This document shows, piece after piece, positions 1 through 64,000 of a stretch of 64,000 nt of DNA (its first letter is position 1; each line of letters starts with the position of its first letter). The stretch lies in NCBI RefSeq assembly GCF_000613865.1, contig NZ_BAJU01000010.1, positions 1 to 64,000 on the forward strand. Direction: 5' to 3'. The position numbers and the translations under genes are program-made. A model generated the notes under the pieces. The model was not told where the DNA came from. It saw only the letters and a program-made list of their open reading frames with translations, and made no database searches. This DNA is from Acetobacter okinawensis JCM 25146 (GTDB lineage: Bacteria; Pseudomonadota; Alphaproteobacteria; Acetobacterales; Acetobacteraceae).

Positions 1-158
1 TTTTGCGTGGCAGCCGGGCGGGCCGGGGCCTCGGGGCTGCTCAGGCTGTCGAGTGCCTGCGCATTGGTGGTGATCTGGGCCTGTGCCGTGCCTGCCTCAA
101 GCAGTCCTGCGGCGCAGAGCAGGGAAAGACGGCACGAAAGGGAGAGCATTTTTTTCAT
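1..158 (-). CDS. N-terminal fragment of a secreted protein (window edge)
   Basis: The minus strand opens with ATG at 158 and stays open to the window edge, giving 52 codons. The product starts MKKMLSLSCRLSLLCAAGLL, a basic n-region followed by a hydrophobic core. An AQA|Q signal peptidase I site is plausible after about residue 27. The mature part seen so far is rich in Ala, Pro, Thr and Ser, and no domain can be named from it. It lies 76 bases downstream of nadK on the same strand, so it may be the next gene of that transcription unit. Periplasmic or outer-membrane location is inferred from the signal peptide only. Confidence 0.55.
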   Translation of the reverse strand, partial: MKKMLSLSCRLSLLCAAGLLEAGTAQAQITTNAQALDSLSSPEAPARPAATQ

Positions 159-234
159 TACGGTGCAGACTAGCCCAGAAGGTGGCAGGGATAAAACGGG
201 GTATGCTGGCACAGCGCGGCAAAAATGCGCGCAC

Positions 235-1047
235 TCATGCAGAAAACTGCTCTTCGGCAATACGTTCGGAGAGTGTCTGCCCCGGATCAAACAGCAAGGT
301 TACGGTCAGGTTGCGGTCCTCGCGCACCTGCACGGAGGTAACATCGCGCACTTCTATCGAATCGGCCACGGCAGCCACGGGCCGTTTTTCCGATTCCATG
401 ACCGTAAAGCCGACATGCGCGGTCGAGGGCAGCAGGGCGCCCCGCCAGCGGCGTGGACGAAAAGCGCATATAGGGGTCAGTGGCAGCAGATTGCCTGAGA
501 GTGGCACAATCGGCCCATGGGCTGAAAGATTGTACGCGGTGGAGCCAGCCGGGGTTGCCAGTAGCGCGCCATCGCAGATCAGTTCGGGTACGCGGACCAG
601 CCCATCCACATCAATGCGCAGCTTGGCCGCCTGACGGGTCTGGCGGAACAGATACACGTCGTTGAGGGCAAGGGCCTCGTGCGCTTCATTGTCACGCGTG
701 GTGGCGGTCATGCGCAGAGGGTGCAATGTGGCGGCCTGCGCATGGAAAAGCCGTTCTGGCAGGTCTTCCTCGTTCATCGGGTTCATCAAAAACCCGACGG
801 AGCCGCAGTTCATGCCATAAACCGGGGCGGTCAGCTGTGTTTCCAGCACCACGCGCAGGGTTTCGAGCATAAAGCCGTCCCCGCCCAGACAGACAATAAT
901 TTCCGCATCTCCCGGATGGCAGTTGCCGTAATGCGCAACCAGCCGGTCCAGCTCGGCCCGCGCCTCATGCGTGGGGGCGGCCATGAAGGCGAGCCTGCGC
1001 GGCGTCTGGGCAAAAAGGGGCTGCGTGGAGGGGGGTGCGGCACTCAT
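235..1047 (-). CDS. nadK: NAD kinase
   Basis: The 270-residue protein phosphorylates NAD to NADP in the cytoplasm, the only de novo route to NADP. The family signature GGDG is at residues 55-58 within [15 protein letters not shown]. The second conserved block [15 protein letters not shown] is at about 165-179, and the LND of the NAD-binding region is at about 128-130. Length is typical of alphaproteobacterial NAD kinases and the frame is intact. It follows the GT4 gene on the same strand after a 36-base gap, so co-transcription is likely. A secreted protein follows downstream. Confidence 0.93.
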
Positions 1048-1083
1048 GCTCTGCCCTGTGGGTGGGGGAAGGGAGGAAGTGTC

Positions 1084-2313
1084 TTACCCCGCAAGGTCGT
1101 GGTCCTGAAAGGGGGCAGGCGCATTTTTGGTGAGGAGAAAGTCCGGGGCAAGCTGTGTGCCCAGCACCTCGTCATACACAGCCAGTGTGGCATGTTGCAT
1201 GGCCTGTGTCGTGTATTGGGCCAGTACGGCCTGCCGGGCGGCCTCTCCCATGTCGGCAAGGGTTGCGGCCGGGGCGTTCAGCACCGCGAACATGGCATCC
1301 GCCAGTTCTTCCACATGATTGGGGGTTACGGACAGGCCTGTTATGCCGTGCTCCACTGTCTCGACCGCCGCACCGTGGTGCGAGACAATAACAGGGCGGC
1401 ACATGGCCTGCGCCTCCACCACAACACGGCCAAATGGCTCGGGGCGCAGGGAGGGAACAAGCACCATGGTGGCCAGCGCCATGGCGGCGGGCATATCCTC
1501 GCAATGTCCGGCAAAGCGGATTCTGTCGTCCAGCCCAAGGCTGCTGGCCAGTTGCGTCAATTCGCCCACGTAGCGCCCGTTTTCCTTGTCGGACCCGGCA
1601 AAGACGCAGTGCCATGGCTGTTCTGGCAGGCCCGCCTCCAGTTGGGCCAGAGCCTGTAGAACAAGGGACTGGCCCTTCCATGCGCTCAGTCTGCCGGGCA
1701 TGAGAATAATGGCCGAGCCTGCGGGAATGTTCCATTGCTCGGCAAGATGGTGCATGCGCTGGCCGCTGACCGCATGGGGGCTGAACTGCTCTATATCCGC
1801 CCCGCGCGGAATAACCCGCAGCCGCTCAGGGGGGACATGGTACTCCTGCCTGAGCATCCGCCCGATATGAGCGCTTATGGCAATAACCCTGTCTCCGCTG
1901 GCCAGTACGGAGTTGTAGAGCTTTTTACCCGGTATGGTGTTGGCATGCACCCCATGCCATGTGGTGACAAATGGTGTGCGGGTGCGCCGGCATGCCAGTC
2001 TGGCCGTCCATGCGGGAATACGCGAGCGGGCATGCACCAGTGCAACATTGTGCTCGCCCAGCAGGCGCGCCAACATGCGGGCATTGCGCAGCACGTGCGC
2101 GGGGTTACGGCTGCCACAGTCGGGGAGGGTCATATGCTCCGCCCCCAGACTCCGCAGTAATGGCACAAGGCGTCCACCGCTGCTGGCGACCAGTGCCCTG
2201 CCTCCGGCCTGTGTAATGGCCTGCGCCATTTCCAGCGTGCCACGCTCCACACCGCCCTGCTGTAAGGCGGGCAGAATTTGCAGAATAACAGGAGGATTTA
2301 AAAAACTGGCCAT
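1084..2313 (-). CDS. GT4-family glycosyltransferase
   Basis: The product is 409 residues when started at the ATG at 2313. That ATG has AGAGGAG five bases upstream; the open frame runs far further upstream but without support. The protein has the GT-B layout: an N-terminal acceptor half beginning ILQILPALQQGGVERGTLEMA, a linker, and a C-terminal half with LMPGRLSAWKGQ and the EPFGRVVVEAQA nucleotide-sugar motif (E-x7-E type). It probably transfers a sugar from an NDP-sugar to a lipid or polysaccharide acceptor at the inner membrane, as LPS-core GT4 enzymes do. A GT9 gene of the heptosyltransferase type lies nearby on the other strand, which supports an envelope role. Donor and acceptor are unknown. 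Confidence 0.85.
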   Translation of the reverse strand: MASFLNPPVILQILPALQQGGVERGTLEMAQAITQAGGRALVASSGGRLVPLLRSLGAEHMTLPDCGSRNPAHVLRNARMLARLLGEHNVALVHARSRIPAWTARLACRRTRTPFVTTWHGVHANTIPGKKLYNSVLASGDRVIAISAHIGRMLRQEYHVPPERLRVIPRGADIEQFSPHAVSGQRMHHLAEQWNIPAGSAIILMPGRLSAWKGQSLVLQALAQLEAGLPEQPWHCVFAGSDKENGRYVGELTQLASSLGLDDRIRFAGHCEDMPAAMALATMVLVPSLRPEPFGRVVVEAQAMCRPVIVSHHGAAVETVEHGITGLSVTPNHVEELADAMFAVLNAPAATLADMGEAARQAVLAQYTTQAMQHATLAVYDEVLGTQLAPDFLLTKNAPAPFQDHDLAG

Positions 2314-2412
2314 GCTGCTCCTCTTACCATGCAAAAACGCAAAAGTGCCATATTCTGAACACGCTAGGTCCGCGCTTGACCAATACGGACCAGAGTTTGC
2401 TATGGATGATGT

Positions 2413-3240
2413 ATGAAAGCAGCTTTTTCCACGCGTCGGTCCTTGCCTTGCATGCTGGCTGGCGCTGTTGTTCTGGCGGGAACATCTTCCATGGAAGGTG
2501 TTGCGCAGGCCCGCACGCAACAGGTGTCGGGGGAGGGAAAGCAGGTCTGGTCCGCGACCACCTGCATGGCCATGATCGGGGATGACCCGTACGGCGCGCG
2601 TGATTACGCATTGGACTGGCAGCATCATGGTGGCGGGCGCGATGCCCGGCACTGCCACGCACTGGCTCTGCTGGAGGCAGGGGATGAGGACACAGCCGCG
2701 CGGGAGCTGGATGATCTGGCCCACCAGACTGCCCAAAAGGGGGACAGCATGCCTCCGGCCCTGCGCGCCATTATGGAAGAAGAAGCCGCAGAGGCATGGC
2801 TTGCTGCCGGGGTGCCTGCCAAGGCACAGGCCAGTGCGGATTTTGGTCTTTCGGTCCAGCCGGGTAATCAGGGGTTGCAGGTCGCGCGTGCGCGCAGCCT
2901 GCTGGCCCAGAACCGGGCGGACCTTGCCGAGCAGGAGCTGACAGCCCTTGTTACCCGCCAGCCCGGCACGGCACCGGAGGCCTACATCATGCTGGCCGAG
3001 GCCGAGCGTAAAATGGGGCGGCTGGAGCAGGCCATGCAGCATATAACCCACGCGCTCGGTGTTGCCCCGGAGAATGCCGCCGCCCTGCTGGAGCGCGGTA
3101 TTATCCGCGAGCGCAAGGGGGATGCGGCAGGGGCGCGGCAGGACTGGCAGAAAGTGCTCGACCTGTCCCCCGACAGCCATGAGGCGGACATGGCCCGGCA
3201 GGACCTTGCCGTTATGGCGGCGGACCCCGATTCCCCATGA
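2413..3240 (+). CDS. Secreted TPR-repeat protein
   Basis: The 275-residue protein begins with a signal peptide (basic MKAAFSTRRS, hydrophobic LPCMLAGAVVLAG, then Ala-rich cleavage region near residues 30-33). The remainder is helical and carries tetratricopeptide-like repeats, clearest at about 175-265 (APEAYIMLAEAERKMGRLEQ, NAAALLERGIIRERKGD). Such proteins scaffold partners in the periplasm. Its stop overlaps the ATG of the following GT9 gene (ATGA), so the two are probably translationally coupled. It is divergent from the GT4 gene; the 99 bases between them must hold both promoters. No catalytic motif is visible and the partner is unknown. Confidence 0.75.
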   Translation: MKAAFSTRRSLPCMLAGAVVLAGTSSMEGVAQARTQQVSGEGKQVWSATTCMAMIGDDPYGARDYALDWQHHGGGRDARHCHALALLEAGDEDTAARELDDLAHQTAQKGDSMPPALRAIMEEEAAEAWLAAGVPAKAQASADFGLSVQPGNQGLQVARARSLLAQNRADLAEQELTALVTRQPGTAPEAYIMLAEAERKMGRLEQAMQHITHALGVAPENAAALLERGIIRERKGDAAGARQDWQKVLDLSPDSHEADMARQDLAVMAADPDSP

Positions 3241-4162
3241 CCAGCGGACAAGGGGAGGAACACAGCGCATTCTGGTAATCAGGCTGAGTGCGCTGGGGGA
3301 TTTTGTACAGAGCTTTGGCCCGTTTGCAGCCATAAGGCGGGCGCACCCCAACGCCCGGATTACCCTGCTGACAACCCGCCCCTTTGTGGAACTGGCCCGC
3401 CTTGCTCCATGGTTTGACCATGTGGAGGTGGACCACCGCCCCCGCTGGACCGACCTTGCTGGTGTGCTGGCCCTGCGCCGCCAGTTGCGGGGGTATGACC
3501 GGGTTTACGATTTGCAGACATCGGGGCGCACGGCACGGTATTTCTGGCTGGCGGGCAGGCCCGTCTGGTCGGGGCATGTGGCGGGGGCGGCTTTCCTCCA
3601 CGCCAACCCGTGGCGCAACATCATGCACACAAGGCCCCGCCAGCGTGACCAGTTGCGTATGGCCGGTGTTGCCCCGGTGGACCGGCCAGACCTGTCTTGG
3701 CTTGTGGAGGGTGGGCCGCAGCTGCCTGCGCCCTATGCACTCCTTGTACCCGGCGCGGCCCCGCACCGCCCGCAAAAGCGCTGGCCTGTGGAGCATTATG
3801 GCCAGTTGGCGGCCCTGCTGGTGGAGCGCGGCATTACGCCTGTTATTGTGGGGAGTGCCGCAGAGCAGCCGCTGGCTGCGGCAATTATGCAGCACTGCCC
3901 GCAGGCCCGCGACCTGACAGGCCAGACCAGCCTGCCAGAGCTGGCAGGGCTGGCCGCGCGCGCATGGGGCGCTGTGGGGAATGATACCGGCCCCATGCAT
4001 CTGGCGGCGGAGGTTGGCTGCCGCTGCCTTGTGCTGTTCTCACGCGCCAGCACACCCGCGCGCACAGCACCTTTGGGCTACAGGCCGGGGCAGGTGGAGG
4101 TGCTGTGGGTGCGTGATCTTGCACTCCTTTCGCTCCAGAGGGTTGCAGCCGCGCTCTGGTAG
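3237..4162 (+). CDS. GT9-family glycosyltransferase (heptosyltransferase-like), start region frameshifted
   Basis: The protein of about 308 residues has the GT9 hallmarks: N-terminal ILVIRLSALGDFVQSFGP and the C-terminal GNDTGPMHLAA donor-binding motif. GT9 enzymes add ADP-heptose or related sugars to LPS core. The long open frame (from upstream of 3179) has no good start: the natural start is the ATG at 3237, overlapping the TPR stop as ATGA, but that frame closes after 13 codons. Adding one base near 3267 (AGC-CGC-ATT in place of AGCGCATT) joins ATG to RILVIRLSALGD, the usual N-terminus. I therefore infer a one-base deletion. Alternatives are ATG 3179 or a rare ATT start at 3269 behind AAGGGGAGG. 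Confidence 0.75.
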
Positions 4163-4216
4163 CGCCATTAAACATCCTTCGTTTTTATTTTCTGCACCCT
4201 TCTGGAGCTTGCACCC

Positions 4217-6148
4217 ATGCCCGCTATCACCCTGCCTGACGGTTCTGTTCGTAGTTTTGACGGGCCAGTCACGGGCACTACGGTGGCGGAATCCATAGGT
4301 GCGGGGCTGGCCAAAGCTGCACTTGCCATGGAGGTGGATGGGAAGCTGAGCGACATCCGCCAGTCTATCAAAGCTGATGCCAAGGTCCGCTTTATTACCA
4401 AAAAAGACCCGGAATCGCTCGAACTGATCCGCCACGATGCAGCCCATGTGCTGGCCGAGGCCGTGCAGGAACTGTTCCCCGGCACGCAGGTCACCATTGG
4501 CCCGTCCATTGAACACGGCTTCTATTACGATTTTTTCCGTGCCGAGCCTTTTACACCCGAAGACTTTGCCGCGATCGAAGCCAAGATGAAGGAGATCGTG
4601 GCAAGGGCGGAGCCGTTTGAGCGCGAAGTCTGGCCACGGGATGCCGCCATCGCGTTTTTTGAGGAGCGTGGCGAGTCGTTCAAGGCCGAACTGATCCGTG
4701 ACCTGCCCGAGAGCGAAGATATTTCCATCTACCGTCAGGGCCAGTGGTTGGACCTGTGCCGTGGCCCGCACCTGCGCACCACAAAGGATGTGGGAACAGC
4801 CTTCAAACTCATGAAGGTGGCCGGGGCTTACTGGCGTGGTGACCATCGCAATCCCATGCTGACCCGCGTGTACGGCACCGCCTGGCGTGACCAGAAGGAA
4901 CTGGACGCATACCTGCTCCAGCTTGAGGAAGCCGAAAAGCGCGACCACCGCCGCATCGGGCGGGAAATGGGGCTGTTCCATTTTCAGGAAGAAGCCGTCG
5001 GGCAGGTGTTCTGGCACGCCAAGGGCTGGCGTGTGTACTCCGTATTGCAGGACTACATGCGCCGCGCGCAGACCCGCCATGGGTATCAGGAGGTCCGCAC
5101 CCCCCAACTGGTCGACCGTGGCCTGTGGGAGGCATCGGGCCACTGGGACAAGTACCGCCACCACATGTTTGTGGCCACGGTGGAGGATGAGGACAAGACA
5201 CTCGCCCTCAAACCCATGAACTGCCCGTGCCATGTGCAGATATTCCGCCACGGCCTGCGCTCCTACCGTGAGTTGCCGCTGCGTATGGCGGAATTTGGTG
5301 CCTGCCACCGTTACGAGCCCTCGGGCGCTCTGCACGGGCTGATGCGTGTGCGCGGCTTTACGCAGGATGATGCGCATATCTTCTGCACCGAAGACCAGAT
5401 TGCGGCCGAGACCGTGCAGTTCGTGCAGATGTTGCATGAAGTGTACCAGGACCTCGGGTTCGAGCATGTGCGCGTCAAGTTTGCCGACCGCCCCGAGCAG
5501 CGCGCCGGGAGCGAGGCCGTGTGGGACAAGGCCGAGGCAGCCCTGAAGGAAGCCTGCTCCGTGGCGGGGGTTGAGTACGAGTACAATCCGGGTGAGGGCG
5601 CGTTCTATGGCCCCAAGCTTGAATTTGTGCTGCGTGACGCCATCGGGCGGGACTGGCAGTGTGGTACCTTGCAGGTGGACCTTGTGCTGCCCGAACGGCT
5701 GGATGCCAGCTACGTGGGCGAGGACTCGGCCAAACACCGTCCGGTTATGCTGCACCGTGCCATTCTGGGGTCGTTCGAGCGGTTCCTTGGTATTCTTATC
5801 GAGCAGCACGCCGGGCGCTTCCCGCTGTGGTTGGCGCCCGTGCAGGTGGTTGTGGCTTCCATTGTCAGTGATGCAGCACCCTATGCGCAGGAGGTGGCCG
5901 CAGCCCTGCGCAACGCCGGTCTGGTGGCCGAGGCCGATACACGGAACGACAAGATCAACGCCAAGGTGCGCGAGCACAGTGTGGGCCGCGTGCCGGTTAT
6001 TCTGGTTGTCGGGCGGCGCGAGGCGGAGGAAGGCACGGTGGCCATGCGCCGCCTTGGCTCGCAGGCGCAGGAGGTACTCCCCCTTGCGCAGGCCATTGCA
6101 ACACTGGGACTGGAGGCAACACCCCCCGATTTACGCAAAAAAGCGTGA
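4217..6148 (+). CDS. thrS: Threonine-tRNA ligase
   Basis: The 643-residue cytoplasmic enzyme charges tRNA-Thr. Domains in order: TGS (1-60, [14 protein letters not shown]), the editing domain with the zinc-site HxxxH in HDAAHVLAE at about 75-80 and HGFYYDF, the class II catalytic core with [10 protein letters not shown] (zinc cysteine, about 335) and [14 protein letters not shown], and the C-terminal anticodon-binding domain ([12 protein letters not shown] onwards, about 535-630). Length matches the bacterial family and the frame is intact. infC follows on the same strand after 156 bases, the thrS-infC order seen in many bacteria. Confidence 0.97.
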
Positions 6149-6293
6149 AGCAGGCCGGGTTTTTGTGGCAATGCTGCAATGCCCCTGATTTATTGCATGG
6201 ACCGCTTGATAAAGAGCGGAGAATTGCGCACATACTACACGCAGGCGGGCGCACCGAATGATGGTGCCCCTGTTTGTTTTTGAAATGAATTAC

Positions 6294-6307
6294 AGGAGCC
6301 GACCATA
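6294..6307 (+). promoter_or_regulatory. Ribosome binding site deciding the AUA start of infC
   Basis: AGGAG at 6294-6298 is followed by six bases (CCGACC) and then ATA at 6305-6307, which is in frame with infC. No ATG, GTG or TTG lies in frame within useful distance of this site. It therefore points to a non-canonical start codon. Confidence 0.7.
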
Positions 6308-6841
6308 GTCAGATCCCCTTACCCCGCGGCACCCAGCAAAGAAGGGCCGCGTGTGAATGAAGAAATTCGTGTGCCGCAGGTTCGCCTGATTGATGAAACA
6401 GGCGAAATGGCGGGCGTTATGTCCGTGCGTGATGCTCTGGCCCGTGCCTATGGCGTTGGGCTTGATCTGCTGGAAATCAGCCCTAATGCTGAGCCGCCGG
6501 TTGTAAAGATTCTGGACTACGGCAAGTTCAAATACGAGCAGCAGAAAAAGCGCAACGAAGCCAAAAAGAAGCAGAAAGTCATCGAGATCAAGGAAGTCAA
6601 GGTTCGTCCGAATATCGACGAAAATGACTATCAGGTCAAAATGCGTGCTGTAAAAAGCTTTATTGGCGACGGCGACAAGGTCAAGGTCACACTGCGTTTC
6701 CGTGGGCGCGAAATGGCGCATCAGGAACTGGGGATCAAGGTTCTGGAGCGGATTCGGACCGAATTTGACGAACTGGCCAAGGTGGAGCAGATGCCCCGTC
6801 TGGAAAACCGTCAGATGATTATGGTGCTTGCACCACGCTAA
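6305..6841 (+). CDS. infC: Translation initiation factor IF-3, with a probable AUA start codon
   Basis: IF-3 binds the 30S subunit, blocks 50S joining and proofreads the initiator codon. The N-domain ([18 protein letters not shown]), the Lys-rich linker ([15 protein letters not shown]) and the C-domain ([18 protein letters not shown]) are all present. The obvious GTG at 6353 has no Shine-Dalgarno sequence and gives 162 residues. An in-frame ATA at 6305 sits exactly six bases after AGGAG (6294-6298) and gives 178 residues, nearer the usual 170-180. infC is known in other bacteria for rare start codons (AUU in E. coli) that let IF-3 limit its own synthesis; an AUA start here fits that. A terminator follows, so rpmI and rplT are not directly downstream. 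Confidence 0.93.
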
Positions 6842-6870
6842 GCGCCGTTCCAAATTGGACTGGCTACAAA

Positions 6871-6906
6871 AAACCGCCCGGGGGCTTCCCTCGGGCGGTT
6901 TTTTTT
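6871..6906 (+). terminator. Rho-independent terminator after infC
   Basis: AACCGCCCG (6872-6880) pairs with CGGGCGGTT (6892-6900), with further G-C pairing towards the loop, and runs into eight T residues. Confidence 0.9.
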
Positions 6907-6984
6907 ACGGTATCTGCCGTGTCCGGGCTGGGTGAGAATTTGCCAGCACCTCAGATGCCAGCTGTACCATGGGGGGGGGAGCGC

Positions 6985-7716
6985 TCAGGGGCCCAGTAGG
7001 ACCGTGGCCCGAAGGTCTGCCCGAACGGTCTGTTCTTCTGCCGTGCTGGAAGGGCTGTAACTGGCGGAATCAGCCACACCTGCGGCTGCGCGCAGCATAA
7101 CAGGCATAGGGTGCGGGTAACCTTGGTCAGAAACACTGACTTGCATAAACCGCGCCACATGCAGCCCCAGTGAAGCAGCCAGTGTGTCAGCCTGTTTTTT
7201 CAGTTCCTCTACGGCTTTTTTCTCTGCTTCGAGGAACAGGGTCTGCCGCTTTTCATCCGAGAGGGACCATTCCAGACCTTCCAGAATAAAGCCCTGCGCC
7301 TGCAACTGACCGGCCAGTGGCAGCAGGTTGGTGCCGTCTGTGGCTGAAAATGTCAGGGTCTGGCTGGCGGTCCAGTATGGGCGGGCTTTTTCTGGCCGGG
7401 TTTCGTACACCGAGTACTGGAGTACTGCGGCTTTAATGTCCGTGTTTTTGGTAGCCTCATCCGTGGCTTTTTTAACCATGGCATTTACGCCGGTCTGGGC
7501 GGAGGCCGCACTGCGGTTCTGGCTTTCCGCGCGGAAATGCGCGCTCAGCTTGTCTGGTGTGGCCTGTGTTGTGCCCGTTGCGTGGATTTCCAGCCGGGTA
7601 AAGGGTTCCGTACTGGTCTGGGCATGGGCAAGGGGGGCAAAGGTCAGGCCAAGTACGCCCGAGGTCAGCGCCAGCGCCAACTGGGCCGTGGGGTAAAAGC
7701 GGGCTGGGTGTGTCAA
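6985..7716 (-). CDS. Periplasmic SIMPL-domain (DUF541) protein
   Basis: The protein is 243 residues when started at the TTG at 7716, which overlaps the stop of the upstream gene and has AAGGAG seven bases before it. A signal peptide follows (LALALTSGVLGLTFAPLAHA, cleavage near residue 33). The body matches the SIMPL/DUF541 family: an opening LEIHATGTTQATPDK strand, a helical EAEKKAVEELKKQADTLAASLG segment, and a closing VRADLRATVLLG strand. These are periplasmic or membrane-associated proteins of poorly defined role, related to E. coli YggE, which is linked to oxidative stress. The tight overlap with the gene before it implies translational coupling. Confidence 0.8.
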   Translation of the reverse strand: MTHPARFYPTAQLALALTSGVLGLTFAPLAHAQTSTEPFTRLEIHATGTTQATPDKLSAHFRAESQNRSAASAQTGVNAMVKKATDEATKNTDIKAAVLQYSVYETRPEKARPYWTASQTLTFSATDGTNLLPLAGQLQAQGFILEGLEWSLSDEKRQTLFLEAEKKAVEELKKQADTLAASLGLHVARFMQVSVSDQGYPHPMPVMLRAAAGVADSASYSPSSTAEEQTVRADLRATVLLGP

Positions 7717-8057
7717 GACGGTGCTCCTTCGGCATTCATTAAGGCGCGACGCAGACGGACCAGCCCCAAGCGGACATGCCCGGTTTCGCACAGGTTCATG
7801 CCTTCTTTTTTCAGGTTGGTGATGGCGGCGGAAGGGGAGGTATCCGGGTATGACTCAACCAGATGGGCCAGCTCAAGGCAGAATGAAAGGCTGTCGGATG
7901 TGACAATCACAGGGGTGGAGAGCCTGTCCGATGGAAAAAAATGCCAGCCAAAGGGCAGGCCGGTTGGCACATGCAGGTTACTGGCGAGGGTAACGGACCC
8001 TCCCGTAACAACGCAGGCCATAGCAAGGGCCAGAACCAGAGGTAAGCGGAGCTTCAT
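7713..8057 (-). CDS. Small secreted protein of unknown function
   Basis: The 114-residue product begins MKLRLPLVLALAMACVVTGG, a clear signal peptide. The start at 8057 was chosen because it opens directly on the basic n-region; an ATG at 8075 would add six residues. The mature part contains SDSLSFCLELAHLVESY and a basic Leu-rich C-terminus (HVRLGLVRLRRALMNAE) with two Cys residues. I do not recognise a family. Its stop overlaps the TTG start of the SIMPL gene, so it is probably made together with that protein. Confidence 0.6.
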   Translation of the reverse strand: MKLRLPLVLALAMACVVTGGSVTLASNLHVPTGLPFGWHFFPSDRLSTPVIVTSDSLSFCLELAHLVESYPDTSPSAAITNLKKEGMNLCETGHVRLGLVRLRRALMNAEGAPS

Positions 8058-8164
8058 GGGATCACTAAGAAACATAAATCAATGTTATTTCAACTAAACT
8101 CTCCCCGGAAAACGATCTATTGACGTTAATAGTTTCTGGTCATGATTGAAGAATTACGTAATAT

Positions 8165-9593
8165 TTAGATTTGGCCCGGCAGATCATACGTTGCTGGTAC
8201 GTCAATGGTTACAGCAAGGCCGGGATTATTGTGGCTTAGCAGCAGGGTTCCGCCGTGCAGTTCCACAATGGCCTGCACCAGAGCCAGCCCAAGGCCCGAG
8301 CGGTGTGTGGCGCGCACGCTCGGCGCGAAAAAAGCGTTCGGGGGCGCGGGCAAGGTCAGCCTCGTTCATGCCAATGCCACAGTCCACGACCTTGATGCGC
8401 AGAGTACCCGGCTGCTCCCGGTCGGTGGGAGTGTTCCAAGCACTCAGGCTGATGGTGCCGTTGGGGGGCGAAAACTTTATGGCGTTGTCCAGTATGTTGG
8501 CCAGAGCCTGCTGGAACATAGCCTGATCGCCCCAGAAGGGCAGGTGGGCGGGCAGGTCGGTCCGCAGCTCAAGGCCATGCTCCTCGGCCACGGCTTCGTA
8601 CAGTTCAGCCATGTCACGCAAGGTGGTGGCCAGATCGAATATGGCAAAGGCCGAGCGGCGGGTCCCTGCCTCAATCTGGGCAATGCGGAGCAGTGCCTCG
8701 CAAATGCCGGTCACGTTGTCCAGATTAATGACGGCCTGATCAATGGCTGAACGCAGGGCCTGCTCGTTTGTGGCAGAGCAGGCTGCGTCCTCCAGTTCCG
8801 CACGGGCACGGGCAATGGGGGTGCGCAGGTCGTGCGCAATGGAGTTGGAAACCTGCTTGACCCCATCCATCAGCCGGGTAATGCGGTCGAGCATCTGGTT
8901 GATGGTCAGGGCCACGTCATCCAGTTCATCCCCCATGCCCGATACGGGAATGCGGCGTGACATGTCACCTTGAGTAATGGCCAGCGTGGTGCGGTTGATG
9001 GAATGGATGATCTGGCGGAACAGGGTACGCACGACCCAGCCGCCCCCAACAGCCAGCAGCCCGACCATAAGGCAGGTCCAGAGCATGGCATCGGTGAGCA
9101 TGCGCTGGATCTGGGTACGCTCGCTTATGTCGCGCCCGATCAGTAACTGGTAATTGCCCTGCAAGGTCCATACCCGGATCTGGGCAAGGTTGAGCTGGCC
9201 GTCACGCAGGACAGGCAGGGTCTGCCAGCTCAGGTTGGGGTCCAGCCGTGTGGGCCAGTGGGCCAGATTGCCTGCCAGCAGCTTGTTGTCCGGTCCGCTC
9301 AGCAGATAAATGGCGTTATCATCTATATCCTGCGCCAGCCGGTTGCTTATCAGGTTTTCCAGCCCCAGAACGCCCTCGTGCGTCCATTCGGTGAGCATGG
9401 CGTGGGCGTCCAGAGCAATGGAGTGGCGGACGCGCTGGTCCAGCAGTCCAATGGTGCCCCACCATACAAAAGACAGGAACATGACTGCGGAGATGATAAA
9501 GAGGGCGCTGTAAACAACGCCAAAGCGCAGGCTGACCGATTGTATGCGGACCTTGCTGAAATTGGCCTGCATAAATCGCTGGAGAGCCTTCAT
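8165..9593 (-). CDS. Sensor histidine kinase (C-terminal frameshift)
   Basis: An inner-membrane kinase of about 476 residues. It has a transmembrane helix at about 23-46, a periplasmic sensor segment, a second helix at about 168-188, a HAMP region (DMSRRIPVSGMGDELDD), the HisKA phospho-acceptor box SNSIAHDLRTPIARARAEL, and an HATPase_c domain. In the open frame the protein ends just past ERFFRAERARHTP. The G2 box (SGLGLALVQAIVELHGGTL) and the true end lie in a frame reached by a two-base loss (or one-base gain) near 8301. I treat this as a sequencing error. It overlaps the response regulator stop by four bases (ATGA). The signal sensed is unknown. Confidence 0.85.
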
Positions 9594-10267
9594 TCCTGCA
9601 GCATGTATCCGGCGTTACGAATGGTGTGCACCAGAGCATGCTCGAATGGCTTGTCTATTTTCTGCCGCAGGCGGGAGATGTGGACGTCAATCACATTGGT
9701 CTGTGGGTCAAAGTGGTAGTCCCACACCCCTTCAAGCAGCATGGTGCGGGTAACCACCTGCCCGGTATGGCGCATTAAAAACTCCAGAAGCCGGAATTCG
9801 CGCGGCTGGAGGTCTATTTTCTGCCCCCCCCGGCGGACCGAGCGGGAGAGCAGGTCAATTTCCAGATCGCTGACGGTCAGCTTGGTCAGGGGCTGGGCCT
9901 CGTTGCGGTTGCGGCGCACAAGTGCTTCCAGCCGGGCCTGTAGCTCGGAGAAGGAGAAGGGTTTGCTGACGTAGTCGTCCCCGCCTGCCTTGAGCCCGGC
10001 CACTTTTTCATCCACATCCGCCAGTGCCGAAAGCAGGAGTACGGGGGTCATGTTGCCCTCGCGGCGCAGGGTTTCCAGAATATGGAGCCCCTCTACCCCG
10101 CCGGGCAGCATACGGTCGAGAATGATGACATCAAACTTGTCCTGGCAGGCAAGGCTGAGCCCCTGTCTGCCGTCTGCTGCCTGTTCGACCAGATGACCCG
10201 CTTCCGCCAGGCCCTTGGCGACAAAGTTACGGACCGTTTGATCATCTTCTATTAGAAGAACACGCAT
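9590..10267 (-). CDS. OmpR/PhoB-family response regulator
   Basis: This 225-residue regulator is phosphorylated by its partner kinase and binds DNA. The receiver domain (1-115) has the acidic pair in LLIEDDQT, the phospho-acceptor Asp in IILDRMLP (about 51) and the conserved Lys in YVSKPFSFSEL (about 101). The C-terminal winged helix contains LQPREFRLLEFLMRHTGQVVT and IDVHISRLRQKID. The kinase gene starts within its last codons, the classical two-component operon arrangement. Similar regulators control metal and envelope stress; the regulon here is not visible. Confidence 0.93.
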   Translation of the reverse strand: MRVLLIEDDQTVRNFVAKGLAEAGHLVEQAADGRQGLSLACQDKFDVIILDRMLPGGVEGLHILETLRREGNMTPVLLLSALADVDEKVAGLKAGGDDYVSKPFSFSELQARLEALVRRNRNEAQPLTKLTVSDLEIDLLSRSVRRGGQKIDLQPREFRLLEFLMRHTGQVVTRTMLLEGVWDYHFDPQTNVIDVHISRLRQKIDKPFEHALVHTIRNAGYMLQE

Positions 10268-10350
10268 AGACAGACCCCAAGTTACCCAAGCGGATTACGA
10301 AATTCTTACAAGAAATATATGTTCTTGTCACGACTTAGTGCGGAAATGTT

Positions 10351-11448
10351 TCATATACGGTCTGTTTCGGCTAGGGGTTTTGTGAGGGAATCGAGTATTG
10401 CCAGCAAAACCGCCGTAAGGGGGGAGGCGAATATCAGTCCGGGGAAGCCAGAATGGCTCCAAACAGGGTCTGGGACAGAACGGTTAGTGCTGGTGGCATC
10501 TGCACCGCATGGCGCTGGATGACGGGGGCCAGCACGTTGCCTTCAAAAAACTGGATCACGCTGTAAAGCACGGCCACCATAATGGTCTCCCGCGTGCCAA
10601 GGGAGAGTGCGAGGAGCAGTGCGGGAACAGCACCCATGATCGCGCCAATATAGGGTATGAAATTACACATCCCCGCCAGCACGCCCAGTGCGAGTGCTAA
10701 AGGCACGCCAATAAACCACAGTCCTATGCCCGAGAGCGTGCCAACCACCAGCATGTCCAAAGACTGGCCCGCAACCCATGCCCACAGGGTCTGGCCTGCG
10801 CGCAGCAGCAACTGGCGGATGATCGGTCGCCGCTCGGGGGGGACCAATCGTAGCAGACCGTTGGCATAGGTGGCGGGGGACATGGCAAAATACAGCCCCG
10901 CAATCAGCACGACCAGAAGTGTGCCAATGGCGCCAAAGGCAGAGCCAAGAATACCGGTCATGGAGCCTGCAATGCGCGAGCCAAGGGAGGCCAGCCCGCT
11001 ATCCCCTCCGGTATGGTGCCCCCCGAGCGAGGCAGGCAGATAGTTCAGGATCATCTGCGGTGGGAGTGCCCTGCAGGGTGTCACGCAAGGCCATTTCCTG
11101 CTGGCGCAGGGCCTCTTGCAGGCGGATTGCCTCGCTCACAATGGACGGCCCGCTGTTCCATACCAGCAGACCCGCGCTGGACAGCAGGGCCAGCACCACA
11201 ATGGACAGCGCCCAGCCGTGCGACAGCCCAAGGTGGCGACGCAGGATATTGGACAGGCCATAAAGCACCACCGCGCAGAGCACGGAGGCAAACACCACCA
11301 TCAGCACATCACCCAAAAGCCAGATGAGCAGGCCCATGCACACAGCTCCCGCGCACAGGCGCAGAATGCGGGCAATGTGTTCAGGGCCAAAAGTGGGGGT
11401 GTCCGGCCGTGGCGTGTGTGGGGGGGAGAAACCGCTATCGGATGACAT
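10351..11448 (-). CDS. AI-2E/PerM-family transporter (two frameshifts)
   Basis: An inner-membrane protein of about 366 residues. Hydrophobic segments begin at ILRLCAGAVCMGLLIWLLGDV and continue to the conserved C-terminal block with LAGMCNFIPYIGAIMG and the terminal PLTAVLLAILDSL. The family includes AI-2 exporters and Na+/H+ antiporters, so the substrate is uncertain. The frame breaks near 11060 (two-base loss or one-base gain) and near 10446, where one missing base hides the real C-terminus GFPGLIFASPLTAVLLAIL that ends at 10351. The start at 11448 (MSSDSGFSPP) was chosen over upstream in-frame codons because AAAGAG lies nine bases before it. Confidence 0.8.
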
Positions 11449-11605
11449 GCAAGAAAACTCTTTCAGGATCGGGGGAGGCTGTGTAACGGCTGTCCGCTCA
11501 TTCTGTGTGTAAGCACACGACTTATTACTTTTTTGTGTAGTCTTATCCATTCTGGCGTGGATGTGAGAAGACATTTCTTTGATAGTTGCAGGAGCACGAA
11601 CGGAC

Positions 11606-12817
11606 ATGTCTGGCGGGAACGACGGGGGACTGGCGGCTGCCTCCAAAGCCATTCTCGCTCTGGCGGTGGGCACATTTGCCATCGGCACGGGGGAATTTGC
11701 GGCAATGGGGCTGCTGCCCCAGATGGCGGACAGCATGCACGCCAGTATTCCCCGTACCGGGGAGGCCATTTCGGCCTATGCGCTGGGTGTGGTGGTGGGC
11801 GCACCTGTCGTGTCGGTCATGGCGGCGCGGATGTCGCGCAGGCAACTGCTGGTGCTGCTCATGGCATGGTTTGCAGTGACCAACGCGCTGGGTACCCTTG
11901 CGGGCTCGTTGGGCATGCTTGATCTGGCGCGGTTTGTAACCGGGTTGCCGCATGGCTCCTTTATGGGGGTTGCGGCTCTTGTGGCGGCCGGGCTGGTGGA
12001 GCGTGGTTACCGTGGGCGGGCTGTGGGGCGTGTTTTTCGGGCCTGACCATTGCCAATGTGGTGGGCGCTCCCTTTGCAACTTATGCCGGGTCCTATTTTG
12101 GCTGGCGGCTGTCCTACCTGTTTATCGGCCTTATTGGCGTAATGTGCTGCCTTATGGTGCTGGCATGGGTACCCTATGACCCGCCAAACCGGGCGCGCTC
12201 GGCCCTGTCGGAGTTGGGAGCCTTTTCGCGCAAGCAGGTCTGGTACGTCATGGGCACGGTGGCTGTGGGCTGTGGTGGCATGTTTTGTGTGTACACCTAT
12301 TTTTCCGTGACCTTGCAGGACGTAACTCATGTGCCGTTATGGGGGGTGCCGCTTTTTCAGGCGCTCTGGGGTGTGGGTATGTGGTGCGGGCGCATGGGCT
12401 GGCGGGCATCTGATGGACAAAAACCTTAAATGGGCGACCATTTCTGCTTTTTTGTGGAATGCTGCGGCACTGGGCCTGTTTGCGCTGGTTGCGCATTCGG
12501 TATGGCTGACGGCTCTGGCTGTTTTCATGCTCGGGGGTGGCATTGCCATTGGTCCGGCTATGCAGGTCCGCCTGATGGATGTTGCTGCCGATGCGCAAAC
12601 CCTTGCCGCTTCCATGAACCACGCTGCCTTCAACCTCGCCAATGCCATTGGGGCATGGCTGGGCGGGGTGGTGCTGGCCGTGGGTTTTGGGCTGGAAGCC
12701 ACGGGCTGGGCAGGTATGGCGCTCTCGCTTGTGGGGCTGGTGCTCTTTTTGCTCTCGTTGCAAGTGGAAGCGCGTGACGCCAGCAAGGCTGCAGCCGTGG
12801 ATGGGCAGGCCGGATAA
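11606..12817 (+). CDS. MFS efflux transporter, AraJ/NepI type (two frameshifts)
   Basis: A 12-helix permease of about 403 residues. The N-terminus ALAVGTFAIGTGEFAAMGLLPQM is the signature of the DHA1 sugar/nucleoside/drug efflux subgroup (AraJ, NepI, Cmr). The loop 2-3 motif is seen as ARMSRRQLLVLLM. The frame is lost near 12037, where GTTTTTCGGG lacks one base before the conserved AGLTIANVVGAPF-like block. It is regained near 12390, around GMWCGALAGGHLMD. Both are read as sequencing errors. Start is ATG 11606 with AGGAG ten bases upstream. It is divergent from the AI-2E gene across 157 bases. Confidence 0.82.
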
Positions 12818-12821
12818 GAAC

Positions 12822-12851
12822 TTGGGCTGCAAAGAGTGCTTTGCAGCCCAA
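12822..12851. terminator. Bidirectional terminator hairpin between convergent genes
   Basis: TTGGGCTGCAAAG (12822-12834) is perfectly complementary to CTTTGCAGCCCAA (12839-12851) with a four-base loop. It lies five bases after the MFS stop and between convergent genes. There is no T tract on either side, so its strength is uncertain. Confidence 0.6.
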
Positions 12852-12924
12852 ATTGTGCGCTCACGCAGGTGAGGGCCGTTGTGCCGGAATGGTACGGGCC
12901 TTTGTCGCGAGGACGGCGCGTGGC

Positions 12925-14816
12925 TTAGGGCTCGCTGGCTGCGGCTTCTTCCATTTCCGCTTCCGCGGCCAGCCAGCGTTCCTCGGCTTCAGCTTCGTCC
13001 TTGGCAATGGCGGCCAGGCGTGTGTTCAGGCGGGTTACTTCCGCCGCCTTGCCATCTGCATACAGGGCCGGGTCGGCCAGAGCGGCCTCCAGCTTTGCGC
13101 GCTCGCTTGCCAGCTTGGCCAGCTTGGCCTCTGCATCCTTGGCGATTTTGCGTAAGGGGGCCAGTGCCTTGCGCGCCTCAGCACGGTCGCGCCGGTCATC
13201 CTTGCGGCTTTGCTGCCCGGTACTATCCTGCCGTGGGCGGTTGGCGGCGCGGGCGCGCTCAAGCAGCCATGTGCGGTATTCGCTCATATCCCCTTCAAAT
13301 GGGTCACGTGGCCATCTGCCACCAGCCAGAGCCTGTCTGCCACCAGTTCCACCAGATGGGGATCATGGCTGATCAGCACCACAGCGCCTTCAAAATCGGC
13401 CAGAGCGCGGATCAGCGCATCGCGCGCGTCGAGGTCAAGGTGGTTGGTGGGTTCGTCCAGTATCAGCAGTTGCGGGGCATCACGCGTGGCAAGGGCGAGC
13501 AGCAGGCGGGCTTTTTCCCCCCCCGAGAGGTCTTTGACTGCGGTTTCCGCCCGGTCCGCATCCAGCCCAAAGCGGGCGAGCTGGGCGCGCACAATGGGTG
13601 GGGTGGCCTTGGGCAGGGCGCGCGCCATATGGGCAATGGGGGTTTGGTCCAGATGCAGTTCTTCGGTCTGGTGCTGGGCAAAGTAGCCCACCTTCAGCCG
13701 TGGGTTGCGCTCTACATCGCCCGACAGGGCGGCAAGCCGCCCCGCGATCAGCTTGGCCAGTGTGGATTTGCCGTTACCGTTGGCCCCCAGCAGGGCAATG
13801 CGGCTTTCCATATCCAGCCGGAAGGAGAGGTTCCCTAACACTGGCTTACCGTCATACCCCACGCTGGCACGGTTGACGCTGAGGATGGGGGGCGGAAGCT
13901 GCTCTGGCTCGGGGAAGGCAAAATGCGCTGCGGTGTCTTCCACCACGGCGTCGATCACGGGCAGTTTTTCCAGCGCCTTGATCCGGGCCTGTGCCTGCTT
14001 GGCTTTGGTGGCCTTGGCACGGAAGCGGTCAACAAAGGACTGCATATGCGCACGGCGGGCGGCTATTTTTTCGGCCTGCCGGGTTTGCTGCAAGGCCTGC
14101 TCGGTGCGGATTCGCACAAAGTTTTCATACCCGCCGGGGGTCAGGTTCAGCTTACCACGCTCAAGGTGGGCAATGGCGTCCACGCAGGAGTCCAGCAGCC
14201 CCCGGTCATGGCTGACAATCAGGGCCGCCCCTGCGAATCGGCGGAGCCAGTCTTCCAGCCAGAGTGTGGCCTCAAGGTCCAGATGGTTGGTTGGTTCGTC
14301 CAGCAGCAGCAGGTCGGGTTCCAAAAACAATGCTGTGGCGAGCGAGACGCGCATACGCCACCCACCAGAAAAGTCGGATACGGGGCGCATCTGCGCTTCC
14401 GCGCTAAAGCCCAGCCCCGCCAGAACGGCCCCTGCGCGTGCGGGCGCACTGTCGGCCCCAATGGCGCGCAGGCGCTCGTGTATTTCGCCCAGACGCATGG
14501 GGTCCGTGGCCTGTTCGGCCTCTGCCAGCAGGGTTGTGCGCTCTACATCCCCCGCCAGAACGGTTTCCAGCAGATTGGCCCCATCTGCCGGGGCTTCCTG
14601 CTTGACGCGGGCCATGCGCGCGCGTGAGGACAGGCGGATGTCCCCGCCATCGGGGGCTATGTCCCCCGCAATGGCGGCCAGCAGGGTGGACTTGCCAGCA
14701 CCATTGCGCCCGACCAGACCGACCTTGCGGCCGGGGGCGATGGAAAGGCTCGCCTGGTCCAGCAGAACGCGGCCAGCCATGCGCAGACTAAGGTTGGAGA
14801 TGACAAGCAGGCTCAA
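12925..14816 (-). CDS. ABC-F family ATPase, YheS/Uup type (frameshift before the C-terminal coiled coil)
   Basis: A soluble protein of about 630 residues with two ABC domains and no membrane part. ABC-F proteins act on the ribosome (translation factor or target protection). Walker A motifs are GRNGAGKST (about 36-44) and GANGNGKST (about 333-341). Signatures are FSGGWRMRVSLA and LSGGEKARLLLAL, each followed by LLDEPTNHLDL. The first reading frame stops just after LVADGHVTH. One missing T near 13297 (TTTGAA read as TTGAA) separates it from the C-terminal part starting MSEYRTWLLERARAANR, a Lys/Glu/Ala-rich coiled coil of about 120 residues. The rejoined length matches YheS (about 637). Confidence 0.88.
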
Positions 14817-14956
14817 CGCAACTCTCGTTTCTTGTGGAATAATAGATTACATTCTGTGTGGTACCTACCAGCCAGCGCCGATATGCTCTAGATGGAAACG
14901 CTGAACATCCGCCTGAACAGGGTGGATATCTGCGTTTACACCCGAAGGAGGGCCTT

Positions 14957-15379
14957 ATGGCTAAAGAACGTACCCTGTCCATTATCAAGCCGGACGCAAC
15001 CCGTCGCAACCTGACCGGCAAGATCAACGCCGTGTTTGAAGATGCAGGCCTGAGCATTGTCGCCCAGAAGCGCGTGCAGCTTTCCCCCGCTGTGGCTGGC
15101 GCTTTTTACGCAGTTCATAAGGAACGCCCTTTTTATAACGACCTCGTGTCCTTCATGATCTCCGGCCCGGTTGTGGTGCAGGTGCTCGAAGGCGAAAACG
15201 CTGTTGCCAAGAACCGCGAAGTCATGGGTGCAACCGACCCCAAAAAAGCTGACCCCCAGACCATCCGCGCCCAGTTTGCTGAAAGCATTGAAGCAAACTC
15301 CGTGCATGGTTCCGACAGCGCAGAAAACGCTGCAAACGAAATCCGCTTCTTCTTTGCAGAAACGGAAATCCTGCCCTAA
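14957..15379 (+). CDS. ndk: Nucleoside diphosphate kinase
   Basis: The 140-residue cytoplasmic enzyme transfers phosphate from ATP to other nucleoside diphosphates through a phospho-histidine. The sequence shows [11 protein letters not shown] at the N-terminus and the active-site block [16 protein letters not shown] with the catalytic His at about 117. The start at 14957 has AAGGAGGG seven bases upstream. The frame is intact and length is standard. It is followed by a strongly folded intergenic region and then hpnR. Confidence 0.96.
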
Positions 15380-15450
15380 TTCTGGCAGAGCACACCCCGG
15401 CGTTGTGCCTTGTGCATACGTCGGGGCCGCCAGAATGGCGGTTAACCGCC
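15380..15450 (+). other. Nested hairpin and 14-base perfect palindrome between ndk and hpnR
   Basis: ATTCTGGC just after the ndk stop pairs with GCCAGAAT (15429-15436), and inside it CCCCG pairs with CGGGG. This could serve as a terminator-like structure although no T tract follows. Immediately after comes GGCGGTTAACCGCC (15437-15450), a perfect palindrome that looks like a binding site for a dimeric protein. It is about 150 bases upstream of hpnR. No known operator is recognised. Confidence 0.45.
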
Positions 15451-15599
15451 AAGCCAGACGTCTTGCGCATGGGAGATACCCGGCGGCAAGGCAGGGCAAG
15501 CGGCGACCTTTCTTATATAAACATTCCTTATGCTCCCGCGTTATGGGCAGGTGGAACGACATGCGTGTTCCCCGCCCGCAGTAGGCAGAAAGGAATGTC

Positions 15600-17140
15600 A
15601 TGAAAGTTCTGGCGGTTCATCCCAGCGCCCTGATGTACACCAAGGTTTTCCTGCGGCTGGAGCCGCTGGGGCTGGAACTGGTGGCCGGTGCTGCGCGGAA
15701 TGCCGGACATGACGTGCGCATTATCGACCTTCAGGCCGAAACGCACGAAGACTACTGGAAGCTGGTTGAGGAGTTCCAGCCGGACGCCATCTGCTACTCC
15801 GGTAGCTACCTTGCCAATGTGCCCGAAATTCTCGATCTGTGCCGCGAAACCCGCTACCGCTTTCCGCTGGTGTTCCAGTTTATTGGCGGGCACTCCGTCT
15901 CGTTCATTGCCAAGGACGTGCTTGAACTGTCCGAAGGGTCGGTCAACTGCATTCTCAAGGGCGAGGGGGATGCAACCGTCGGCCTGCTGCTTGAGGCCGT
16001 GCAGAATGGCACGGATATTCTGGACGTCCCCGGTACGGTGACGCTGGATGGGGAAGGCCCGCCCCCCATTTTTGTCAAATCCCTTGATGAGGTGCGGCCC
16101 GCGCGTGACCTGCTGCGCCACCGCAACAAATACTTTATTGGCACGCTGGACCCCGCTGCCTCCATTGAATTTGCCCGTGGCTGCCCGTGGGACTGCACAT
16201 TCTGCTCGGCATGGACCTTTTACGGACGCTCCTACCGTACGGCCAGCCCGCAGGTGATCGCCGACGAGTTGGAGGAAATCAAGGAACCCGGCATCTTTAT
16301 TGTGGATGACGTGGCCTTTGTGCACGAAGAGCACGGCATGGCCATTGCTGACGAAATTAAGAAGCGGGGCATTAAAAAGGAATATTACCTTGAAACCCGC
16401 GCAGACGTGCTGCTGCGCAATAAGGAGGTGTTCAAGGTCTGGAGCGAGATCGGGCTGTCCTACATCTTCATCGGTATGGAAGCGGTGGATGAGGAAGGGC
16501 TTAAGCAGTTCCGCAAGCGCGTCTCGCTCGACAAGAACTTTGAGGCGCTGGAATATGCCCGTTCGCTGGGGCTGATTGTGGCCATCAATATTATTGCCGA
16601 CCCGTCATGGGACCGTGCGCGGTTTGAGGCTGTGCGGCAATGGTGCCTGGAAATTCCTGACATTGTGAATATTTCCGTCACCACGCCGTATCCGGGGACG
16701 GAAATCTGGCACAAGGAGGCACGCCGCCTGACCACGCGTGACTACCGCCTGTTTGATATCCAGCACGCGGTTCTGCCCACCACGTTGCCGTTGCCTGAGT
16801 TTTATGAAGAACTGGTCAAGACCCAGCAGGTGCTCAACACCAAGCATATGGCTGGCAGGCACTCAAGGACACGGCGGGCATTGCGGTCAATTTGCTCAAG
16901 AACGGGCAGACCAACTTTGTTAAAATGTTGTGGAAGTTCAACTCGGTGTTCAACCCCGAATTGCAGCTTGCCGACCACCAGCGCCCTGCGCGCTACCTTA
17001 TGCCCGTGCAGCCCGATGCGGTGGACAAGATCGACCGCAATGACCTGTACGTGCATGGCCCCGGTGGGCGCAAAACCCGTGCGCTGGACGATGCGACCGA
17101 AACCTTTGTGGATAAAACCCGCATGGGGGAAGAGGCCTGA
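15600..17140 (+). CDS. hpnR: Cobalamin-binding radical SAM enzyme, probable hopanoid C-3 methylase HpnR (frameshift)
   Basis: A protein of about 513 residues. The N-terminal B12-binding domain (1-150) starts MKVLAVHPSALMYTKVFLRL. The radical SAM core follows, with CPWDCTFC (CxxxCxxC, about residue 196) for the 4Fe-4S cluster, and then a C-terminal extension. HpnR adds the 3-methyl group to hopanoids and is known from acetic acid bacteria and methanotrophs; the N-terminal sequence fits that family better than HpnJ or HpnP. One G is missing near 16850 (CATATGGGCTGG read as CATATGGCTGG). The true C-terminus ends TFVDKTRMGEEA at 17140. A wrong-frame extension runs to 17162. No other hpn gene is in the window. 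Confidence 0.8.
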
Positions 17141-17218
17141 GCAGCCTTCTTCCTCCCCATAGGGGTCATGCCTGACCTCTTTGGGGGGGGGTAGTCCGGG
17201 CCAGAACGGACTTTGAAT

Positions 17219-17905
17219 TTACAACGCAGTCTGCTGGGGGGGCGGGCCAAAGGCAAATGCCTGCGGGGTATAGGTCTCCACCACCAGACTGAAGGGCGTG
17301 CCCGCGTGGGTGCGTAAAAGGGCCACATGCCGGAACAGGTGGGGGGGCAGGGCCAGTGGCTGGTTCTGTGGTGCGCCCGGTACCGTGCCGTGCAGGGGCT
17401 GCTCCTGCATTTCCCACAAATCCGGTAGGGGGGACCACAGCGTTTCGCGCCGGATAAGCTGGCGGGTAAAACGCAGGGGGGAGACAACACGGCCAAAAGG
17501 TGTGTCGGTCTGCTCCAGTGCCTGGGTCATGGACTGGCTCAGGCGGTCTGTTACAAACCAGTTTTCCGCCTCCGAGTAGGTGTGTGTGTTCCCCATCAGG
17601 CGAATTTTGCGGTAGCCGAGGCCCTGCCCGGTGTGCGGGGTGGGCATGTCCAGCGTTGCCAGCAGGTCGGCTGGGCAGGGGCGTGGGGGGCTTGTTACGC
17701 GCTCGGCCCGCAGGGTTTCCTGCCCGCACAGCAGCTTATGCGCTCTCAACCAGTGTTCGAGCGTCTGTGTGGCGCTGTTTTCAGCCAGCAGGCGGTTTTC
17801 CATCTGGTTGATCAGGCTTGCCAGCATCAGCCGGTGCAAAAAACTGTCCTGCCAGACGGAGGGCAGGGGGGCTGTTGTCGGGGCGTGGGGCTTAAAGTCG
17901 GGCAT
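17219..17905 (-). CDS. Uncharacterised protein, possible chorismate lyase (UbiC)-like fold
   Basis: The 228-residue intact ORF has no signal peptide or membrane segment. The central part (GYRKIRLMGNTHTYSEAENWFVTDRL then TPFGRVVSPLRFTRQLIRRE) resembles the UbiC/UTRA-like pattern of a tested acidic strand, a Trp-Phe segment, and a glycine before a long basic strand. It could feed ubiquinone synthesis by releasing 4-hydroxybenzoate from chorismate, but the match is weak. It is convergent with hpnR, and a weak hairpin (about 17159-17181) lies between them. Function remains open. Confidence 0.5.
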   Translation of the reverse strand: MPDFKPHAPTTAPLPSVWQDSFLHRLMLASLINQMENRLLAENSATQTLEHWLRAHKLLCGQETLRAERVTSPPRPCPADLLATLDMPTPHTGQGLGYRKIRLMGNTHTYSEAENWFVTDRLSQSMTQALEQTDTPFGRVVSPLRFTRQLIRRETLWSPLPDLWEMQEQPLHGTVPGAPQNQPLALPPHLFRHVALLRTHAGTPFSLVVETYTPQAFAFGPPPQQTAL

Positions 17906-18045
17906 GCGCTGCTTATATCATGCTTTGGAGCTGGGTGCGGCGGCACATCTTCTGTTTCGCATCAAGCGGGAGTTGCGTTATGGAAGAAACGGGATGACCG
18001 TGTAAAAGCGCCATTCAGGAATTTGATAAAAAGGATGTAAACGCA

Positions 18046-18258
18046 ATGAGCCAGACGACAGCAAGCTTCATGGTCGAAGGGATGACGTGTGATGGTTGCG
18101 TTTCTTCCGTAAAACGTGCGTTGGCAGCAATTGACGGCGTGGACGGCACGGATGTCAATCTGGCCAATGGTGAGGTCAAGGTCACATACGATCCTGCACG
18201 TGTTGGTGTTTCCTCCCTGCGTGACGCCATTCGTGGAGCGGGTTACGAGGTAAGCTGA
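18046..18258 (+). CDS. Heavy-metal-associated domain protein (CopZ-like copper chaperone)
   Basis: This 70-residue protein is a single HMA domain with the metal-binding motif GMTCDGCVSSV (CxxC at about residues 14-17). It has the usual beta-alpha-beta-beta-alpha-beta length and ends in GAGYEVS. Such proteins carry Cu(I) to P-type ATPases or regulators. No copper ATPase is adjacent. A hairpin CCGCCC-GA-GGGCGG at about 18375-18390 lies between it and the next gene. Confidence 0.88.
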   Translation: MSQTTASFMVEGMTCDGCVSSVKRALAAIDGVDGTDVNLANGEVKVTYDPARVGVSSLRDAIRGAGYEVS

Positions 18259-18408
18259 ACAGGCCCATGCCTGCCATGCAGCCAGCGGAAAGGGGGCGTG
18301 AGTTGTGGCCTCTGGCTGTTGGCTGGTGGACATGGCACCATGCTCCGCACCGGAGCAACCGGTGGTAGCAAGACCGCCCGATGGGCGGCAACAAAGGTAA
18401 GCTGGTCC

Positions 18409-18711
18409 GTGACGCTGAAAACAAACAAATTTGCTCTGGGTGTAATGGCGGCGGGGGGGCTCGTGCTGGCCGGATGCTCGTCCGAGATCGGGCGCGTACC
18501 CATGCTGGATACGGATATAACCTGCCTGCACAAGCAGATGGCAGGGCCTATGTTCCTGAGCTTTCCACTGGCGGCCAATACCTGCCAGCGCATGAGCAAC
18601 GGCGGGTTTGTGCTGGGCGAGTCCAAGGCCAAGCCGCTTCCGCTCAATCTCAAGGGCGCGCCTGATTTGCAGAAACTGGCGGATGAATACGGCTATACCT
18701 ACACCCGCTAG
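18409..18711 (+). CDS. Small lipoprotein of unknown function
   Basis: The ORF can be extended upstream, but a GTG at 18409 gives the natural protein of 100 residues: TLKTNKFALGVMAAGGLVLA followed by the lipobox LAGC, so Cys near residue 23 would be lipidated. The mature part has three further Cys residues (DITCLHKQM, NTCQRM) and ends EYGYTYTR. I do not recognise a family. An envelope location is inferred from the lipobox. It is convergent with the HNH gene, 18 bases away. Confidence 0.65.
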   Translation: MTLKTNKFALGVMAAGGLVLAGCSSEIGRVPMLDTDITCLHKQMAGPMFLSFPLAANTCQRMSNGGFVLGESKAKPLPLNLKGAPDLQKLADEYGYTYTR

Positions 18712-18729
18712 AGCGGGCGGGGTATGGGC

Positions 18730-19314
18730 CTAACCCTCCAGTTCCGCATCCCAGTATAAATAGTCCCGCCAGCTTTTGTGCAGGTAGTTGGGGGGGAACG
18801 CCCGCCCGTTTTCCTGCAATTCCCATGATGTGGGGCGTACGGGGGTGCGGCGGGGCAACATGCCAATATGGTGGGGCATGTGCGGGCCTTTGCGCAGGTT
18901 GCAACAGCCACAGGCAGTTACCACGTTTTCCCAGCTTGTGCGCCCGCCCTTGCAGCGTGGAATAACATGGTCAAATGTCAGTTCCTGCGTGGGGTGGCGC
19001 TCCCCGCAATATTGGCAGGAAAAATTGTCCCGCAAAAAAACATTGAATCGCGTAAACGCCGGTTTGCGCGCTGCGGGTACATAGTCCTTGAGGGCAATCA
19101 CACTGGGCAGGCGGAATGCCTGATTGGGGGAGTGGACTTCCATGTCATATTCACTCAGGACCGAAACCCGGTCGAGGCAGACAGCCTTTATGGCATCCTG
19201 CCACCCCCATAGTGAGAGGGGGAAATATGAAAGCGGTCGAAAGTCTGCGTTCAGAACAAGGGCTGGGTAGTTCAGAGTACTGCCATCGGCCAAGACGTGT
19301 CTCCCCGTTTGCAC
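18730..19314 (-). CDS. HNH endonuclease family protein
   Basis: The intact protein is 194 residues. It has an N-terminal region (LVLNADFRPLSYFPLSLWGW) typical of stand-alone chromosomal HNH proteins. The HNH zinc-finger core CQYCGERHPTQELTFDHVIP, then KGGRTSWENVVTACGCCNLRKG, supplies the paired CxxC motifs, the catalytic His in DHV and the metal-binding Asn. It is predicted to bind zinc and cut DNA. The family is widespread as a single-copy gene in Alphaproteobacteria and its cellular role is unsettled. No methylase or mobile-element gene is adjacent. Confidence 0.87.
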   Translation of the reverse strand: MQTGRHVLADGSTLNYPALVLNADFRPLSYFPLSLWGWQDAIKAVCLDRVSVLSEYDMEVHSPNQAFRLPSVIALKDYVPAARKPAFTRFNVFLRDNFSCQYCGERHPTQELTFDHVIPRCKGGRTSWENVVTACGCCNLRKGPHMPHHIGMLPRRTPVRPTSWELQENGRAFPPNYLHKSWRDYLYWDAELEG

Positions 19315-19482
19315 GAGAACACAGTTCCAAGGGGGTCAAAACAACTCAAGCCGACCGCCATCAGAAGTGCGTCGTCGAGATCATTACCGCAAGGAGTATT
19401 GCAGACGTCTTCCAGCGTGGCAAGAAAATGCGGGGCAATAGTAACGGATATTTGGTGACCTTATGCATTTGGTAAGATCAGT

Positions 19483-20484
19483 ATGACTATTCGATTACAG
19501 TACTGTGACCATTATAAAACAGAATGGGTCACACGCTTTGCCCCCAGCCCCACGGGGGCGTTGCATCTGGGCCATGTGGCATCCGCCCTGTTCGGCTGGA
19601 CCCTCGCCCAGCCTTCAGGGCAATGGCTGGTGCGGATGGAAGATATAGACCCCCAGCGTTGCAAACCTGCCTTTGCTGCCGCTATTTTGGATGATCTGGC
19701 ATGGCTGGGTCTGCTGCCCGATGGGCCGGTGCTTTACCAGTCTGCCCGCATGGTGGTCTATGGCCATGTGCTTGATAAGCTGGAACGCATGGGGGTGCTA
19801 TACCCCTGCTTTTGCACCAGATCGGACATTGCGCGTGAGAGTGCTGCCATGTTCTCCGCCCCGCATACCGCGCCCGATGGCTCGGTGCTCTACCCCGGCC
19901 GGTGCCGCACGCTTGGAGCCGCGGAGCGGGCGCGGCGGATGGAGGCGGGGCAGCCCTATGTGCTGCGGCTGGATATGGCGCGTGCCATGGCCCGTGCCAG
20001 AGAATGTACCATATCCCCCGTAGGTAGAAGTGGGGCGGATGATGGCGCGGGTGCCAGCGGGCAAGGGGCTGCCCGTGGGGCTGTAGCAGGCGCCACATGG
20101 CCGCTGACCTACCATGACCTGAATACTGGCCCGGTCCCCTGTCAGCCCGAACTGTTTGGAGATGTGGTGCTCGCCCGGCGCGACGTTCCCGCATCCTACC
20201 ACCTGTGCGTGACATGTGATGATGCCGCTCAGGGGGTTACACTGGTAACACGGGGGGAGGACCTGCGCCCTGCAACCAGTCTGCACCGGCTGTTGCAGAC
20301 CCTTATGGGCTGGCCAGCGCCGCATTATGCGTTCCACCCCCTGCTATGCAATGCGGAAGGCCGCCGCCTTGCCAAGCGCGATGGTGCCCTTGCCGTAAGT
20401 GCTATGCGCGAGAGTGGAATGAGTGCGGAGCAGGTGCGTAACAAGGCCATGTTTGCGGCCATGCCACAGGTGAGCGCACCATAG
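19483..20484 (+). CDS. gluQ: Glutamyl-Q tRNA(Asp) synthetase
   Basis: A 333-residue GluRS paralogue without the anticodon-binding domain. It attaches glutamate to queuosine in tRNA-Asp. Motifs: RFAPSPTGALHLGH (HIGH-class signature), the zinc cluster beginning YPCFCT with a downstream Cys in GRCR, and the KMSKS-equivalent RLAKRDGA. The 160 bases between it and the divergent HNH gene contain no recognisable gene. An insertion around residues 180-205 (GRSGADDGAGASGQGAARG) is low-complexity and looks like a variable loop. Confidence 0.92.
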   Translation: MTIRLQYCDHYKTEWVTRFAPSPTGALHLGHVASALFGWTLAQPSGQWLVRMEDIDPQRCKPAFAAAILDDLAWLGLLPDGPVLYQSARMVVYGHVLDKLERMGVLYPCFCTRSDIARESAAMFSAPHTAPDGSVLYPGRCRTLGAAERARRMEAGQPYVLRLDMARAMARARECTISPVGRSGADDGAGASGQGAARGAVAGATWPLTYHDLNTGPVPCQPELFGDVVLARRDVPASYHLCVTCDDAAQGVTLVTRGEDLRPATSLHRLLQTLMGWPAPHYAFHPLLCNAEGRRLAKRDGALAVSAMRESGMSAEQVRNKAMFAAMPQVSAP

Positions 20485-20695
20485 GCAACGCCAGCCCTGT
20501 GCCCATGACCTGCGTTTTTGCATGACAGGGAATGGGCCGGCGCAGAACAAAAAAAACAGAACAGGTGGAATCTCCGGTTCCGCCTTGGCCGGAAGAGGAT
20601 TACTGTGCGCGCCGTAGCAGTGTATCCGCGCCGCAGGATGGGCTTTTTGGCCTGCCCGGGTGGTGGGGGTGTTTGAATATTGTGTCGGAAAGTAA

Positions 20696-21904
<1,209 letters not shown>

Positions 21905-21907
21905 GCC

Positions 21908-23113
21908 ATGCCACGGAGTTTTGCACGCCGTCTGGACGGTCTGCCCGCCCCCGCAACCATAGAAATGGCACGGCGCGCCCGTGCTCTTCGGGCGGAAGGC
22001 AGGCCGGTTATCTCCCTCGCACTGGGGGAGCCGGATTTTGCTACGCCTCCCGCTGTGGTGGAGGCCGCGTATAAGGCCGCGCGGGACGGGCAGACCAAAT
22101 ACCCGCCCGTGGATGGCACGCCCGCGCTCAAGGCTGCCATTGCCCGCAAGTTCGTGCGTGAGAGCGGGCTGGAGTACACGCCTGAGCAGATCATGGTCTC
22201 CAACGGCGGCAAGCAGGTCATCTTCAACGCCTTTATGGCGACCCTGAACCCGGGGGATGAGGTGGTGGTGCCAACGCCCTACTGGGTCAGCTATCCCCTT
22301 ATTGCCCGCATGTTCGGGGCAACGCCGGTCTTTGCTCCATGCAGGGAGGAGGACGGGTTCCGGCTCCGGGCAGACGTGCTGGCGCAGGCGCTAACACCCC
22401 GCACACGCTGGGTTGTGCTGAATTTTCCCAACAACCCTACCGGAGCTATCTGCCCGGCCAAGGATATGGCGGAGATAGCCGAGGTTTTGCGCGCATACCC
22501 CGATGTCTGGATTTTGTCGGACGAGATCTATGAGCATCTGGTGTTTGATGGGGGGCGTTCTGCCTCCATCGCGGCTGTAGCGCCAGACCTCAAGGAGCGC
22601 ACCATTACGCTTAATGGTGTCTCCAAGGCCTATGCCATGACTGGCTGGCGTGTGGGGTTTGCCGGTGGTCCGGCGGACCTTATTGGTGCCATGCGGGGTG
22701 TGCAGGGGAATGCAACATCAGGTGTGTGCACCATTGCACAGGCCGCGGCTGCGGCTGCACTGGATGGACCGCCAGACCTTGTAGCCACAATGGTGGAGAC
22801 ATACAGCCGCAGGCGGAGTGCTGTGGTGGAGGCCCTGCGCGCGGTGCCGGGCCTGACCTGCGCCATGCCAGAGGGCGCGTTTTATGCCTATCCCGGTGTG
22901 GCGGCCTGTCTGGGGCGTACATCAGCAGGTGGGCAGCGGATAGAAACTGACCACGACTTTGCCACCGCCCTGCTGGAGGAGGAGTTCGTGGCGACTGTGC
23001 CAGGTTCCGCCTTTGGGCAGTCCCCTTACCTGCGTCTGTCCTGCGCAACATCGGATGATGTGCTGGCCGAGGCCTGCACGCGTATGGCGCGGTTTGTAAG
23101 CGGGTTAAAATAG
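21908..23113 (+). CDS. Class I/II pyridoxal-phosphate aminotransferase (tandem copy 2)
   Basis: A 401-residue paralogue of the preceding gene, with the same landmarks: LALGEPDFATPP, NFPNNPTGAICP, and the PLP lysine in [19 protein letters not shown]. The two genes are separated by three bases and must be co-transcribed. They have diverged throughout, so the duplication is not recent. Substrate-loop residues differ ([14 protein letters not shown] in copy 1 against YWVSYPLIARMFG here), which suggests different substrates. Confidence 0.9.
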   Translation: MPRSFARRLDGLPAPATIEMARRARALRAEGRPVISLALGEPDFATPPAVVEAAYKAARDGQTKYPPVDGTPALKAAIARKFVRESGLEYTPEQIMVSNGGKQVIFNAFMATLNPGDEVVVPTPYWVSYPLIARMFGATPVFAPCREEDGFRLRADVLAQALTPRTRWVVLNFPNNPTGAICPAKDMAEIAEVLRAYPDVWILSDEIYEHLVFDGGRSASIAAVAPDLKERTITLNGVSKAYAMTGWRVGFAGGPADLIGAMRGVQGNATSGVCTIAQAAAAAALDGPPDLVATMVETYSRRRSAVVEALRAVPGLTCAMPEGAFYAYPGVAACLGRTSAGGQRIETDHDFATALLEEEFVATVPGSAFGQSPYLRLSCATSDDVLAEACTRMARFVSGLK

Positions 23114-23159
23114 GGGTTTATATACTGGGAGCCATAACTATCTGATAAGCAGAGTTTTT

Positions 23160-23600
23160 ATGTTGTGCCGCCTCTTCGTGGAGATCATGAGGCGGTCCTT
23201 CATCAACTTGGACTTTATCGAAGCAAGTTATCAGGCTTACGACCTTTGTGAGGTCACCCAACTGATCAATACCTTTTTGGGTGCCTTCATTCATCCTTTT
23301 GAAAAATCGGCCAAAGGGAAGGAATTCATCAGGCACTTCAGAGAAAAACCCCCTCCGATACCCTTTGAATCTGAGGCGGCGGGGACTCTCAATTATCTAG
23401 AATTCATCTATTTTGTAAGACATGCCTTGGCTCATGGCGATGTGCATTACAACCCTAATAAGATCAAACAAATCGAATCAATTACTCTTTGGAATGCGAA
23501 GCACAAGGAAAAACCGATCAGGATTACCGTATCCATACAAGATATGAGATGTCTTTTATTTGATTTCAAAAAGTGCTTTGATCAGATTTATAAAATATAG
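23160..23600 (+). CDS. HEPN-domain protein, putative ribonuclease
   Basis: The 146-residue all-alpha protein contains FVRHALAHGD, which fits the HEPN catalytic motif R-x4-6-H (R87 and H92). HEPN proteins are typically metal-independent RNases of toxin-antitoxin and phage-defence systems. Base composition is clearly more AT-rich than the aminotransferase genes before it, which suggests transfer. The start at 23160 is the first ATG; 23187 (MRRSFINLDF) is an alternative. No nucleotidyltransferase (MNT) partner is adjacent. The structured RNA and small ORFs described below follow within 100 bases. Confidence 0.6.
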   Translation: MLCRLFVEIMRRSFINLDFIEASYQAYDLCEVTQLINTFLGAFIHPFEKSAKGKEFIRHFREKPPPIPFESEAAGTLNYLEFIYFVRHALAHGDVHYNPNKIKQIESITLWNAKHKEKPIRITVSIQDMRCLLFDFKKCFDQIYKI

Positions 23601-23695
23601 TCTGATTAAAACAAGAAAATGTATTTCAATGTTTTTTCGTAATCAGGAAAAACATTGCTGAAAAACCTGTTTTCCCATACGTTGGGAACCGGCGT

Positions 23696-23853
23696 GTCGT
23701 AGCGCCTTTTCACTCGAGGTCGCCCCCTATGTCGGGTGGCCTGCCTAATGCAACACCCGGCTTTCGAGCCAAGGCGGTGAATGGGGGCACTCATTCCATC
23801 GCCCAAGGGAAATAAGCAGGGCGTGCCTATACCTCGTGTGAACACGCTACGAC
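23696..23853 (+). ncRNA. Structured RNA, candidate C4-like antisense or attenuator RNA
   Basis: Five helices nest here. GTCGTAGCG (23696-23704) pairs with CGCTACGAC (23845-23853), and CACTCGAGGT (23711-23720) pairs with ACCTCGTGTG (23831-23840, one mismatch). CGCCC (23721-23725) pairs with GGGCG (23819-23823), and CGGGTG (23733-23738) with CACCCG (23754-23759). GGCGGTGAATG (23773-23783) pairs with CATTCCATCGCC (23792-23803, one bulge). The 3' arm is also complementary to 23895-23917, which overlaps the ribosome binding site of the next ORF. This is the logic of phage C4 antisense RNAs that repress translation of a short ORF before the antirepressor gene. A weak promoter-like TTGCTG (23655) with 17-base spacing lies upstream. 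Family identity is unproven. Confidence 0.55.
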
Positions 23854-23894
23854 CCGCCCGACGCCAGGGATGACGTTGATGCTTAATATTGCTC

Positions 23895-23929
23895 GTCGTA
23901 GGGCAAAAACACGAGGTCAATCAGTTATG
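23895..23929 (+). promoter_or_regulatory. Target site of the structured RNA overlapping a ribosome binding site
   Basis: ACACGAGGT (23909-23917) is the exact complement of ACCTCGTGT (23831-23839), and GTCGTAG (23895-23901) is the exact complement of CTACGAC (23847-23853). The same seven-base spacing applies on both sides. GAGG at 23913-23916 is a Shine-Dalgarno sequence ten bases before the ATG at 23927. Pairing would therefore mask translation initiation. Confidence 0.6.
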
Positions 23930-24007
23930 AGAGATTTTTTATTAAAAATATTACCTAAAATAGGTATCCTTCATAATAGAAAGGAACCTGTCTCCCGTTT
24001 TCAGTAG
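23927..24007 (+). CDS. 26-codon ORF, possible leader peptide
   Basis: ATG at 23927 opens a 26-residue basic, hydrophobic peptide (MRDFLLKILPKIGILHNRK and seven more residues). It ends with TAG at 24005-24007. The stop overlaps AGGTG, the Shine-Dalgarno of the next ORF, so translating this peptide would bring ribosomes to that start. The position between an RNA target site and a coupled gene resembles the short icd frame of phage P1, though no sequence similarity is claimed. It may act only through its translation. Confidence 0.45.
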   Translation: MRDFLLKILPKIGILHNRKEPVSRFQ

Positions 24008-24012
24008 GTGAT

Positions 24013-24219
24013 ATGGTTCGCGTCTATACCGGCTGGCCCAGAAACTACGATCTTGATTTCGTTGGAGAGATTGAGGATATTAGAACTGATATTGTTCCTG
24101 AAGATGAAGGACTTCCTTATCGGGAACAGCATCGGTTTGGGATCAAACTGCCCCATGCTGGAATATATTATTTCAGCGAAGCCGAAATAAAGAAAACACA
24201 TCACGCCAGACGGAAGTGA
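24013..24219 (+). CDS. Small uncharacterised protein
   Basis: The 68-residue protein MVRVYTGWPRNYDLDFVGEI... is acidic in the middle and basic at the C-terminus (EAEIKKTHHARRK). AGGTGAT precedes the ATG at suitable spacing, which supports real translation. No signal peptide or membrane segment is visible and no family is recognised. It follows the structured RNA and the 26-codon ORF and ends just before a 13-base-pair inverted repeat. It is thus the likely output gene of this small unit. Confidence 0.55.
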   Translation: MVRVYTGWPRNYDLDFVGEIEDIRTDIVPEDEGLPYREQHRFGIKLPHAGIYYFSEAEIKKTHHARRK

Positions 24220-24238
24220 ATTCCATCACATAAAGTTA

Positions 24239-24278
24239 AATGTGGTAGGTTGTGTTACGCAATATAACCTACCACATT
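24239..24278. terminator. 13-base perfect inverted repeat closing the islet
   Basis: AATGTGGTAGGTT (24239-24251) is perfectly complementary to AACCTACCACATT (24266-24278), with a 14-base loop. It follows the 68-codon gene and would terminate transcription or mark the islet boundary. No T tract follows. Confidence 0.55.
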
Positions 24279-24327
24279 GCAGAATAATTCAAGAAGCTGA
24301 ATGTAATTCAGGTTTTTTGTCGTTCTC

Positions 24328-25338
24328 TTGTTTTTCTGCGTATACCACTCCATAAAACAAGACCTCGCCAGAATACAAACAGGTCCGCCGCCGCCAGACA
24401 AGCCCGGACCGGGAGCACCAGACTTGCCTGACCAGTCCCTGCCTGCGCGGGAAAAAATAGCGTTCCGTACCTTCTCGCGCGAGGAATGGGCGCTGGTTAG
24501 CATTACCGTCCTGTGGGGTGTTACGTTTCTGGTCGTGCATACGGCCATGCGCTATACGGGGGCGATGTTTTTTGTAGGGCTACGTTTTACCACGGCGGCC
24601 CTGCTCTCCATGCTGTTGTTCCGCAGGTTGTTACTGGACCTGACCTTGCGTGAGATACGTGCGGGGGCCTGTGTGGGGGTGGCCATTTTTTTTGGCTATG
24701 CCCTGCAAACTGTTGGGCTGGGGAGTATTTCCAGCAGTCAGTCCGCTTTTATTACAGCTATGTATGTGCCTGTGGTGCCGTTTTTGCAGTGGTTTTTCTT
24801 CCGCAAACCGCCGCACCTTATGGTCTGGCTTGGGGTGCTGTTTGCTTTTTGTGGTCTGGTGCTGCTGACCGGGCCACAGGCCATAACCCATCTGCGCCTC
24901 CAGTTTGGTGAGGTCATTACCCTTGTCAGCACCATTGCCATTGCCATGGAGGTTGTGCTGATCAGCCGCTTTGCTTCCCCCGCCATCAATAGCTTTCGGG
25001 TCGCTATTGTGCAGTTGTTTGTGGCTGGGCTTCTGGCTTTTGCGGCCATGCCCGTCATGGGCGAGCATGTGCCAGCCTTTGCGTGGTGGTGGGCTGTGCC
25101 CGCTTTGGGTCTTGGGGTCATGAGTGCTGTGATCCAGCTGGTTATGAACTGGGCACAAAAAACGGTCTCGCCCACGCGGGCCACACTCATTTACGCGGGG
25201 GAGCCTGTGTGGGCGGGCCTTGTGGGGCATTTGGCAGGGGATGCCCTGCCTTTGCGCGCAGTGCTCGGTGGCGGCATGGTTATTCTGGGCGTGTTAACCA
25301 GTGAGGTGCGTTTGCCGCGCAAACGCGTGCGGGAGTGA
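24328..25338 (+). CDS. EamA/DMT-family transporter
   Basis: An inner-membrane protein with ten predicted hydrophobic segments from WALVSITVLWGVTFLVVH to AVLGGGMVILGVLTSEV. It contains two EamA repeats; the second ends in RATLIYAGEPVWAGLVGHLAG, the characteristic EamA C-terminal block. The family exports metabolites such as amino acids. The frame is open from 24328 (TTG), which gives 336 residues, but no Shine-Dalgarno precedes it. The Pro-rich first 50 residues (TGPPPPDKPGPGAP) are unusual, so the true start is uncertain. Confidence 0.82.
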   Translation: MFFCVYHSIKQDLARIQTGPPPPDKPGPGAPDLPDQSLPAREKIAFRTFSREEWALVSITVLWGVTFLVVHTAMRYTGAMFFVGLRFTTAALLSMLLFRRLLLDLTLREIRAGACVGVAIFFGYALQTVGLGSISSSQSAFITAMYVPVVPFLQWFFFRKPPHLMVWLGVLFAFCGLVLLTGPQAITHLRLQFGEVITLVSTIAIAMEVVLISRFASPAINSFRVAIVQLFVAGLLAFAAMPVMGEHVPAFAWWWAVPALGLGVMSAVIQLVMNWAQKTVSPTRATLIYAGEPVWAGLVGHLAGDALPLRAVLGGGMVILGVLTSEVRLPRKRVRE

Positions 25339-25415
25339 GCACTTGCTGCCCTGCCTGTTCTGGTAAGGCTGGGGCTGTTTGCAGGTGGCTTTGGGCCAGA
25401 GTATGTGGGGGACGG

Positions 25416-26452
25416 TTATTCGTGTAGGACGTTCAGCGTATAATGCCGTGCAAGGGCTGCTGAATCCTCCCCATCGGCCAGCATGCCCACAAGCTGGAGT
25501 TCATCGCAGTACTGGGCAATTTGCTCACGTAGGCCGTGCCCCAGAAGGGGGCGGATGACTGGCTCGTTACGCAACATATTGCGTGCGCTCGCAGCAGGCA
25601 GGTCTGCTGCATTATCGGCTATAAGGGTGGCGGCATCATCGCGGTGGGTGTTGACCCATAGGGCGGCATCGCGCAGGGCCAGCACTAGGGCGGTCGCCGC
25701 GGTGGGGTCGGCCTCGTGCGCTGTGTCTGCAACACCCAGAATAAGGCTGGTGCGCGCGGCGTAATGCCCCGTATCGCTCCCCACCAGTTCGTACAAAAGG
25801 TCGGGGTTGTTCTGGAGCAGGTCCATGCATCGGGGTCGTGGGTCACAACGGCGTCTATTTTCTGGTCATGGAGGGCCTGCTCAATCTGCTGGATAGGCAG
25901 GTCAATCCAGTTGATGTGGTTGAGCGCATCCATGCCTTTACGGCGCATCATGATACAGAAGAACAGCTTGTCGGCGGCATTCTGGTCGGGCACGGCAACA
26001 TTACGGCCCATGAGCTGGTCCAGCCGGGTAATGCCGCTGCTACGCCGGACCAGCAGGCGGCGGCTGCCCGACTGCACGCCCATGATCAGACGTGCAGGCA
26101 GGCCAGCATGCAGGCGTTGCAGCCAGGTCAGGGCCGGGGCCAGAGCATAGGCGGTTTTTTGCTGCACCAGAGCTTCCAGTGCATCCTGCCCATTATGAAT
26201 ATCGGGCAGGGGGTCCACGTCCAGATTGTACTGGGCAAAAAAACTCTTCTCCTGAGCAGCCGCGAGCACGGGCGACATCGCTGCTTCGGGCCATGCGATT
26301 TTGAGCTTGCGGTACACACCATCGGGCTGCTTGCGGGGCGTACGGGGGCGGGAGTGGTGCGTAAGCACGACCACGCCACCCATGGCGGCGCAACCTCCGG
26401 CCCCCCACAGCAGGGCACGGCGGGAGATGGGGGAGGGGGCAGGTGTGCTCAT
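25416..26452 (-). CDS. ABC transporter substrate-binding protein, SsuA/NMT1-like (frameshift)
   Basis: A protein of about 345 residues. The N-terminus is SRRALLWGAGGCAAMGGVVVL, a twin-Arg-like signal with an Ala/Gly core. The body matches periplasmic binding proteins of the nitrate/sulfonate/taurine group (LKIAWPEAAMSPVLAAAQEKSF, LDVDPLPDIHNGQDALEALV, GRNVAVPDQNAADKL). One base is missing near 25826 (GCCATGGAC read as GCATGGAC), which splits DAVVTHDPDAMDLLQ. No permease or ATPase gene is adjacent, so it may use a remote system. It is convergent with the EamA gene. Confidence 0.78.
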
Positions 26453-26527
26453 GCCTCTTACTTACACTGTGTTGGCCGGGGTGTCCCCGTTATGTGGGGA
26501 GAAAATGAAAAAATCCCAATCACTGTG

Positions 26528-26991
26528 TCAGGGCGTAAAAGAGGGGTGTTCCGTGTGGCCCGTGTTCTGTCTGATGCGTGTGGACAGGATGATGGATGAC
26601 TGTGTGCGCTGCACGCCATCCAATGCACCAATGCTGTCTATGATCGTGTTCAGCATTTCCATATTGGGGGCGGCGATAAGGGCGATCATGTCCATTTTTC
26701 CGCTCACGGCATAAAGTTCGAGCACGCCGCGTTGCTGCCTGAGCTGGTTTTCTACTGCAGCGTATGTGTGCGGGCTGGCGGCAATCATGACATGCGCACG
26801 GATGGAGAGGTCGGCATCGGGGGCGAGTGTTACGGTGTAGCCTGAATAATGCCTCTGCGTTCCAGCCGTTCAATGCGGCTTTGCACGGTGGTACGGGACA
26901 GGCCCAGTTTTTTGGACAGGGCAACGGTGCTTATGCGTGCGTTGGTACTTAAAAGCGCCAAAAGGGCACGGTCTGTTTCATCCAGTTTCAT
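26528..26991 (-). CDS. Lrp/AsnC-family transcriptional regulator (frameshift)
   Basis: About 154 residues after repair. The N-terminal helix-turn-helix (MKLDETDRALLALLSTNARI, then VALSKKLGLSRTTVQSRIER) runs from ATG 26991. The C-terminal RAM ligand domain (MIAASPHTYAAVENQL, SGKMDMIALIAAPNMEMLN) is one base out of frame. A G is missing near 26841 (CAGGGCTAC read as CAGGCTAC), which breaks the conserved GIIQGYTV. Lrp-type regulators respond to amino acids. The gene is divergent from the aminotransferase that opens the amino-acid locus, so local control is plausible. Confidence 0.85.
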
Positions 26992-27434
26992 AATGCCGAC
27001 CAACATTGCAATCTGCCGAAATTAAACTGTTTTCAGTGGCAATCTGTCAATTGATTCTGACGCTCAATTCATTTCTAATGAATAACGAAATATCATGATG
27101 TGCATATAAGTGATATGTTTATAGTATTTGTTGTTTTATTTTAGAATTTACATATCTGTTTTAGGTATTTCTATATCATGAAGGCCCGCTGTTCAGGCTC
27201 GTTTGGTGGTGTGCATCGTGCTGTTTCTGCTAATGGCAGGCATGAGGATGTGATGAAATTTCATGAAACCAGAAAAGATTTAAACCATTTTTTTGCACGC
27301 AGCGCTGTTTTTTATGTTTTGGTCAAAAAATGGAATAGTTTCATCTCCAAATTTACAAAAATGACTAAAGACGGAAGCCTCTTGTTGCATGTTAACGTTG
27401 CGGAACGAAATCCTGGAGCAAGGGTGTTTAAGAC
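26992..27434. other. 443-base AT-rich gap between Lrp and the aminotransferase
   Basis: No convincing gene is seen. The left half is strongly AT-rich (runs such as TTTGTTGTTTTATTTTAG) and probably carries the divergent promoters and Lrp sites. An ORF of 86 codons starting at 27178 overlaps the next ATG (ATGA). It has no clear Shine-Dalgarno and its composition looks random, so I do not call it. Confidence 0.5.
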
Positions 27435-28662
27435 ATGATGCAATGGTCTGAGTTCTCACGTTCAGAAAAACTCGATGGAATTAATGTTTCGGAAATCATT
27501 CGCATTGGTATTGAGGCGAATAAACTGGTTGCCAACGGGCAGGACATTATTTTCCTCAATGCCGGGGAACCAGACTTTCCAACGCCCGATAATGTAAAAA
27601 TGGCTGGTATAAAAGCCATTATTGATAACCAGACACGTTACACGGCACTCGATGGCATTCCCGCGTTAAAAGAGGCCATACGGCAGAAATTCCTGCGTGA
27701 AAACAATCTGGACTACAAAATATCCGAGATCAGCGTTGGGCCCGGTGCCAAGCAGTTACTGTTCAATGTGTTCATGGCCACCTTGAACCAAGGGGACGAG
27801 GTTGTCGTGCCCATGCCATGCTGGACCAGCTATTTTGATATTATCCGGATTGCCGGTGGTGTACCGGTAGCAGTGCAGTGCAGCGTTGAGGAAGGGTTCC
27901 GCATGACTGCGGAGCAGCTCCGTGCGGCTATAACCCCCAAAACCCGCTGGTTGCTCCTGAACTCCCCCTCCAACCCTACGGGCACGGTGTATGGCAAGGA
28001 TCATCTGGAAGCGCTGGGGGATGTTCTGCGGCAGAACCCGCATGTCGGTATCGTGTCTGACGATATTTATGAACATATTACGTATGGTGGCACACCTTTT
28101 GTCAGCATGGCGCATGCCTGCCCGGACCTGAAGCCGCGTGTGGTTACGGTCAATGGTGTGTCCAAGGCGTATTCCATGACCGGCTGGCGCATTGGCTATG
28201 CCGGGGCCTCGGCCGAGATTGTGGCCGCCATGGCGGTTGTGCAAAGCCAGAGTTCCTCCAACCCCTGCTCAATCAGTCAGGTGGCGGCGGTGGAGGCACT
28301 GAACGGCACGCAGGACAATATTGCCGTACGGCGGGATGTGTTCCAGCGCAGGCGTGACCTGAGTGTAGCCGCGCTGAATGATATTCCGGGTATCTCCTGC
28401 CGTGCGCCCGAAGGGGCATTTTACGCTTTTGCCGATATTCGTGAGCTGGTTGCCAACCCGGAGGTTATTAAAAAACAGGTCCGGAATGACAAGGAACTTT
28501 GCCATTACTTCCTGCACACGTGTGGGGTGGCGGTTGTGCCGGGCTCCTGCTTTGGGGGGAGGGGTTCATCCGGCTCTCCTATGCAACATCGGACAAGGCT
28601 TTGGTGCTGCATTCGATCGTATGAAAAACGGTGTGCTGCGCCTTATTGGTCATCAGGAATAG
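27435..28662 (+). CDS. Class I/II aminotransferase, third paralogue (two C-terminal frameshifts)
   Basis: About 409 residues after repair. It has FLNAGEPDFPTPDN, NSPSNPTGTVYG and the PLP lysine in NGVSKAYSMTGWRIGYAG, the same family as the tandem pair at 20.7-23.1 kb. The C-terminal block should read CFGAEGFIRLSYATSDKALVL then AFDRMKNGVLRLIGHQE. Single bases are missing near 28558 (in a G run) and near 28608, and the true stop is at 28660-28662. It heads a row of amino-acid genes and is followed after ten bases by the racemase-family gene. The substrate is unknown. Confidence 0.85.
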
Positions 28663-28672
28663 GATAAAAGTC

Positions 28673-29404
28673 ATGTATGGTACTGCAAAAGGCGGATATT
28701 CCCTGTACGGTGTGCCCTTGGGTGTGCTGATGCTTGAGGCCAAATTCCCCCGTATTGAAGGATATGGGCAATGCAACAACATGGCCGTTCCCGGTCCAGC
28801 TCTGTATTGTGGATGGGGTTACCCCGGAACATATTGTTATGGGTAATCCGCTGGATTATCTGGACCAGTTTATCCGCGAAGGCCAGCGGCTGATCCGGCT
28901 TGGGGTTTCCGCCATTACCACCAACTGTGGTTTTCTGGCGCTGTTGCAGCCCCAGTTGGCGGCAGCACTCAAGGTGCCTGTTCTGGCCTCCTCCCTTGTT
29001 CAGATCCCGCTTGTGCAGACAACTCTGCCACCGGGCAAACGCGTGGGTATTGTTACTGTGTGCGCCAGCACCTTACGGCGGCACATTTGAGCGCCGTTGG
29101 CGCACCAGTCGATACGCCCATTGCCGGAACCGAGAATGGTGAAGAGTTTTTCCGTATTCTTATCCGTGCGGAAAGTGATTCAATGGACGTGGACAAGGCC
29201 GAGCAGGATGTGGTGAATGCCGCGCTGCAACTGGTCAAGGACAACCCCGATGTGGGTGCCATTGTGCTTGAATGCACCAATATGCCCCCGTACGCCGCAG
29301 CCGTGGCGCAGGCAACCGGGCTGCCCGTTTACGATATTTATACGGCTGTAAGCTGGTTTATGTCGGGCCTGCGGCCACGCCGCTTTCTGGCACAGCACGG
29401 CTGA
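28673..29404 (+). CDS. Aspartate/glutamate racemase family protein (two frameshifts)
   Basis: About 244 residues after repair. It begins MYGTAKGGYSLYGVPLGVLM and contains GNATTWPFPV, TTNCGFLALLQPQL (first catalytic Cys region) and VGAIVLECTNMPPYA (second Cys region). Two Cys in such contexts are the hallmark of cofactor-independent amino-acid racemases, hydantoin racemases and maleate isomerases. Two bases are lost near 28757 and one near 29077 (ACCCTTACG read as ACCTTACG). It may interconvert enantiomers of the substrate imported by the neighbouring ABC system; the actual reaction is not known. Confidence 0.78.
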
Positions 29405-29427
29405 TCAAAAGTCTGGGGGAGATCACA

Positions 29428-30207
29428 ATGGAACTGGGACTTTCTGGCCGTCACGCACTGGTCTGTGGTGCAAGCCGTGGCATGGGGCGCGCCATTGCGC
29501 AGCTTTTGGCAAAGGAAGATGTTGATCTGACCCTTGTGGCGCGTGACGCGACCAAGCTGGAGGAGACGGTCCATCTGATCGGCAACAGGCCGGGGCGGAC
29601 GGTAAACTGTGTTGCTGCGGACATTACATCCGAACAGGGCAGGCAACATATTTTTGAAGCCTGCCCTGAGCCCGATATCCTCATCAACAACGGTGCAGGC
29701 ATGCCACCGGGCGATTTTCGGGAATGGAGGCGGGAGGACTGGATCAGGGGGATCGATACCATGATGCTTGCCCCCATAGAGATGATCCGCTTGGCCATAG
29801 ATGGTATGATTGCCCGCAGGTTTGGCCGTATTGTCAATCTGGCATCCCGTAGTGTGAAAAGCCCACAGGCAGAAATGGGACTTTCCAATGCATCGCGCTC
29901 TGGTCTGGTTGCGTTCTCGTCCGGCCTGTCGCGACAGGTGATTGCGCATAATGTGACAATTAACAATGTCCTGCCTGGTATTATCGATTCCGAGGCCCAG
30001 TACGCACATGTGCAGGATCTGGCAAAACGTACGGGTCGTAGCTATGCGGATATCTGGAACGAACGGGCCGCCCGTACGCCCGCTGCACGCTATGGCCTGC
30101 CTGTTGAGGTGGCGACTGCTGTTGGTTTTTTCTGTTCACAGGCAAGTGGCTTTGTCACTGGGCAGAGCCTGCTGGTGGATGGCGGGGACTACAGCGGAAT
30201 TTTTTAG
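29428..30207 (+). CDS. Short-chain dehydrogenase/reductase lacking the canonical YxxxK
   Basis: The 259-residue intact protein has the SDR cofactor motif CGASRGMGRA near residue 13, an INNGAG block and a C-terminal GQSLLVDGGDYSG. At the active site, where SDRs carry YxxxK, the sequence reads MGLSNASRSGLVAF, that is S-N-A-S-R, so both the catalytic Tyr and Lys are replaced. The upstream Ser-containing strand is LASRSVKS. Some SDR subfamilies share this SN(G/A)(A/S)R pattern. It may use another mechanism or act as a binding protein. GGGGAG precedes the ATG at good spacing. Confidence 0.82.
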   Translation: MELGLSGRHALVCGASRGMGRAIAQLLAKEDVDLTLVARDATKLEETVHLIGNRPGRTVNCVAADITSEQGRQHIFEACPEPDILINNGAGMPPGDFREWRREDWIRGIDTMMLAPIEMIRLAIDGMIARRFGRIVNLASRSVKSPQAEMGLSNASRSGLVAFSSGLSRQVIAHNVTINNVLPGIIDSEAQYAHVQDLAKRTGRSYADIWNERAARTPAARYGLPVEVATAVGFFCSQASGFVTGQSLLVDGGDYSGIF

Positions 30208-30371
30208 GAACTTAAATCAGCGGTATTCCAAAAAGTAATGGCCAAGAGATTTTTTTTCGTGTTTCATTACGAAAACGGAATAGAATAACCCGCTGGTGTA
30301 TGCTCCTATGAGACGAAATGAGATGGAAACGCAGGTTTCATCATTCTATCAAATAGTAAGGGAAATAAGCC

Positions 30372-31341
30372 ATGACAAAACCCTGGCGTGGAGACAAACC
30401 CCAGATTTGTGTAGCCCATGCACATTATGACCTGAAAGGTGAGCTGGCCCGGCGGGGCTCTCCCTATCCCTGCACGCAGGTGACCTCGCTTGATGCGCTG
30501 GAGAAAGTAGCACACGATGCGGAAGTGCTGGTTGTTTCCATGCTTTGGAAAGATCGCATTCTGGATTGGACACCCAACCTCAAACTTGTGCAGTCCGTCA
30601 GCGCGGGTGTTGACCACTATGGGCAGGACCTGTTCCGTGAGCGTGGCATTCATCTGTGTAGTGCACAGGGTGTGAATGCCAACGCGGTTTCGGACCATGC
30701 CATGGGCCTGCTCCTTAACCTGTCCCGCCGGTTGTATGAGGCGCGTGACGACCAGAAAAAATCCTACTGGCGGCCGACAAGCACCAAGGCGGACGAACGC
30801 CTGCATGAGCTGAGCAGCAAAACGGTCCTGATTGTGGGTTTTGGTGGCATTGGCGCGCGTGTTGCATCTCTATGCCGTGCATTTGGCATGAATGTTATTG
30901 CGATGCGTCGTTCCGTTCCCGAAACATCTCCTGAAGGTGTACGGATTATTGGCCAGAAGGATTTTCTGTCCACCCTGCCGCTGGCCGATGTGGTGATCCT
31001 GACCTGCCCGCTGACGCCAGAAACATTCGCTTATGGGGGTGGATGCGTTTGCGGCCATGCGCCCCGATGCAGTCCTGATTAACGTGGCGCGCGGTAAGGT
31101 GGTGGATGAGGCCGCCATGATTGATGTGTTGCAGTCTGGCAAACTTGCAGCCGCAGCGCTGGATACATTTGTGGAAGAGCCACTGCCCGCATCCTCCCCG
31201 CTGTGGGGGATGGAAAATGTGGTGGTCACGCCGCATGCTGCTGGTGAAACGCAGTTTTACGAGCGCAATGTTGTGGACATTCTCCTGCACAACATTCAGG
31301 CCATGGAAACAGGTGGCACGTTGAAAAACCAGATAGTTTAA
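30372..31341 (+). CDS. D-isomer-specific 2-hydroxyacid dehydrogenase (frameshift)
   Basis: About 323 residues after repair. It shows the family's NAD-binding fold (VLIVGFGGIGARVASLCRAFG) and the catalytic-domain landmarks LVQSVSAGVDHYG, LINVARGKVVDEAAM (catalytic Arg) and VVVTPHAAGET (catalytic His). It would reduce a 2-oxo acid to the D-2-hydroxy acid, or the reverse, with NAD(P)H. The frame breaks near 31032, between LTPETF and MGVDAFAAM. It lies 164 bases after the SDR gene, with AAGGG before the ATG. A hairpin follows the stop. Confidence 0.86.
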
Positions 31342-31371
31342 AACCGGATATACGAACCGGATTGTTCTCTG

Positions 31372-31405
31372 GCCGGGGTGTCATGGCTGTATCCGATACC
31401 CCGGC
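31372..31405 (+). other. Intergenic hairpin between the dehydrogenase and ABC transporter genes
   Basis: GCCGGGGT (31372-31379) is perfectly complementary to ACCCCGGC (31398-31405), with an 18-base loop. There is no T tract. It may protect or attenuate the transcript before the transporter genes. Confidence 0.4.
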
Positions 31406-31438
31406 AAATATGATCTAGTCGCTGAAAGAGAGGTTGCT

Positions 31439-32290
31439 GTGACAACTCGTCGAGCCTTTGCATCTGTTTTTTCGATGGCAGGAGTGGCGGCTGTTGCTGC
31501 TGCTGTTCCAGGTTTGAACACGACACAAGCCGCAGCAGCGGAAGGCGGAACGCTGGAGCGTATCAGAGCCTCGGGCAAGCTGCGTACGGCGGCTGTTCCG
31601 GGGGCTGAGCCTTTCTTTCATAAGGATATTATGACCGGAGGCTGGAGTGGCGCCTGTGTGGAAATGGCCGCAAATATGGCCGAGACCCTACAGGTCAAAC
31701 TTGAGGTGACAGAGGCGGAGTGGGGCGCGTCCGTCATGGATTTGCAGACGGGCAAGATCGACATCATGTTTGCCCTTAGTCCCACGCCTGCCCGTGCTTT
31801 GCAGATCGCTTTCAGTGATATTGCAATCAACAACTCCTTTACTGCAATCGTCAAAAAAGGTCTGGTTGCCAAAACATGGGACGATATCAACAAGCCTGAT
31901 GTGCGCGTGGCGTTTGATACCGGGTCTTCGCACGATATTTTCGTGCGCAGGCGTCTGCCACACTGCACGCCGGTTGCGGTTCAGTCCCCAACTGATGCCA
32001 TTATGGCCCTGCAAACAGGCCGGGCAGACTGCGTGGTGCAGGTGGTGGTGATTGCATCTGTCATGCATGCACGCAATCCGAACATTGGAGACCTTGTTCT
32101 GCCCACCCCCATTGCGCACCAGCCAACGTGTATTGGGGTGCCTGCAACAGCGGATTCACGCTTCCTGACATTTGTGAACAACTGGCTGCTTTATTCGCGC
32201 TCCGAAAGCATTGTGCAGGAGTGGATGTACAAAGCGTTGCAGGAAAACCATGTGGATATTGCCAGCCTGCCCGCAGGTCTCACGTTTTAA
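31439..32290 (+). CDS. Amino acid ABC transporter, periplasmic binding protein
   Basis: A 283-residue protein starting at GTG 31439 with GAGAGG upstream. The signal peptide is TTRRAFASVFSMAGVAAVAAAVPG, with a twin-Arg-like start. The body matches family 3 solute-binding proteins (ERIRASGKLRTAAVPGAEPFF, GACVEMAANMAETL, LQTGKIDIMFALSPTPARALQIAFS). It would bind a polar amino acid or related compound. It is followed by the permease and ATPase genes of one importer. The C-terminus is intact. Confidence 0.87.
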   Translation: MTTRRAFASVFSMAGVAAVAAAVPGLNTTQAAAAEGGTLERIRASGKLRTAAVPGAEPFFHKDIMTGGWSGACVEMAANMAETLQVKLEVTEAEWGASVMDLQTGKIDIMFALSPTPARALQIAFSDIAINNSFTAIVKKGLVAKTWDDINKPDVRVAFDTGSSHDIFVRRRLPHCTPVAVQSPTDAIMALQTGRADCVVQVVVIASVMHARNPNIGDLVLPTPIAHQPTCIGVPATADSRFLTFVNNWLLYSRSESIVQEWMYKALQENHVDIASLPAGLTF

Positions 32291-32304
32291 TAGGGGGCAT
32301 ATCC

Positions 32305-32964
32305 ATGAACTATCATTGGGACTTCGGGGACGTTCTGCACTACTGGCCCCTGTTTGAAACGGGTCTGGGTTATACGCTGGGGTTTACGCTTATCAGCGCC
32401 GTTATCGGCATGGTCACAGGGGCTTTGCTGACGCTTTTACGCCGGAGCGGGTGGAAAATACTGTCCGTGCCTGCTGTGGCATTTGTTGAGGTCTTCCGGT
32501 GTACCCCAGCACTTGTCCAGCTGGTCTGGTGCTACTATGCGTTGCCTGTGGTGCTGGATATTACGCTCTCCCCCATGATGGCGGCCCTGCTTGCCCTGTC
32601 GTGTTATGGCGCGGCATTTTACAGCGAAATTTTTCGGGCCGGGCTGGATACAGTGGATATAGGGCAGTGGGATGCAGCCTATGCGCTAGGCATGCGCCCG
32701 TTTACCGCCCTGCGCCGTGTTATTGGTCCACAGGCCTTTAAAATCATGATTGCACCACTGGTCAGCCAGTTTGTGCTCCAGCTTAAAAACACCTCGCTTG
32801 TTTCCGTCGTGACGGTGCCAGACCTGGTCTATCAGGGGCAGATGGTGGCATCTGCCACGTATAAGCCTTTGGAAGTCTATACAACAATCGCCATCATCTA
32901 TTTTGCGATCCTGTTCCCGATCACACAGGTAGCCCGTATTCTGGAGCGCCGTTATCATGTCTAA
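32305..32964 (+). CDS. Amino acid ABC transporter, permease
   Basis: A 219-residue inner-membrane protein of the HisM/GlnP type. It has about five hydrophobic helices, starting FETGLGYTLGFTLISAVIGMV, and the cytoplasmic EAA-like loop YALGMRPFTALRRVIGPQAF that docks the ATPase. The start at 32305 follows AGGGGGC. It overlaps the ATPase gene by eight bases. Only one permease gene is present, so a homodimer is likely. Confidence 0.9.
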   Translation: MNYHWDFGDVLHYWPLFETGLGYTLGFTLISAVIGMVTGALLTLLRRSGWKILSVPAVAFVEVFRCTPALVQLVWCYYALPVVLDITLSPMMAALLALSCYGAAFYSEIFRAGLDTVDIGQWDAAYALGMRPFTALRRVIGPQAFKIMIAPLVSQFVLQLKNTSLVSVVTVPDLVYQGQMVASATYKPLEVYTTIAIIYFAILFPITQVARILERRYHV

Positions 32965-33727
32965 AGAAGTGATGATTGACGTTGTTAATCTGGAAAAATC
33001 ATTTGGAAAACACAAGGTTCTGGAGGACATCTCCTTTTCTGTTCCCAAAGGTAAGGTCATTGCACTGATCGGGCCGAGTGGCTCGGGCAAATCGACCCTG
33101 CTGCGCTGCATCAACCTGCTGGAAATGCCAGATGCCGGTGCCATTACAATCAATGGCAAAACAATGGACTTTGGCATTCTCTCACTGCGTTACCGCACCA
33201 CGGAGCTGGCGGCTTTCCGGGCTGAGACAGGCATGGTGTTCCAGTCGTTCAATCTGTTCCCGAACATGACCGTGCTGGAAAATGTTATGGCTGGTCAGCG
33301 ATTTGTAAAAGGTATTTCCAAAGACGAGGCAGAGCTTATTGCACGCCCGCTTCTGGCGCAGGTGGGTATGGAGGGTTTTGCCGCCAGCATGCCGCAGCGT
33401 CTCTCCGGTGGGCAGAAGCAGCGCGTTGCCATTGCCCGTGCTCTGGCCACGAATCCCAAGGTCATGCTGTTTGATGAGGCGACATCCGCCCTTGATCCGC
33501 AACGTGTGGCAGAAATTCTGGCGATCATGCGGGAGCTGGCGCAGGCTGGCATGACGCAGGTTGTTGTTACCCATGAGATGTCCTACGCGCGGGACGTGGC
33601 GGATATTGTCATGTTCATGGCCGATGGGCGCGTGGTTGAGTCAGGTCCGGCCCGGCAGGTCATAGAAGACCCGCAGGAAGAACGGACCAGAGATTTTCTA
33701 AAACACTTTCACGCAGGGTGTTCGTGA
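32957..33727 (+). CDS. Amino acid ABC transporter, ATP-binding protein
   Basis: A 256-residue ATPase. Walker A is GPSGSGKST (about 37-45), the signature is LSGGQKQRVAIARAL, and Walker B is VMLFDEATSALD, with the switch His in VVVTHEMSYAR. It belongs to the GlnQ/HisP group of polar amino acid importers. It overlaps the permease gene and is one base from the next gene, so transporter and oxidoreductase are one operon. Confidence 0.93.
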   Translation: MSKEVMIDVVNLEKSFGKHKVLEDISFSVPKGKVIALIGPSGSGKSTLLRCINLLEMPDAGAITINGKTMDFGILSLRYRTTELAAFRAETGMVFQSFNLFPNMTVLENVMAGQRFVKGISKDEAELIARPLLAQVGMEGFAASMPQRLSGGQKQRVAIARALATNPKVMLFDEATSALDPQRVAEILAIMRELAQAGMTQVVVTHEMSYARDVADIVMFMADGRVVESGPARQVIEDPQEERTRDFLKHFHAGCS

Positions 33728-33728
33728 T

Positions 33729-35023
33729 ATGGATAAACCAAATACAGAGTGCGCCGCCACACATGTTGTTGTGGTCGGCGGCGGTATCGTGGGCGTTACA
33801 ACCGCGCTTGAACTGCGCTTGCGTGGGCATGATGTAACATTGCTGTCCATGGACCAGCCCGGTTCGCAGGAAGCGGCAAGTTATGGCAACGCGGGCTGGC
33901 TTAACCCCGGTTCAGTGGTTCCGCTGTCCATGCCCGGGATGTGGAAAAAAATTCCCGGCTATCTGCTCGCGGCTAATGGGCCACTTAAACTCCGTCCTTC
34001 TGCGCTGTTGCAGTCGTGGCAGTGGCTTTTGGGGTTTGTAGCCTGTGGCGCCACGCAAAAGCGTGTGCGGCGTATTGCGCGTGCGCTGCGCCCGTTTTGG
34101 CAGATTCCGCCGCACGGCACAGTGCGCTGGCCGAAGCCGCTGGTGTGCCTGAACTGATTGAGAAAAAAGGCCTGCTGGTCGTTTATCCCAATAAAGCTGC
34201 GTATGAGGCAGATGCACTGGCATGGAGCCTCAGGCGCGAGAACAATGTTGTCTGGAAAACAATGGAGCGCCCGGAACTGGTGGCGCTATGTCCTGAACTG
34301 GGTGAGCGTTACCAGTATGGAGCCTTTATTGTTGATGGCGCGCATTGCCGCAGTCCGGGCGGTTATGTGGCCGCACTGGCCCAGTACGCAGAAAACAAAG
34401 GCGTGCGCTACATTTCCGGCTGTGCGGAAAAATTCCTGATTGATGGCGGAAAAATCTCCGGTGTTGTCTATAATGGCAACAAGATTGCATGTGACCATCT
34501 GGTTATTGCCGGGGGTATGGGCTCGGTGGAGCTTGCATCCCAGATCGGGGACAGGCTGCCTTTGGTCAGCGAGCGGGGTTACCACGTAGAAGTGCCCGGT
34601 GCCGAAGGTGGGGTGTCAATTCCGGTTATGATGTCCGATCTCAAATTCGGGATTACACCCATGACTGGTGGGTTGCGGGCAGCCGGGCAGGTAGAGTTTG
34701 CCCTCAAGGGCGCTGCACCGGACTGGCGGCGGGCGCGCATTTTGCTGGATTGCCTGCGTGAGGGCCTGCCACGCCTGAAAATTGGCGGTTTTTCCACAAC
34801 CAACCACTGGATGGGCAACCGTCCATCCACGCCAGACTGCCTGCCGGTTATTGGGCCGTCTCCTAAAGTCAAAGGGGTTTATTATGCCACCGGGCATGGG
34901 CATCTGGGGTTGGTGAGTGCACCGCTTACGGCTGAATTTATTGCGCGTCTGATCGCCGGGGATGTGGTGCCCGAAGTGGCTCCCTACACGGTGGAGCGTT
35001 TTTGTCGTGGCGGCAAAGAATAG
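33729..35023 (+). CDS. DadA-like FAD-dependent amino acid oxidoreductase (frameshift)
   Basis: About 431 residues after repair. The FAD Rossmann motif VVVVGGGIVGVTTALELRLRG is near the N-terminus. The D-amino acid dehydrogenase landmarks GSQEAASYGNAGWLNPGS, GYHVEVPG and the C-terminal GHGHLGLVSAPLTAEFI follow. Such enzymes oxidise an amino acid to an imino acid and pass electrons to the respiratory chain. One G is missing near 34093 (CCCGGTTTTG read as CCCGTTTTG). It lies directly after the ABC transporter ATPase. A RidA gene, whose family hydrolyses imines, lies further along the locus. Confidence 0.87.
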
Positions 35024-35031
35024 GCAGTTCC

Positions 35032-36392
35032 ATGACCACACAGTTGGCGGCCCCGGTTCAGTCGGCTCAAAAGGGAGCATTGAGCGCGATTTTTCTTGCA
35101 GTGTTTCTCGCTGTGCTGGATTACGCGGTCGCCAATATTGCGCTGCCAACAATTGGTCAGGATCTTCATACGTCTGCATCTGTTTCCATCTGGGTGGTCA
35201 ATGCTTACCAGTTGGTCAACTGCATGCTGCTGTTGCCGCTGGCGACCTTTGCTGAGCGGGTTGGGGCCAAGTCTGTCTGTATTGGCGGGCTGCTTGTTCT
35301 GGTTGTGGGTTCGGTCATTTGTAGTCTTGCAAACCAGTTGTGGGTTCTGGCTCTGGCCCGCGGCATACAGGGGGCGGGTGGGGCTGCTATTATGGCGGTC
35401 AACACAGCGCTGGTGCGCATGGTGTGCCCCCCCGCTAGGCTTGGGCACAGTCTGGCACTGAACGCGCTGATTACGTCTTTGGCGGTGGCGGTTGGCCCGT
35501 CTGTTGCGGGGGGATTCTTTACCTCACCAGTTCATGGCGCTGGCTGTTTTTGTTTAACCTGCCTGTGGGGCTGCTGGCCGCATTTGTCAGTCTTGTGTAT
35601 TTGCCCCGCACCCCGGGAGCTAAACGCAGGATTGATAAATCCTCTGTTATACTCAACATGTTAACGTTCAGCCTGACGCTGGTCGGATGTGACTTTCTGG
35701 CCCGTGGTGAATGGGTTTTTGGTGGCAGTTTTCTGCTAGGTTTGGGAATTGTCTGCGGTCTGGGCCTGTTTTTGCGCCAGAAAGGGCAGGCTGCTCCTTT
35801 GCTGCCTTTGGACCTTCTGGCCCGGCGGGATTTTTCCATTGGGGTAACGGCCTGTTTTTTAGGTTATACGGCTGCAAATTTCTTTATGATTTCTATGCCA
35901 TTTTCCTTAACAGAACTTTTTGGTCGCTCCCCGGTCATGACGGGTATGTTGCTTACACCATGGCCTGGTTCCATGGTTATGGTGGGGCCGCTGGTGGCTT
36001 ATCTGGCCAACAAAATTCCCGCACAGGTTCTCTCGGCCATAGGGCTTGTTATTGCAGGTTGTGGCTTTCTACTGGTGCGCCTGACACCGCTTGATGCCAG
36101 CAACTTGGACATTATGTGGCGCTTTGCGGTAGCCGGTGTGGGGTTTGCTTTTTTTGTCTCGCCCAACAACCGCCTTACTCTTGTTGCCAGCCCCCATGAG
36201 CGTAGCAGCAGCGCAAGTGGCATGATCTCCCTTGCCAGAATTATGGGGCAAACGTGTGGTGCAACCTGTGTCGCCCTGATTTTGGCGCATGTTATGCAGT
36301 TTCCGGTTCTGCTTTGTCTGGACTGTGCGGTTGCGGTTGCATGGGGGGGCGCACTGCTCTGCTCAAGCCGTCTTCTCTACAGGAGGTTCTGA
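35032..36392 (+). CDS. MFS transporter, DHA2 (EmrB/QacA) type (frameshift)
   Basis: About 453 residues after repair, with many hydrophobic helices. The helix 1 motif LDYAVANIALPTIGQDL is the DHA2 signature. A missing base near 35530 breaks VAGGFF from SSWRWLFLFNLPVGLLAAFV, another DHA2 hallmark. It probably exports a small molecule by proton antiport, perhaps a product or toxic analogue of the neighbouring pathway. The stop overlaps the LysR start (TGATG). Substrate unknown. Confidence 0.83.
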
Positions 36393-37354
36393 TGCTTATA
36401 CCCCGCCGTCTGATTCCTTCCATTCCTGAACTCCTGGCGTTCGAGGCTGTGGCCCGGCACCAGAACTTCAGTGCCGCTGCGGAAGAACTCTGTCTGACGC
36501 AGGGGGCCATTAGTAAACAGATACGGAATATGGAGCTTACACTCGGGGTTTCGCTTTTTGATCGCAGGCGTAAAAGACTGGTCATGACCAGACAGGCCAA
36601 GTCCATACTGCCCTCCATTGTGTCTATTCTGGAGCAGATTGCAGGTGCGGCGTACCGGATTATTTCCTCAGGGAATGGAGAAAATACTCTTAGTCTGCAT
36701 ATATTTTCCACGTTTTCATCCCGCTGGCTTATTCCGCGTCTGCCACGGTTTATTGAAAAAAACCCGGATGTAAGGATCAGCCTGACGACGGTTTTTCAAC
36801 CGTTCAGTTTTGAAAATTCGGACTGTGATATTGCCATACACTACGGTGCGGCAGTTTGGCCCGATGGTCAGCTTTTTCATATTTTTGATGAAACAATAGT
36901 GCCTGTTTGCAGTCCGGCTTACCGTGAGCGCATGCAGCTTCAAGCGGCAAAGGATGTGGCGCGGGCCAATCTTATCCAGCTTACAACACGCCCGGCCTTG
37001 TGGGAGTTCTGGTTTGCCGAGGTGGGGGTGGATGTGGAGTCCCCTTTCCATGGCAATGTGTTTGACCAGTTCAATGCAACAATAGAAGCGGCTGTTGCCG
37101 GGCTGGGGGTGGCACTTGTGCCAAGCATTTTTGTAGAGCGGGAACTGGCGGAAGGGGAGTTGTGCATTGTTACGGAAGAAAAAATCCGCTCCCGTGGGGC
37201 GTACTACGTCGTCACGCCAACAGAAAAGGCACATGACCCAATGATTACCCGTTTCATACGCTGGATCTGTGCCGAGAGCGCATCCTACAATGAGACGGAT
37301 ATGGCCGAAGGCAACGCAGTCAAGTTTAACGGATATGAAGGACTTGGAAATTGA
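36392..37354 (+). CDS. LysR-family transcriptional regulator, GcvA-like
   Basis: A 320-residue regulator starting at ATG 36392 with AGGAGG just upstream. The winged helix at about 15-65 is PELLAFEAVARHQNFSAAAE then LTQGAISKQIRNMELTLGV. The co-inducer domain contains RWLIPRLPRFIEKNPDVRIS and CDIAIHYG, which group it with GcvA/AmpR-type LysR proteins. Unusually it is transcribed with its presumed targets rather than divergently: its start overlaps the MFS stop and its end overlaps RidA. The effector is probably an amino-acid metabolite. Confidence 0.9.
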   Translation: MLIPRRLIPSIPELLAFEAVARHQNFSAAAEELCLTQGAISKQIRNMELTLGVSLFDRRRKRLVMTRQAKSILPSIVSILEQIAGAAYRIISSGNGENTLSLHIFSTFSSRWLIPRLPRFIEKNPDVRISLTTVFQPFSFENSDCDIAIHYGAAVWPDGQLFHIFDETIVPVCSPAYRERMQLQAAKDVARANLIQLTTRPALWEFWFAEVGVDVESPFHGNVFDQFNATIEAAVAGLGVALVPSIFVERELAEGELCIVTEEKIRSRGAYYVVTPTEKAHDPMITRFIRWICAESASYNETDMAEGNAVKFNGYEGLGN

Positions 37355-37704
37355 GTGATATAACTTACATTGATACAAACCATCGTCGTTCGCGCGCTGT
37401 GGTGGCTGGGGGAACAGTTTATGTTGCCGGGCATACGGCACAGGACCGCACCAAGGATGCGGCCGGGCAGGCAAAAGATATTCTTGCTGCCATAGAGGCG
37501 TTGCTGGAGCAGGCGGGAAGCGGCAAAGACCGGCTGCTGAATGTGACAATTATGCTCGCATGTATGGATGATTTTAATGCGGTTAACGAAGTGTATGACA
37601 AATGGATTGTTGAAGGAAAAGCCCCAGCGCGTTGCTGTAGCGAAGTAAAACTGGCTTTTCCCGATATACTGGTTGAAGTGACTGCCATTGCGCAACTAAG
37701 ATAG
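37351..37704 (+). CDS. RidA-family protein (copy 1)
   Basis: A 117-residue protein from a TTG at 37351 overlapping the LysR stop. It has the YjgF/YER057c/UK114 layout: RSRAVVAGGTVYVAGHTAQD, AAIEALLEQAGSGKDRLLNVTI and a C-terminal CCSEVKLAFPDILVEVTAIA. The Arg that binds the substrate carboxylate in true RidA enamine/imine deaminases lies in the APARCCSEV segment. RidA proteins hydrolyse reactive imines released by PLP enzymes and amino acid oxidases, which fits the DadA-like and aminotransferase neighbours. A strong terminator follows. Confidence 0.88.
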   Translation: MSDITYIDTNHRRSRAVVAGGTVYVAGHTAQDRTKDAAGQAKDILAAIEALLEQAGSGKDRLLNVTIMLACMDDFNAVNEVYDKWIVEGKAPARCCSEVKLAFPDILVEVTAIAQLR

Positions 37705-37721
37705 TTGCCACGTTACCAGAG

Positions 37722-37755
37722 AAGCCCATAAGCACCCGCTTATGGGCTTTTTTTG
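37722..37755 (+). terminator. Rho-independent terminator after ridA
   Basis: GCCCATAAGC (37724-37733) pairs perfectly with GCTTATGGGC (37738-37747), with loop ACCC, followed by seven T residues. It ends the main amino-acid operon. Confidence 0.93.
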
Positions 37756-37992
37756 TAGCTAAATGCTCTGAAAAAGAATGGTTGGATGAATTTATTTTCG
37801 GATTTTTTCGTGGAATGTCTCAAGTCGAACAATATATAACGATATCGAAACGATGTGTACGAATAGAGCTTCCAACGGGCCGTTAGTGTCACTCAGCACC
37901 ATTTCGCTATCTGATCGATGAGAGACCGTCGTCACTGTTGATCGCCAGACCGTATTCATCCTGTGCAAATTTGTCGGGAGGCAGGAAAACTT
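37756..37992 (+). promoter_or_regulatory. Untranslated region upstream of the TonB-dependent receptor
   Basis: These 237 bases hold no gene. The first part is AT-rich and contains small palindromes such as CGATATCG. A GGAGG (about 37977-37981) and CAGGA precede the receptor start at 37993. A separate promoter for the receptor is expected here because a strong terminator lies just before. Confidence 0.45.
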
Positions 37993-40473
37993 ATGGCCCA
38001 GAATTGGATCAGGACAGTACGGATTTTCTCTGCAACTACAATGCTCCTTGGCAGTAGTTCCGTAGTATCCGGCCGTATTGCAAGCGCTGAGGAACTGCAT
38101 AAGCAGATGGGGGCGGCAAAAGAAAGCCGCGCGACAATCAAGGCGGTAAAAAGAAAAACTTCGCACGCATCCCTGCAAGGGAGCGCGGAAGAGGTTTCGG
38201 TGCAGGCGCTGCACAGGGTTAATTCCGCACTGTCGGAAAGAACTCAGGTTCACAGCACGACGTCCGTGCAGGTTGTCTCGTCCGAGCAGCTCAAGCAGAC
38301 CGGGCAGAGCAACGTCATGGCGGCCCTTGAGCAGCTTAGCCCATCGCTCAGCTCGCCATCCTTTAGTGGGTTGGGCACCAACGGCTTTGTGCGCACCATG
38401 CAGTTGCGCAACCTCTCAGCGGATGAAACCCTTATTCTGGTAAACGGCAAGCGCCGCCACCTGAGTGCCAACTTCAACTCGAACGACGGACCAAACGCAG
38501 GCACGGAACCGTCCGATATTGCTCTTATCCCTATTAGTGCAATTGACCATGTGGAAGTCATTACCGATGGTGCCAGTGCACTGTACGGGCAGGAGGCCAT
38601 TGCCGGTGCGGTCAATATTGTGCTCAAGCGCAATAGCCATGGTGGTGAATTCAATATCCAGAACATGGGTTACTACGCTGGGGACGGGCAGGGCGTGGAC
38701 GGCTCGGCTGACTATGGTCTGGAACTTGGCAAGCGCGGTGGGTTTATGAACCTTGCCGGTCAGATTACCCACACCCAGCCGACCAACCGGTCCGGTATTT
38801 ACCAAAAAGCGGGTGACCCTCAGTCCGGTCAGGACCTGAACCGCATGATGGGTGCCGGCAGCCAGCTTGTTGCCACGATGTCCGCCAACGCAGAAATGCC
38901 GGTAACGGATACGATCAAGGCTTATCTGCTGGCAACTTATGCGCACCGTAACAACGTGACGCCGCAGTCTGTCCGCACGGCTGCGAACGTGAACAATATC
39001 TTGCAATATTACCCCAACGGCTTCCAGCCGCAGATGGGCCTGCAGGAAGATGACTTCCAGATCAACGGCGGCTTCCGTGGCACGGCGTTCAAGGACTGGA
39101 TGTGGGACACATACGTTACCTATGGGCGTGACGAGCAGGAATACTCCACCCTTGATTCGGTCAACGCAACATATGGGATGAACAGCCAGACAAAGTTTTA
39201 TGATGGTACAAATATTTCCACCCAGTTTGTGGCGGGTGGTAAAATGTCTCGTAACTTCAATGTCGGGTTCCTGCCCAAGCCGGTTAATCTGATGTTTGGG
39301 GGGGAGTACCGCCACGATACATTCCAGCTTATGGCGGGTGACCTCCAGTCCTGGTCAGATGGTGGGTTGAAGACTGGTGCCACGCCGGGGGCTTCCGGCC
39401 ATCCCGGTGCGCAGCCAGCCGCTGCTAGCGATACATCTCGTGATATTTTCGATGGTTTTGTTAATACCGAGTTTTATGTAACTCCCAAGTGGGAGTGGAC
39501 GCTGGGTGGCCACGCGGTCAATTACTCCGATATGGGTAAAACGGCAGCAACCGGCACAATTGGAACACGCTATAACTTTAACAAGCGTTGGGCGATCCGC
39601 GCTAACGTGGGCACAGGCTACCGTGCGCCAACCCTTGGGCAGGAAAACTATTACATCGTCACCACCTTCCCCGGGTATTCCACGGCACAGCTCCCCGCCA
39701 ATGGCGCGGCCGCAAAGGCTCTGGGTGCTACAGGGCTTAAAGGGGAAACAACAAAGAACTACAGCGTAGGGTTTGACGCCAAACCGCTTGACCACTGGAA
39801 TGTTAACGCCAATCTGTATTGCATCCAGATCAATAACAGAATGGCCAACTCCACCCAGTTTACAGAATACAATGGATCGCCCATTGCCAGTATTCTGAGC
39901 CAGTACAATATGACAAACGTGACCTATGCCCATTATTACGGCAACCCGGTCAATACCGTGACATATGGTGGGGACATTACAACGGACTATACGCTGGATG
40001 TGGGGCGTATGGGGCAGCTGAAGTTCAACCTTGGGATCAATTTCTCGGATACAGAAATTTCCAAGATGAAAGTCAGTACAGCAATGTTTAACGCATATGC
40101 GCAGAATCTTCTGCTGCATTCCGCACCCAAAAACCGCGAGATGGTGGGGGTGCGCTGGAGCTGGAAAAAACTGTCCATCTTTGTGCAAGAAGAGCGTTAT
40201 GGTTCTGTGACCTACATTGCAACGCCTAGCTTGGGCGGGAATGACTGGCTGAACGTGAAGCCGGGTTACATTACGGACCTGGAAGTGGGGTATCAGGTTC
40301 TGGACCGTCTGCATCTGGCTGTCGGGGCGAACAACCTGTTCAACTACTATCCTAACCAGTTGCGGCGCTCTCTGTCCGTCTCGACCTCCAGCGGTGCATA
40401 TAAATATCCGACCAACTCACCTTACGGGTTTATGGGTGGTTACTACTACGTCAAGGCGTCCATGACTTTCTGA
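37993..40473 (+). CDS. TonB-dependent outer-membrane receptor
   Basis: An 826-residue receptor. It has a signal peptide (1-32, MAQNWIRTVRIFSATTMLLG), a short linker containing a TonB-box-like EEVSVQAL, a plug domain (about 85-215: TSVQVVSSEQLKQTG, LRNLSADETLILVNGKRRH, VEVITDGASALYGQEAIAGA) and a beta-barrel ending in VKASMTF with a terminal Phe. It uses TonB energy to import a substrate across the outer membrane. Related receptors take siderophores, vitamins, peptides or glycans. The start at 37993 was chosen for its signal peptide and the GGAGG upstream. It sits directly after the amino-acid operon and may import the same compound, but this is inference. Confidence 0.88.
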   Translation: MAQNWIRTVRIFSATTMLLGSSSVVSGRIASAEELHKQMGAAKESRATIKAVKRKTSHASLQGSAEEVSVQALHRVNSALSERTQVHSTTSVQVVSSEQLKQTGQSNVMAALEQLSPSLSSPSFSGLGTNGFVRTMQLRNLSADETLILVNGKRRHLSANFNSNDGPNAGTEPSDIALIPISAIDHVEVITDGASALYGQEAIAGAVNIVLKRNSHGGEFNIQNMGYYAGDGQGVDGSADYGLELGKRGGFMNLAGQITHTQPTNRSGIYQKAGDPQSGQDLNRMMGAGSQLVATMSANAEMPVTDTIKAYLLATYAHRNNVTPQSVRTAANVNNILQYYPNGFQPQMGLQEDDFQINGGFRGTAFKDWMWDTYVTYGRDEQEYSTLDSVNATYGMNSQTKFYDGTNISTQFVAGGKMSRNFNVGFLPKPVNLMFGGEYRHDTFQLMAGDLQSWSDGGLKTGATPGASGHPGAQPAAASDTSRDIFDGFVNTEFYVTPKWEWTLGGHAVNYSDMGKTAATGTIGTRYNFNKRWAIRANVGTGYRAPTLGQENYYIVTTFPGYSTAQLPANGAAAKALGATGLKGETTKNYSVGFDAKPLDHWNVNANLYCIQINNRMANSTQFTEYNGSPIASILSQYNMTNVTYAHYYGNPVNTVTYGGDITTDYTLDVGRMGQLKFNLGINFSDTEISKMKVSTAMFNAYAQNLLLHSAPKNREMVGVRWSWKKLSIFVQEERYGSVTYIATPSLGGNDWLNVKPGYITDLEVGYQVLDRLHLAVGANNLFNYYPNQLRRSLSVSTSSGAYKYPTNSPYGFMGGYYYVKASMTF

Positions 40474-40520
40474 GTGGTATAAAGTCTGGAAGAACAGAAA
40501 CTTAGGAAATAAATAACGAT

Positions 40521-40559
40521 GCTGGCCCACTGTTATGCGACAGTGGGCCAGTTTTTTTT
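40521..40559 (+). terminator. Rho-independent terminator after the TonB receptor
   Basis: CTGGCCCACTG (40522-40532) pairs perfectly with CAGTGGGCCAG (40541-40551), followed by eight T residues. Confidence 0.94.
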
Positions 40560-40718
40560 GTGCTGTTTGCATGGGCGATAAAGATTACTATTTTGTAATA
40601 TAAAAAGGGTCTTGCACCCCAAAAGGGTTCCCGTTATACACCCACACAGCAGCACGGCGTTGCGTTTTCCCCTTGAGGGAGCGGACAATAAAGTGCGGCA
40701 GAGTGGTAAAATTGCTGT

Positions 40719-40794
40719 TCCCGAATAGCTCAGTTGGTAGAGCAAGCGACTGTTAATCGCTGGGTCGTAGGTTCGAGTCCTACTTCGGGAGCCA
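40719..40794 (+). tRNA. tRNA-Asn (anticodon GTT)
   Basis: A 76-base cloverleaf. The acceptor stem TCCCGAA pairs with TTCGGGA, the D arm is GCTCAGTTGGTAGAGC, and the anticodon loop CTGTTAA carries GTT. The T arm has GTTCGAGTC, and the 3' CCA is encoded. No integrase or att duplication is seen beside it. Confidence 0.96.
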
Positions 40795-41078
40795 CCACCT
40801 TTCCCCCAAAAAATCTCTTAAATTATATTCCAAAGCGCATCCGATTTATGTGTTTTGTAATGTGCGCGTATGGGTGAGCGGTTTTGTGCCGGGCGTGATG
40901 TATTTCCCATTATTGGCCACCCAACCTGCAATCTTCCGCTTTGCTGTGTGGTAATCGCTGTCACTCTTGCATGTTTTGGCGAGCGTGTGAGGGAATGCGT
41001 GTTTATGTCAGGTGTTTTTCAGATGCTACCCCCGCTGCGTGGCACGGCAATGGGGGTAATTTGGCCTGGCTTCAGGTC

Positions 41079-41429
41079 TCAGGGCAGGGCTGCAATGCCG
41101 GTTAATTCCACTTTCCACGATGGGTCTGCCAGTCTGGCTTCCACCGTTGCACGGGCCGGTTTGTTGTTGCGGTCGAGCCATGCATCCCATGCCCGGTTCA
41201 TGGCGGCCATGTCATTCATATCCGCTAAAAAAATCTGCACCGAAATCAGGCGGCTCTTGTCTGTTCCGGCTTTGGCCAGCAGGGCATCGACCTGTTGCAA
41301 AATGTTGGCCATCTGCCCTTGGGCGTCCAGACTGGCGTCATCGGCAATCTGGCCTGCCAGATACACCAGTCCGTTGTGAATAACAGCTCCGGTCAGCCGC
41401 TCTTCGGGTTCAAGGCGCGTGATGCTCAT
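41079..41429 (-). CDS. RidA-family protein (copy 2)
   Basis: A 116-residue protein from ATG 41429, with GGAG seven bases upstream; the longer open frame upstream is not supported. The family pattern is visible: LEPEERLTGAVIHNGLVYLAGQIAD, NILQQVDALLAKAGTDKSRL and the ATVEARLADPSWKVELTGIAAL C-terminus. In canonical RidA the essential Arg lies in R(S/A)xVxV; here KPARATVEARL supplies it. It sits 37 bases downstream of panC on the same strand. The role is probably imine or enamine hydrolysis. About 284 bases between it and the tRNA hold nothing recognisable. Confidence 0.87.
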   Translation of the reverse strand: MSITRLEPEERLTGAVIHNGLVYLAGQIADDASLDAQGQMANILQQVDALLAKAGTDKSRLISVQIFLADMNDMAAMNRAWDAWLDRNNKPARATVEARLADPSWKVELTGIAALP

Positions 41430-41466
41430 GGTTATCTCCGTTGTGGAAAAAATCGGGGGCGTGGGG

Positions 41467-42312
41467 TTAGGCGTGGTGGAGAGGCATGTTGTCAATCAGG
41501 CGGATGTCACCAAGGCTTGCGGCAACAAACAGGCGTGCATCTGGCTGGGGGGTGGATGTCTGCTCCAGTGTGTCCCCAGTGCGCAGTTCAAGGTAATGCA
41601 CATTAAACCCAGAAGCAGTCAGGCGGTCGCGGCAGGTTTGCAGGCTGTCAGTAACGGGGCTGCCGGCTTGAATGTCTGCAATGCAGGCGAGCAGTGCTGC
41701 GGGCAGGTGGGTGGCCTGTTTGCGCTGTGCGGCACTCAGCCGCCGGTTGCGGGAGGAAAGGGCAAGGCCATCTGCCTCGCGCACGGTGGGGACGGGAACA
41801 ATGCTTACGGGCAGGTCAAGGTCACACACCAGGCGGCGGATCAGGCAGAGCTGCTGGTAGTCTTTTTCACCAAAGGCTGCGACATCGGCGCCCGTCTGGA
41901 GCAGGAGCTTGCTGACAACTGTTGCAACGCCATCAAAATGGCCGGGTCGTTCTGCCCCGCATAGCATCGCATCCGGACCGGCAACCGTAATGCGTGTTGC
42001 AAAACCCGGCGGGTACATTTCTGTCTCATCTGGGGCGTAGAGCACGTCAACCTTGCCGGTGCCTTCCAGCACGGCGGCATCGGCCTCCAGCCCGCGTGGA
42101 TAGTGCTCAAAATCAGCCAGATTGTTGAACTGGATGGGATTGACAAATACGCTCACAATCCGCCGCGTGGCTTTGCCATCCAGCGCGTTGACAAGGGCCA
42201 GATGGCCGTTGTGGAGCGAGCCCATGGTGGGCACAACGCCAATACGCTGGCCCTCTGTGCGCCACTGGGCGCGCTGTGTGGCCAGCTCTGATCTGGATCT
42301 GATAATCCGCAT
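41467..42312 (-). CDS. panC: Pantoate-beta-alanine ligase
   Basis: A 281-residue enzyme condensing pantoate and beta-alanine with ATP to make pantothenate, the coenzyme A precursor. Motifs: VVPTMGSLHNGHLALV (HIGH-like nucleotide site), FVNPIQFN, GEKDYQQL and LALSSRN (KMSKS-like). The start at 42312 (MRIIRSRSEL) follows AGGA. The frame is intact. panB and panD are not in the window. Confidence 0.95.
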   Translation of the reverse strand: MRIIRSRSELATQRAQWRTEGQRIGVVPTMGSLHNGHLALVNALDGKATRRIVSVFVNPIQFNNLADFEHYPRGLEADAAVLEGTGKVDVLYAPDETEMYPPGFATRITVAGPDAMLCGAERPGHFDGVATVVSKLLLQTGADVAAFGEKDYQQLCLIRRLVCDLDLPVSIVPVPTVREADGLALSSRNRRLSAAQRKQATHLPAALLACIADIQAGSPVTDSLQTCRDRLTASGFNVHYLELRTGDTLEQTSTPQPDARLFVAASLGDIRLIDNMPLHHA

Positions 42313-42516
42313 GAAATATCCTGAATAACAGATGAAACATCGGGGCGATAAAACCCCCGAACAGGGTAGATCCCCCACTTTAGTGCCGATTGGCGTGCGG
42401 TTCCAGCCGCAGGGCGGGTGTGACTGCCCCACCACATGCATGGGGCATGCCGCACCCTGATGGTTAAAGTGCGTACAGGACGGTGAAGAGAGGGCATGCC
42501 TGTGCTATGGAGGCAC

Positions 42517-45500
42517 ATGTCCTACGCTGATTTTGTTCATCTTCGTGTGCACTCTGCCTACTCGCTGAGCCAAGGGGCAATCCGGGTGCCGGAAATTGCG
42601 TCTCTGGCGCAGGAAATGCGGATGCCTGCTGTGGCCATAGCAGATTCGGGTAATCTGTTCGGGGCCTTGGAGTTCTCGCAGTACTGCACAAAAAGTGGCA
42701 TTCAGCCCATTATTGGCGGCCAGATCGGTCTGCCCGCCCGTAACGACAAACCCGGCGCTCCTTCCGAGCCTGTTGTGCTGCTGGCGCAGAATGCGACGGG
42801 GCTGGCCAACCTTCAGTTCCTCTCCTCCGAGGGGTTCAAGACATCCGATCCATCAGACCCGTTTGTCAGTCTGGATGTGTTGTGTGAGCGGGCTGAAGGG
42901 CTGATCCTGCTGACCGGGGGCACGCGCGGTCCGCTGTTCCAGATGCTGGCGGAAGGCAGAAGGATGAGGCCACGCGCTGGCTCGCCCGCCTGCACGAGGC
43001 ATTTGATGACAGGCTGGTGGTGGAACTGCACCGCCACGGACTGGCTGTGGAAAAAGCGGTGGAGCCGGGTGTGCTGGGCCTTGCCAGCCAATTTGGCCTG
43101 CCCCTTGTTGCAACCAATGAATGTTTTTTCCCCAAGCCGGAAATGTACGAGGCGCATGACGCGCTGGTGTGCATTGCGCAGGGCCGCACGATGGCGGAGA
43201 AGGACCGCTTTCGCGTAACGCCCGAGCACTGGTTCAAACCCCCGCAGATGATGCGTACGCTGTTCGCGGACCTGCCGGATGCGTGTGACAATACGCTCGA
43301 AATTGCCCGCCGCTGCGCCATCAAGGTGGAAACGCGCAAACCCCTGCTCCCCGTCTGCCCCAAGGTAAGAGAAGGGGCTACGGAGGACGAGACCCTGCGC
43401 GCCATGGCGTGGGAGGGGCTGGAGCGGCGCATGACCACCATGACGCTGGATGAAGACCTGCAAACCCGCTACCGCGAGCGGCTGACGTTTGAGCTGGATA
43501 TTATCTCCAAAATGGGGTTCCCCGGTTACTTCATGATCGTGGCGGACTTTATCCAGTGGGCCAAGGCGCATGACATTCCCGTAGGGCCGGGGCGTGGGTC
43601 GGGGGCCGGGTCGCTGGCCGCATGGGCGCTGACCATTACCGATATTGACCCCATCCCTTTTAACCTGCTGTTCGAACGCTTCCTCAACCCCGAACGCGTG
43701 TCCATGCCTGACTTTGATATCGACTTTTGTCAGGACCGACGGGACGAGGTCATTGCCTATGTGCGGCGCGAATACGGGGCCGACCGCGTAGCCCAGATCA
43801 TTACCTTTGGTAAGTTGCAGGCACGCGCGGCGGTGCGTGATGTCGGGCGTGTGCTGGGGCTGCCTTATGGCATGGTCAACCGTGTGGCCGAGCTTATTCC
43901 CAACAACCCCGCCAAGCCGGTGACCCTGAAGGAAGCCATAGCGGGCGAGCCCAAATTACAGGAAATGCGTGATAACGACGAGGCATTGCGCAGATTGCTG
44001 GAAATTGCCCAGCAGCTTGAAGGGCTTTTCCGCCACGCCAGTACCCACGCCGCAGGCGTGGTGATCGGGGACCGCCCGCTGGTGGAACTGGTGCCGCTCT
44101 ACCGAGACCCCAAGAGCGATACGCTGGTCACGCAGTACAATATGAAGTTTGTTGAGCAGGCGGGGCTGGTCAAGTTCGACTTTCTGGGCCTGACAACCCT
44201 GACCATTCTCAAGCGCGGTGTGGATTTTATTCACAAAATGGGCAAGGAGGTGGATCTGGCCTCCATCCCCCTGAATGACGCCGCTACATACGACATGCTC
44301 AGCCGGGGGGATACGGCAGGCGTGTTCCAGTTTGAAGGCGCTGGCATGCGTGACGTGCTCAAGCAGATGCGCCCCACCCGGCTGGAGGACCTGATTGCCG
44401 CCGTGGCCCTGTATCGCCCCGGTCCCATGGCCAACATTCCCGACTACTGCCGCCGCAAACACGGAGAGGCATGGGAACCCCCGCATGAGGAAATCCGCGA
44501 TATTCTTGAAGAGACCTACGGCATTATGGTCTATCAGGAACAGGTCATGCAGATTGCCCAGAAGATGGCAGGGTACAGTCTGGGCGGGGCCGACCTGCTG
44601 CGCCGCGCCATGGGTAAAAAAATCCGTGCGGAAATGGACCACCAGCGCGAGATTTTTACCAAAGGGGCAACCGGGCGCGGCATAGACCACGACAAGGCGG
44701 TGGAGGTGTTCGACCTCATGGCCAAGTTTGCGGACTATGGTTTTAACAAATCTCACGCAGCAGCCTACGCTTTTGTCTCCTACCAGACAGCGTGGATGAA
44801 GGCCAACCACCCTGTGGCCTTCCTTGCGGCCTGTATGTCGCTTGCACGGGAACGGACGGAAAAACTGGCAGCGCTGCGGCAGGAGGCCGAGCGCATGGGC
44901 ATTGCCGTGCTGCCGCCAGATATTAACCGCTCGGAAGCCGATTTTGCGGTGGAGGTTATGCCAGACGGGCAACACGCGATCCGCTACGCGCTGGCCGCAG
45001 TTAAAAAAGTTGGTTTTGGCGCCATGGAGGTGCTGGTCGCAACCCGTGGTGACAAACCTTTTACCGATCTGGCCGACTTTGCCACACGCATTGACCCCAA
45101 ACACATCAACCGCATGCAGATGGAAAATCTGGCCAAGGCGGGTGCATTTGAATGTCTGGATAAAAACCGCGCGCGTGTCTTTCATTCTGCCGATGCCATT
45201 CTACGCCGTGCCCACAGTCAGGCGCAGGAGGCGGCCTCTGGCCAGATTGGCCTGTTTGGCGGTGGGGGAGAGAAGGAGCCACTGCGTCTGGCCGATGGTC
45301 CGGACTGGCCAGAGTTTGAAAAACTGGCGATGGAGGCAGATGCTATCGGCTTCCACATGACGGCACATCCGTTGGATGCTTATGGCCCCGTCCTGCGCAG
45401 GCTGGGGGTTGTCAAATCCTCCCAGTTGCTGGCAGCGGCGGAGGCCGGGGTCGGGCGGGTTAAAATTGCGGGGTGCGTTGTGGACCGCAAGGAGCGACCG

Positions 45501-45935
45501 ACCCGCACAGGCAACAAAATGGCATGGGTGCGCCTGTCCGATGCGACCGGCGGGTGTGAGGTGACCGTGTTTTCCGAAGTGCTGGGCCGTGTGCGGGAGA
45601 GTCTGGTGGCGGGGAATGCCGTGCTGGTTACTGCCGAACTCAAGCTGGAGGGCGAGGCCATGCGCATAACCGCGTCCGACATTGTGGAACTGGAGCAGGC
45701 CGCGGCACAGGGCCAGAGCGAGATGCGGATATGGCTGGAAAAAGAGGAAGCTCTGCCCGCCCTGCAAATGGTTCTGGGCGAACAAAGGGGTGGTGCTGGC
45801 CGTATTGTGCTGGTCCCCGGTGTGGCGGAAAGCTGCGATGTGGAAATCCGGCTGCGTGGGGGCTACAAGGTTACTCCGCTGCTAGGGCAGAAACTGCGTA
45901 CGCTGGAAGGCATTTCCCGCGTGGAGCAGGTGTAA
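42517..45935 (+). CDS. dnaE: DNA polymerase III subunit alpha (one frameshift)
   Basis: The replicative polymerase, about 1139 residues after repair. Domains in order: PHP (1-200, FVHLRVHSAYSLSQGAIRV), the polymerase palm with FLNPERVSMPDFDIDFCQDR carrying catalytic Asp residues, the finger region with GPGRGSGAGSLAAWAL, helix-hairpin-helix, and an OB fold near 960-1050. One C is missing near 42957 (GGCCAGAAGG read as GGCAGAAGG), which splits LFQMLAEG from KDEATRWLARLHEAF. The gene is essential, so the break is almost certainly an error. Start 42517 was chosen because TGGAGG lies just before it. Confidence 0.95.
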
Positions 45936-45938
45936 CCC

Positions 45939-47315
45939 GTGGCATGGGTGCGCGCATTGGCGTGGCGGACGCCAGATGTGGTTCTGGCTCAGTGGGGGCG
46001 TGCGCCGTGGTGCGCTTTTCTGGATAGTTCGGGGGCGCTGGATGCACGTGCACGCTGGCACATATTCTGCCACAATCCAAGGCACACCCTGCGGGTTTTT
46101 GCCGATAGGGTAGAGTTTGACGGGGCCGTTATGGCCTTTTCCGGCCCGGAGCATATTCTTGCACTCCTGCGCAAAACAGCGCGGAACTACCCCCAGCAGC
46201 CTCCGCAGCCTGATGTGCCGTTTTGCGGGGGATGGGTTGGCTTTGCCAGCTATGCATTCGGTATGGCCCAGCAGGGAGTAACCTCCCGCCATGGCAGTGG
46301 GGACGAGCCCCTGTTTGCCGCTGCTTTTTATGACCATGCCTATGTGTGGGACCGTCAGAACCAGCGTGTGTTTGTCGCCGGTTTTACGCAGGACGGGCAG
46401 CCCGCGCAGGCGCAGAGGCAGGCACTGGCTGCGTGGGCTGCTCTGCCCGAGCAGGTCGCACCTGCTGCTGTGGTGCCACTGGAGCCGTTGCAGGCCAGCT
46501 TGTCCGAGGCCGCATATTGTCAGGCCGTGCGGGTGGCTCAGGAGTATATTGCGCAAGGCGATATTTTTCAGGCTAATATGACCTGCCAGCATACCACGCC
46601 CCTGCCAGACGGGGTCTGTGCGGCGGAATTATACCGCAGGGTGCGGCAGGTCGCGCCTGCACCGTTTGGGGCTTATCTGTCCTGCGGGGGAGGTTTTGCC
46701 CTTCTGTCATGCTCGCCTGAGCGGTTTTTGCAGGTGGACCCGGCGGGGCAGATTGCCACACGCCCCATAAAAGGCACCGCCCCGCGTGGCCGCACGGAGG
46801 TAGAGGACCAGCATCTGGCGCACAACCTCGCCCGGGATGACAAGGAACGGGCCGAAAACCTGATGATCGTGGACCTGATGCGCCATGACATAGGGCGCGT
46901 TGCCCGCATTGGCAGTGTGCATGTGCCCGAACTCTGGGGGGTGGAGCGGTTTGCGCATGTGCACCACCTTGTCTCGGAGGTCAGGGGGCAATTACGGCAT
47001 GGGTGCGATGTGTTTGACCTGCTGGGGGTCACCCTGCCGCCCGGTTCGGTAACAGGTGCGCCCAAACACAGGGCCATGGAAATTATTGACGAACTGGAGA
47101 CCACCCCCCGTGGGGCGTATTGTGGCACTGTTTTTTATCTGGGTCTGGATGGGCGGATGGATAGCTCGGTGATTATCCGCAGTTTTGTGGCCCATGCGGG
47201 GCAACTGCGCATTGGCACGGGGGGCGGCATTACCATTTTGTCCGACCCACACAGGGAATATGCGGAAATGCAGCTAAAACTTGCACCCTTTGCCGCATTT
47301 GTGGAGGGGGCATGA
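45939..47315 (+). CDS. pabB: Aminodeoxychorismate synthase component I
   Basis: A 458-residue chorismate-utilising enzyme making 4-amino-4-deoxychorismate for folate. The C-terminal chorismate-binding domain holds YIAQGDIFQANMTCQ, RPIKGTAPRG, the metal-binding DLMRHDIGRVA and GSVTGAPKHRAMEIID. The start is GTG 45939, three bases after dnaE; ATG 45945 is also possible. It overlaps pabC by four bases (ATGA), the usual pabB-pabC order in Alphaproteobacteria. pabA is not in the window. Confidence 0.92.
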   Translation: MAWVRALAWRTPDVVLAQWGRAPWCAFLDSSGALDARARWHIFCHNPRHTLRVFADRVEFDGAVMAFSGPEHILALLRKTARNYPQQPPQPDVPFCGGWVGFASYAFGMAQQGVTSRHGSGDEPLFAAAFYDHAYVWDRQNQRVFVAGFTQDGQPAQAQRQALAAWAALPEQVAPAAVVPLEPLQASLSEAAYCQAVRVAQEYIAQGDIFQANMTCQHTTPLPDGVCAAELYRRVRQVAPAPFGAYLSCGGGFALLSCSPERFLQVDPAGQIATRPIKGTAPRGRTEVEDQHLAHNLARDDKERAENLMIVDLMRHDIGRVARIGSVHVPELWGVERFAHVHHLVSEVRGQLRHGCDVFDLLGVTLPPGSVTGAPKHRAMEIIDELETTPRGAYCGTVFYLGLDGRMDSSVIIRSFVAHAGQLRIGTGGGITILSDPHREYAEMQLKLAPFAAFVEGA

Positions 47316-48118
47316 GCTTTGTCTGGCTCAATGGCGTGCTGTGTGCGCCGGATGTGGCGCGCATAAGCCCGGCGGACCGGGGTTTTACTCTGGGTGATGG
47401 CCTGTTTGAGACCATGCGTGCAGTGGGTGGGCAGGTGCTGCACCTGTCCCGGCACATGGCGCGGCTGGCAGCCGGAGGGGAGGTGCTGGGTCTTGGTGTG
47501 CCTGATCCGGCGGTGGTGCAGCATGCCGCGACCGAACTGCTGGCCGCCTGCGGGCTGGATAATGCGGTACTACGGCTGAGTGTGGCGCGGGGGGAGGGGC
47601 CGCGGGGGTTGCTGCCCCCGGCCCATGCAACGCCTACGGTCTTGCTGACGGCCACAGCCGGTGTGTTTTCGCTCGGTCATGTCCGTGTTGTTATTAGCAG
47701 GTTGATTCGGCGGGATGAGGCATCGCCCCTGTCCACCCTCAAAAGCCTGAATTATCTGCCCGGTATTCTGGCCCGGCAGGAGGCCGAGCGGCGGGGTGCG
47801 CAGGATGCTCTTTTGCTCAACACGCATGGGCGGGTGACGGAAAGTACAATCAGCAATCTGCTGGTTGCAACCGATGCAGGCGTGCTCACCCCCCCGGTGA
47901 GCGAGGGTGCACTGGCGGGTATTGCCCGCCAGATTCTGCTGGAACGCCACCTTGTGCGCGAGGCCCCGCTCAGCCCGACCGACCTGCTTGGCGCGCGCGG
48001 CGTATGGCTGGTCAACTCCCTTTCCCTACGCATTGTGCGCGCCTTGGACGGGCAGGAGTTGTGTGAGGATGGTGCATGGACAACCCGGTTGGAGCACGCC
48101 CTGCTCCACGCCACATAA
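47312..48118 (+). CDS. pabC: Aminotransferase class IV, probable aminodeoxychorismate lyase
   Basis: A 268-residue fold-type IV PLP enzyme. WLNGVLCAPDVARISPADRG, then LGDGLFETMRA, is the class IV N-terminus. The PLP lysine is in STLKSLNYLPGILARQEA. NTHGRVTESTISNLLVA and PPVSEGALAGIARQ follow. Coupled by ATGA to pabB, it would release pyruvate from aminodeoxychorismate to give 4-aminobenzoate. The same family includes branched-chain and D-amino acid aminotransferases, but the context favours PabC. Confidence 0.88.
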   Translation: MSFVWLNGVLCAPDVARISPADRGFTLGDGLFETMRAVGGQVLHLSRHMARLAAGGEVLGLGVPDPAVVQHAATELLAACGLDNAVLRLSVARGEGPRGLLPPAHATPTVLLTATAGVFSLGHVRVVISRLIRRDEASPLSTLKSLNYLPGILARQEAERRGAQDALLLNTHGRVTESTISNLLVATDAGVLTPPVSEGALAGIARQILLERHLVREAPLSPTDLLGARGVWLVNSLSLRIVRALDGQELCEDGAWTTRLEHALLHAT

Positions 48119-48276
48119 CCCGTGCAGTTTTAAGTCCTGTTCGTCCGGTGGGCAGGCATGCGACGATAAGGGCTTGTGCTGACCGGCTGGAATGCTCAAT
48201 CGTGCGCCGGTCCTTTTCAGGCCGGAATAATATGCATCGGAACAGCCGGTCTGTGGTATTCTGATGAGGTGACACC
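48119..48276 (+). promoter_or_regulatory. Leader region of the Rieske oxygenase gene with a hairpin
   Basis: GACCGGC (about 48180-48186) can pair with GCCGGTC (about 48206-48212), followed by CTTTTC. This could be a pabBC terminator. GAGGTGACACC supplies the ribosome binding site before ATG 48277. Confidence 0.4.
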
Positions 48277-49383
48277 ATGCAACAGGCAACAACAGCCACG
48301 GAGCAACCAGCGGACCGGGCCAATGCCCCCCGCTATGATCTGCGACAGATCGATGTTGATCCCAATTTCTGGTACCCTGTGGCGTGGTCCAGCAAAGTGC
48401 GGCCGGGCAAGGCGTTTGCCGCCCGGTTTGCAGGCCACCCCATTGCGCTGATTCGCCCCGAATACGGCCCCGTTTACGCGCTGGAGGACCGTTGCGCCCA
48501 CCGTCAGGTGCCCTTGAGCAAAGGCGTTGTGGATGACAAGGGGTGCATAAAGTGCTGCTACCATGGCTGGGCGTTTGATCAGCAGGGCAAATGCGTAACC
48601 GTACCCTACCTGAACAAGGAGGGCGTTGGCCGCCCGGTTAAGGCATATCCCTGCCGCGAAAAAAGCGGGCTGATTTTTATCTTCCCCGGTGACCCCGATC
48701 TGGCCGACAAGGTGCCGGTGCCTGATATTGCACAGGTGGGTAACCCAGAGTTCAAGACCCGCCAGTTCAGCCCACGCCTGAAGTGCCACTACACTTTCAT
48801 GCATGAAAACCTGATGGACATGAACCACCAGTTCCTGCACCGCCGCCAGATGGGCTCCATCACCGCCCGTTTTCTGGGGCAGGACAAGGGCGACAATTTT
48901 ATGGAGGCCCGCTACAGCTTTGCCCGCAAGGGTGGCAACCAGCCGCTGGCCGAAGCCCTGATTTTTGGCAAACATCATGATGATGGTCGCGAACAGCCGG
49001 TGGAGGAGGTTGTCTCCATCCGCACCACATATCCGTACCAGACTCTCCAGATCCACGATAAGGACGGGGACCTGATCATGGACCTGTGGGCCTGCTACCT
49101 GCCGTTGGGGGAAACCCAGCAGGTTACTCAGGCGTTTGGTCTGCTCTCGGTCAAAAAGCCCAAATGGACTTTTCTGCTCGATCTTGCATGGCCGGTGCTG
49201 GGCCTGTTCACGCATCGCATCTTTGAAGAAGACCGCGAAATCGTGGAAATGGAACAGAACGCATGGCGCGAGTTGGGGGGGGACCACAACATAGAGGTGT
49301 TCCCCGTGGTCAAAAGCCTGCGTGACCTGCTGGCCCGTAGTGGCGTGCCCAACCGCCACGCCCAACCGCTCGAACAGGGCTGA
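48277..49383 (+). CDS. Rieske [2Fe-2S] oxygenase of unknown substrate
   Basis: A 368-residue intact protein. The Rieske domain at about 35-130 has CAHRQVPLSKG (CxH) and CCYHGWAFDQQG (CxxH) as iron-sulfur ligands. The catalytic domain carries a mononuclear-iron motif candidate ENLMDMNHQFLH (D/E-x-x-D-x-x-x-x-H). This is the architecture of ring-hydroxylating oxygenase alpha subunits and PaO/demethylase-type single-component oxygenases. A reductase and ferredoxin are not adjacent. The steady position beside ribosomal genes suggests a chromosomal function, perhaps lipid or secondary-metabolite hydroxylation, but the substrate is unknown. Confidence 0.85.
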   Translation: MQQATTATEQPADRANAPRYDLRQIDVDPNFWYPVAWSSKVRPGKAFAARFAGHPIALIRPEYGPVYALEDRCAHRQVPLSKGVVDDKGCIKCCYHGWAFDQQGKCVTVPYLNKEGVGRPVKAYPCREKSGLIFIFPGDPDLADKVPVPDIAQVGNPEFKTRQFSPRLKCHYTFMHENLMDMNHQFLHRRQMGSITARFLGQDKGDNFMEARYSFARKGGNQPLAEALIFGKHHDDGREQPVEEVVSIRTTYPYQTLQIHDKDGDLIMDLWACYLPLGETQQVTQAFGLLSVKKPKWTFLLDLAWPVLGLFTHRIFEEDREIVEMEQNAWRELGGDHNIEVFPVVKSLRDLLARSGVPNRHAQPLEQG

Positions 49384-49543
49384 TTACGTTTTTTGGCCTT
49401 GCCCGCTTGGTCAAACGCCATATAGAGCCGCCCCGGCGCAGGTCGGGGTATAACACACGCGAGGCCAAACACCTCTGGTGCCCGGTCCCAAGGCCGGGTG
49501 GTGTCTCGCGGAGGTCTTAACCAGTTAGGTAGGAATACGCCCC
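49384..49543 (+). promoter_or_regulatory. rpsB 5' leader with a strong hairpin
   Basis: CCCGG and CCGGG flank TCCCAAGG around 49482-49499, inside a longer folded segment bounded by TGGTG-type repeats. The segment ends about 45 bases before rpsB. AGGTAGGA precedes the ATG at 49544. A leader able to fold before rpsB would suit S2 autoregulation, known in other bacteria. No named family was matched. Confidence 0.4.
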
Positions 49544-50331
49544 ATGGCGATGCCCGATTTCACACTGCGCCAGCTGCTTGAAGCTGGTGTTCACTTTGGT
49601 CACCACACCCGCCGCTGGAACCCGCGCATGGCGCCGTTCCTGTTCGGTGTGCGCAACCAGGTTCACATCATCGACCTTCAGCAGACCGTTGGCCTGCTCG
49701 ACCGCGCGCTTAAAGCGATTCGCGATGTTGTGGCCGGTGGTGGCCGCGTTCTGTTCGTTGGCACCAAGCGTGCAGCGCAGGACCCGATTGCTGAAGCAGC
49801 ACGTCGTTGCGGTCAGTACTACGTCAACCATCGTTGGCTGGGCGGTATGCTCACCAACTGGAAGACCATTCAGGCTCCATCAAGCGTCTGCGCCAGATTG
49901 AAGAAACACTCGAAGGTGCGACTTCCGGTCTGACCAAAAAGGAAGTGCTGGAACTGACCCGCCAGCGCGACAAGCTTGAACGCTCCCTCGGCGGGATCAA
50001 GGAAATGGGTGGCCTGCCCGACGTGCTGTTCGTGATCGACACGAACAAGGAAAAGCTGGCCATTGAAGAAGCCAACAAGCTGGGTATCCCGGTTGTGGCC
50101 ATTCTGGACAGCAACTCCGACCCGCGCGGCGTGACCTACCCGGTCCCCGGTAACGATGACGCCATCCGCGCCATTGGCCTGTATTGCGACCTCGTGTCCG
50201 CTTCCGTGCTCGACGGTATTTCCGCTGAGCTCGGGGCTGCGGGCCACGACGTGGGCGCTGCTGAAGAACTGCCGGTTGAACCCGCTCTCGAAGCGGCTCC
50301 GGTGGCTGAAGAAGCTCCGGCGGCAGGCTGA
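49544..50331 (+). CDS. rpsB: 30S ribosomal protein S2 (frameshift)
   Basis: About 262 residues after repair. [29 protein letters not shown] is split here only by quotation length; [14 protein letters not shown] is the family signature. [12 protein letters not shown] and [13 protein letters not shown] follow. The C-terminus continues in another frame from [15 protein letters not shown] onward, with [20 protein letters not shown]. One G is missing near 49873 (CAGGGCTCC read as CAGGCTCC). The gene is essential. The Ala/Glu/Pro-rich tail ([15 protein letters not shown]) is typical of alphaproteobacterial S2. Confidence 0.95.
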
Positions 50332-50340
50332 AGCCTTTAA

Positions 50341-50374
50341 AAAACAGCCCGGTCTTCTGATCGGGCTGTTTTTT
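50341..50374 (+). terminator. Terminator or attenuator between rpsB and tsf
   Basis: AACAGCCCG (50343-50351) pairs with CGGGCTGTT (50362-50370), followed by six T residues. It would lower tsf expression relative to rpsB unless tsf has its own promoter in the next 85 bases. Confidence 0.88.
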
Positions 50375-50462
50375 ACATGAGATGCCTGTTTTTTGCGGGC
50401 AACGGAATGTTCTGTCGCGCGCCCTGCTAGGGGCGCGTTGCGGTTTTCTAAGGAGTAGGAAT

Positions 50463-51366
50463 ATGGCGGAAATTACCGCAGCACTGGTCAAGGAACTGCG
50501 CGAAAAAACCGGCGCAGGCATGATGGATTGCAAAAAGGCGCTGAACGAAGCGCAGGGCGATATTGAAGCCGCCATTGACTGGCTGCGCACCAAGGGCCTT
50601 GCCGCCGCCGCCAAAAAATCTGGCCGCGTGGCAGCAGAAGGTCTGGTTGCTGTGGCCTCTGCCGACAAAACCGCCGCCATGGTGGAAGTCAACGCCGAAA
50701 CCGACTTTGTCGCCCGTAACGAAGCGTTCCAGAACTTTGTGGAATCCGTTGCCAAGGTTGCTCTCAAGGTTGGTGATGATCTGGAAGCCATCAAGGCTGC
50801 CACACTGGACACGGGCCGCACCGTGGCTGACGAGCTGACGCACCTGATCGCCACCATTGGCGAAAACATGACCCTGCGCCGCGCTCGCGTGTTTACCGTG
50901 CCGTCTGGCGTTGTTGCCACTTACGTGCATGGCGCACTGCGCCCCGGTCTGGGTAAAATTGGCGTTCTGGCAGCAATTGAAGCCCCGACGGCTGATGAAG
51001 CCATTGAGCAGCTTGGCCGACAGATTGGCATGCACGTTGCCGCCACCCGCTTCCGCGCTGGACGTGAACAGCCTGAATCAGGAAGAAGTCGAGCGTGAAC
51101 GCGCTGTTCTCATTGAACAGTCCCGCGCATCGGGCAAGCCTGAAGCCATTATTGAAAAAATGGTCGAAGGCCGTATCCGTAAGTTCTACGAAGAAGTGGT
51201 TCTTCTGGAGCAGGTGTGGGTGCATGATGGCGAAACCCGCGTGAAGGACGTTGTCAAGAAAGCTGGCGTCACGCTGGCTGGCTTTGACCGCTTCCACCTG
51301 GGCGAAGGCATTGAAAAGACTGTGGACGACTTTGCTGCGGAAGTGGCCAAGGTGTCTGGCGTCTAA
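50463..51366 (+). CDS. tsf: Translation elongation factor Ts (frameshift)
   Basis: About 300 residues after repair. It is the nucleotide exchange factor for EF-Tu. The N-terminal UBA-like part [20 protein letters not shown] is followed by [19 protein letters not shown], the EF-Tu contact signature. An extra C near 51046 (ACCGCTTCC read as ACCCGCTTCC) shifts the frame before [19 protein letters not shown]. The C-terminus ends [10 protein letters not shown] at 51366. Start 50463 has AAGGAG eight bases upstream. It follows rpsB, the conserved order. Confidence 0.95.
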
Positions 51367-51385
51367 GACCTCAGGTTCTGGTCTG

Positions 51386-52162
51386 TTGAGCAAGGGCGGG
51401 ACTTCTCTGCAAAGGGAGGCTCCCGCCCTTGTTGTTTTTGTGGCCCCGCAAGGCGAGAGCGGGGCGCGGGTCCATATGTTGACCGAGGCAGACGCTGGTG
51501 CGTGCGCTGGCCTATGGGGGTGCCAGCCGCGCAGGGCGCGCCTTGTGGCAACCGGGCAACGTGGTCAAGGCCCGTCTGACACAGCGTGGCGAGGGCGCAC
51601 CCATACGCGTATCCGGCGAGCTGCTTTACGGATGTGCCGCGCGTATTCTGGACATGCCGTTGGCATTGGCCATGATGCAGTCTGTGTGTGTGCTGGCCGA
51701 TGCCACCTTGCCCGAAGGCGAGCCATGCCCGGCATTTTTTGGCGCGACTCTCAAACTCCTGTCCTTTATTGGCTATAGCCGGATGTGGCGGAACAGACTG
51801 GCCTGCCCAATTATATTGAATGGGAGCTGGCGCTGCTGGATGTGCTGGGCTTTGGGCTGGATTTAAGTGCTTGTGCGGTCACCGGACAAACGCAGGACCT
51901 TGCCTATGTCTCCCCCCGCACGGGGCGGGCTGTTAGTGTGGCAGGTGCAGGGGAGTGGAAGGACCGGCTCCTGCCGTTGCCCGCTTTTTTGCGTGACCCT
52001 GCGCAGGAGGGGAGTTGGGCGGAGTGGCGCGCAGGCCTGCAGCTGAGTGGGCATTTTCTGGCACGGGATGCTTTTGGGCAGCGGCATCTGCCCCTTCCTG
52101 CTGCCCGGCAAAGGCTGCTTGCGCGGCTTGAAAAGCTACAGGCACACATCAACCAGCCCTGA
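51386..52162 (+). CDS. recO: DNA repair protein RecO (two frameshifts, uncertain start)
   Basis: About 258 residues after repair. [15 protein letters not shown] matches the RecO OB-fold start (family form MEWEAPALVL). Next come [43 protein letters not shown] (the C-terminal helical domain) and [15 protein letters not shown]. RecO loads RecA with RecR. Two bases are lost near 51495 and one near 51772. No ATG is in frame at the start: TTG 51386 or CTG 51407 are candidates, and both lie within or before the tsf terminator. It could be a decayed gene, but the density of similar errors around it argues otherwise. Confidence 0.75.
51391..51439 (+). terminator. Rho-independent terminator after tsf, lying inside the start of recO
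   Basis: CAAGGGCGGGA (51391-51401) is perfectly complementary to TCCCGCCCTTG (51421-51431), followed by TTGTTTTTG. The 3' arm also encodes the conserved EAPALV start of RecO. Confidence 0.8.
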
Positions 52163-52245
52163 ACTGCGCAGCAAGGCTGGCACAACCGGGCCTGTGGCGG
52201 TATGTCTGTGCCGACCACATCGCACCGTTTTTTCTGGGGCAGAGC

Positions 52246-54455
52246 ATGAACGAGACATTTGAAGGCCATATTGAGGAGACAAAACTGGCGGATGCGCTGA
52301 GCGAGCGCTATCTGGCCTATGCTTTGTCCACCATCATGTCGCGTTCGCTGCCGGATGTGCGCGACGGGCTCAAGCCTGTGCACAGGCGGCTGGTTTACGC
52401 CATGCATCAGCTCAAGCTGGACCCTGCCTCGGGGTTTAAAAAATGCGCGCGCGTTGTGGGCGATGTGATTGGTAAGTTCCACCCGCACGGGGATGCTTCT
52501 GTTTACGAAGCTCTTGTCCGTTTGGCGCAGGATTTTGCCGCCCGTTACCCGCTGGTGGAAGGGCAGGGCAATTTTGGCTCGATCGATGGCGATAACGCAG
52601 CCGCCATGCGGTACACGGAAGCCCGCCTGACGGAAGTAGCCGTAGCCCTGCTGGACGGGATAGAGAGCGACGCCGTGGATTTTCGGCCCACCTATGATGG
52701 TGAGGAGCACGAGCCCATTGTGTTGCCAGCGGCATTCCCCAACCTGCTGGCCAATGGTGCGGCGGGTATTGCCGTGGGCATGGCTACCAGCATACCACCT
52801 CATAATGCGGCGGAAGTGTGTGCAGCCGCTGCCCTGCTGGTCCGCAAGCCGACAGCCACAACGCAGGACCTGCTGGAGCTTATGCCGGGACCGGATTTTC
52901 CCACGGGCGGGCTGATTGTGGAGGATGCCTCCGCTATTTTGCAGGCGTATGAGACTGGGCGGGGCGGTTTTCGTATGCGGGCGCGCTGGGCTGTGGAGCA
53001 GGGGCGCTTTGGCACATGGCACATTGTGGTGTCGGAAATTCCCTATCAGGTGCAAAAGTCCCGCCTGATCGAGCAGGTGGCTGATCTGCTTGATCAGAAA
53101 AAACTCCCTCTGCTGGGCGACATCCGCGATGAAAGTACGGATGAAATCCGCCTGATCCTTGAGCCCAAAACCCGCGGTATTGAACCCGAAGTGCTGATGG
53201 AGACTCTGTTCCGGGCCACAGCGCTGGAAAGCCGCTTCCCCCTGAACATGAACGTGCTGGGGGCCGACCGTGCGCCCGGTGTGCTGGGCCTTAAGCAGGT
53301 GTTGCAGGCATGGCTCAACCACCGGCACGAGGTGCTGGAGCGGCGCAGCCGCCACCGCCTTGCAGCAGTGGAACGGCGGCTGGAAATTCTGGCAGGCTTT
53401 TTGGTGGTGTACCTCAACCTTGATGAGGTCATCCGTATTATCCGCGAGGAGGATGACGCCAAGGCCAGCCTTATGGCGACTTTCAGCCTGACCGACATGC
53501 AGGCCGAATCCGTGCTGAACATGCGCCTGCGCAGCCTGCGCCGGTTGGAGGAAATGGAAATCCGCAGGGAGCATGATGCTCTGTCGGCGGAAAAAGCCGA
53601 ATTGCTTGCCCTGCTGGGTGACGAAAAACAGCGCTGGAAGCAGATCGGGCAGGAACTGGACAAAATGGTCAAGCTGTTTGCCAAAGGCCGCGTTGGGCCA
53701 AGGCGCAGCACCATTCTGTCCGCTCCCAAGCCGGTTGATATCTCGGTAGTGGAAACAGTGGAGCGTGAGCCGCTGACCATGATCCTCTCCCAAAAAGGCT
53801 GGGTCCGGGCGGTTAAGGGTCATGCCGTTGATCTGGATAGCCAGAAGTTTAAGGAAGGGGATGGTCTCAAACTCGCCATTCCCTGCCAGAGCACGGACCG
53901 GCTGTGCTTTTTTGCCACCGATGGCCGGGCCTTTACGGTCAAGGGCACGGATCTGCCGCGTGGACGGGGTGATGGCCAGCCCGTGCGCCTGCTGGTGGAC
54001 CTGTCCAATGATGAGGAACTACTGGCCGTCTTTGTGCTGGAGGATGGGGGCAGGCGTCTTGTGGCCTCCAGTGCCGGGCGCGGCATGGTGGTGGAGGATG
54101 ATGCCCTCGTGTCCGAAAAACGTTCAGGCCGGCAGGTGCTCAACCTCAAGGACGATGACTCGGCACTGCTGTGCATTCCCGCTCAGGCGACCACGTGGCC
54201 GTTCTGGGCGATAACCGCCGCTTCCTGATTTTCCCGCTTGACCAGTTGCCCGTTATGGGGCGCGGTCTTGGCGTTGCCTTGCAAAAATATGCCGATGGCG
54301 CGCACCTGCGTCAGGCCGTTGTGTTTACCGCATCCGAAGGGCTGGTCTGGCCGGGTGCGGTGCGGTGCCGCGGCATGGCCGATTTGCAGGACTGGTTGGG
54401 CAAGCGCGCCGGTGTTGGCAAGCTGGCCCCGACATGGACCAACAAAAAGGGCTGA
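52246..54455 (+). CDS. parC: DNA topoisomerase IV subunit A (frameshift near the C-terminus)
   Basis: About 736 residues after repair. The winged-helix breakage-reunion domain contains [20 protein letters not shown], the quinolone-determining region [20 protein letters not shown], and the catalytic Tyr in [15 protein letters not shown] (about 124). A coiled-coil linker and a reduced C-terminal beta-pinwheel follow. One G is missing near 54187 (CAGGGCGACC read as CAGGCGACC), before [20 protein letters not shown], and the protein ends at 54455. The residue matching ParC Ser80 is Ala. parE is not in the window. Confidence 0.93.
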
Positions 54456-54467
54456 GCCCCCCGGTTG

Positions 54468-55241
54468 TTAAAACAGCGGTGCGTCAGGGAACAGGGCGCT
54501 GCGCCCTGTGCAGACGGGCTGGTCTGGCTCCAGTGTCTGCCAGACATCCTGACGCAGGATTTCTGCCGGGCGGAAGCGGCTTTTATAGGCCATCTTGGGG
54601 CTGCCCGGAATCCAGTAGCCAAGGTACAGATACGGTCGGCCAAGTAGTAGCGTCTGGCGGATTAGAAACAGCACAACGTACACACCCAGCGAGCGGGTTG
54701 TCTGCTGGGGGTCGTAAAAGCTGTACACAGCCGATAGCCCATCATCGAGCGTATCGGTCAGGCTGACGGCGACCAGCTTTTGGTCCGGTGTGCGGAATTC
54801 TATGATCTGCGTATCAACCGTGGTTTCTTCCACCATAATCCGGTAGTCGCGCGGCCCCATGTTCGCCATTTCGCCTTCTGCGTGGCGGGTGTTCAGGTAG
54901 TCGCGGAACAGCGTGTACTGCTCCCCTGTGGCTACTGCTGGCAGCAGATGGGCCGTTAAGTCCGCATTGCGGTTCCATACCCGTTTTTGTGTGCGGTTGG
55001 GGGTAAAGGCCGCTACGGGCAGGCGGATGGGAATACAGGCCGAGCAGCCCTCGCACAAAGGGGCGTAAGCCAGCGTGTGGCTGCGCCGGAACCCTCTGGC
55101 GGACAGGCGGCTGTGCAGGGTGTCGGCATCGGGGACGGCCAGATCAGCCAGTATCTTACGCTCCATGCGTGCAGGCAGGTACGGGCATGGCAGAGCAGTA
55201 GTGGTGTAAAAAAACTGCGGATTGCGCAGCGGAGACGTCAT
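54468..55241 (-). CDS. bpt: Arginyl/leucyl-tRNA-protein transferase
   Basis: A 257-residue enzyme of the ATE/Bpt family that adds leucine (or arginine) to N-termini of proteins to mark them for ClpS/ClpAP. The N-terminus PQFFYTTTALPCPYLPARMERK and the Cys cluster CEGCSACIPIRL are family signatures. The C-terminal GNAT-like part has SLGVYVVLFLIRQT and YLYLGYWIPGSPKMAYKSRF. The start at 55241 (MTSPLRNPQF) is preferred; an in-frame ATG at 55262 adds seven residues. It is convergent with parC, 12 bases away. Confidence 0.92.
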   Translation of the reverse strand: MTSPLRNPQFFYTTTALPCPYLPARMERKILADLAVPDADTLHSRLSARGFRRSHTLAYAPLCEGCSACIPIRLPVAAFTPNRTQKRVWNRNADLTAHLLPAVATGEQYTLFRDYLNTRHAEGEMANMGPRDYRIMVEETTVDTQIIEFRTPDQKLVAVSLTDTLDDGLSAVYSFYDPQQTTRSLGVYVVLFLIRQTLLLGRPYLYLGYWIPGSPKMAYKSRFRPAEILRQDVWQTLEPDQPVCTGRSALFPDAPLF

Positions 55242-55316
55242 GGTTGGCAATCCCGGATGCATGGCGGGTCAGCACGGGCTGACCCGCTTATGCCCGGCGC
55301 GGGCCAGGCGAGGTGG

Positions 55317-56321
55317 TTACAGGCCCGATCTTTCCCGAATATGCTGTGCGGCTTCAATGGCAAAATACGTGAGTACACCATTGGCACCCGCACGACGGAA
55401 AGCCATCAGACTTTCCATGATGGCGCGGTCACGGTCGAGCCAGCCATTGTTGATGGCTGCCATGAGCATCGCATATTCTCCCGAGACCTGATACGCAAAA
55501 GTCGGCACGCTGAAGGTGTCTTTTACGCGGCGGATAATGTCCAGATAAGGCATGCCGGGTTTGACCATAACCATGTCAGCCCCTTCTGCAATGTCCATTT
55601 CCACTTCACGCAGGGCCTCGTCGCTGTTGGCGGGGTCCATCTGGTAGGTCTTTTTGTCCCCCTTGAGCAGGCCGCCAGAACCCAGCGCATCACGGAACGG
55701 ACCGTAGAAGGCGGAGGCATATTTGGCGGCATACGACATGATGCGGGTATTGATCAGGTCATTGGCATCCAAGTCCTGACGGATCACGCTAATACGGCCG
55801 TCCATCATGTCTGATGGGGCAATAATATCCACCCCTGCCATAGCCTGATTGACTGCCTGCTGGGACAGAATCTGGACCGATGCCTCATTGACCACGTAGC
55901 CGCCTTCTATCAGCCCGTCATGGCCGTGGCTGGTGTAGGGGTCGAGCGCGACATCGCCGATCAGCGCCATGTCGGGGAATTCTTTTTTCAGCAGTCTGGC
56001 CGCCCGACACATCAGGTTGTCGGGGTTCAGGGCTTCGGTCCCCCGTTCGTCCCGCGCTTCAGCCGGAGTGATGGGGAACAGGGCAAGGGCTGGAATGCCC
56101 AGCTTGGCCGCGGGCTCCACATGCTTGGCCAGACGGTCGAGTGTTACGCGGTGTGCGCCGGGCATGGAGGAGACTTCGGTTGTGACACCCGACCCCTCCA
56201 TGAAAAAAATTGGCCAGATCAGGTTGCTGATACCCAGTGAATTTTCGGCAACCAGGCGGCGTGTCGCATCGTCAAACCGGTTGCGGCGCGGGCGGGTCAA
56301 AGGGAAACGACCAGCCATCAT
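55317..56321 (-). CDS. hemB: Porphobilinogen synthase (delta-aminolevulinic acid dehydratase)
   Basis: A 334-residue enzyme condensing two 5-aminolevulinate molecules to porphobilinogen for haem and cobalamin synthesis. The active-site lysines lie in SYAAKYASAFYGPFRDA and MVMVKPGMPYLDIIRR. DVALDPYTSHGHDGLI and IIAPSDMMDGRI are also conserved. In place of a zinc-cysteine cluster the metal region reads DVALDPYTSHGHDG, the Asp-rich magnesium-type common in Alphaproteobacteria. The frame is intact. bpt follows after 75 bases on the same strand. Confidence 0.95.
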   Translation of the reverse strand: MMAGRFPLTRPRRNRFDDATRRLVAENSLGISNLIWPIFFMEGSGVTTEVSSMPGAHRVTLDRLAKHVEPAAKLGIPALALFPITPAEARDERGTEALNPDNLMCRAARLLKKEFPDMALIGDVALDPYTSHGHDGLIEGGYVVNEASVQILSQQAVNQAMAGVDIIAPSDMMDGRISVIRQDLDANDLINTRIMSYAAKYASAFYGPFRDALGSGGLLKGDKKTYQMDPANSDEALREVEMDIAEGADMVMVKPGMPYLDIIRRVKDTFSVPTFAYQVSGEYAMLMAAINNGWLDRDRAIMESLMAFRRAGANGVLTYFAIEAAQHIRERSGL

Positions 56322-56707
56322 GGGCGGGATCTCCTTGCACGGTGCCTGCCATGGGGCCAGACCTGTGGTCCGGCACCTAGGCAGAACAAACGGGGGTGAA
56401 TAAGACGGGCGGAGTATGCGCTCATGCTCATGTTATGCAACCCCGGTGCGGCAAGGATCAGCCCCGCTGAGGGCGGGGGTACGGGCATGGGGGCAGTGTG
56501 CGTTTTGCGCACGGGCATGATTTACGGTTTATCCCGGCGCGGGCTGCGTGTAAAAGCAGGAAACCACAAGGGGTGGGGGCCTGCTTTTTTGACTTTTTTC
56601 TCCTGTCAGGGGCGGGCGGAACGGGGTAAGAGAGCTTCCTGTGCTTTTGTCTGTTATGGAAGCGGGCCTGCTGCCAGACGACAGTTTGATTTTGAGGAAA
56701 CACCCGA
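56322..56707. other. Intergenic region between divergent hemB and glyA
   Basis: These 386 bases hold no supported gene; short ORFs here lack ribosome binding sites and family resemblance. Promoters for both genes should lie here. TTGAGGAAACACCC before 56708 provides the glyA ribosome binding site. A small AT-rich patch is seen at 56580-56600. Confidence 0.5.
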
Positions 56708-57997
<1,290 letters not shown>

Positions 57998-58026
57998 GTC
58001 ACCGCTTTTTACGGTAAAGTTATTAG

Positions 58027-58058
58027 AAAGGCGCGAGAGGCTTCTCCCGCGCCTTTTT
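58027..58058 (+). terminator. Rho-independent terminator after glyA
   Basis: AAGGCGCG (58028-58035) pairs with CGCGCCTT (58048-58055), with inner AGAGG/CTTCT pairing, followed by T residues. Confidence 0.9.
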
Positions 58059-58319
58059 GGTGACTGGAGAAGTCCTTGAGTTTGTATTGGCCATAGCAGG
58101 GCGTTTGGAAGCATGTCTTCCCTGTGAGTGGTAACAGTCCTGCCTGATAGGCCCAGGGATATCTTTTGGCTGGTATGCTGTTTTAAAGCATGGGCGTAAT
58201 CCCGAACGCCTTGGTTCAGATCGATGTTTTGAAAAATTGTTGCAGTTTGTTGAGGGCTTTAAAAGATATGTCGTTTATTCCTGCAACATTTTTTGCGTAA
58301 GTATTCCCGAGTGGTTGAA

Positions 58320-59930
58320 ATGAATAATTATTTTCTTCGCAACAATAAAAAAATAAAAAATCTGATTCTGCTTGTATCTTGGTCTCTTGTTGCGGTGTTT
58401 CTGATTTTTCATCATGCCATGTGGCGTGATGAAGTACGTAATTTCATGCTTGCCATCGGGACGACATCAAGACTTCATCTTCTGGGGAACCCTCATCCAT
58501 TTTTGATGTATAAAATAGAACAGTTTTTTTATTGGATTACGGAATCTTACTGGGTTTTGCCGATTTCGTCATTTTTTATTTCGTTTTTAACAGTATTAAT
58601 AATTATTTTTCTATCTCCGTTTAATTTTAAAATTAAAATTATGATGGCATTTGGCTATCCATTACTGTACGAATATACGGTTATGTGCAGGAATTATGGA
58701 ATGAGTGCATTGCTTATGCTTGCTCTTCCATTGGTCATGAATAGCAAAAAATATAAATACATACTGAGTGGACCAATACTATTTTTTCTGGCTAACACCA
58801 ATGTTCATTCATCTCTTATTGTTCTGGCGTTCTCATGCCTTTGGCCATTAAATGCTTGGTATCAGAATGGAAAAAAATGGACTGACGATACACGCAAAAC
58901 GGTCATGAATAGCATGGTAGGTATTCTTGGTTTTTTTGTGTGTTTTGGAACAATTTATCCAACACGCTATGATCTGGCTGCAGTGCGTCCAATAAAAATT
59001 GCATTCAATCATGATTTTTATTTTTTTCAGCACTTAACGCTCTATGATTTTAAAGATTATATTTTTTCGTATTTAGGTCATGGCCCATTATCAAAATCTG
59101 TATATAAAATTATAAGTGTAATATCATATCTTTCTATTGCACTTTCCACCTTAATGCTTTGGGGTGATGTTTTTTTGTTTTCCGTTGCCATTTTAGTCAT
59201 GGTGGGGCTCTCTGCTTTCTTTTACGTCGTATATCCGGGGGAATACAGGCATCAGGCCCTGTGGATCATGCTTGTTTTTGCATTGGCCTGGATGAAAAAA
59301 AATAACGCTCAGGCAGTTCATAAAAAAACAATCAATAATATCGGGCTTGCATCTTTTTATACAATGCTTGGTATTCAGTGTCTGTTGTCTTTGCTCCTGA
59401 GTTTTCATGAGTTGATCGAACCCAATAGCAGGTCAAAAGAGTTCTATGCATTTATGAAAATGCATGACGATATTAAAGAGTCACCAATGCTGTCGTCTCT
59501 GGATTACACATTGGAGGCCATGCCATATTATACAAAAAAACCAGTCTTTATGATGTCTTTGAATGATTTTGACTATGTTGTTCCATATCGTGGCGTCTTT
59601 AATTACAATTTGGATGATCTGCTGACTGCCGCGCAAAAGTTGGCGGCCTGCTCTGAATATCCTCCGTTAATTTTAATTGTGAATGATTCGAATAAAACAA
59701 AAGAATTTACCTCAAAAATCACCAATATAATGGATGAGGATCAGGAAGAGTTCGTACGACACTACATGTACAATCAATGGACGTTTACAATTACATCTGA
59801 ACAGAAAAAAAGATTTTTAATGAATGCTCACGAAATCGCGCGTTACCCCAATGGGTATCTGGAAGATGGGTTTGTTGTGTATAAACTGAACGTGCAAAAT
59901 GTACCGAAGACTACATGTGAGAAAAAATGA
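58320..59930 (+). CDS. Polytopic membrane protein, glycosyltransferase-like, AT-rich
   Basis: A 536-residue protein with about ten hydrophobic segments (from NLILLVSWSLVAVFLIFHHAMW to ALWIMLVFALAWM) and a soluble C-terminal third. WRDEVRNFMLAIG just after the first helix resembles the acidic loop of GT39/ArnT/PMT-type GT-C glycosyltransferases. The adjacent GT2 gene of the polyprenyl-phosphate mannosyl/glucosyl type supports a GT-C role: one makes the lipid-linked sugar and the other uses it. Base composition is far more AT-rich than all neighbours, a sign of horizontal transfer. Start 58320 is the first ATG; TTG 58293 is possible. About 260 bases upstream contain nothing recognisable. Confidence 0.7.
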   Translation: MNNYFLRNNKKIKNLILLVSWSLVAVFLIFHHAMWRDEVRNFMLAIGTTSRLHLLGNPHPFLMYKIEQFFYWITESYWVLPISSFFISFLTVLIIIFLSPFNFKIKIMMAFGYPLLYEYTVMCRNYGMSALLMLALPLVMNSKKYKYILSGPILFFLANTNVHSSLIVLAFSCLWPLNAWYQNGKKWTDDTRKTVMNSMVGILGFFVCFGTIYPTRYDLAAVRPIKIAFNHDFYFFQHLTLYDFKDYIFSYLGHGPLSKSVYKIISVISYLSIALSTLMLWGDVFLFSVAILVMVGLSAFFYVVYPGEYRHQALWIMLVFALAWMKKNNAQAVHKKTINNIGLASFYTMLGIQCLLSLLLSFHELIEPNSRSKEFYAFMKMHDDIKESPMLSSLDYTLEAMPYYTKKPVFMMSLNDFDYVVPYRGVFNYNLDDLLTAAQKLAACSEYPPLILIVNDSNKTKEFTSKITNIMDEDQEEFVRHYMYNQWTFTITSEQKKRFLMNAHEIARYPNGYLEDGFVVYKLNVQNVPKTTCEKK

Positions 59931-60058
59931 ATTTTATGAAACAGCATATACAACACGGAGGAAATCAAATAAATATCTGCCAAAGGATTGGGCAGCATGG
60001 TCGGTGTAAAACGGGAATATGTTGTTTTTATATCATATAATAGAGTGTAAATAGTTCC

Positions 60059-61054
60059 ATGGGTATTTTGAAGTTATTTCCATCTGATATCAAAGTCGTT
60101 GTTTTAATTCCGTGCTATAATGAGGAGGTCACTATTGCCTCTGTTGTTAACGGTTTCCGGGCGGCTCTGCCACATGCGTCCATTTATGTTTACGATAATA
60201 ACTCTACAGATCAGACAGTAAAACTGGCCCGTGCAGCAGGTGCAATTGTCAGATCGGAATCCCTTCAGGGCAAAGGCTTTGTGATCCGGAGGATGTTCTC
60301 CGATATTGATGCCGACTTCTATGTTCTCGTGGATGGGGATGCAACCTATGACCCGAGCTCTGCACCAGAAATGCTTGGCATGGCTTACGGTCATGGGTTG
60401 GATATGGTGAACGGCGCGCGGGTAACGGACCGTGTGGATGCTTACAGGCGCGGCCACGTTCTTGGTAACAGGGTTTTAACCGGGCTGGTCACAAGTGTAT
60501 TCGGGCGCAGGCTGTCAGACATGCTCTCTGGCTACCGGGTTTTTTCCCGTAGATTTGTAAAGTCTTTCCCCGCACTTTCTTCGGGGTTTGAGACGGAAAC
60601 AGAATTTACAGTGCACGCGCTTGAACTGGCGATGCCTATTGGTGAACTGCCTACTCGCTACGTGGAACGTCCGCCGGGTTCTGCGTCCAAACTCAATACG
60701 TATCGCGATGGTTTTCGTATTTTAGGGATGATTATTAACTTGGTTAAACAGGAACGGCCTTTGATGTTTTTCAGCATCCTGTGCGCCATTATGCTGGTGT
60801 GTGGCATGGGGCTGGGTATTCCTGTTGTCTTGGATTTTTTCCACACCGGGTTAGTGCAGCGTCTGCCTACGGCACTGCTGGCTACGGGTTTGGTTATATT
60901 GGCGGCCTTGTCCATGGGGTGCGGACTTGTGCTGGACAGTGTTGCGCTGGGCCGCCGGGAGGCAAAGCGTCTTGCTTATCTGGCTCTACCTGCTCCTCCA
61001 CGCATGCCCGATGAGCAGGCCATTGCGATGTCTTCTGCGGTTTCCGAACCTTAA
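60059..61054 (+). CDS. GT2-family glycosyltransferase with C-terminal membrane anchor
   Basis: A 331-residue protein. The GT2 domain (1-230) shows VVVLIPCYNEEVTIASVV, DNNSTDQT and the metal-binding LVDGDATYDP (DxD-like), then LSGYRVFSRRF. Two hydrophobic helices follow (SILCAIMLVCGMGLGIPVVL and LLATGLVILAALSMGCG). This matches dolichyl/undecaprenyl-phosphate sugar transferases such as GtrB and DPM1. It would feed the preceding GT-C-like membrane protein. Composition returns towards the genomic norm here. Confidence 0.85.
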   Translation: MGILKLFPSDIKVVVLIPCYNEEVTIASVVNGFRAALPHASIYVYDNNSTDQTVKLARAAGAIVRSESLQGKGFVIRRMFSDIDADFYVLVDGDATYDPSSAPEMLGMAYGHGLDMVNGARVTDRVDAYRRGHVLGNRVLTGLVTSVFGRRLSDMLSGYRVFSRRFVKSFPALSSGFETETEFTVHALELAMPIGELPTRYVERPPGSASKLNTYRDGFRILGMIINLVKQERPLMFFSILCAIMLVCGMGLGIPVVLDFFHTGLVQRLPTALLATGLVILAALSMGCGLVLDSVALGRREAKRLAYLALPAPPRMPDEQAIAMSSAVSEP

Positions 61055-61188
61055 GATTAAGAATTATGTTGTGTGTGACAGTTCGTCGCTTCCGCGTTGA
61101 CGCGGAGGCCCACCCCCCGTAAATCTCTGCTTCCCCGAACCCAGCGAAGCCCGAAACGGTGCAGCCTGATTAGCGCCGGAGGCGCTGC

Positions 61189-62490
61189 GTGACCATGTCC
61201 ATAACTTTTGCCGACCTCGCCCTGACCCAGCCTTTGCTGGATGCTCTGGCAGAGGAAGGGTATACCAACCCCACTCCCATTCAGGCCCAGTCTATTCCTT
61301 TGCTGTTGCAGGGGCGCGACCTGCTGGGCATGGCCCAGACCGGCACGGGCAAAACCGCAGCTTTTGCGCTGCCATTGCTACATCGTCTGGCGCAAACACC
61401 CCGGCCAGCTCCCAAAAATGGGGCGCGTGTGCTGGTGCTGGCCCCTACGCGCGAGCTGGTCTCCCAGATTGCAGATGGGTTTGAGAGTTTTGGTCGCCAC
61501 ATTAAACCCCGCGTCACCACCATTTTTGGTGGCGTTGCGCAAATGCATCAGGTCAATGCGCTCAAGGACGGGGTGGATATTATTGTCGCAGCCCCCGGCC
61601 GTCTGCTGGATCTGGTGGAGCAGGGGCTGTGCGACCTCTCCCAACTGGAAGCCTTGGTGCTGGATGAGGCTGACCAGATGCTGGACATGGGCTTTGCCAA
61701 GCCGATCGAGCGTATTGTAGCCACCCTGCCGCACGAGCGGCATACGGTGCTGCTGTCTGCAACAATGCCCAAATCCATTGCCGCATTGGCAGAAAGCCTG
61801 CTGCGTGACCCTGCAAAGGTGGAGATTGCTCCCCCCTCCACCACGGTGGACCGGATTGAGCAGTCGGTCATGTTCATGGACGCGGCCAATAAAAAGGAAG
61901 CCCTTTTATCCCTGCTGCAAACGCCGGATATGGGGCAGGCGGTGGTCTTTACCTTGCAAAAGAACATTGCCAACGAAGTGTGCGCTTTTATTACGGACGC
62001 AGGCATTACGGCCGAAGCCCTGCATGGCAACAAGTCGCAGGGCCAGCGCGAGCGTGCTCTGGAGGCTTTTCGCACCGGGGCTGCGCAGGTGCTTGTGGCG
62101 ACCGACATTGCCGCCCGCGGCATTGATGTGGACACGGTCACGCATGTGTTCAACCATGACCTGCCAAGCCTGCCAGAAAGCTACGTCCATCGCATTGGCC
62201 GCACTGGCCGTGCCGGGCGCAGTGGTTTTGCCATTACCCTGTGCGATGCGGAACAGCGTGCATGGCTGCATGACGTAGAACGCGAAATTGGTCGCAAGCT
62301 GGATGTGCAGGCCGACCACCCCTGGCACTCGGATGCGGCGCAAAACTCCACCATGCGCGCACCCGTGCTGGGTGGTGGGCCAGTCAAGCAGGTCAAGCCG
62401 CCGCAGCAAAAGCGTGAGCGCAAAGCATGGACCGAGGAAGAAAAAGCAGCAGCCCGCGCTGCGGCACAGCAGGCAAAAGCGGGGAGCTGA
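61189..62490 (+). CDS. DEAD-box RNA helicase (RhlE-like)
   Basis: A 433-residue ATP-dependent RNA helicase. Q motif TPIQAQSI, motif I AQTGTGKT, Ia PTREL, II VLDEADQMLDMG, III SAT, V ARGIDVDTV and VI HRIGRTGRAGR are all present. A Lys/Arg/Ala-rich tail of about 60 residues (QQKRERKAWTEEEKAAARAA) likely binds RNA. Such helicases act in ribosome assembly and mRNA decay. GGAGG lies six bases before GTG 61189, which fits better than the ATG at 61195. The 134 bases upstream are GC-rich with a small hairpin. Confidence 0.92.
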   Translation: MTMSITFADLALTQPLLDALAEEGYTNPTPIQAQSIPLLLQGRDLLGMAQTGTGKTAAFALPLLHRLAQTPRPAPKNGARVLVLAPTRELVSQIADGFESFGRHIKPRVTTIFGGVAQMHQVNALKDGVDIIVAAPGRLLDLVEQGLCDLSQLEALVLDEADQMLDMGFAKPIERIVATLPHERHTVLLSATMPKSIAALAESLLRDPAKVEIAPPSTTVDRIEQSVMFMDAANKKEALLSLLQTPDMGQAVVFTLQKNIANEVCAFITDAGITAEALHGNKSQGQRERALEAFRTGAAQVLVATDIAARGIDVDTVTHVFNHDLPSLPESYVHRIGRTGRAGRSGFAITLCDAEQRAWLHDVEREIGRKLDVQADHPWHSDAAQNSTMRAPVLGGGPVKQVKPPQQKRERKAWTEEEKAAARAAAQQAKAGS

Positions 62491-62510
62491 ACACCGTCTT
62501 TGCCGGATGG

Positions 62511-62539
62511 GCGTCAGGCATGCGTGTTACGCCTGACGC
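62511..62539. terminator. Hairpin between convergent helicase and mgtC-like genes
   Basis: GCGTCAGGC (62511-62519) is complementary to GCCTGACGC (62531-62539). It lies between two convergent genes and could end both transcripts. No long T tract is present. Confidence 0.55.
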
Positions 62540-62563
62540 TTGGCAGAAGTACGGGTGTAGGGC

Positions 62564-63280
62564 CTAGTTTTCCCGCTCGGTTAGCCACGTTGCGTGTGTT
62601 ACGCCCTGTTCGTCCTCCAGACGATTAACCACTTTTTCCAGCTCGTCCGTGTCCAGCACGTTGCTGCTCAGGGTCGCTGAAATTTCCACACTGCCCTGTG
62701 CGTGGTCGGAAAGTTCAACTTCCGCCACGGGAAAGCGGGCCTCTTCCAGCCTGTCCACAACAAGGTCACGCAACTGGCCTGCATGGGCGTGGTCGGTGAG
62801 CACACTGACGGAGTAAGTGGCCTCCTCCGATTGGCTGGCAACAGGAATGCGGTCAATTGCCCGCACCAATGGGCGCAGCAGGGTGTTGCCCGCGATAATA
62901 AAGAGCGTGAGCATGCCTGCTTCTGCCACCATGTCGGTGCCGGAGCAGGCCCCCACAGCCGCAGAACACCATAAGGTGGCTGCCGTATTGAGGCCGCGCA
63001 CATTGGCGCCGTCCTTCATAATTACCCCAGCGCCCAGAAAACCAACGCCAGAGACTACATAGGCAATAACCCGCACCGCATCCGCGCTGCCTGCCAGATG
63101 CTGGGCCAGGTCCACAAAAGCTGCGGCCCCAAGGGCGACCAGTGCATTGGTGCGCAGGCCCGCCGTACGCTGCCGGTACTGCCGCTCTGCACCAATAAGC
63201 GTGCCAAAAACAAAGGCGGAGAGGTAGCTGATAAACGTATCGCGAAAAGAGTGTGAATCGAATGTAGTGATAAAATGCAT
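62564..63280 (-). CDS. MgtC/SapB-family membrane protein
   Basis: A 238-residue protein. The N-terminal half has four hydrophobic helices with the MgtC signature GAERQYRQRTAGLRTNALVALGAA and GVGFLGAGVIMKDG. The C-terminal soluble half (EATYSVSVLTDHAHAGQLRD) resembles an ACT-like domain found in longer members. MgtC proteins modulate F-type ATPase and magnesium adaptation in some bacteria; most members are uncharacterised. The frame is intact. Confidence 0.88.
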   Translation of the reverse strand: MHFITTFDSHSFRDTFISYLSAFVFGTLIGAERQYRQRTAGLRTNALVALGAAAFVDLAQHLAGSADAVRVIAYVVSGVGFLGAGVIMKDGANVRGLNTAATLWCSAAVGACSGTDMVAEAGMLTLFIIAGNTLLRPLVRAIDRIPVASQSEEATYSVSVLTDHAHAGQLRDLVVDRLEEARFPVAEVELSDHAQGSVEISATLSSNVLDTDELEKVVNRLEDEQGVTHATWLTEREN

Positions 63281-63403
63281 CGGGTGGCGTTCCCATTAAA
63301 AACACGGCGCTGGAGCAAGCAGTGCGCCCATGTCGCAGGGCAGGGTGCTCAGGGATGGTGCGGGTGTCAAGCGGTGGTGGGGCTGCGGTTTTTGTGCGCC
63401 GGA

Positions 63404-64000
63404 TTAAAGAATGCGCGCCAGCCGCACAGCTGTGTGTCCCCGACGGGGGCGCAGGTTGGGTATGACCAGCATGCAGTTGTCGTAAGGCGTGCGAATTTCG
63501 TCCATGCCGTCCACAGCAATAAGTGTGCCTGCATGTTTGATAATCTCGCCCCCTGTAAAGGGGCGGAGGAAGGCAAACCCCGCCGTGTGGGCTTCCACGC
63601 AGTCCGTGACCATGGCGCAGACGCCGGGGTGTGAGGCCTCAGTGGTGGCGGGGGGTGCTGCTCCGTGTTGCCGGGGCGTGCCAGAACTGGCGGGCTCTTT
63701 GGGGAGCATGCCGTTCTGGGCCAGAAAAACGCGGGCCGTGGTCTCGCTTTGCACAACGGCGCTCCGGGTCCAGTGTTGCCCGGCTTCCAGCAGGCAGGCG
63801 CGCGCGGTGCCTACAGGGTCGGAAAACCGCTTGTAGTCAATCAGTCGTGTGCCAGTAGGGTGCCCCTGATCGAGCACAACCTGCAAGGGGGTGGGCTGGC
63901 CATGTGCCAGTGCGCTGGCCATGACCAGGTTCCGCTCGGCCATGCTGGTGAGCAGCAGGGTTGCGGAGGGCCACGTCATGGAGTGCAGGTCAAGCAGGAC
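63404..64000 (-). CDS. Succinylglutamate desuccinylase/aspartoacylase-family protein, C-terminal part (window edge)
   Basis: 198 codons are visible and the frame stays open to the edge, so the N-terminus is missing. VLLDLHSMTWPS at the edge contains the DLHS metal/substrate motif of the AstE/AspA zinc carboxypeptidase fold. PTGTRLIDYKRFSDP and the C-terminal beta-rich part (TAGFAFLRPFTGGEIIKHAG) fit the same family. Members deacylate N-acyl amino acids or act as M14-type amidohydrolases. The substrate is unknown. Confidence 0.75.
   Translation of the reverse strand, partial: VLLDLHSMTWPSATLLLTSMAERNLVMASALAHGQPTPLQVVLDQGHPTGTRLIDYKRFSDPVGTARACLLEAGQHWTRSAVVQSETTARVFLAQNGMLPKEPASSGTPRQHGAAPPATTEASHPGVCAMVTDCVEAHTAGFAFLRPFTGGEIIKHAGTLIAVDGMDEIRTPYDNCMLVIPNLRPRRGHTAVRLARIL

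Follow-up and report, generated by a model that had tools for sequence, protein, structure and literature searches.

The RNA encoded at positions 23731..23868 of the window, the 64,000-nucleotide stretch of Acetobacter okinawensis JCM 25146 analysed here (contig NZ_BAJU01000010.1), appears to work like the C4 RNA of phages P1 and P7, is no member of the Rfam C4 family (RF01695) and is a divergent relative of sRNA-Xcc1 (RF02221). It probably represses, as a C4-type antisense RNA, an accessory operon consisting of a leader and a protein gene, with an upstream segment pair (a1/b1) as the competitor. In phage P1/P7, the a′ and b′ segments of C4 RNA silence a short ORF upstream of the antirepressor, and the role of C4 is in superinfection immunity.

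A putative two-block antisense target precedes two small ORFs

The following features were assigned at the locus; R1 denotes a covariance model built from Acetobacter copies alone.

23655..23683, + strand: putative promoter (TTGCTG, 17 nt, TACGTT), a reading of the sequence with weak hexamers
23691..23706, + strand: a1 hairpin with loop GTCGTA (fold, −8.5 kcal/mol); a1 pairs with the RNA's own a′
23711..23720, + strand: b1 segment CACTCGAGGT, 6 contiguous pairs in the window copy
23731..23868, + strand: RNA core with helices P1, P2 and P3 around a three-way junction (R1 match at 23728-23868, 120.1 bits)
23731..23739, + strand: 5′ strand of helix P1, GTCGGGTGG, pairing with 23854-23862
23740..23820, + strand: helix P2 (CCTGC/GCAGG) with a conserved internal loop and two extra hairpins (alignment, fold)
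23821..23847, + strand: P3 hairpin (GCGTG/CACGC) with b′ in its loop; both-side changes in 3 of 5 pairs
23831..23839, + strand: b′ antisense block ACCTCGTGT (sequence; own-arm matching)
23847..23853, + strand: a′ antisense block CTACGAC in the junction; its first C pairs in P3 too
23854..23866, + strand: 3′ strand of helix P1, CCGCCCGAC, then GCCA, which follows helix P1 in 51 of 69 distinct copies
23889..23906, + strand: a2 hairpin with loop GTCGTA (a2 block 23895-23901; fold, −6.7 kcal/mol)
23909..23917, + strand: b2 target ACACGAGGT over the ribosome binding site (pairing, fold)
23927..24007, + strand: 26-aa leader ORF MRDFLLKILPKIGILHNRKEPVSRFQ (ORF reading)
24013..24219, + strand: 68-aa ORF (MVRVYTGWPRNYDLDFVG...), its start codon five bases past the leader stop

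A generic sigma-70 scan listed no promoter at 23655..23683. In the 3′ arm of the RNA, b′ forms 9/9 pairs with b2 and a′ forms 7/7 pairs with a2, and the blocks are 7 nt apart both in this arm and in the downstream site. An earlier note, made from the letters of this DNA, had described this complementarity to 23895-23917 (9 and 7 bp, equal spacing), and it is exact in the sequence as well as in a pattern search of the assembly. The GAGG that the note had placed before an ATG within the downstream site is found at 23913-23916, the ATG (23927-23929) being the start of the 26-aa ORF. Pairing of the same 3′ blocks with an upstream arm at 23696-23720, also claimed there, was likewise confirmed: the a1 block lies at 23696-23702, with pairing to a′ extending over 9 bp (to 23704), and b1 at 23715-23720 provides merely a 6-bp contiguous match to b′ in the window copy.

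The pattern GTCGTAG-N{2,30}-CGAGGT has three exact sites in the 3.16-Mb assembly, 23696-23720 (+), 23831-23853 (−) and 23895-23917 (+), the minus-strand site being the partner common to the 5′ arm and the downstream site; at this stringency, no further site exists in the assembly. Because the backward control pattern occurs six times in the same assembly, the pattern count by itself is no evidence. The bipartite site of the window scored 41.0, compared with 33.5 for the best of 45 arm sets taken from other copies (0/45 reach 41.0), and folding of the region gave z = −4.31, with 0 of 200 shuffles as good.

Beyond the 68-aa ORF, positions 24223-24297 form a long inverted repeat (ATGTGGTAGGTT...AACCTACCACAT), which lacks a T run but may mark the end of the operon. 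Directly 5′ of the RNA lies a 146-aa ORF (23160-23600) that matches the HEPN family pEK499_p136 below its threshold (24.2 bits; cut-off 26.6). This HEPN-like ORF was set aside as a component of the system; judged by eye, it was seen next to just the window copy and its A. syzygii counterpart.

The core is a three-way junction with covarying helices

Folded without constraint, the core region (23731-23870) adopts the P1/P2/P3 topology of C4 (−56.5 kcal/mol), b′ being placed in the P3 loop and a′ in the junction, and helix P2 carrying two extra hairpins; the core is 138 nt long. Comparison of homologues, which the earlier note had called for, bears out these helices. Among 18 distinct Acetobacter copies (from 25 loci), 95.3% of the helix cells are paired versus 91.8% in shuffled alignments, 23 cells have changed on both sides versus 6.6, and the covariation score of the core is 0.225 versus 0.158. 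In slid controls, the paired cells drop to 31-51%. Double changes affect seven pairs, a number reached by 11 of 500 shuffles; extra pair types are not raised in the core alignment (477 of 500 shuffles reach the count). Helix P1 is paired in 100% of cells across the 18 sequences, one of its pairs having changed on both sides. The P2 internal loop, which resembles that of the RF02221 consensus, is unpaired yet strongly conserved.

Arms and target change in concert across copies

R1 has 83 matches in total, the window included, of which 69 distinct copies were used for comparing arms after partial, flank-short and identical rows had been removed. In these copies, a′ and b′ match their own 5′ arm far better than those of other copies (17.6 vs 10.3 and 21.7 vs 13.5, respectively), and they also match their own downstream stretch better (12.8 vs 10.7 and 15.3 vs 13.2). 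In each of the four tests, 0 of 5000 permutations reached the observed mean; as the copies are related by descent, these counts are not independent probabilities. The earlier note had named uncompensated arm changes as evidence against its reading. Compensation is clear at the 5′ arm, where the effect is large, and small on average downstream, where a strong site (a2, then b2, then a start codon; score of at least 28, a cut-off chosen after the list was seen) is present in 23 of the 69 copies and missing from 46. Seventeen copies beat every swapped arm set, 14 of them among the 23 with a strong site.

The 69 copies carry 49 arm sets, and the a′ classes matched downstream correspond to the sites GTCGTAG, TTGGCAG, TTGGTCG and TCGCAG; three natural classes of the block are CTACGAC, CTGCCAA and CGACCAA. 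The copy of Novacetimonas hansenii is a chimera that combines a class-1 a′ with a class-2 b′, and both its 5′ arm and its downstream site agree with this combination. The operon of leader and 68-aa gene is found under three different arm specificities. Upstream of the RNA, a TANNNT motif starts 10-21 nt before a1 in 57 of 65 upstream regions (the 69 copies less those with a weak 5′ arm or an identical upstream), compared with 7 of 65 at 30-41 nt; at 16-18 nt, 44 counts were obtained over the 65 upstreams. This near-fixed distance indicates that transcription probably begins near the a1 hairpin.

Relationship to C4 and sRNA-Xcc1

The order promoter-a1-b1-RNA-a2-b2/RBS-small ORF-second ORF is that annotated for c4-icd-ant of phage P1 (P1/P7; RF01695 with c4-a1b1, RF03163), where a1, b1, a2 and b2 follow one another in the same order with the same pairing function. 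The Rfam C4 model applied to phage P1 yields a helix P1 that encloses P2 and P3, followed by a 7-nt junction; in the window RNA, P1 likewise encloses both other helices, the loop of P3 holding b′ and the junction holding a′. The likeness in layout is complete in the window and partial in the family as a whole (a2/b2 score of at least 28 in 23 of 69). Together with the three-site co-variation and the N. hansenii chimera, the layout supports what the earlier note had proposed, a C4-type antisense RNA or attenuator. In contrast to C4, helix P2 of the window RNA is expanded by the conserved internal loop and two hairpins (138 vs 77 nt), and its regulated product is no recognisable antirepressor.

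Membership in the Rfam C4 family was rejected. The Rfam search suggested in the earlier note turned out negative for C4: at E ≤ 10, positions 23100-24400 gave ten matches, and these include neither RF01695 nor RF03163. RF01695 (gathering score 45 bits) also gave no match over its cut-off in 61 genomes, whereas phage P1 itself scored 68.8 bits against it, and R1 gave no match to the phage P1 stretch. The other weak Rfam matches at 23100-24400 (mir-633, pan, RAGATH-19 and others) were taken as chance.

Positions 1-87 of RF02221, however, align at 23731-23870 (31.8 bits; E 0.0029 on 1301 bases). This is below the gathering score of 53, as is the match at another locus, L118 (36.6 bits); the model was over its cut-off in 0 of 61 genomes and 0 of 18 related sources (in which only tRNA reached an Rfam cut-off), and it matches element copies in other Acetobacter genomes at 26-34 bits. 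In the opposite direction, R1 positions 1-137 match 15 of 30 RF02221 loci at E 1.2e-7 to 0.058 (ten below 0.001; these E-values are rough). Full-length matches both ways thus place the window RNA in the sRNA-Xcc1 lineage, as a homologous branch that has an enlarged P2 and the topology of C4. Lone weak matches were not used because RF02221 at E ≤ 1 also matched 1 of 14 control genomes. Against plasmids, the RF02221 consensus had one weak match, in the record of a human pathogen.

The two groups share the internal loop, and the RF02221 loci as a set also have downstream sites matched to their own RNA; the family of the window differs by its larger P2, by other downstream genes and by scoring below the RF02221 gathering score in the loci tested. 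The set comprised 30 loci of the window's phylum (L180-L209), a subset of all RF02221 matches, from a scan that scored at most 10 candidates per genome. Own versus other downstream start regions scored 14.1 vs 11.9 for a′ and 17.9 vs 13.0 for b′, own versus other upstream regions 20.0 vs 13.0 and 18.0 vs 15.4, with 0 of 5000 permutations reaching the value in each test. Single loci beyond two standard deviations number 3, 10, 18 and 2 of 30 in the four tests; the signal is thus clear in the set as a whole, but individual loci do not all show it. Nine ORFs following RF02221 loci, chosen by eye, were assigned by Pfam to SymE (1), Bro-N (2), KilA-N (1), P22_AR_N (1), pRha (3) or no family (1). 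According to the respective papers, Xanthomonas integron cassettes carry sRNA-Xcc1 upstream of symE (PMC12444791), the RNA is a discrete 88-nt species by Northern blot and RACE (PMC2996969), and its targets have been predicted genome-wide (PMC2996969, PMC12189769). Own-matched sites, neighbours of the SymE and antirepressor type and the mapped 88-nt RNA suggest that sRNA-Xcc1 itself may work like C4 on the adjoining gene.

The Group 1 C4-like sRNAs of Acinetobacter baumannii resemble the present family in their many genomic copies and variable a′ region, but they match the Rfam C4 motif according to PMC5320573; the window family is a different sequence lineage, with cis targets visible for part of the copies. 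In the literature searched, no paper describes the window RNA in Acetobacteraceae, and none links sRNA-Xcc1 to C4-style targets, though such a link may have been reported before.

Genes downstream of the RNA

Searches of Pfam, NCBIfam and PHROGs gave no match to the 68-aa protein, which agrees with the remark in the earlier note that the usual ant gene is absent and the product would be new. Its AlphaFold2 model, from a five-row alignment, has a mean pLDDT of 53. The gene occurs in 7 of 49 Acetobacter genomes, six of which carry the RNA immediately 5′ of it; upstream of the homologue at locus L177 (genome G003), the RNA is absent even with filters off. Differences between the 68-aa homologues are concentrated at third codon positions. 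The 28-aa ORFs that occupy the position of the leader at L108, L129 and L135 show a weaker third-position bias, amino-acid-changing codon differences outnumbering silent ones.

Other copies of the RNA stand before unrelated accessory genes, whose products were assigned by Pfam to FkbM methyltransferases, GT8 and GT25 glycosyltransferases, SHOCT, TM2, BamE-like and outer-membrane proteins; 10 of 20 tested had no family at E ≤ 0.01. For the gammaproteobacterial copies (BamE-like, outer membrane), the downstream site itself is unconvincing. At L088, L122 and L133, the RNA is followed by a 52-55-aa protein family (M..KLFKAKIVLKNGSIQEV...), whose member at L122 has no Pfam or NCBIfam match, and at L088 and L122 this ORF is followed by a secreted-looking protein of 156-158 aa.

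Distribution of the RNA and its copies on mobile DNA

In a DNA search, 18 of 100 genomes were positive (own included), all in one genus of 52. A pattern scan of 84,980 species genomes returned 77 stretches, 74 of which contain R1 matches at E ≤ 0.1. Most R1 copies are from Acetobacteraceae (Acetobacter, Gluconacetobacter, Komagataeibacter, Novacetimonas, Asaia, Gluconobacter, Acidomonas, Acidocella and others); the remainder come from one Ancylobacter, from two further alphaproteobacterial bins and, at weaker scores of 32-61 bits, from metagenome bins of Gammaproteobacteria. At E ≤ 1e-4, at least 41 of 397 genomes of the window's family, own included, have one copy or more, with up to 8 candidates scored per genome. 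At five loci (L061, L068, L084, L109 and L131), two RNA copies stand in tandem, ∼400 bp apart, and L109 has a third ∼850 bp further.

Copies were found in 12 plasmid records, none of which has an annotated feature under the RNA match; on plasmid pKOB1 (L171 4458-5198), an annotated Bro-N gene lies on the opposite strand close to the RNA copy. One viral-collection contig carries the RNA, some of its ORFs being tail-gene-like by eye. At six loci (L026, L027, L090, L117, L133 and L167), the RNA has a transposase gene on one side and cargo, consisting of varied passenger genes, on the other. Inverted repeats of ∼20-69 bp enclose the whole, and in four of the six both outer edges carry TAA. The transposase at L167 belongs to the IS4/5 family (Pfam DDE_Tnp_1/DUF4096), and those of the other five loci were recognised by eye; these RNA-carrying transposons may resemble IS1031. 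Around the window copy, there are no terminal inverted repeats of 20 bp or longer. Compared with A. syzygii in 200-base steps, 23000-24999 is 94.5-99% identical and 25000-25199 is 90% identical, the other aligned steps of 20000-26599 being 74-90.5% identical. That 23000-25000 is far closer to A. syzygii than its flanks suggests a recently exchanged block.

Such mobility could mean that the RNA confers immunity to incoming relatives of the mobile element, chiefly through action in trans, and that the cis site is just one part of this; we consider that unlikely, albeit the foremost of the alternatives. In its favour are, besides the copies on plasmids, in transposons and on the viral contig, a stretch of 4.2-7.9 kb that is at least 99.8% identical across Acetobacter, Gluconacetobacter and Gluconobacter (L073, L075, L083, L093, L110 and L114), whose RNA class is without cis target and adjoins a virD4/traG-like gene (by eye), in what looks like a conjugative region; the many other copies without a cis target; and the 49 arm sets, which resemble incompatibility groups. 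The targets that trans action would require were sought with 19 arm sets in loci of up to 8 kb whose RNA copy has no cis site, and none was convincing: L087 came out 0.5 points ahead of all 45 swapped sets, L073 and L080 were each equalled by one swapped set, and the remaining arm sets by more. Also against it, 275 bases taken from the window match 0 of 50,697 phage records, and the genome of the window holds no further exact site.

Proposed mechanism

Repression of the C4 type would proceed as follows. The promoter just upstream would yield a transcript starting near the a1 hairpin, and its core would fold into the P1/P2/P3 junction, leaving a′ exposed at the junction itself and b′ in the loop of P3. 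The core is probably excised at helix P1, perhaps by RNase P, for which the GCCA after this helix is suggestive at most. Once released, the core may act both in trans, as a small RNA, and in cis, a′ and b′ pairing with a2 (in a hairpin loop) and b2 (on the ribosome binding site) and thereby blocking the 26-aa leader, and with it, through translational coupling, the 68-aa protein. The 5′ segments a1/b1 would compete for a′/b′ so that nascent transcripts stay readable until free RNA accumulates. The operon would be off in cells already holding the element and briefly on after entry or when the RNA is short.

Release of the RNA is the step on which this scheme differs from a leader acting in cis only, similar to an attenuator or riboswitch, in which the 3′ arm alternates between the 5′ arm (ON) and the ribosome binding site (OFF), with a ligand or protein that binds the conserved P2 internal loop possibly deciding between the two. 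The two pairings are indeed mutually exclusive within one transcript, the unpaired loop is strongly conserved, and each copy with a strong site precedes one gene or operon. Nevertheless, we rate this reading as rather improbable: the C4-like core fold exposes a′ and b′ instead of choosing between arms, a1/b1 are retained in copies without a cis target, and both the GCCA after helix P1 (51 of 69 copies) and the homologous sRNA-Xcc1, a discrete 88-nt RNA in PMC2996969, point to a released RNA. Against the main scheme itself, in the full transcript the fold paired with the 5′ arm (−101.1) is preferred over that paired with the target (−94.9) by ∼6 kcal/mol, the duplex energy of the 3′ arm being −39.8 and −30.1, respectively; repression in cis would thus need processing, kinetics or trans action. 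A repeat functioning at the DNA level (for recombination or as a transposon end), with the matches at the ribosome binding site as leftovers of duplication, would account for the multi-copy, mobile nature of the element and its near-palindromic arms but is very improbable, given that repetition in the window is limited to the two pairing blocks and includes neither the hairpin stems nor the intervening spacer, that TANNNT keeps a near-fixed distance, that helices and arms show compensatory changes, and that transposon ends, where seen, are ∼0.7-1.9 kb off and not at the element.

Implications

Taken as a C4-type repressor, the RNA looks like a portable off-switch for acquired genes, as far as can be judged from sequence comparison. 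Tentatively, and with rather less confidence than in the repression itself, C4, sRNA-Xcc1 and the Acetobacteraceae branch may belong to one large superfamily, for the most part unannotated, of mobile antisense RNA cassettes that can be re-targeted, a generic entry sensor for plasmids, IS5-family transposons, integrons and prophages, in which each copy would silence its own cargo or antirepressor by a private two-block code. Cargo would then be expressed only in cells without the matching RNA, and sRNA-Xcc1, which has been described as acting in trans and as linked to virulence, would control the adjoining gene in the manner of C4 and gain an immediate, testable target. C4-type control would be a portable RNA module that silences accessory genes of mobile DNA, not a peculiarity of P1-like phages, and it would come in many natural specificities, with the three sites changing together, offering natural, possibly orthogonal two-block translation switches. 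In A. okinawensis, a 68-aa protein of an unrecognised family would be kept under this type of control.
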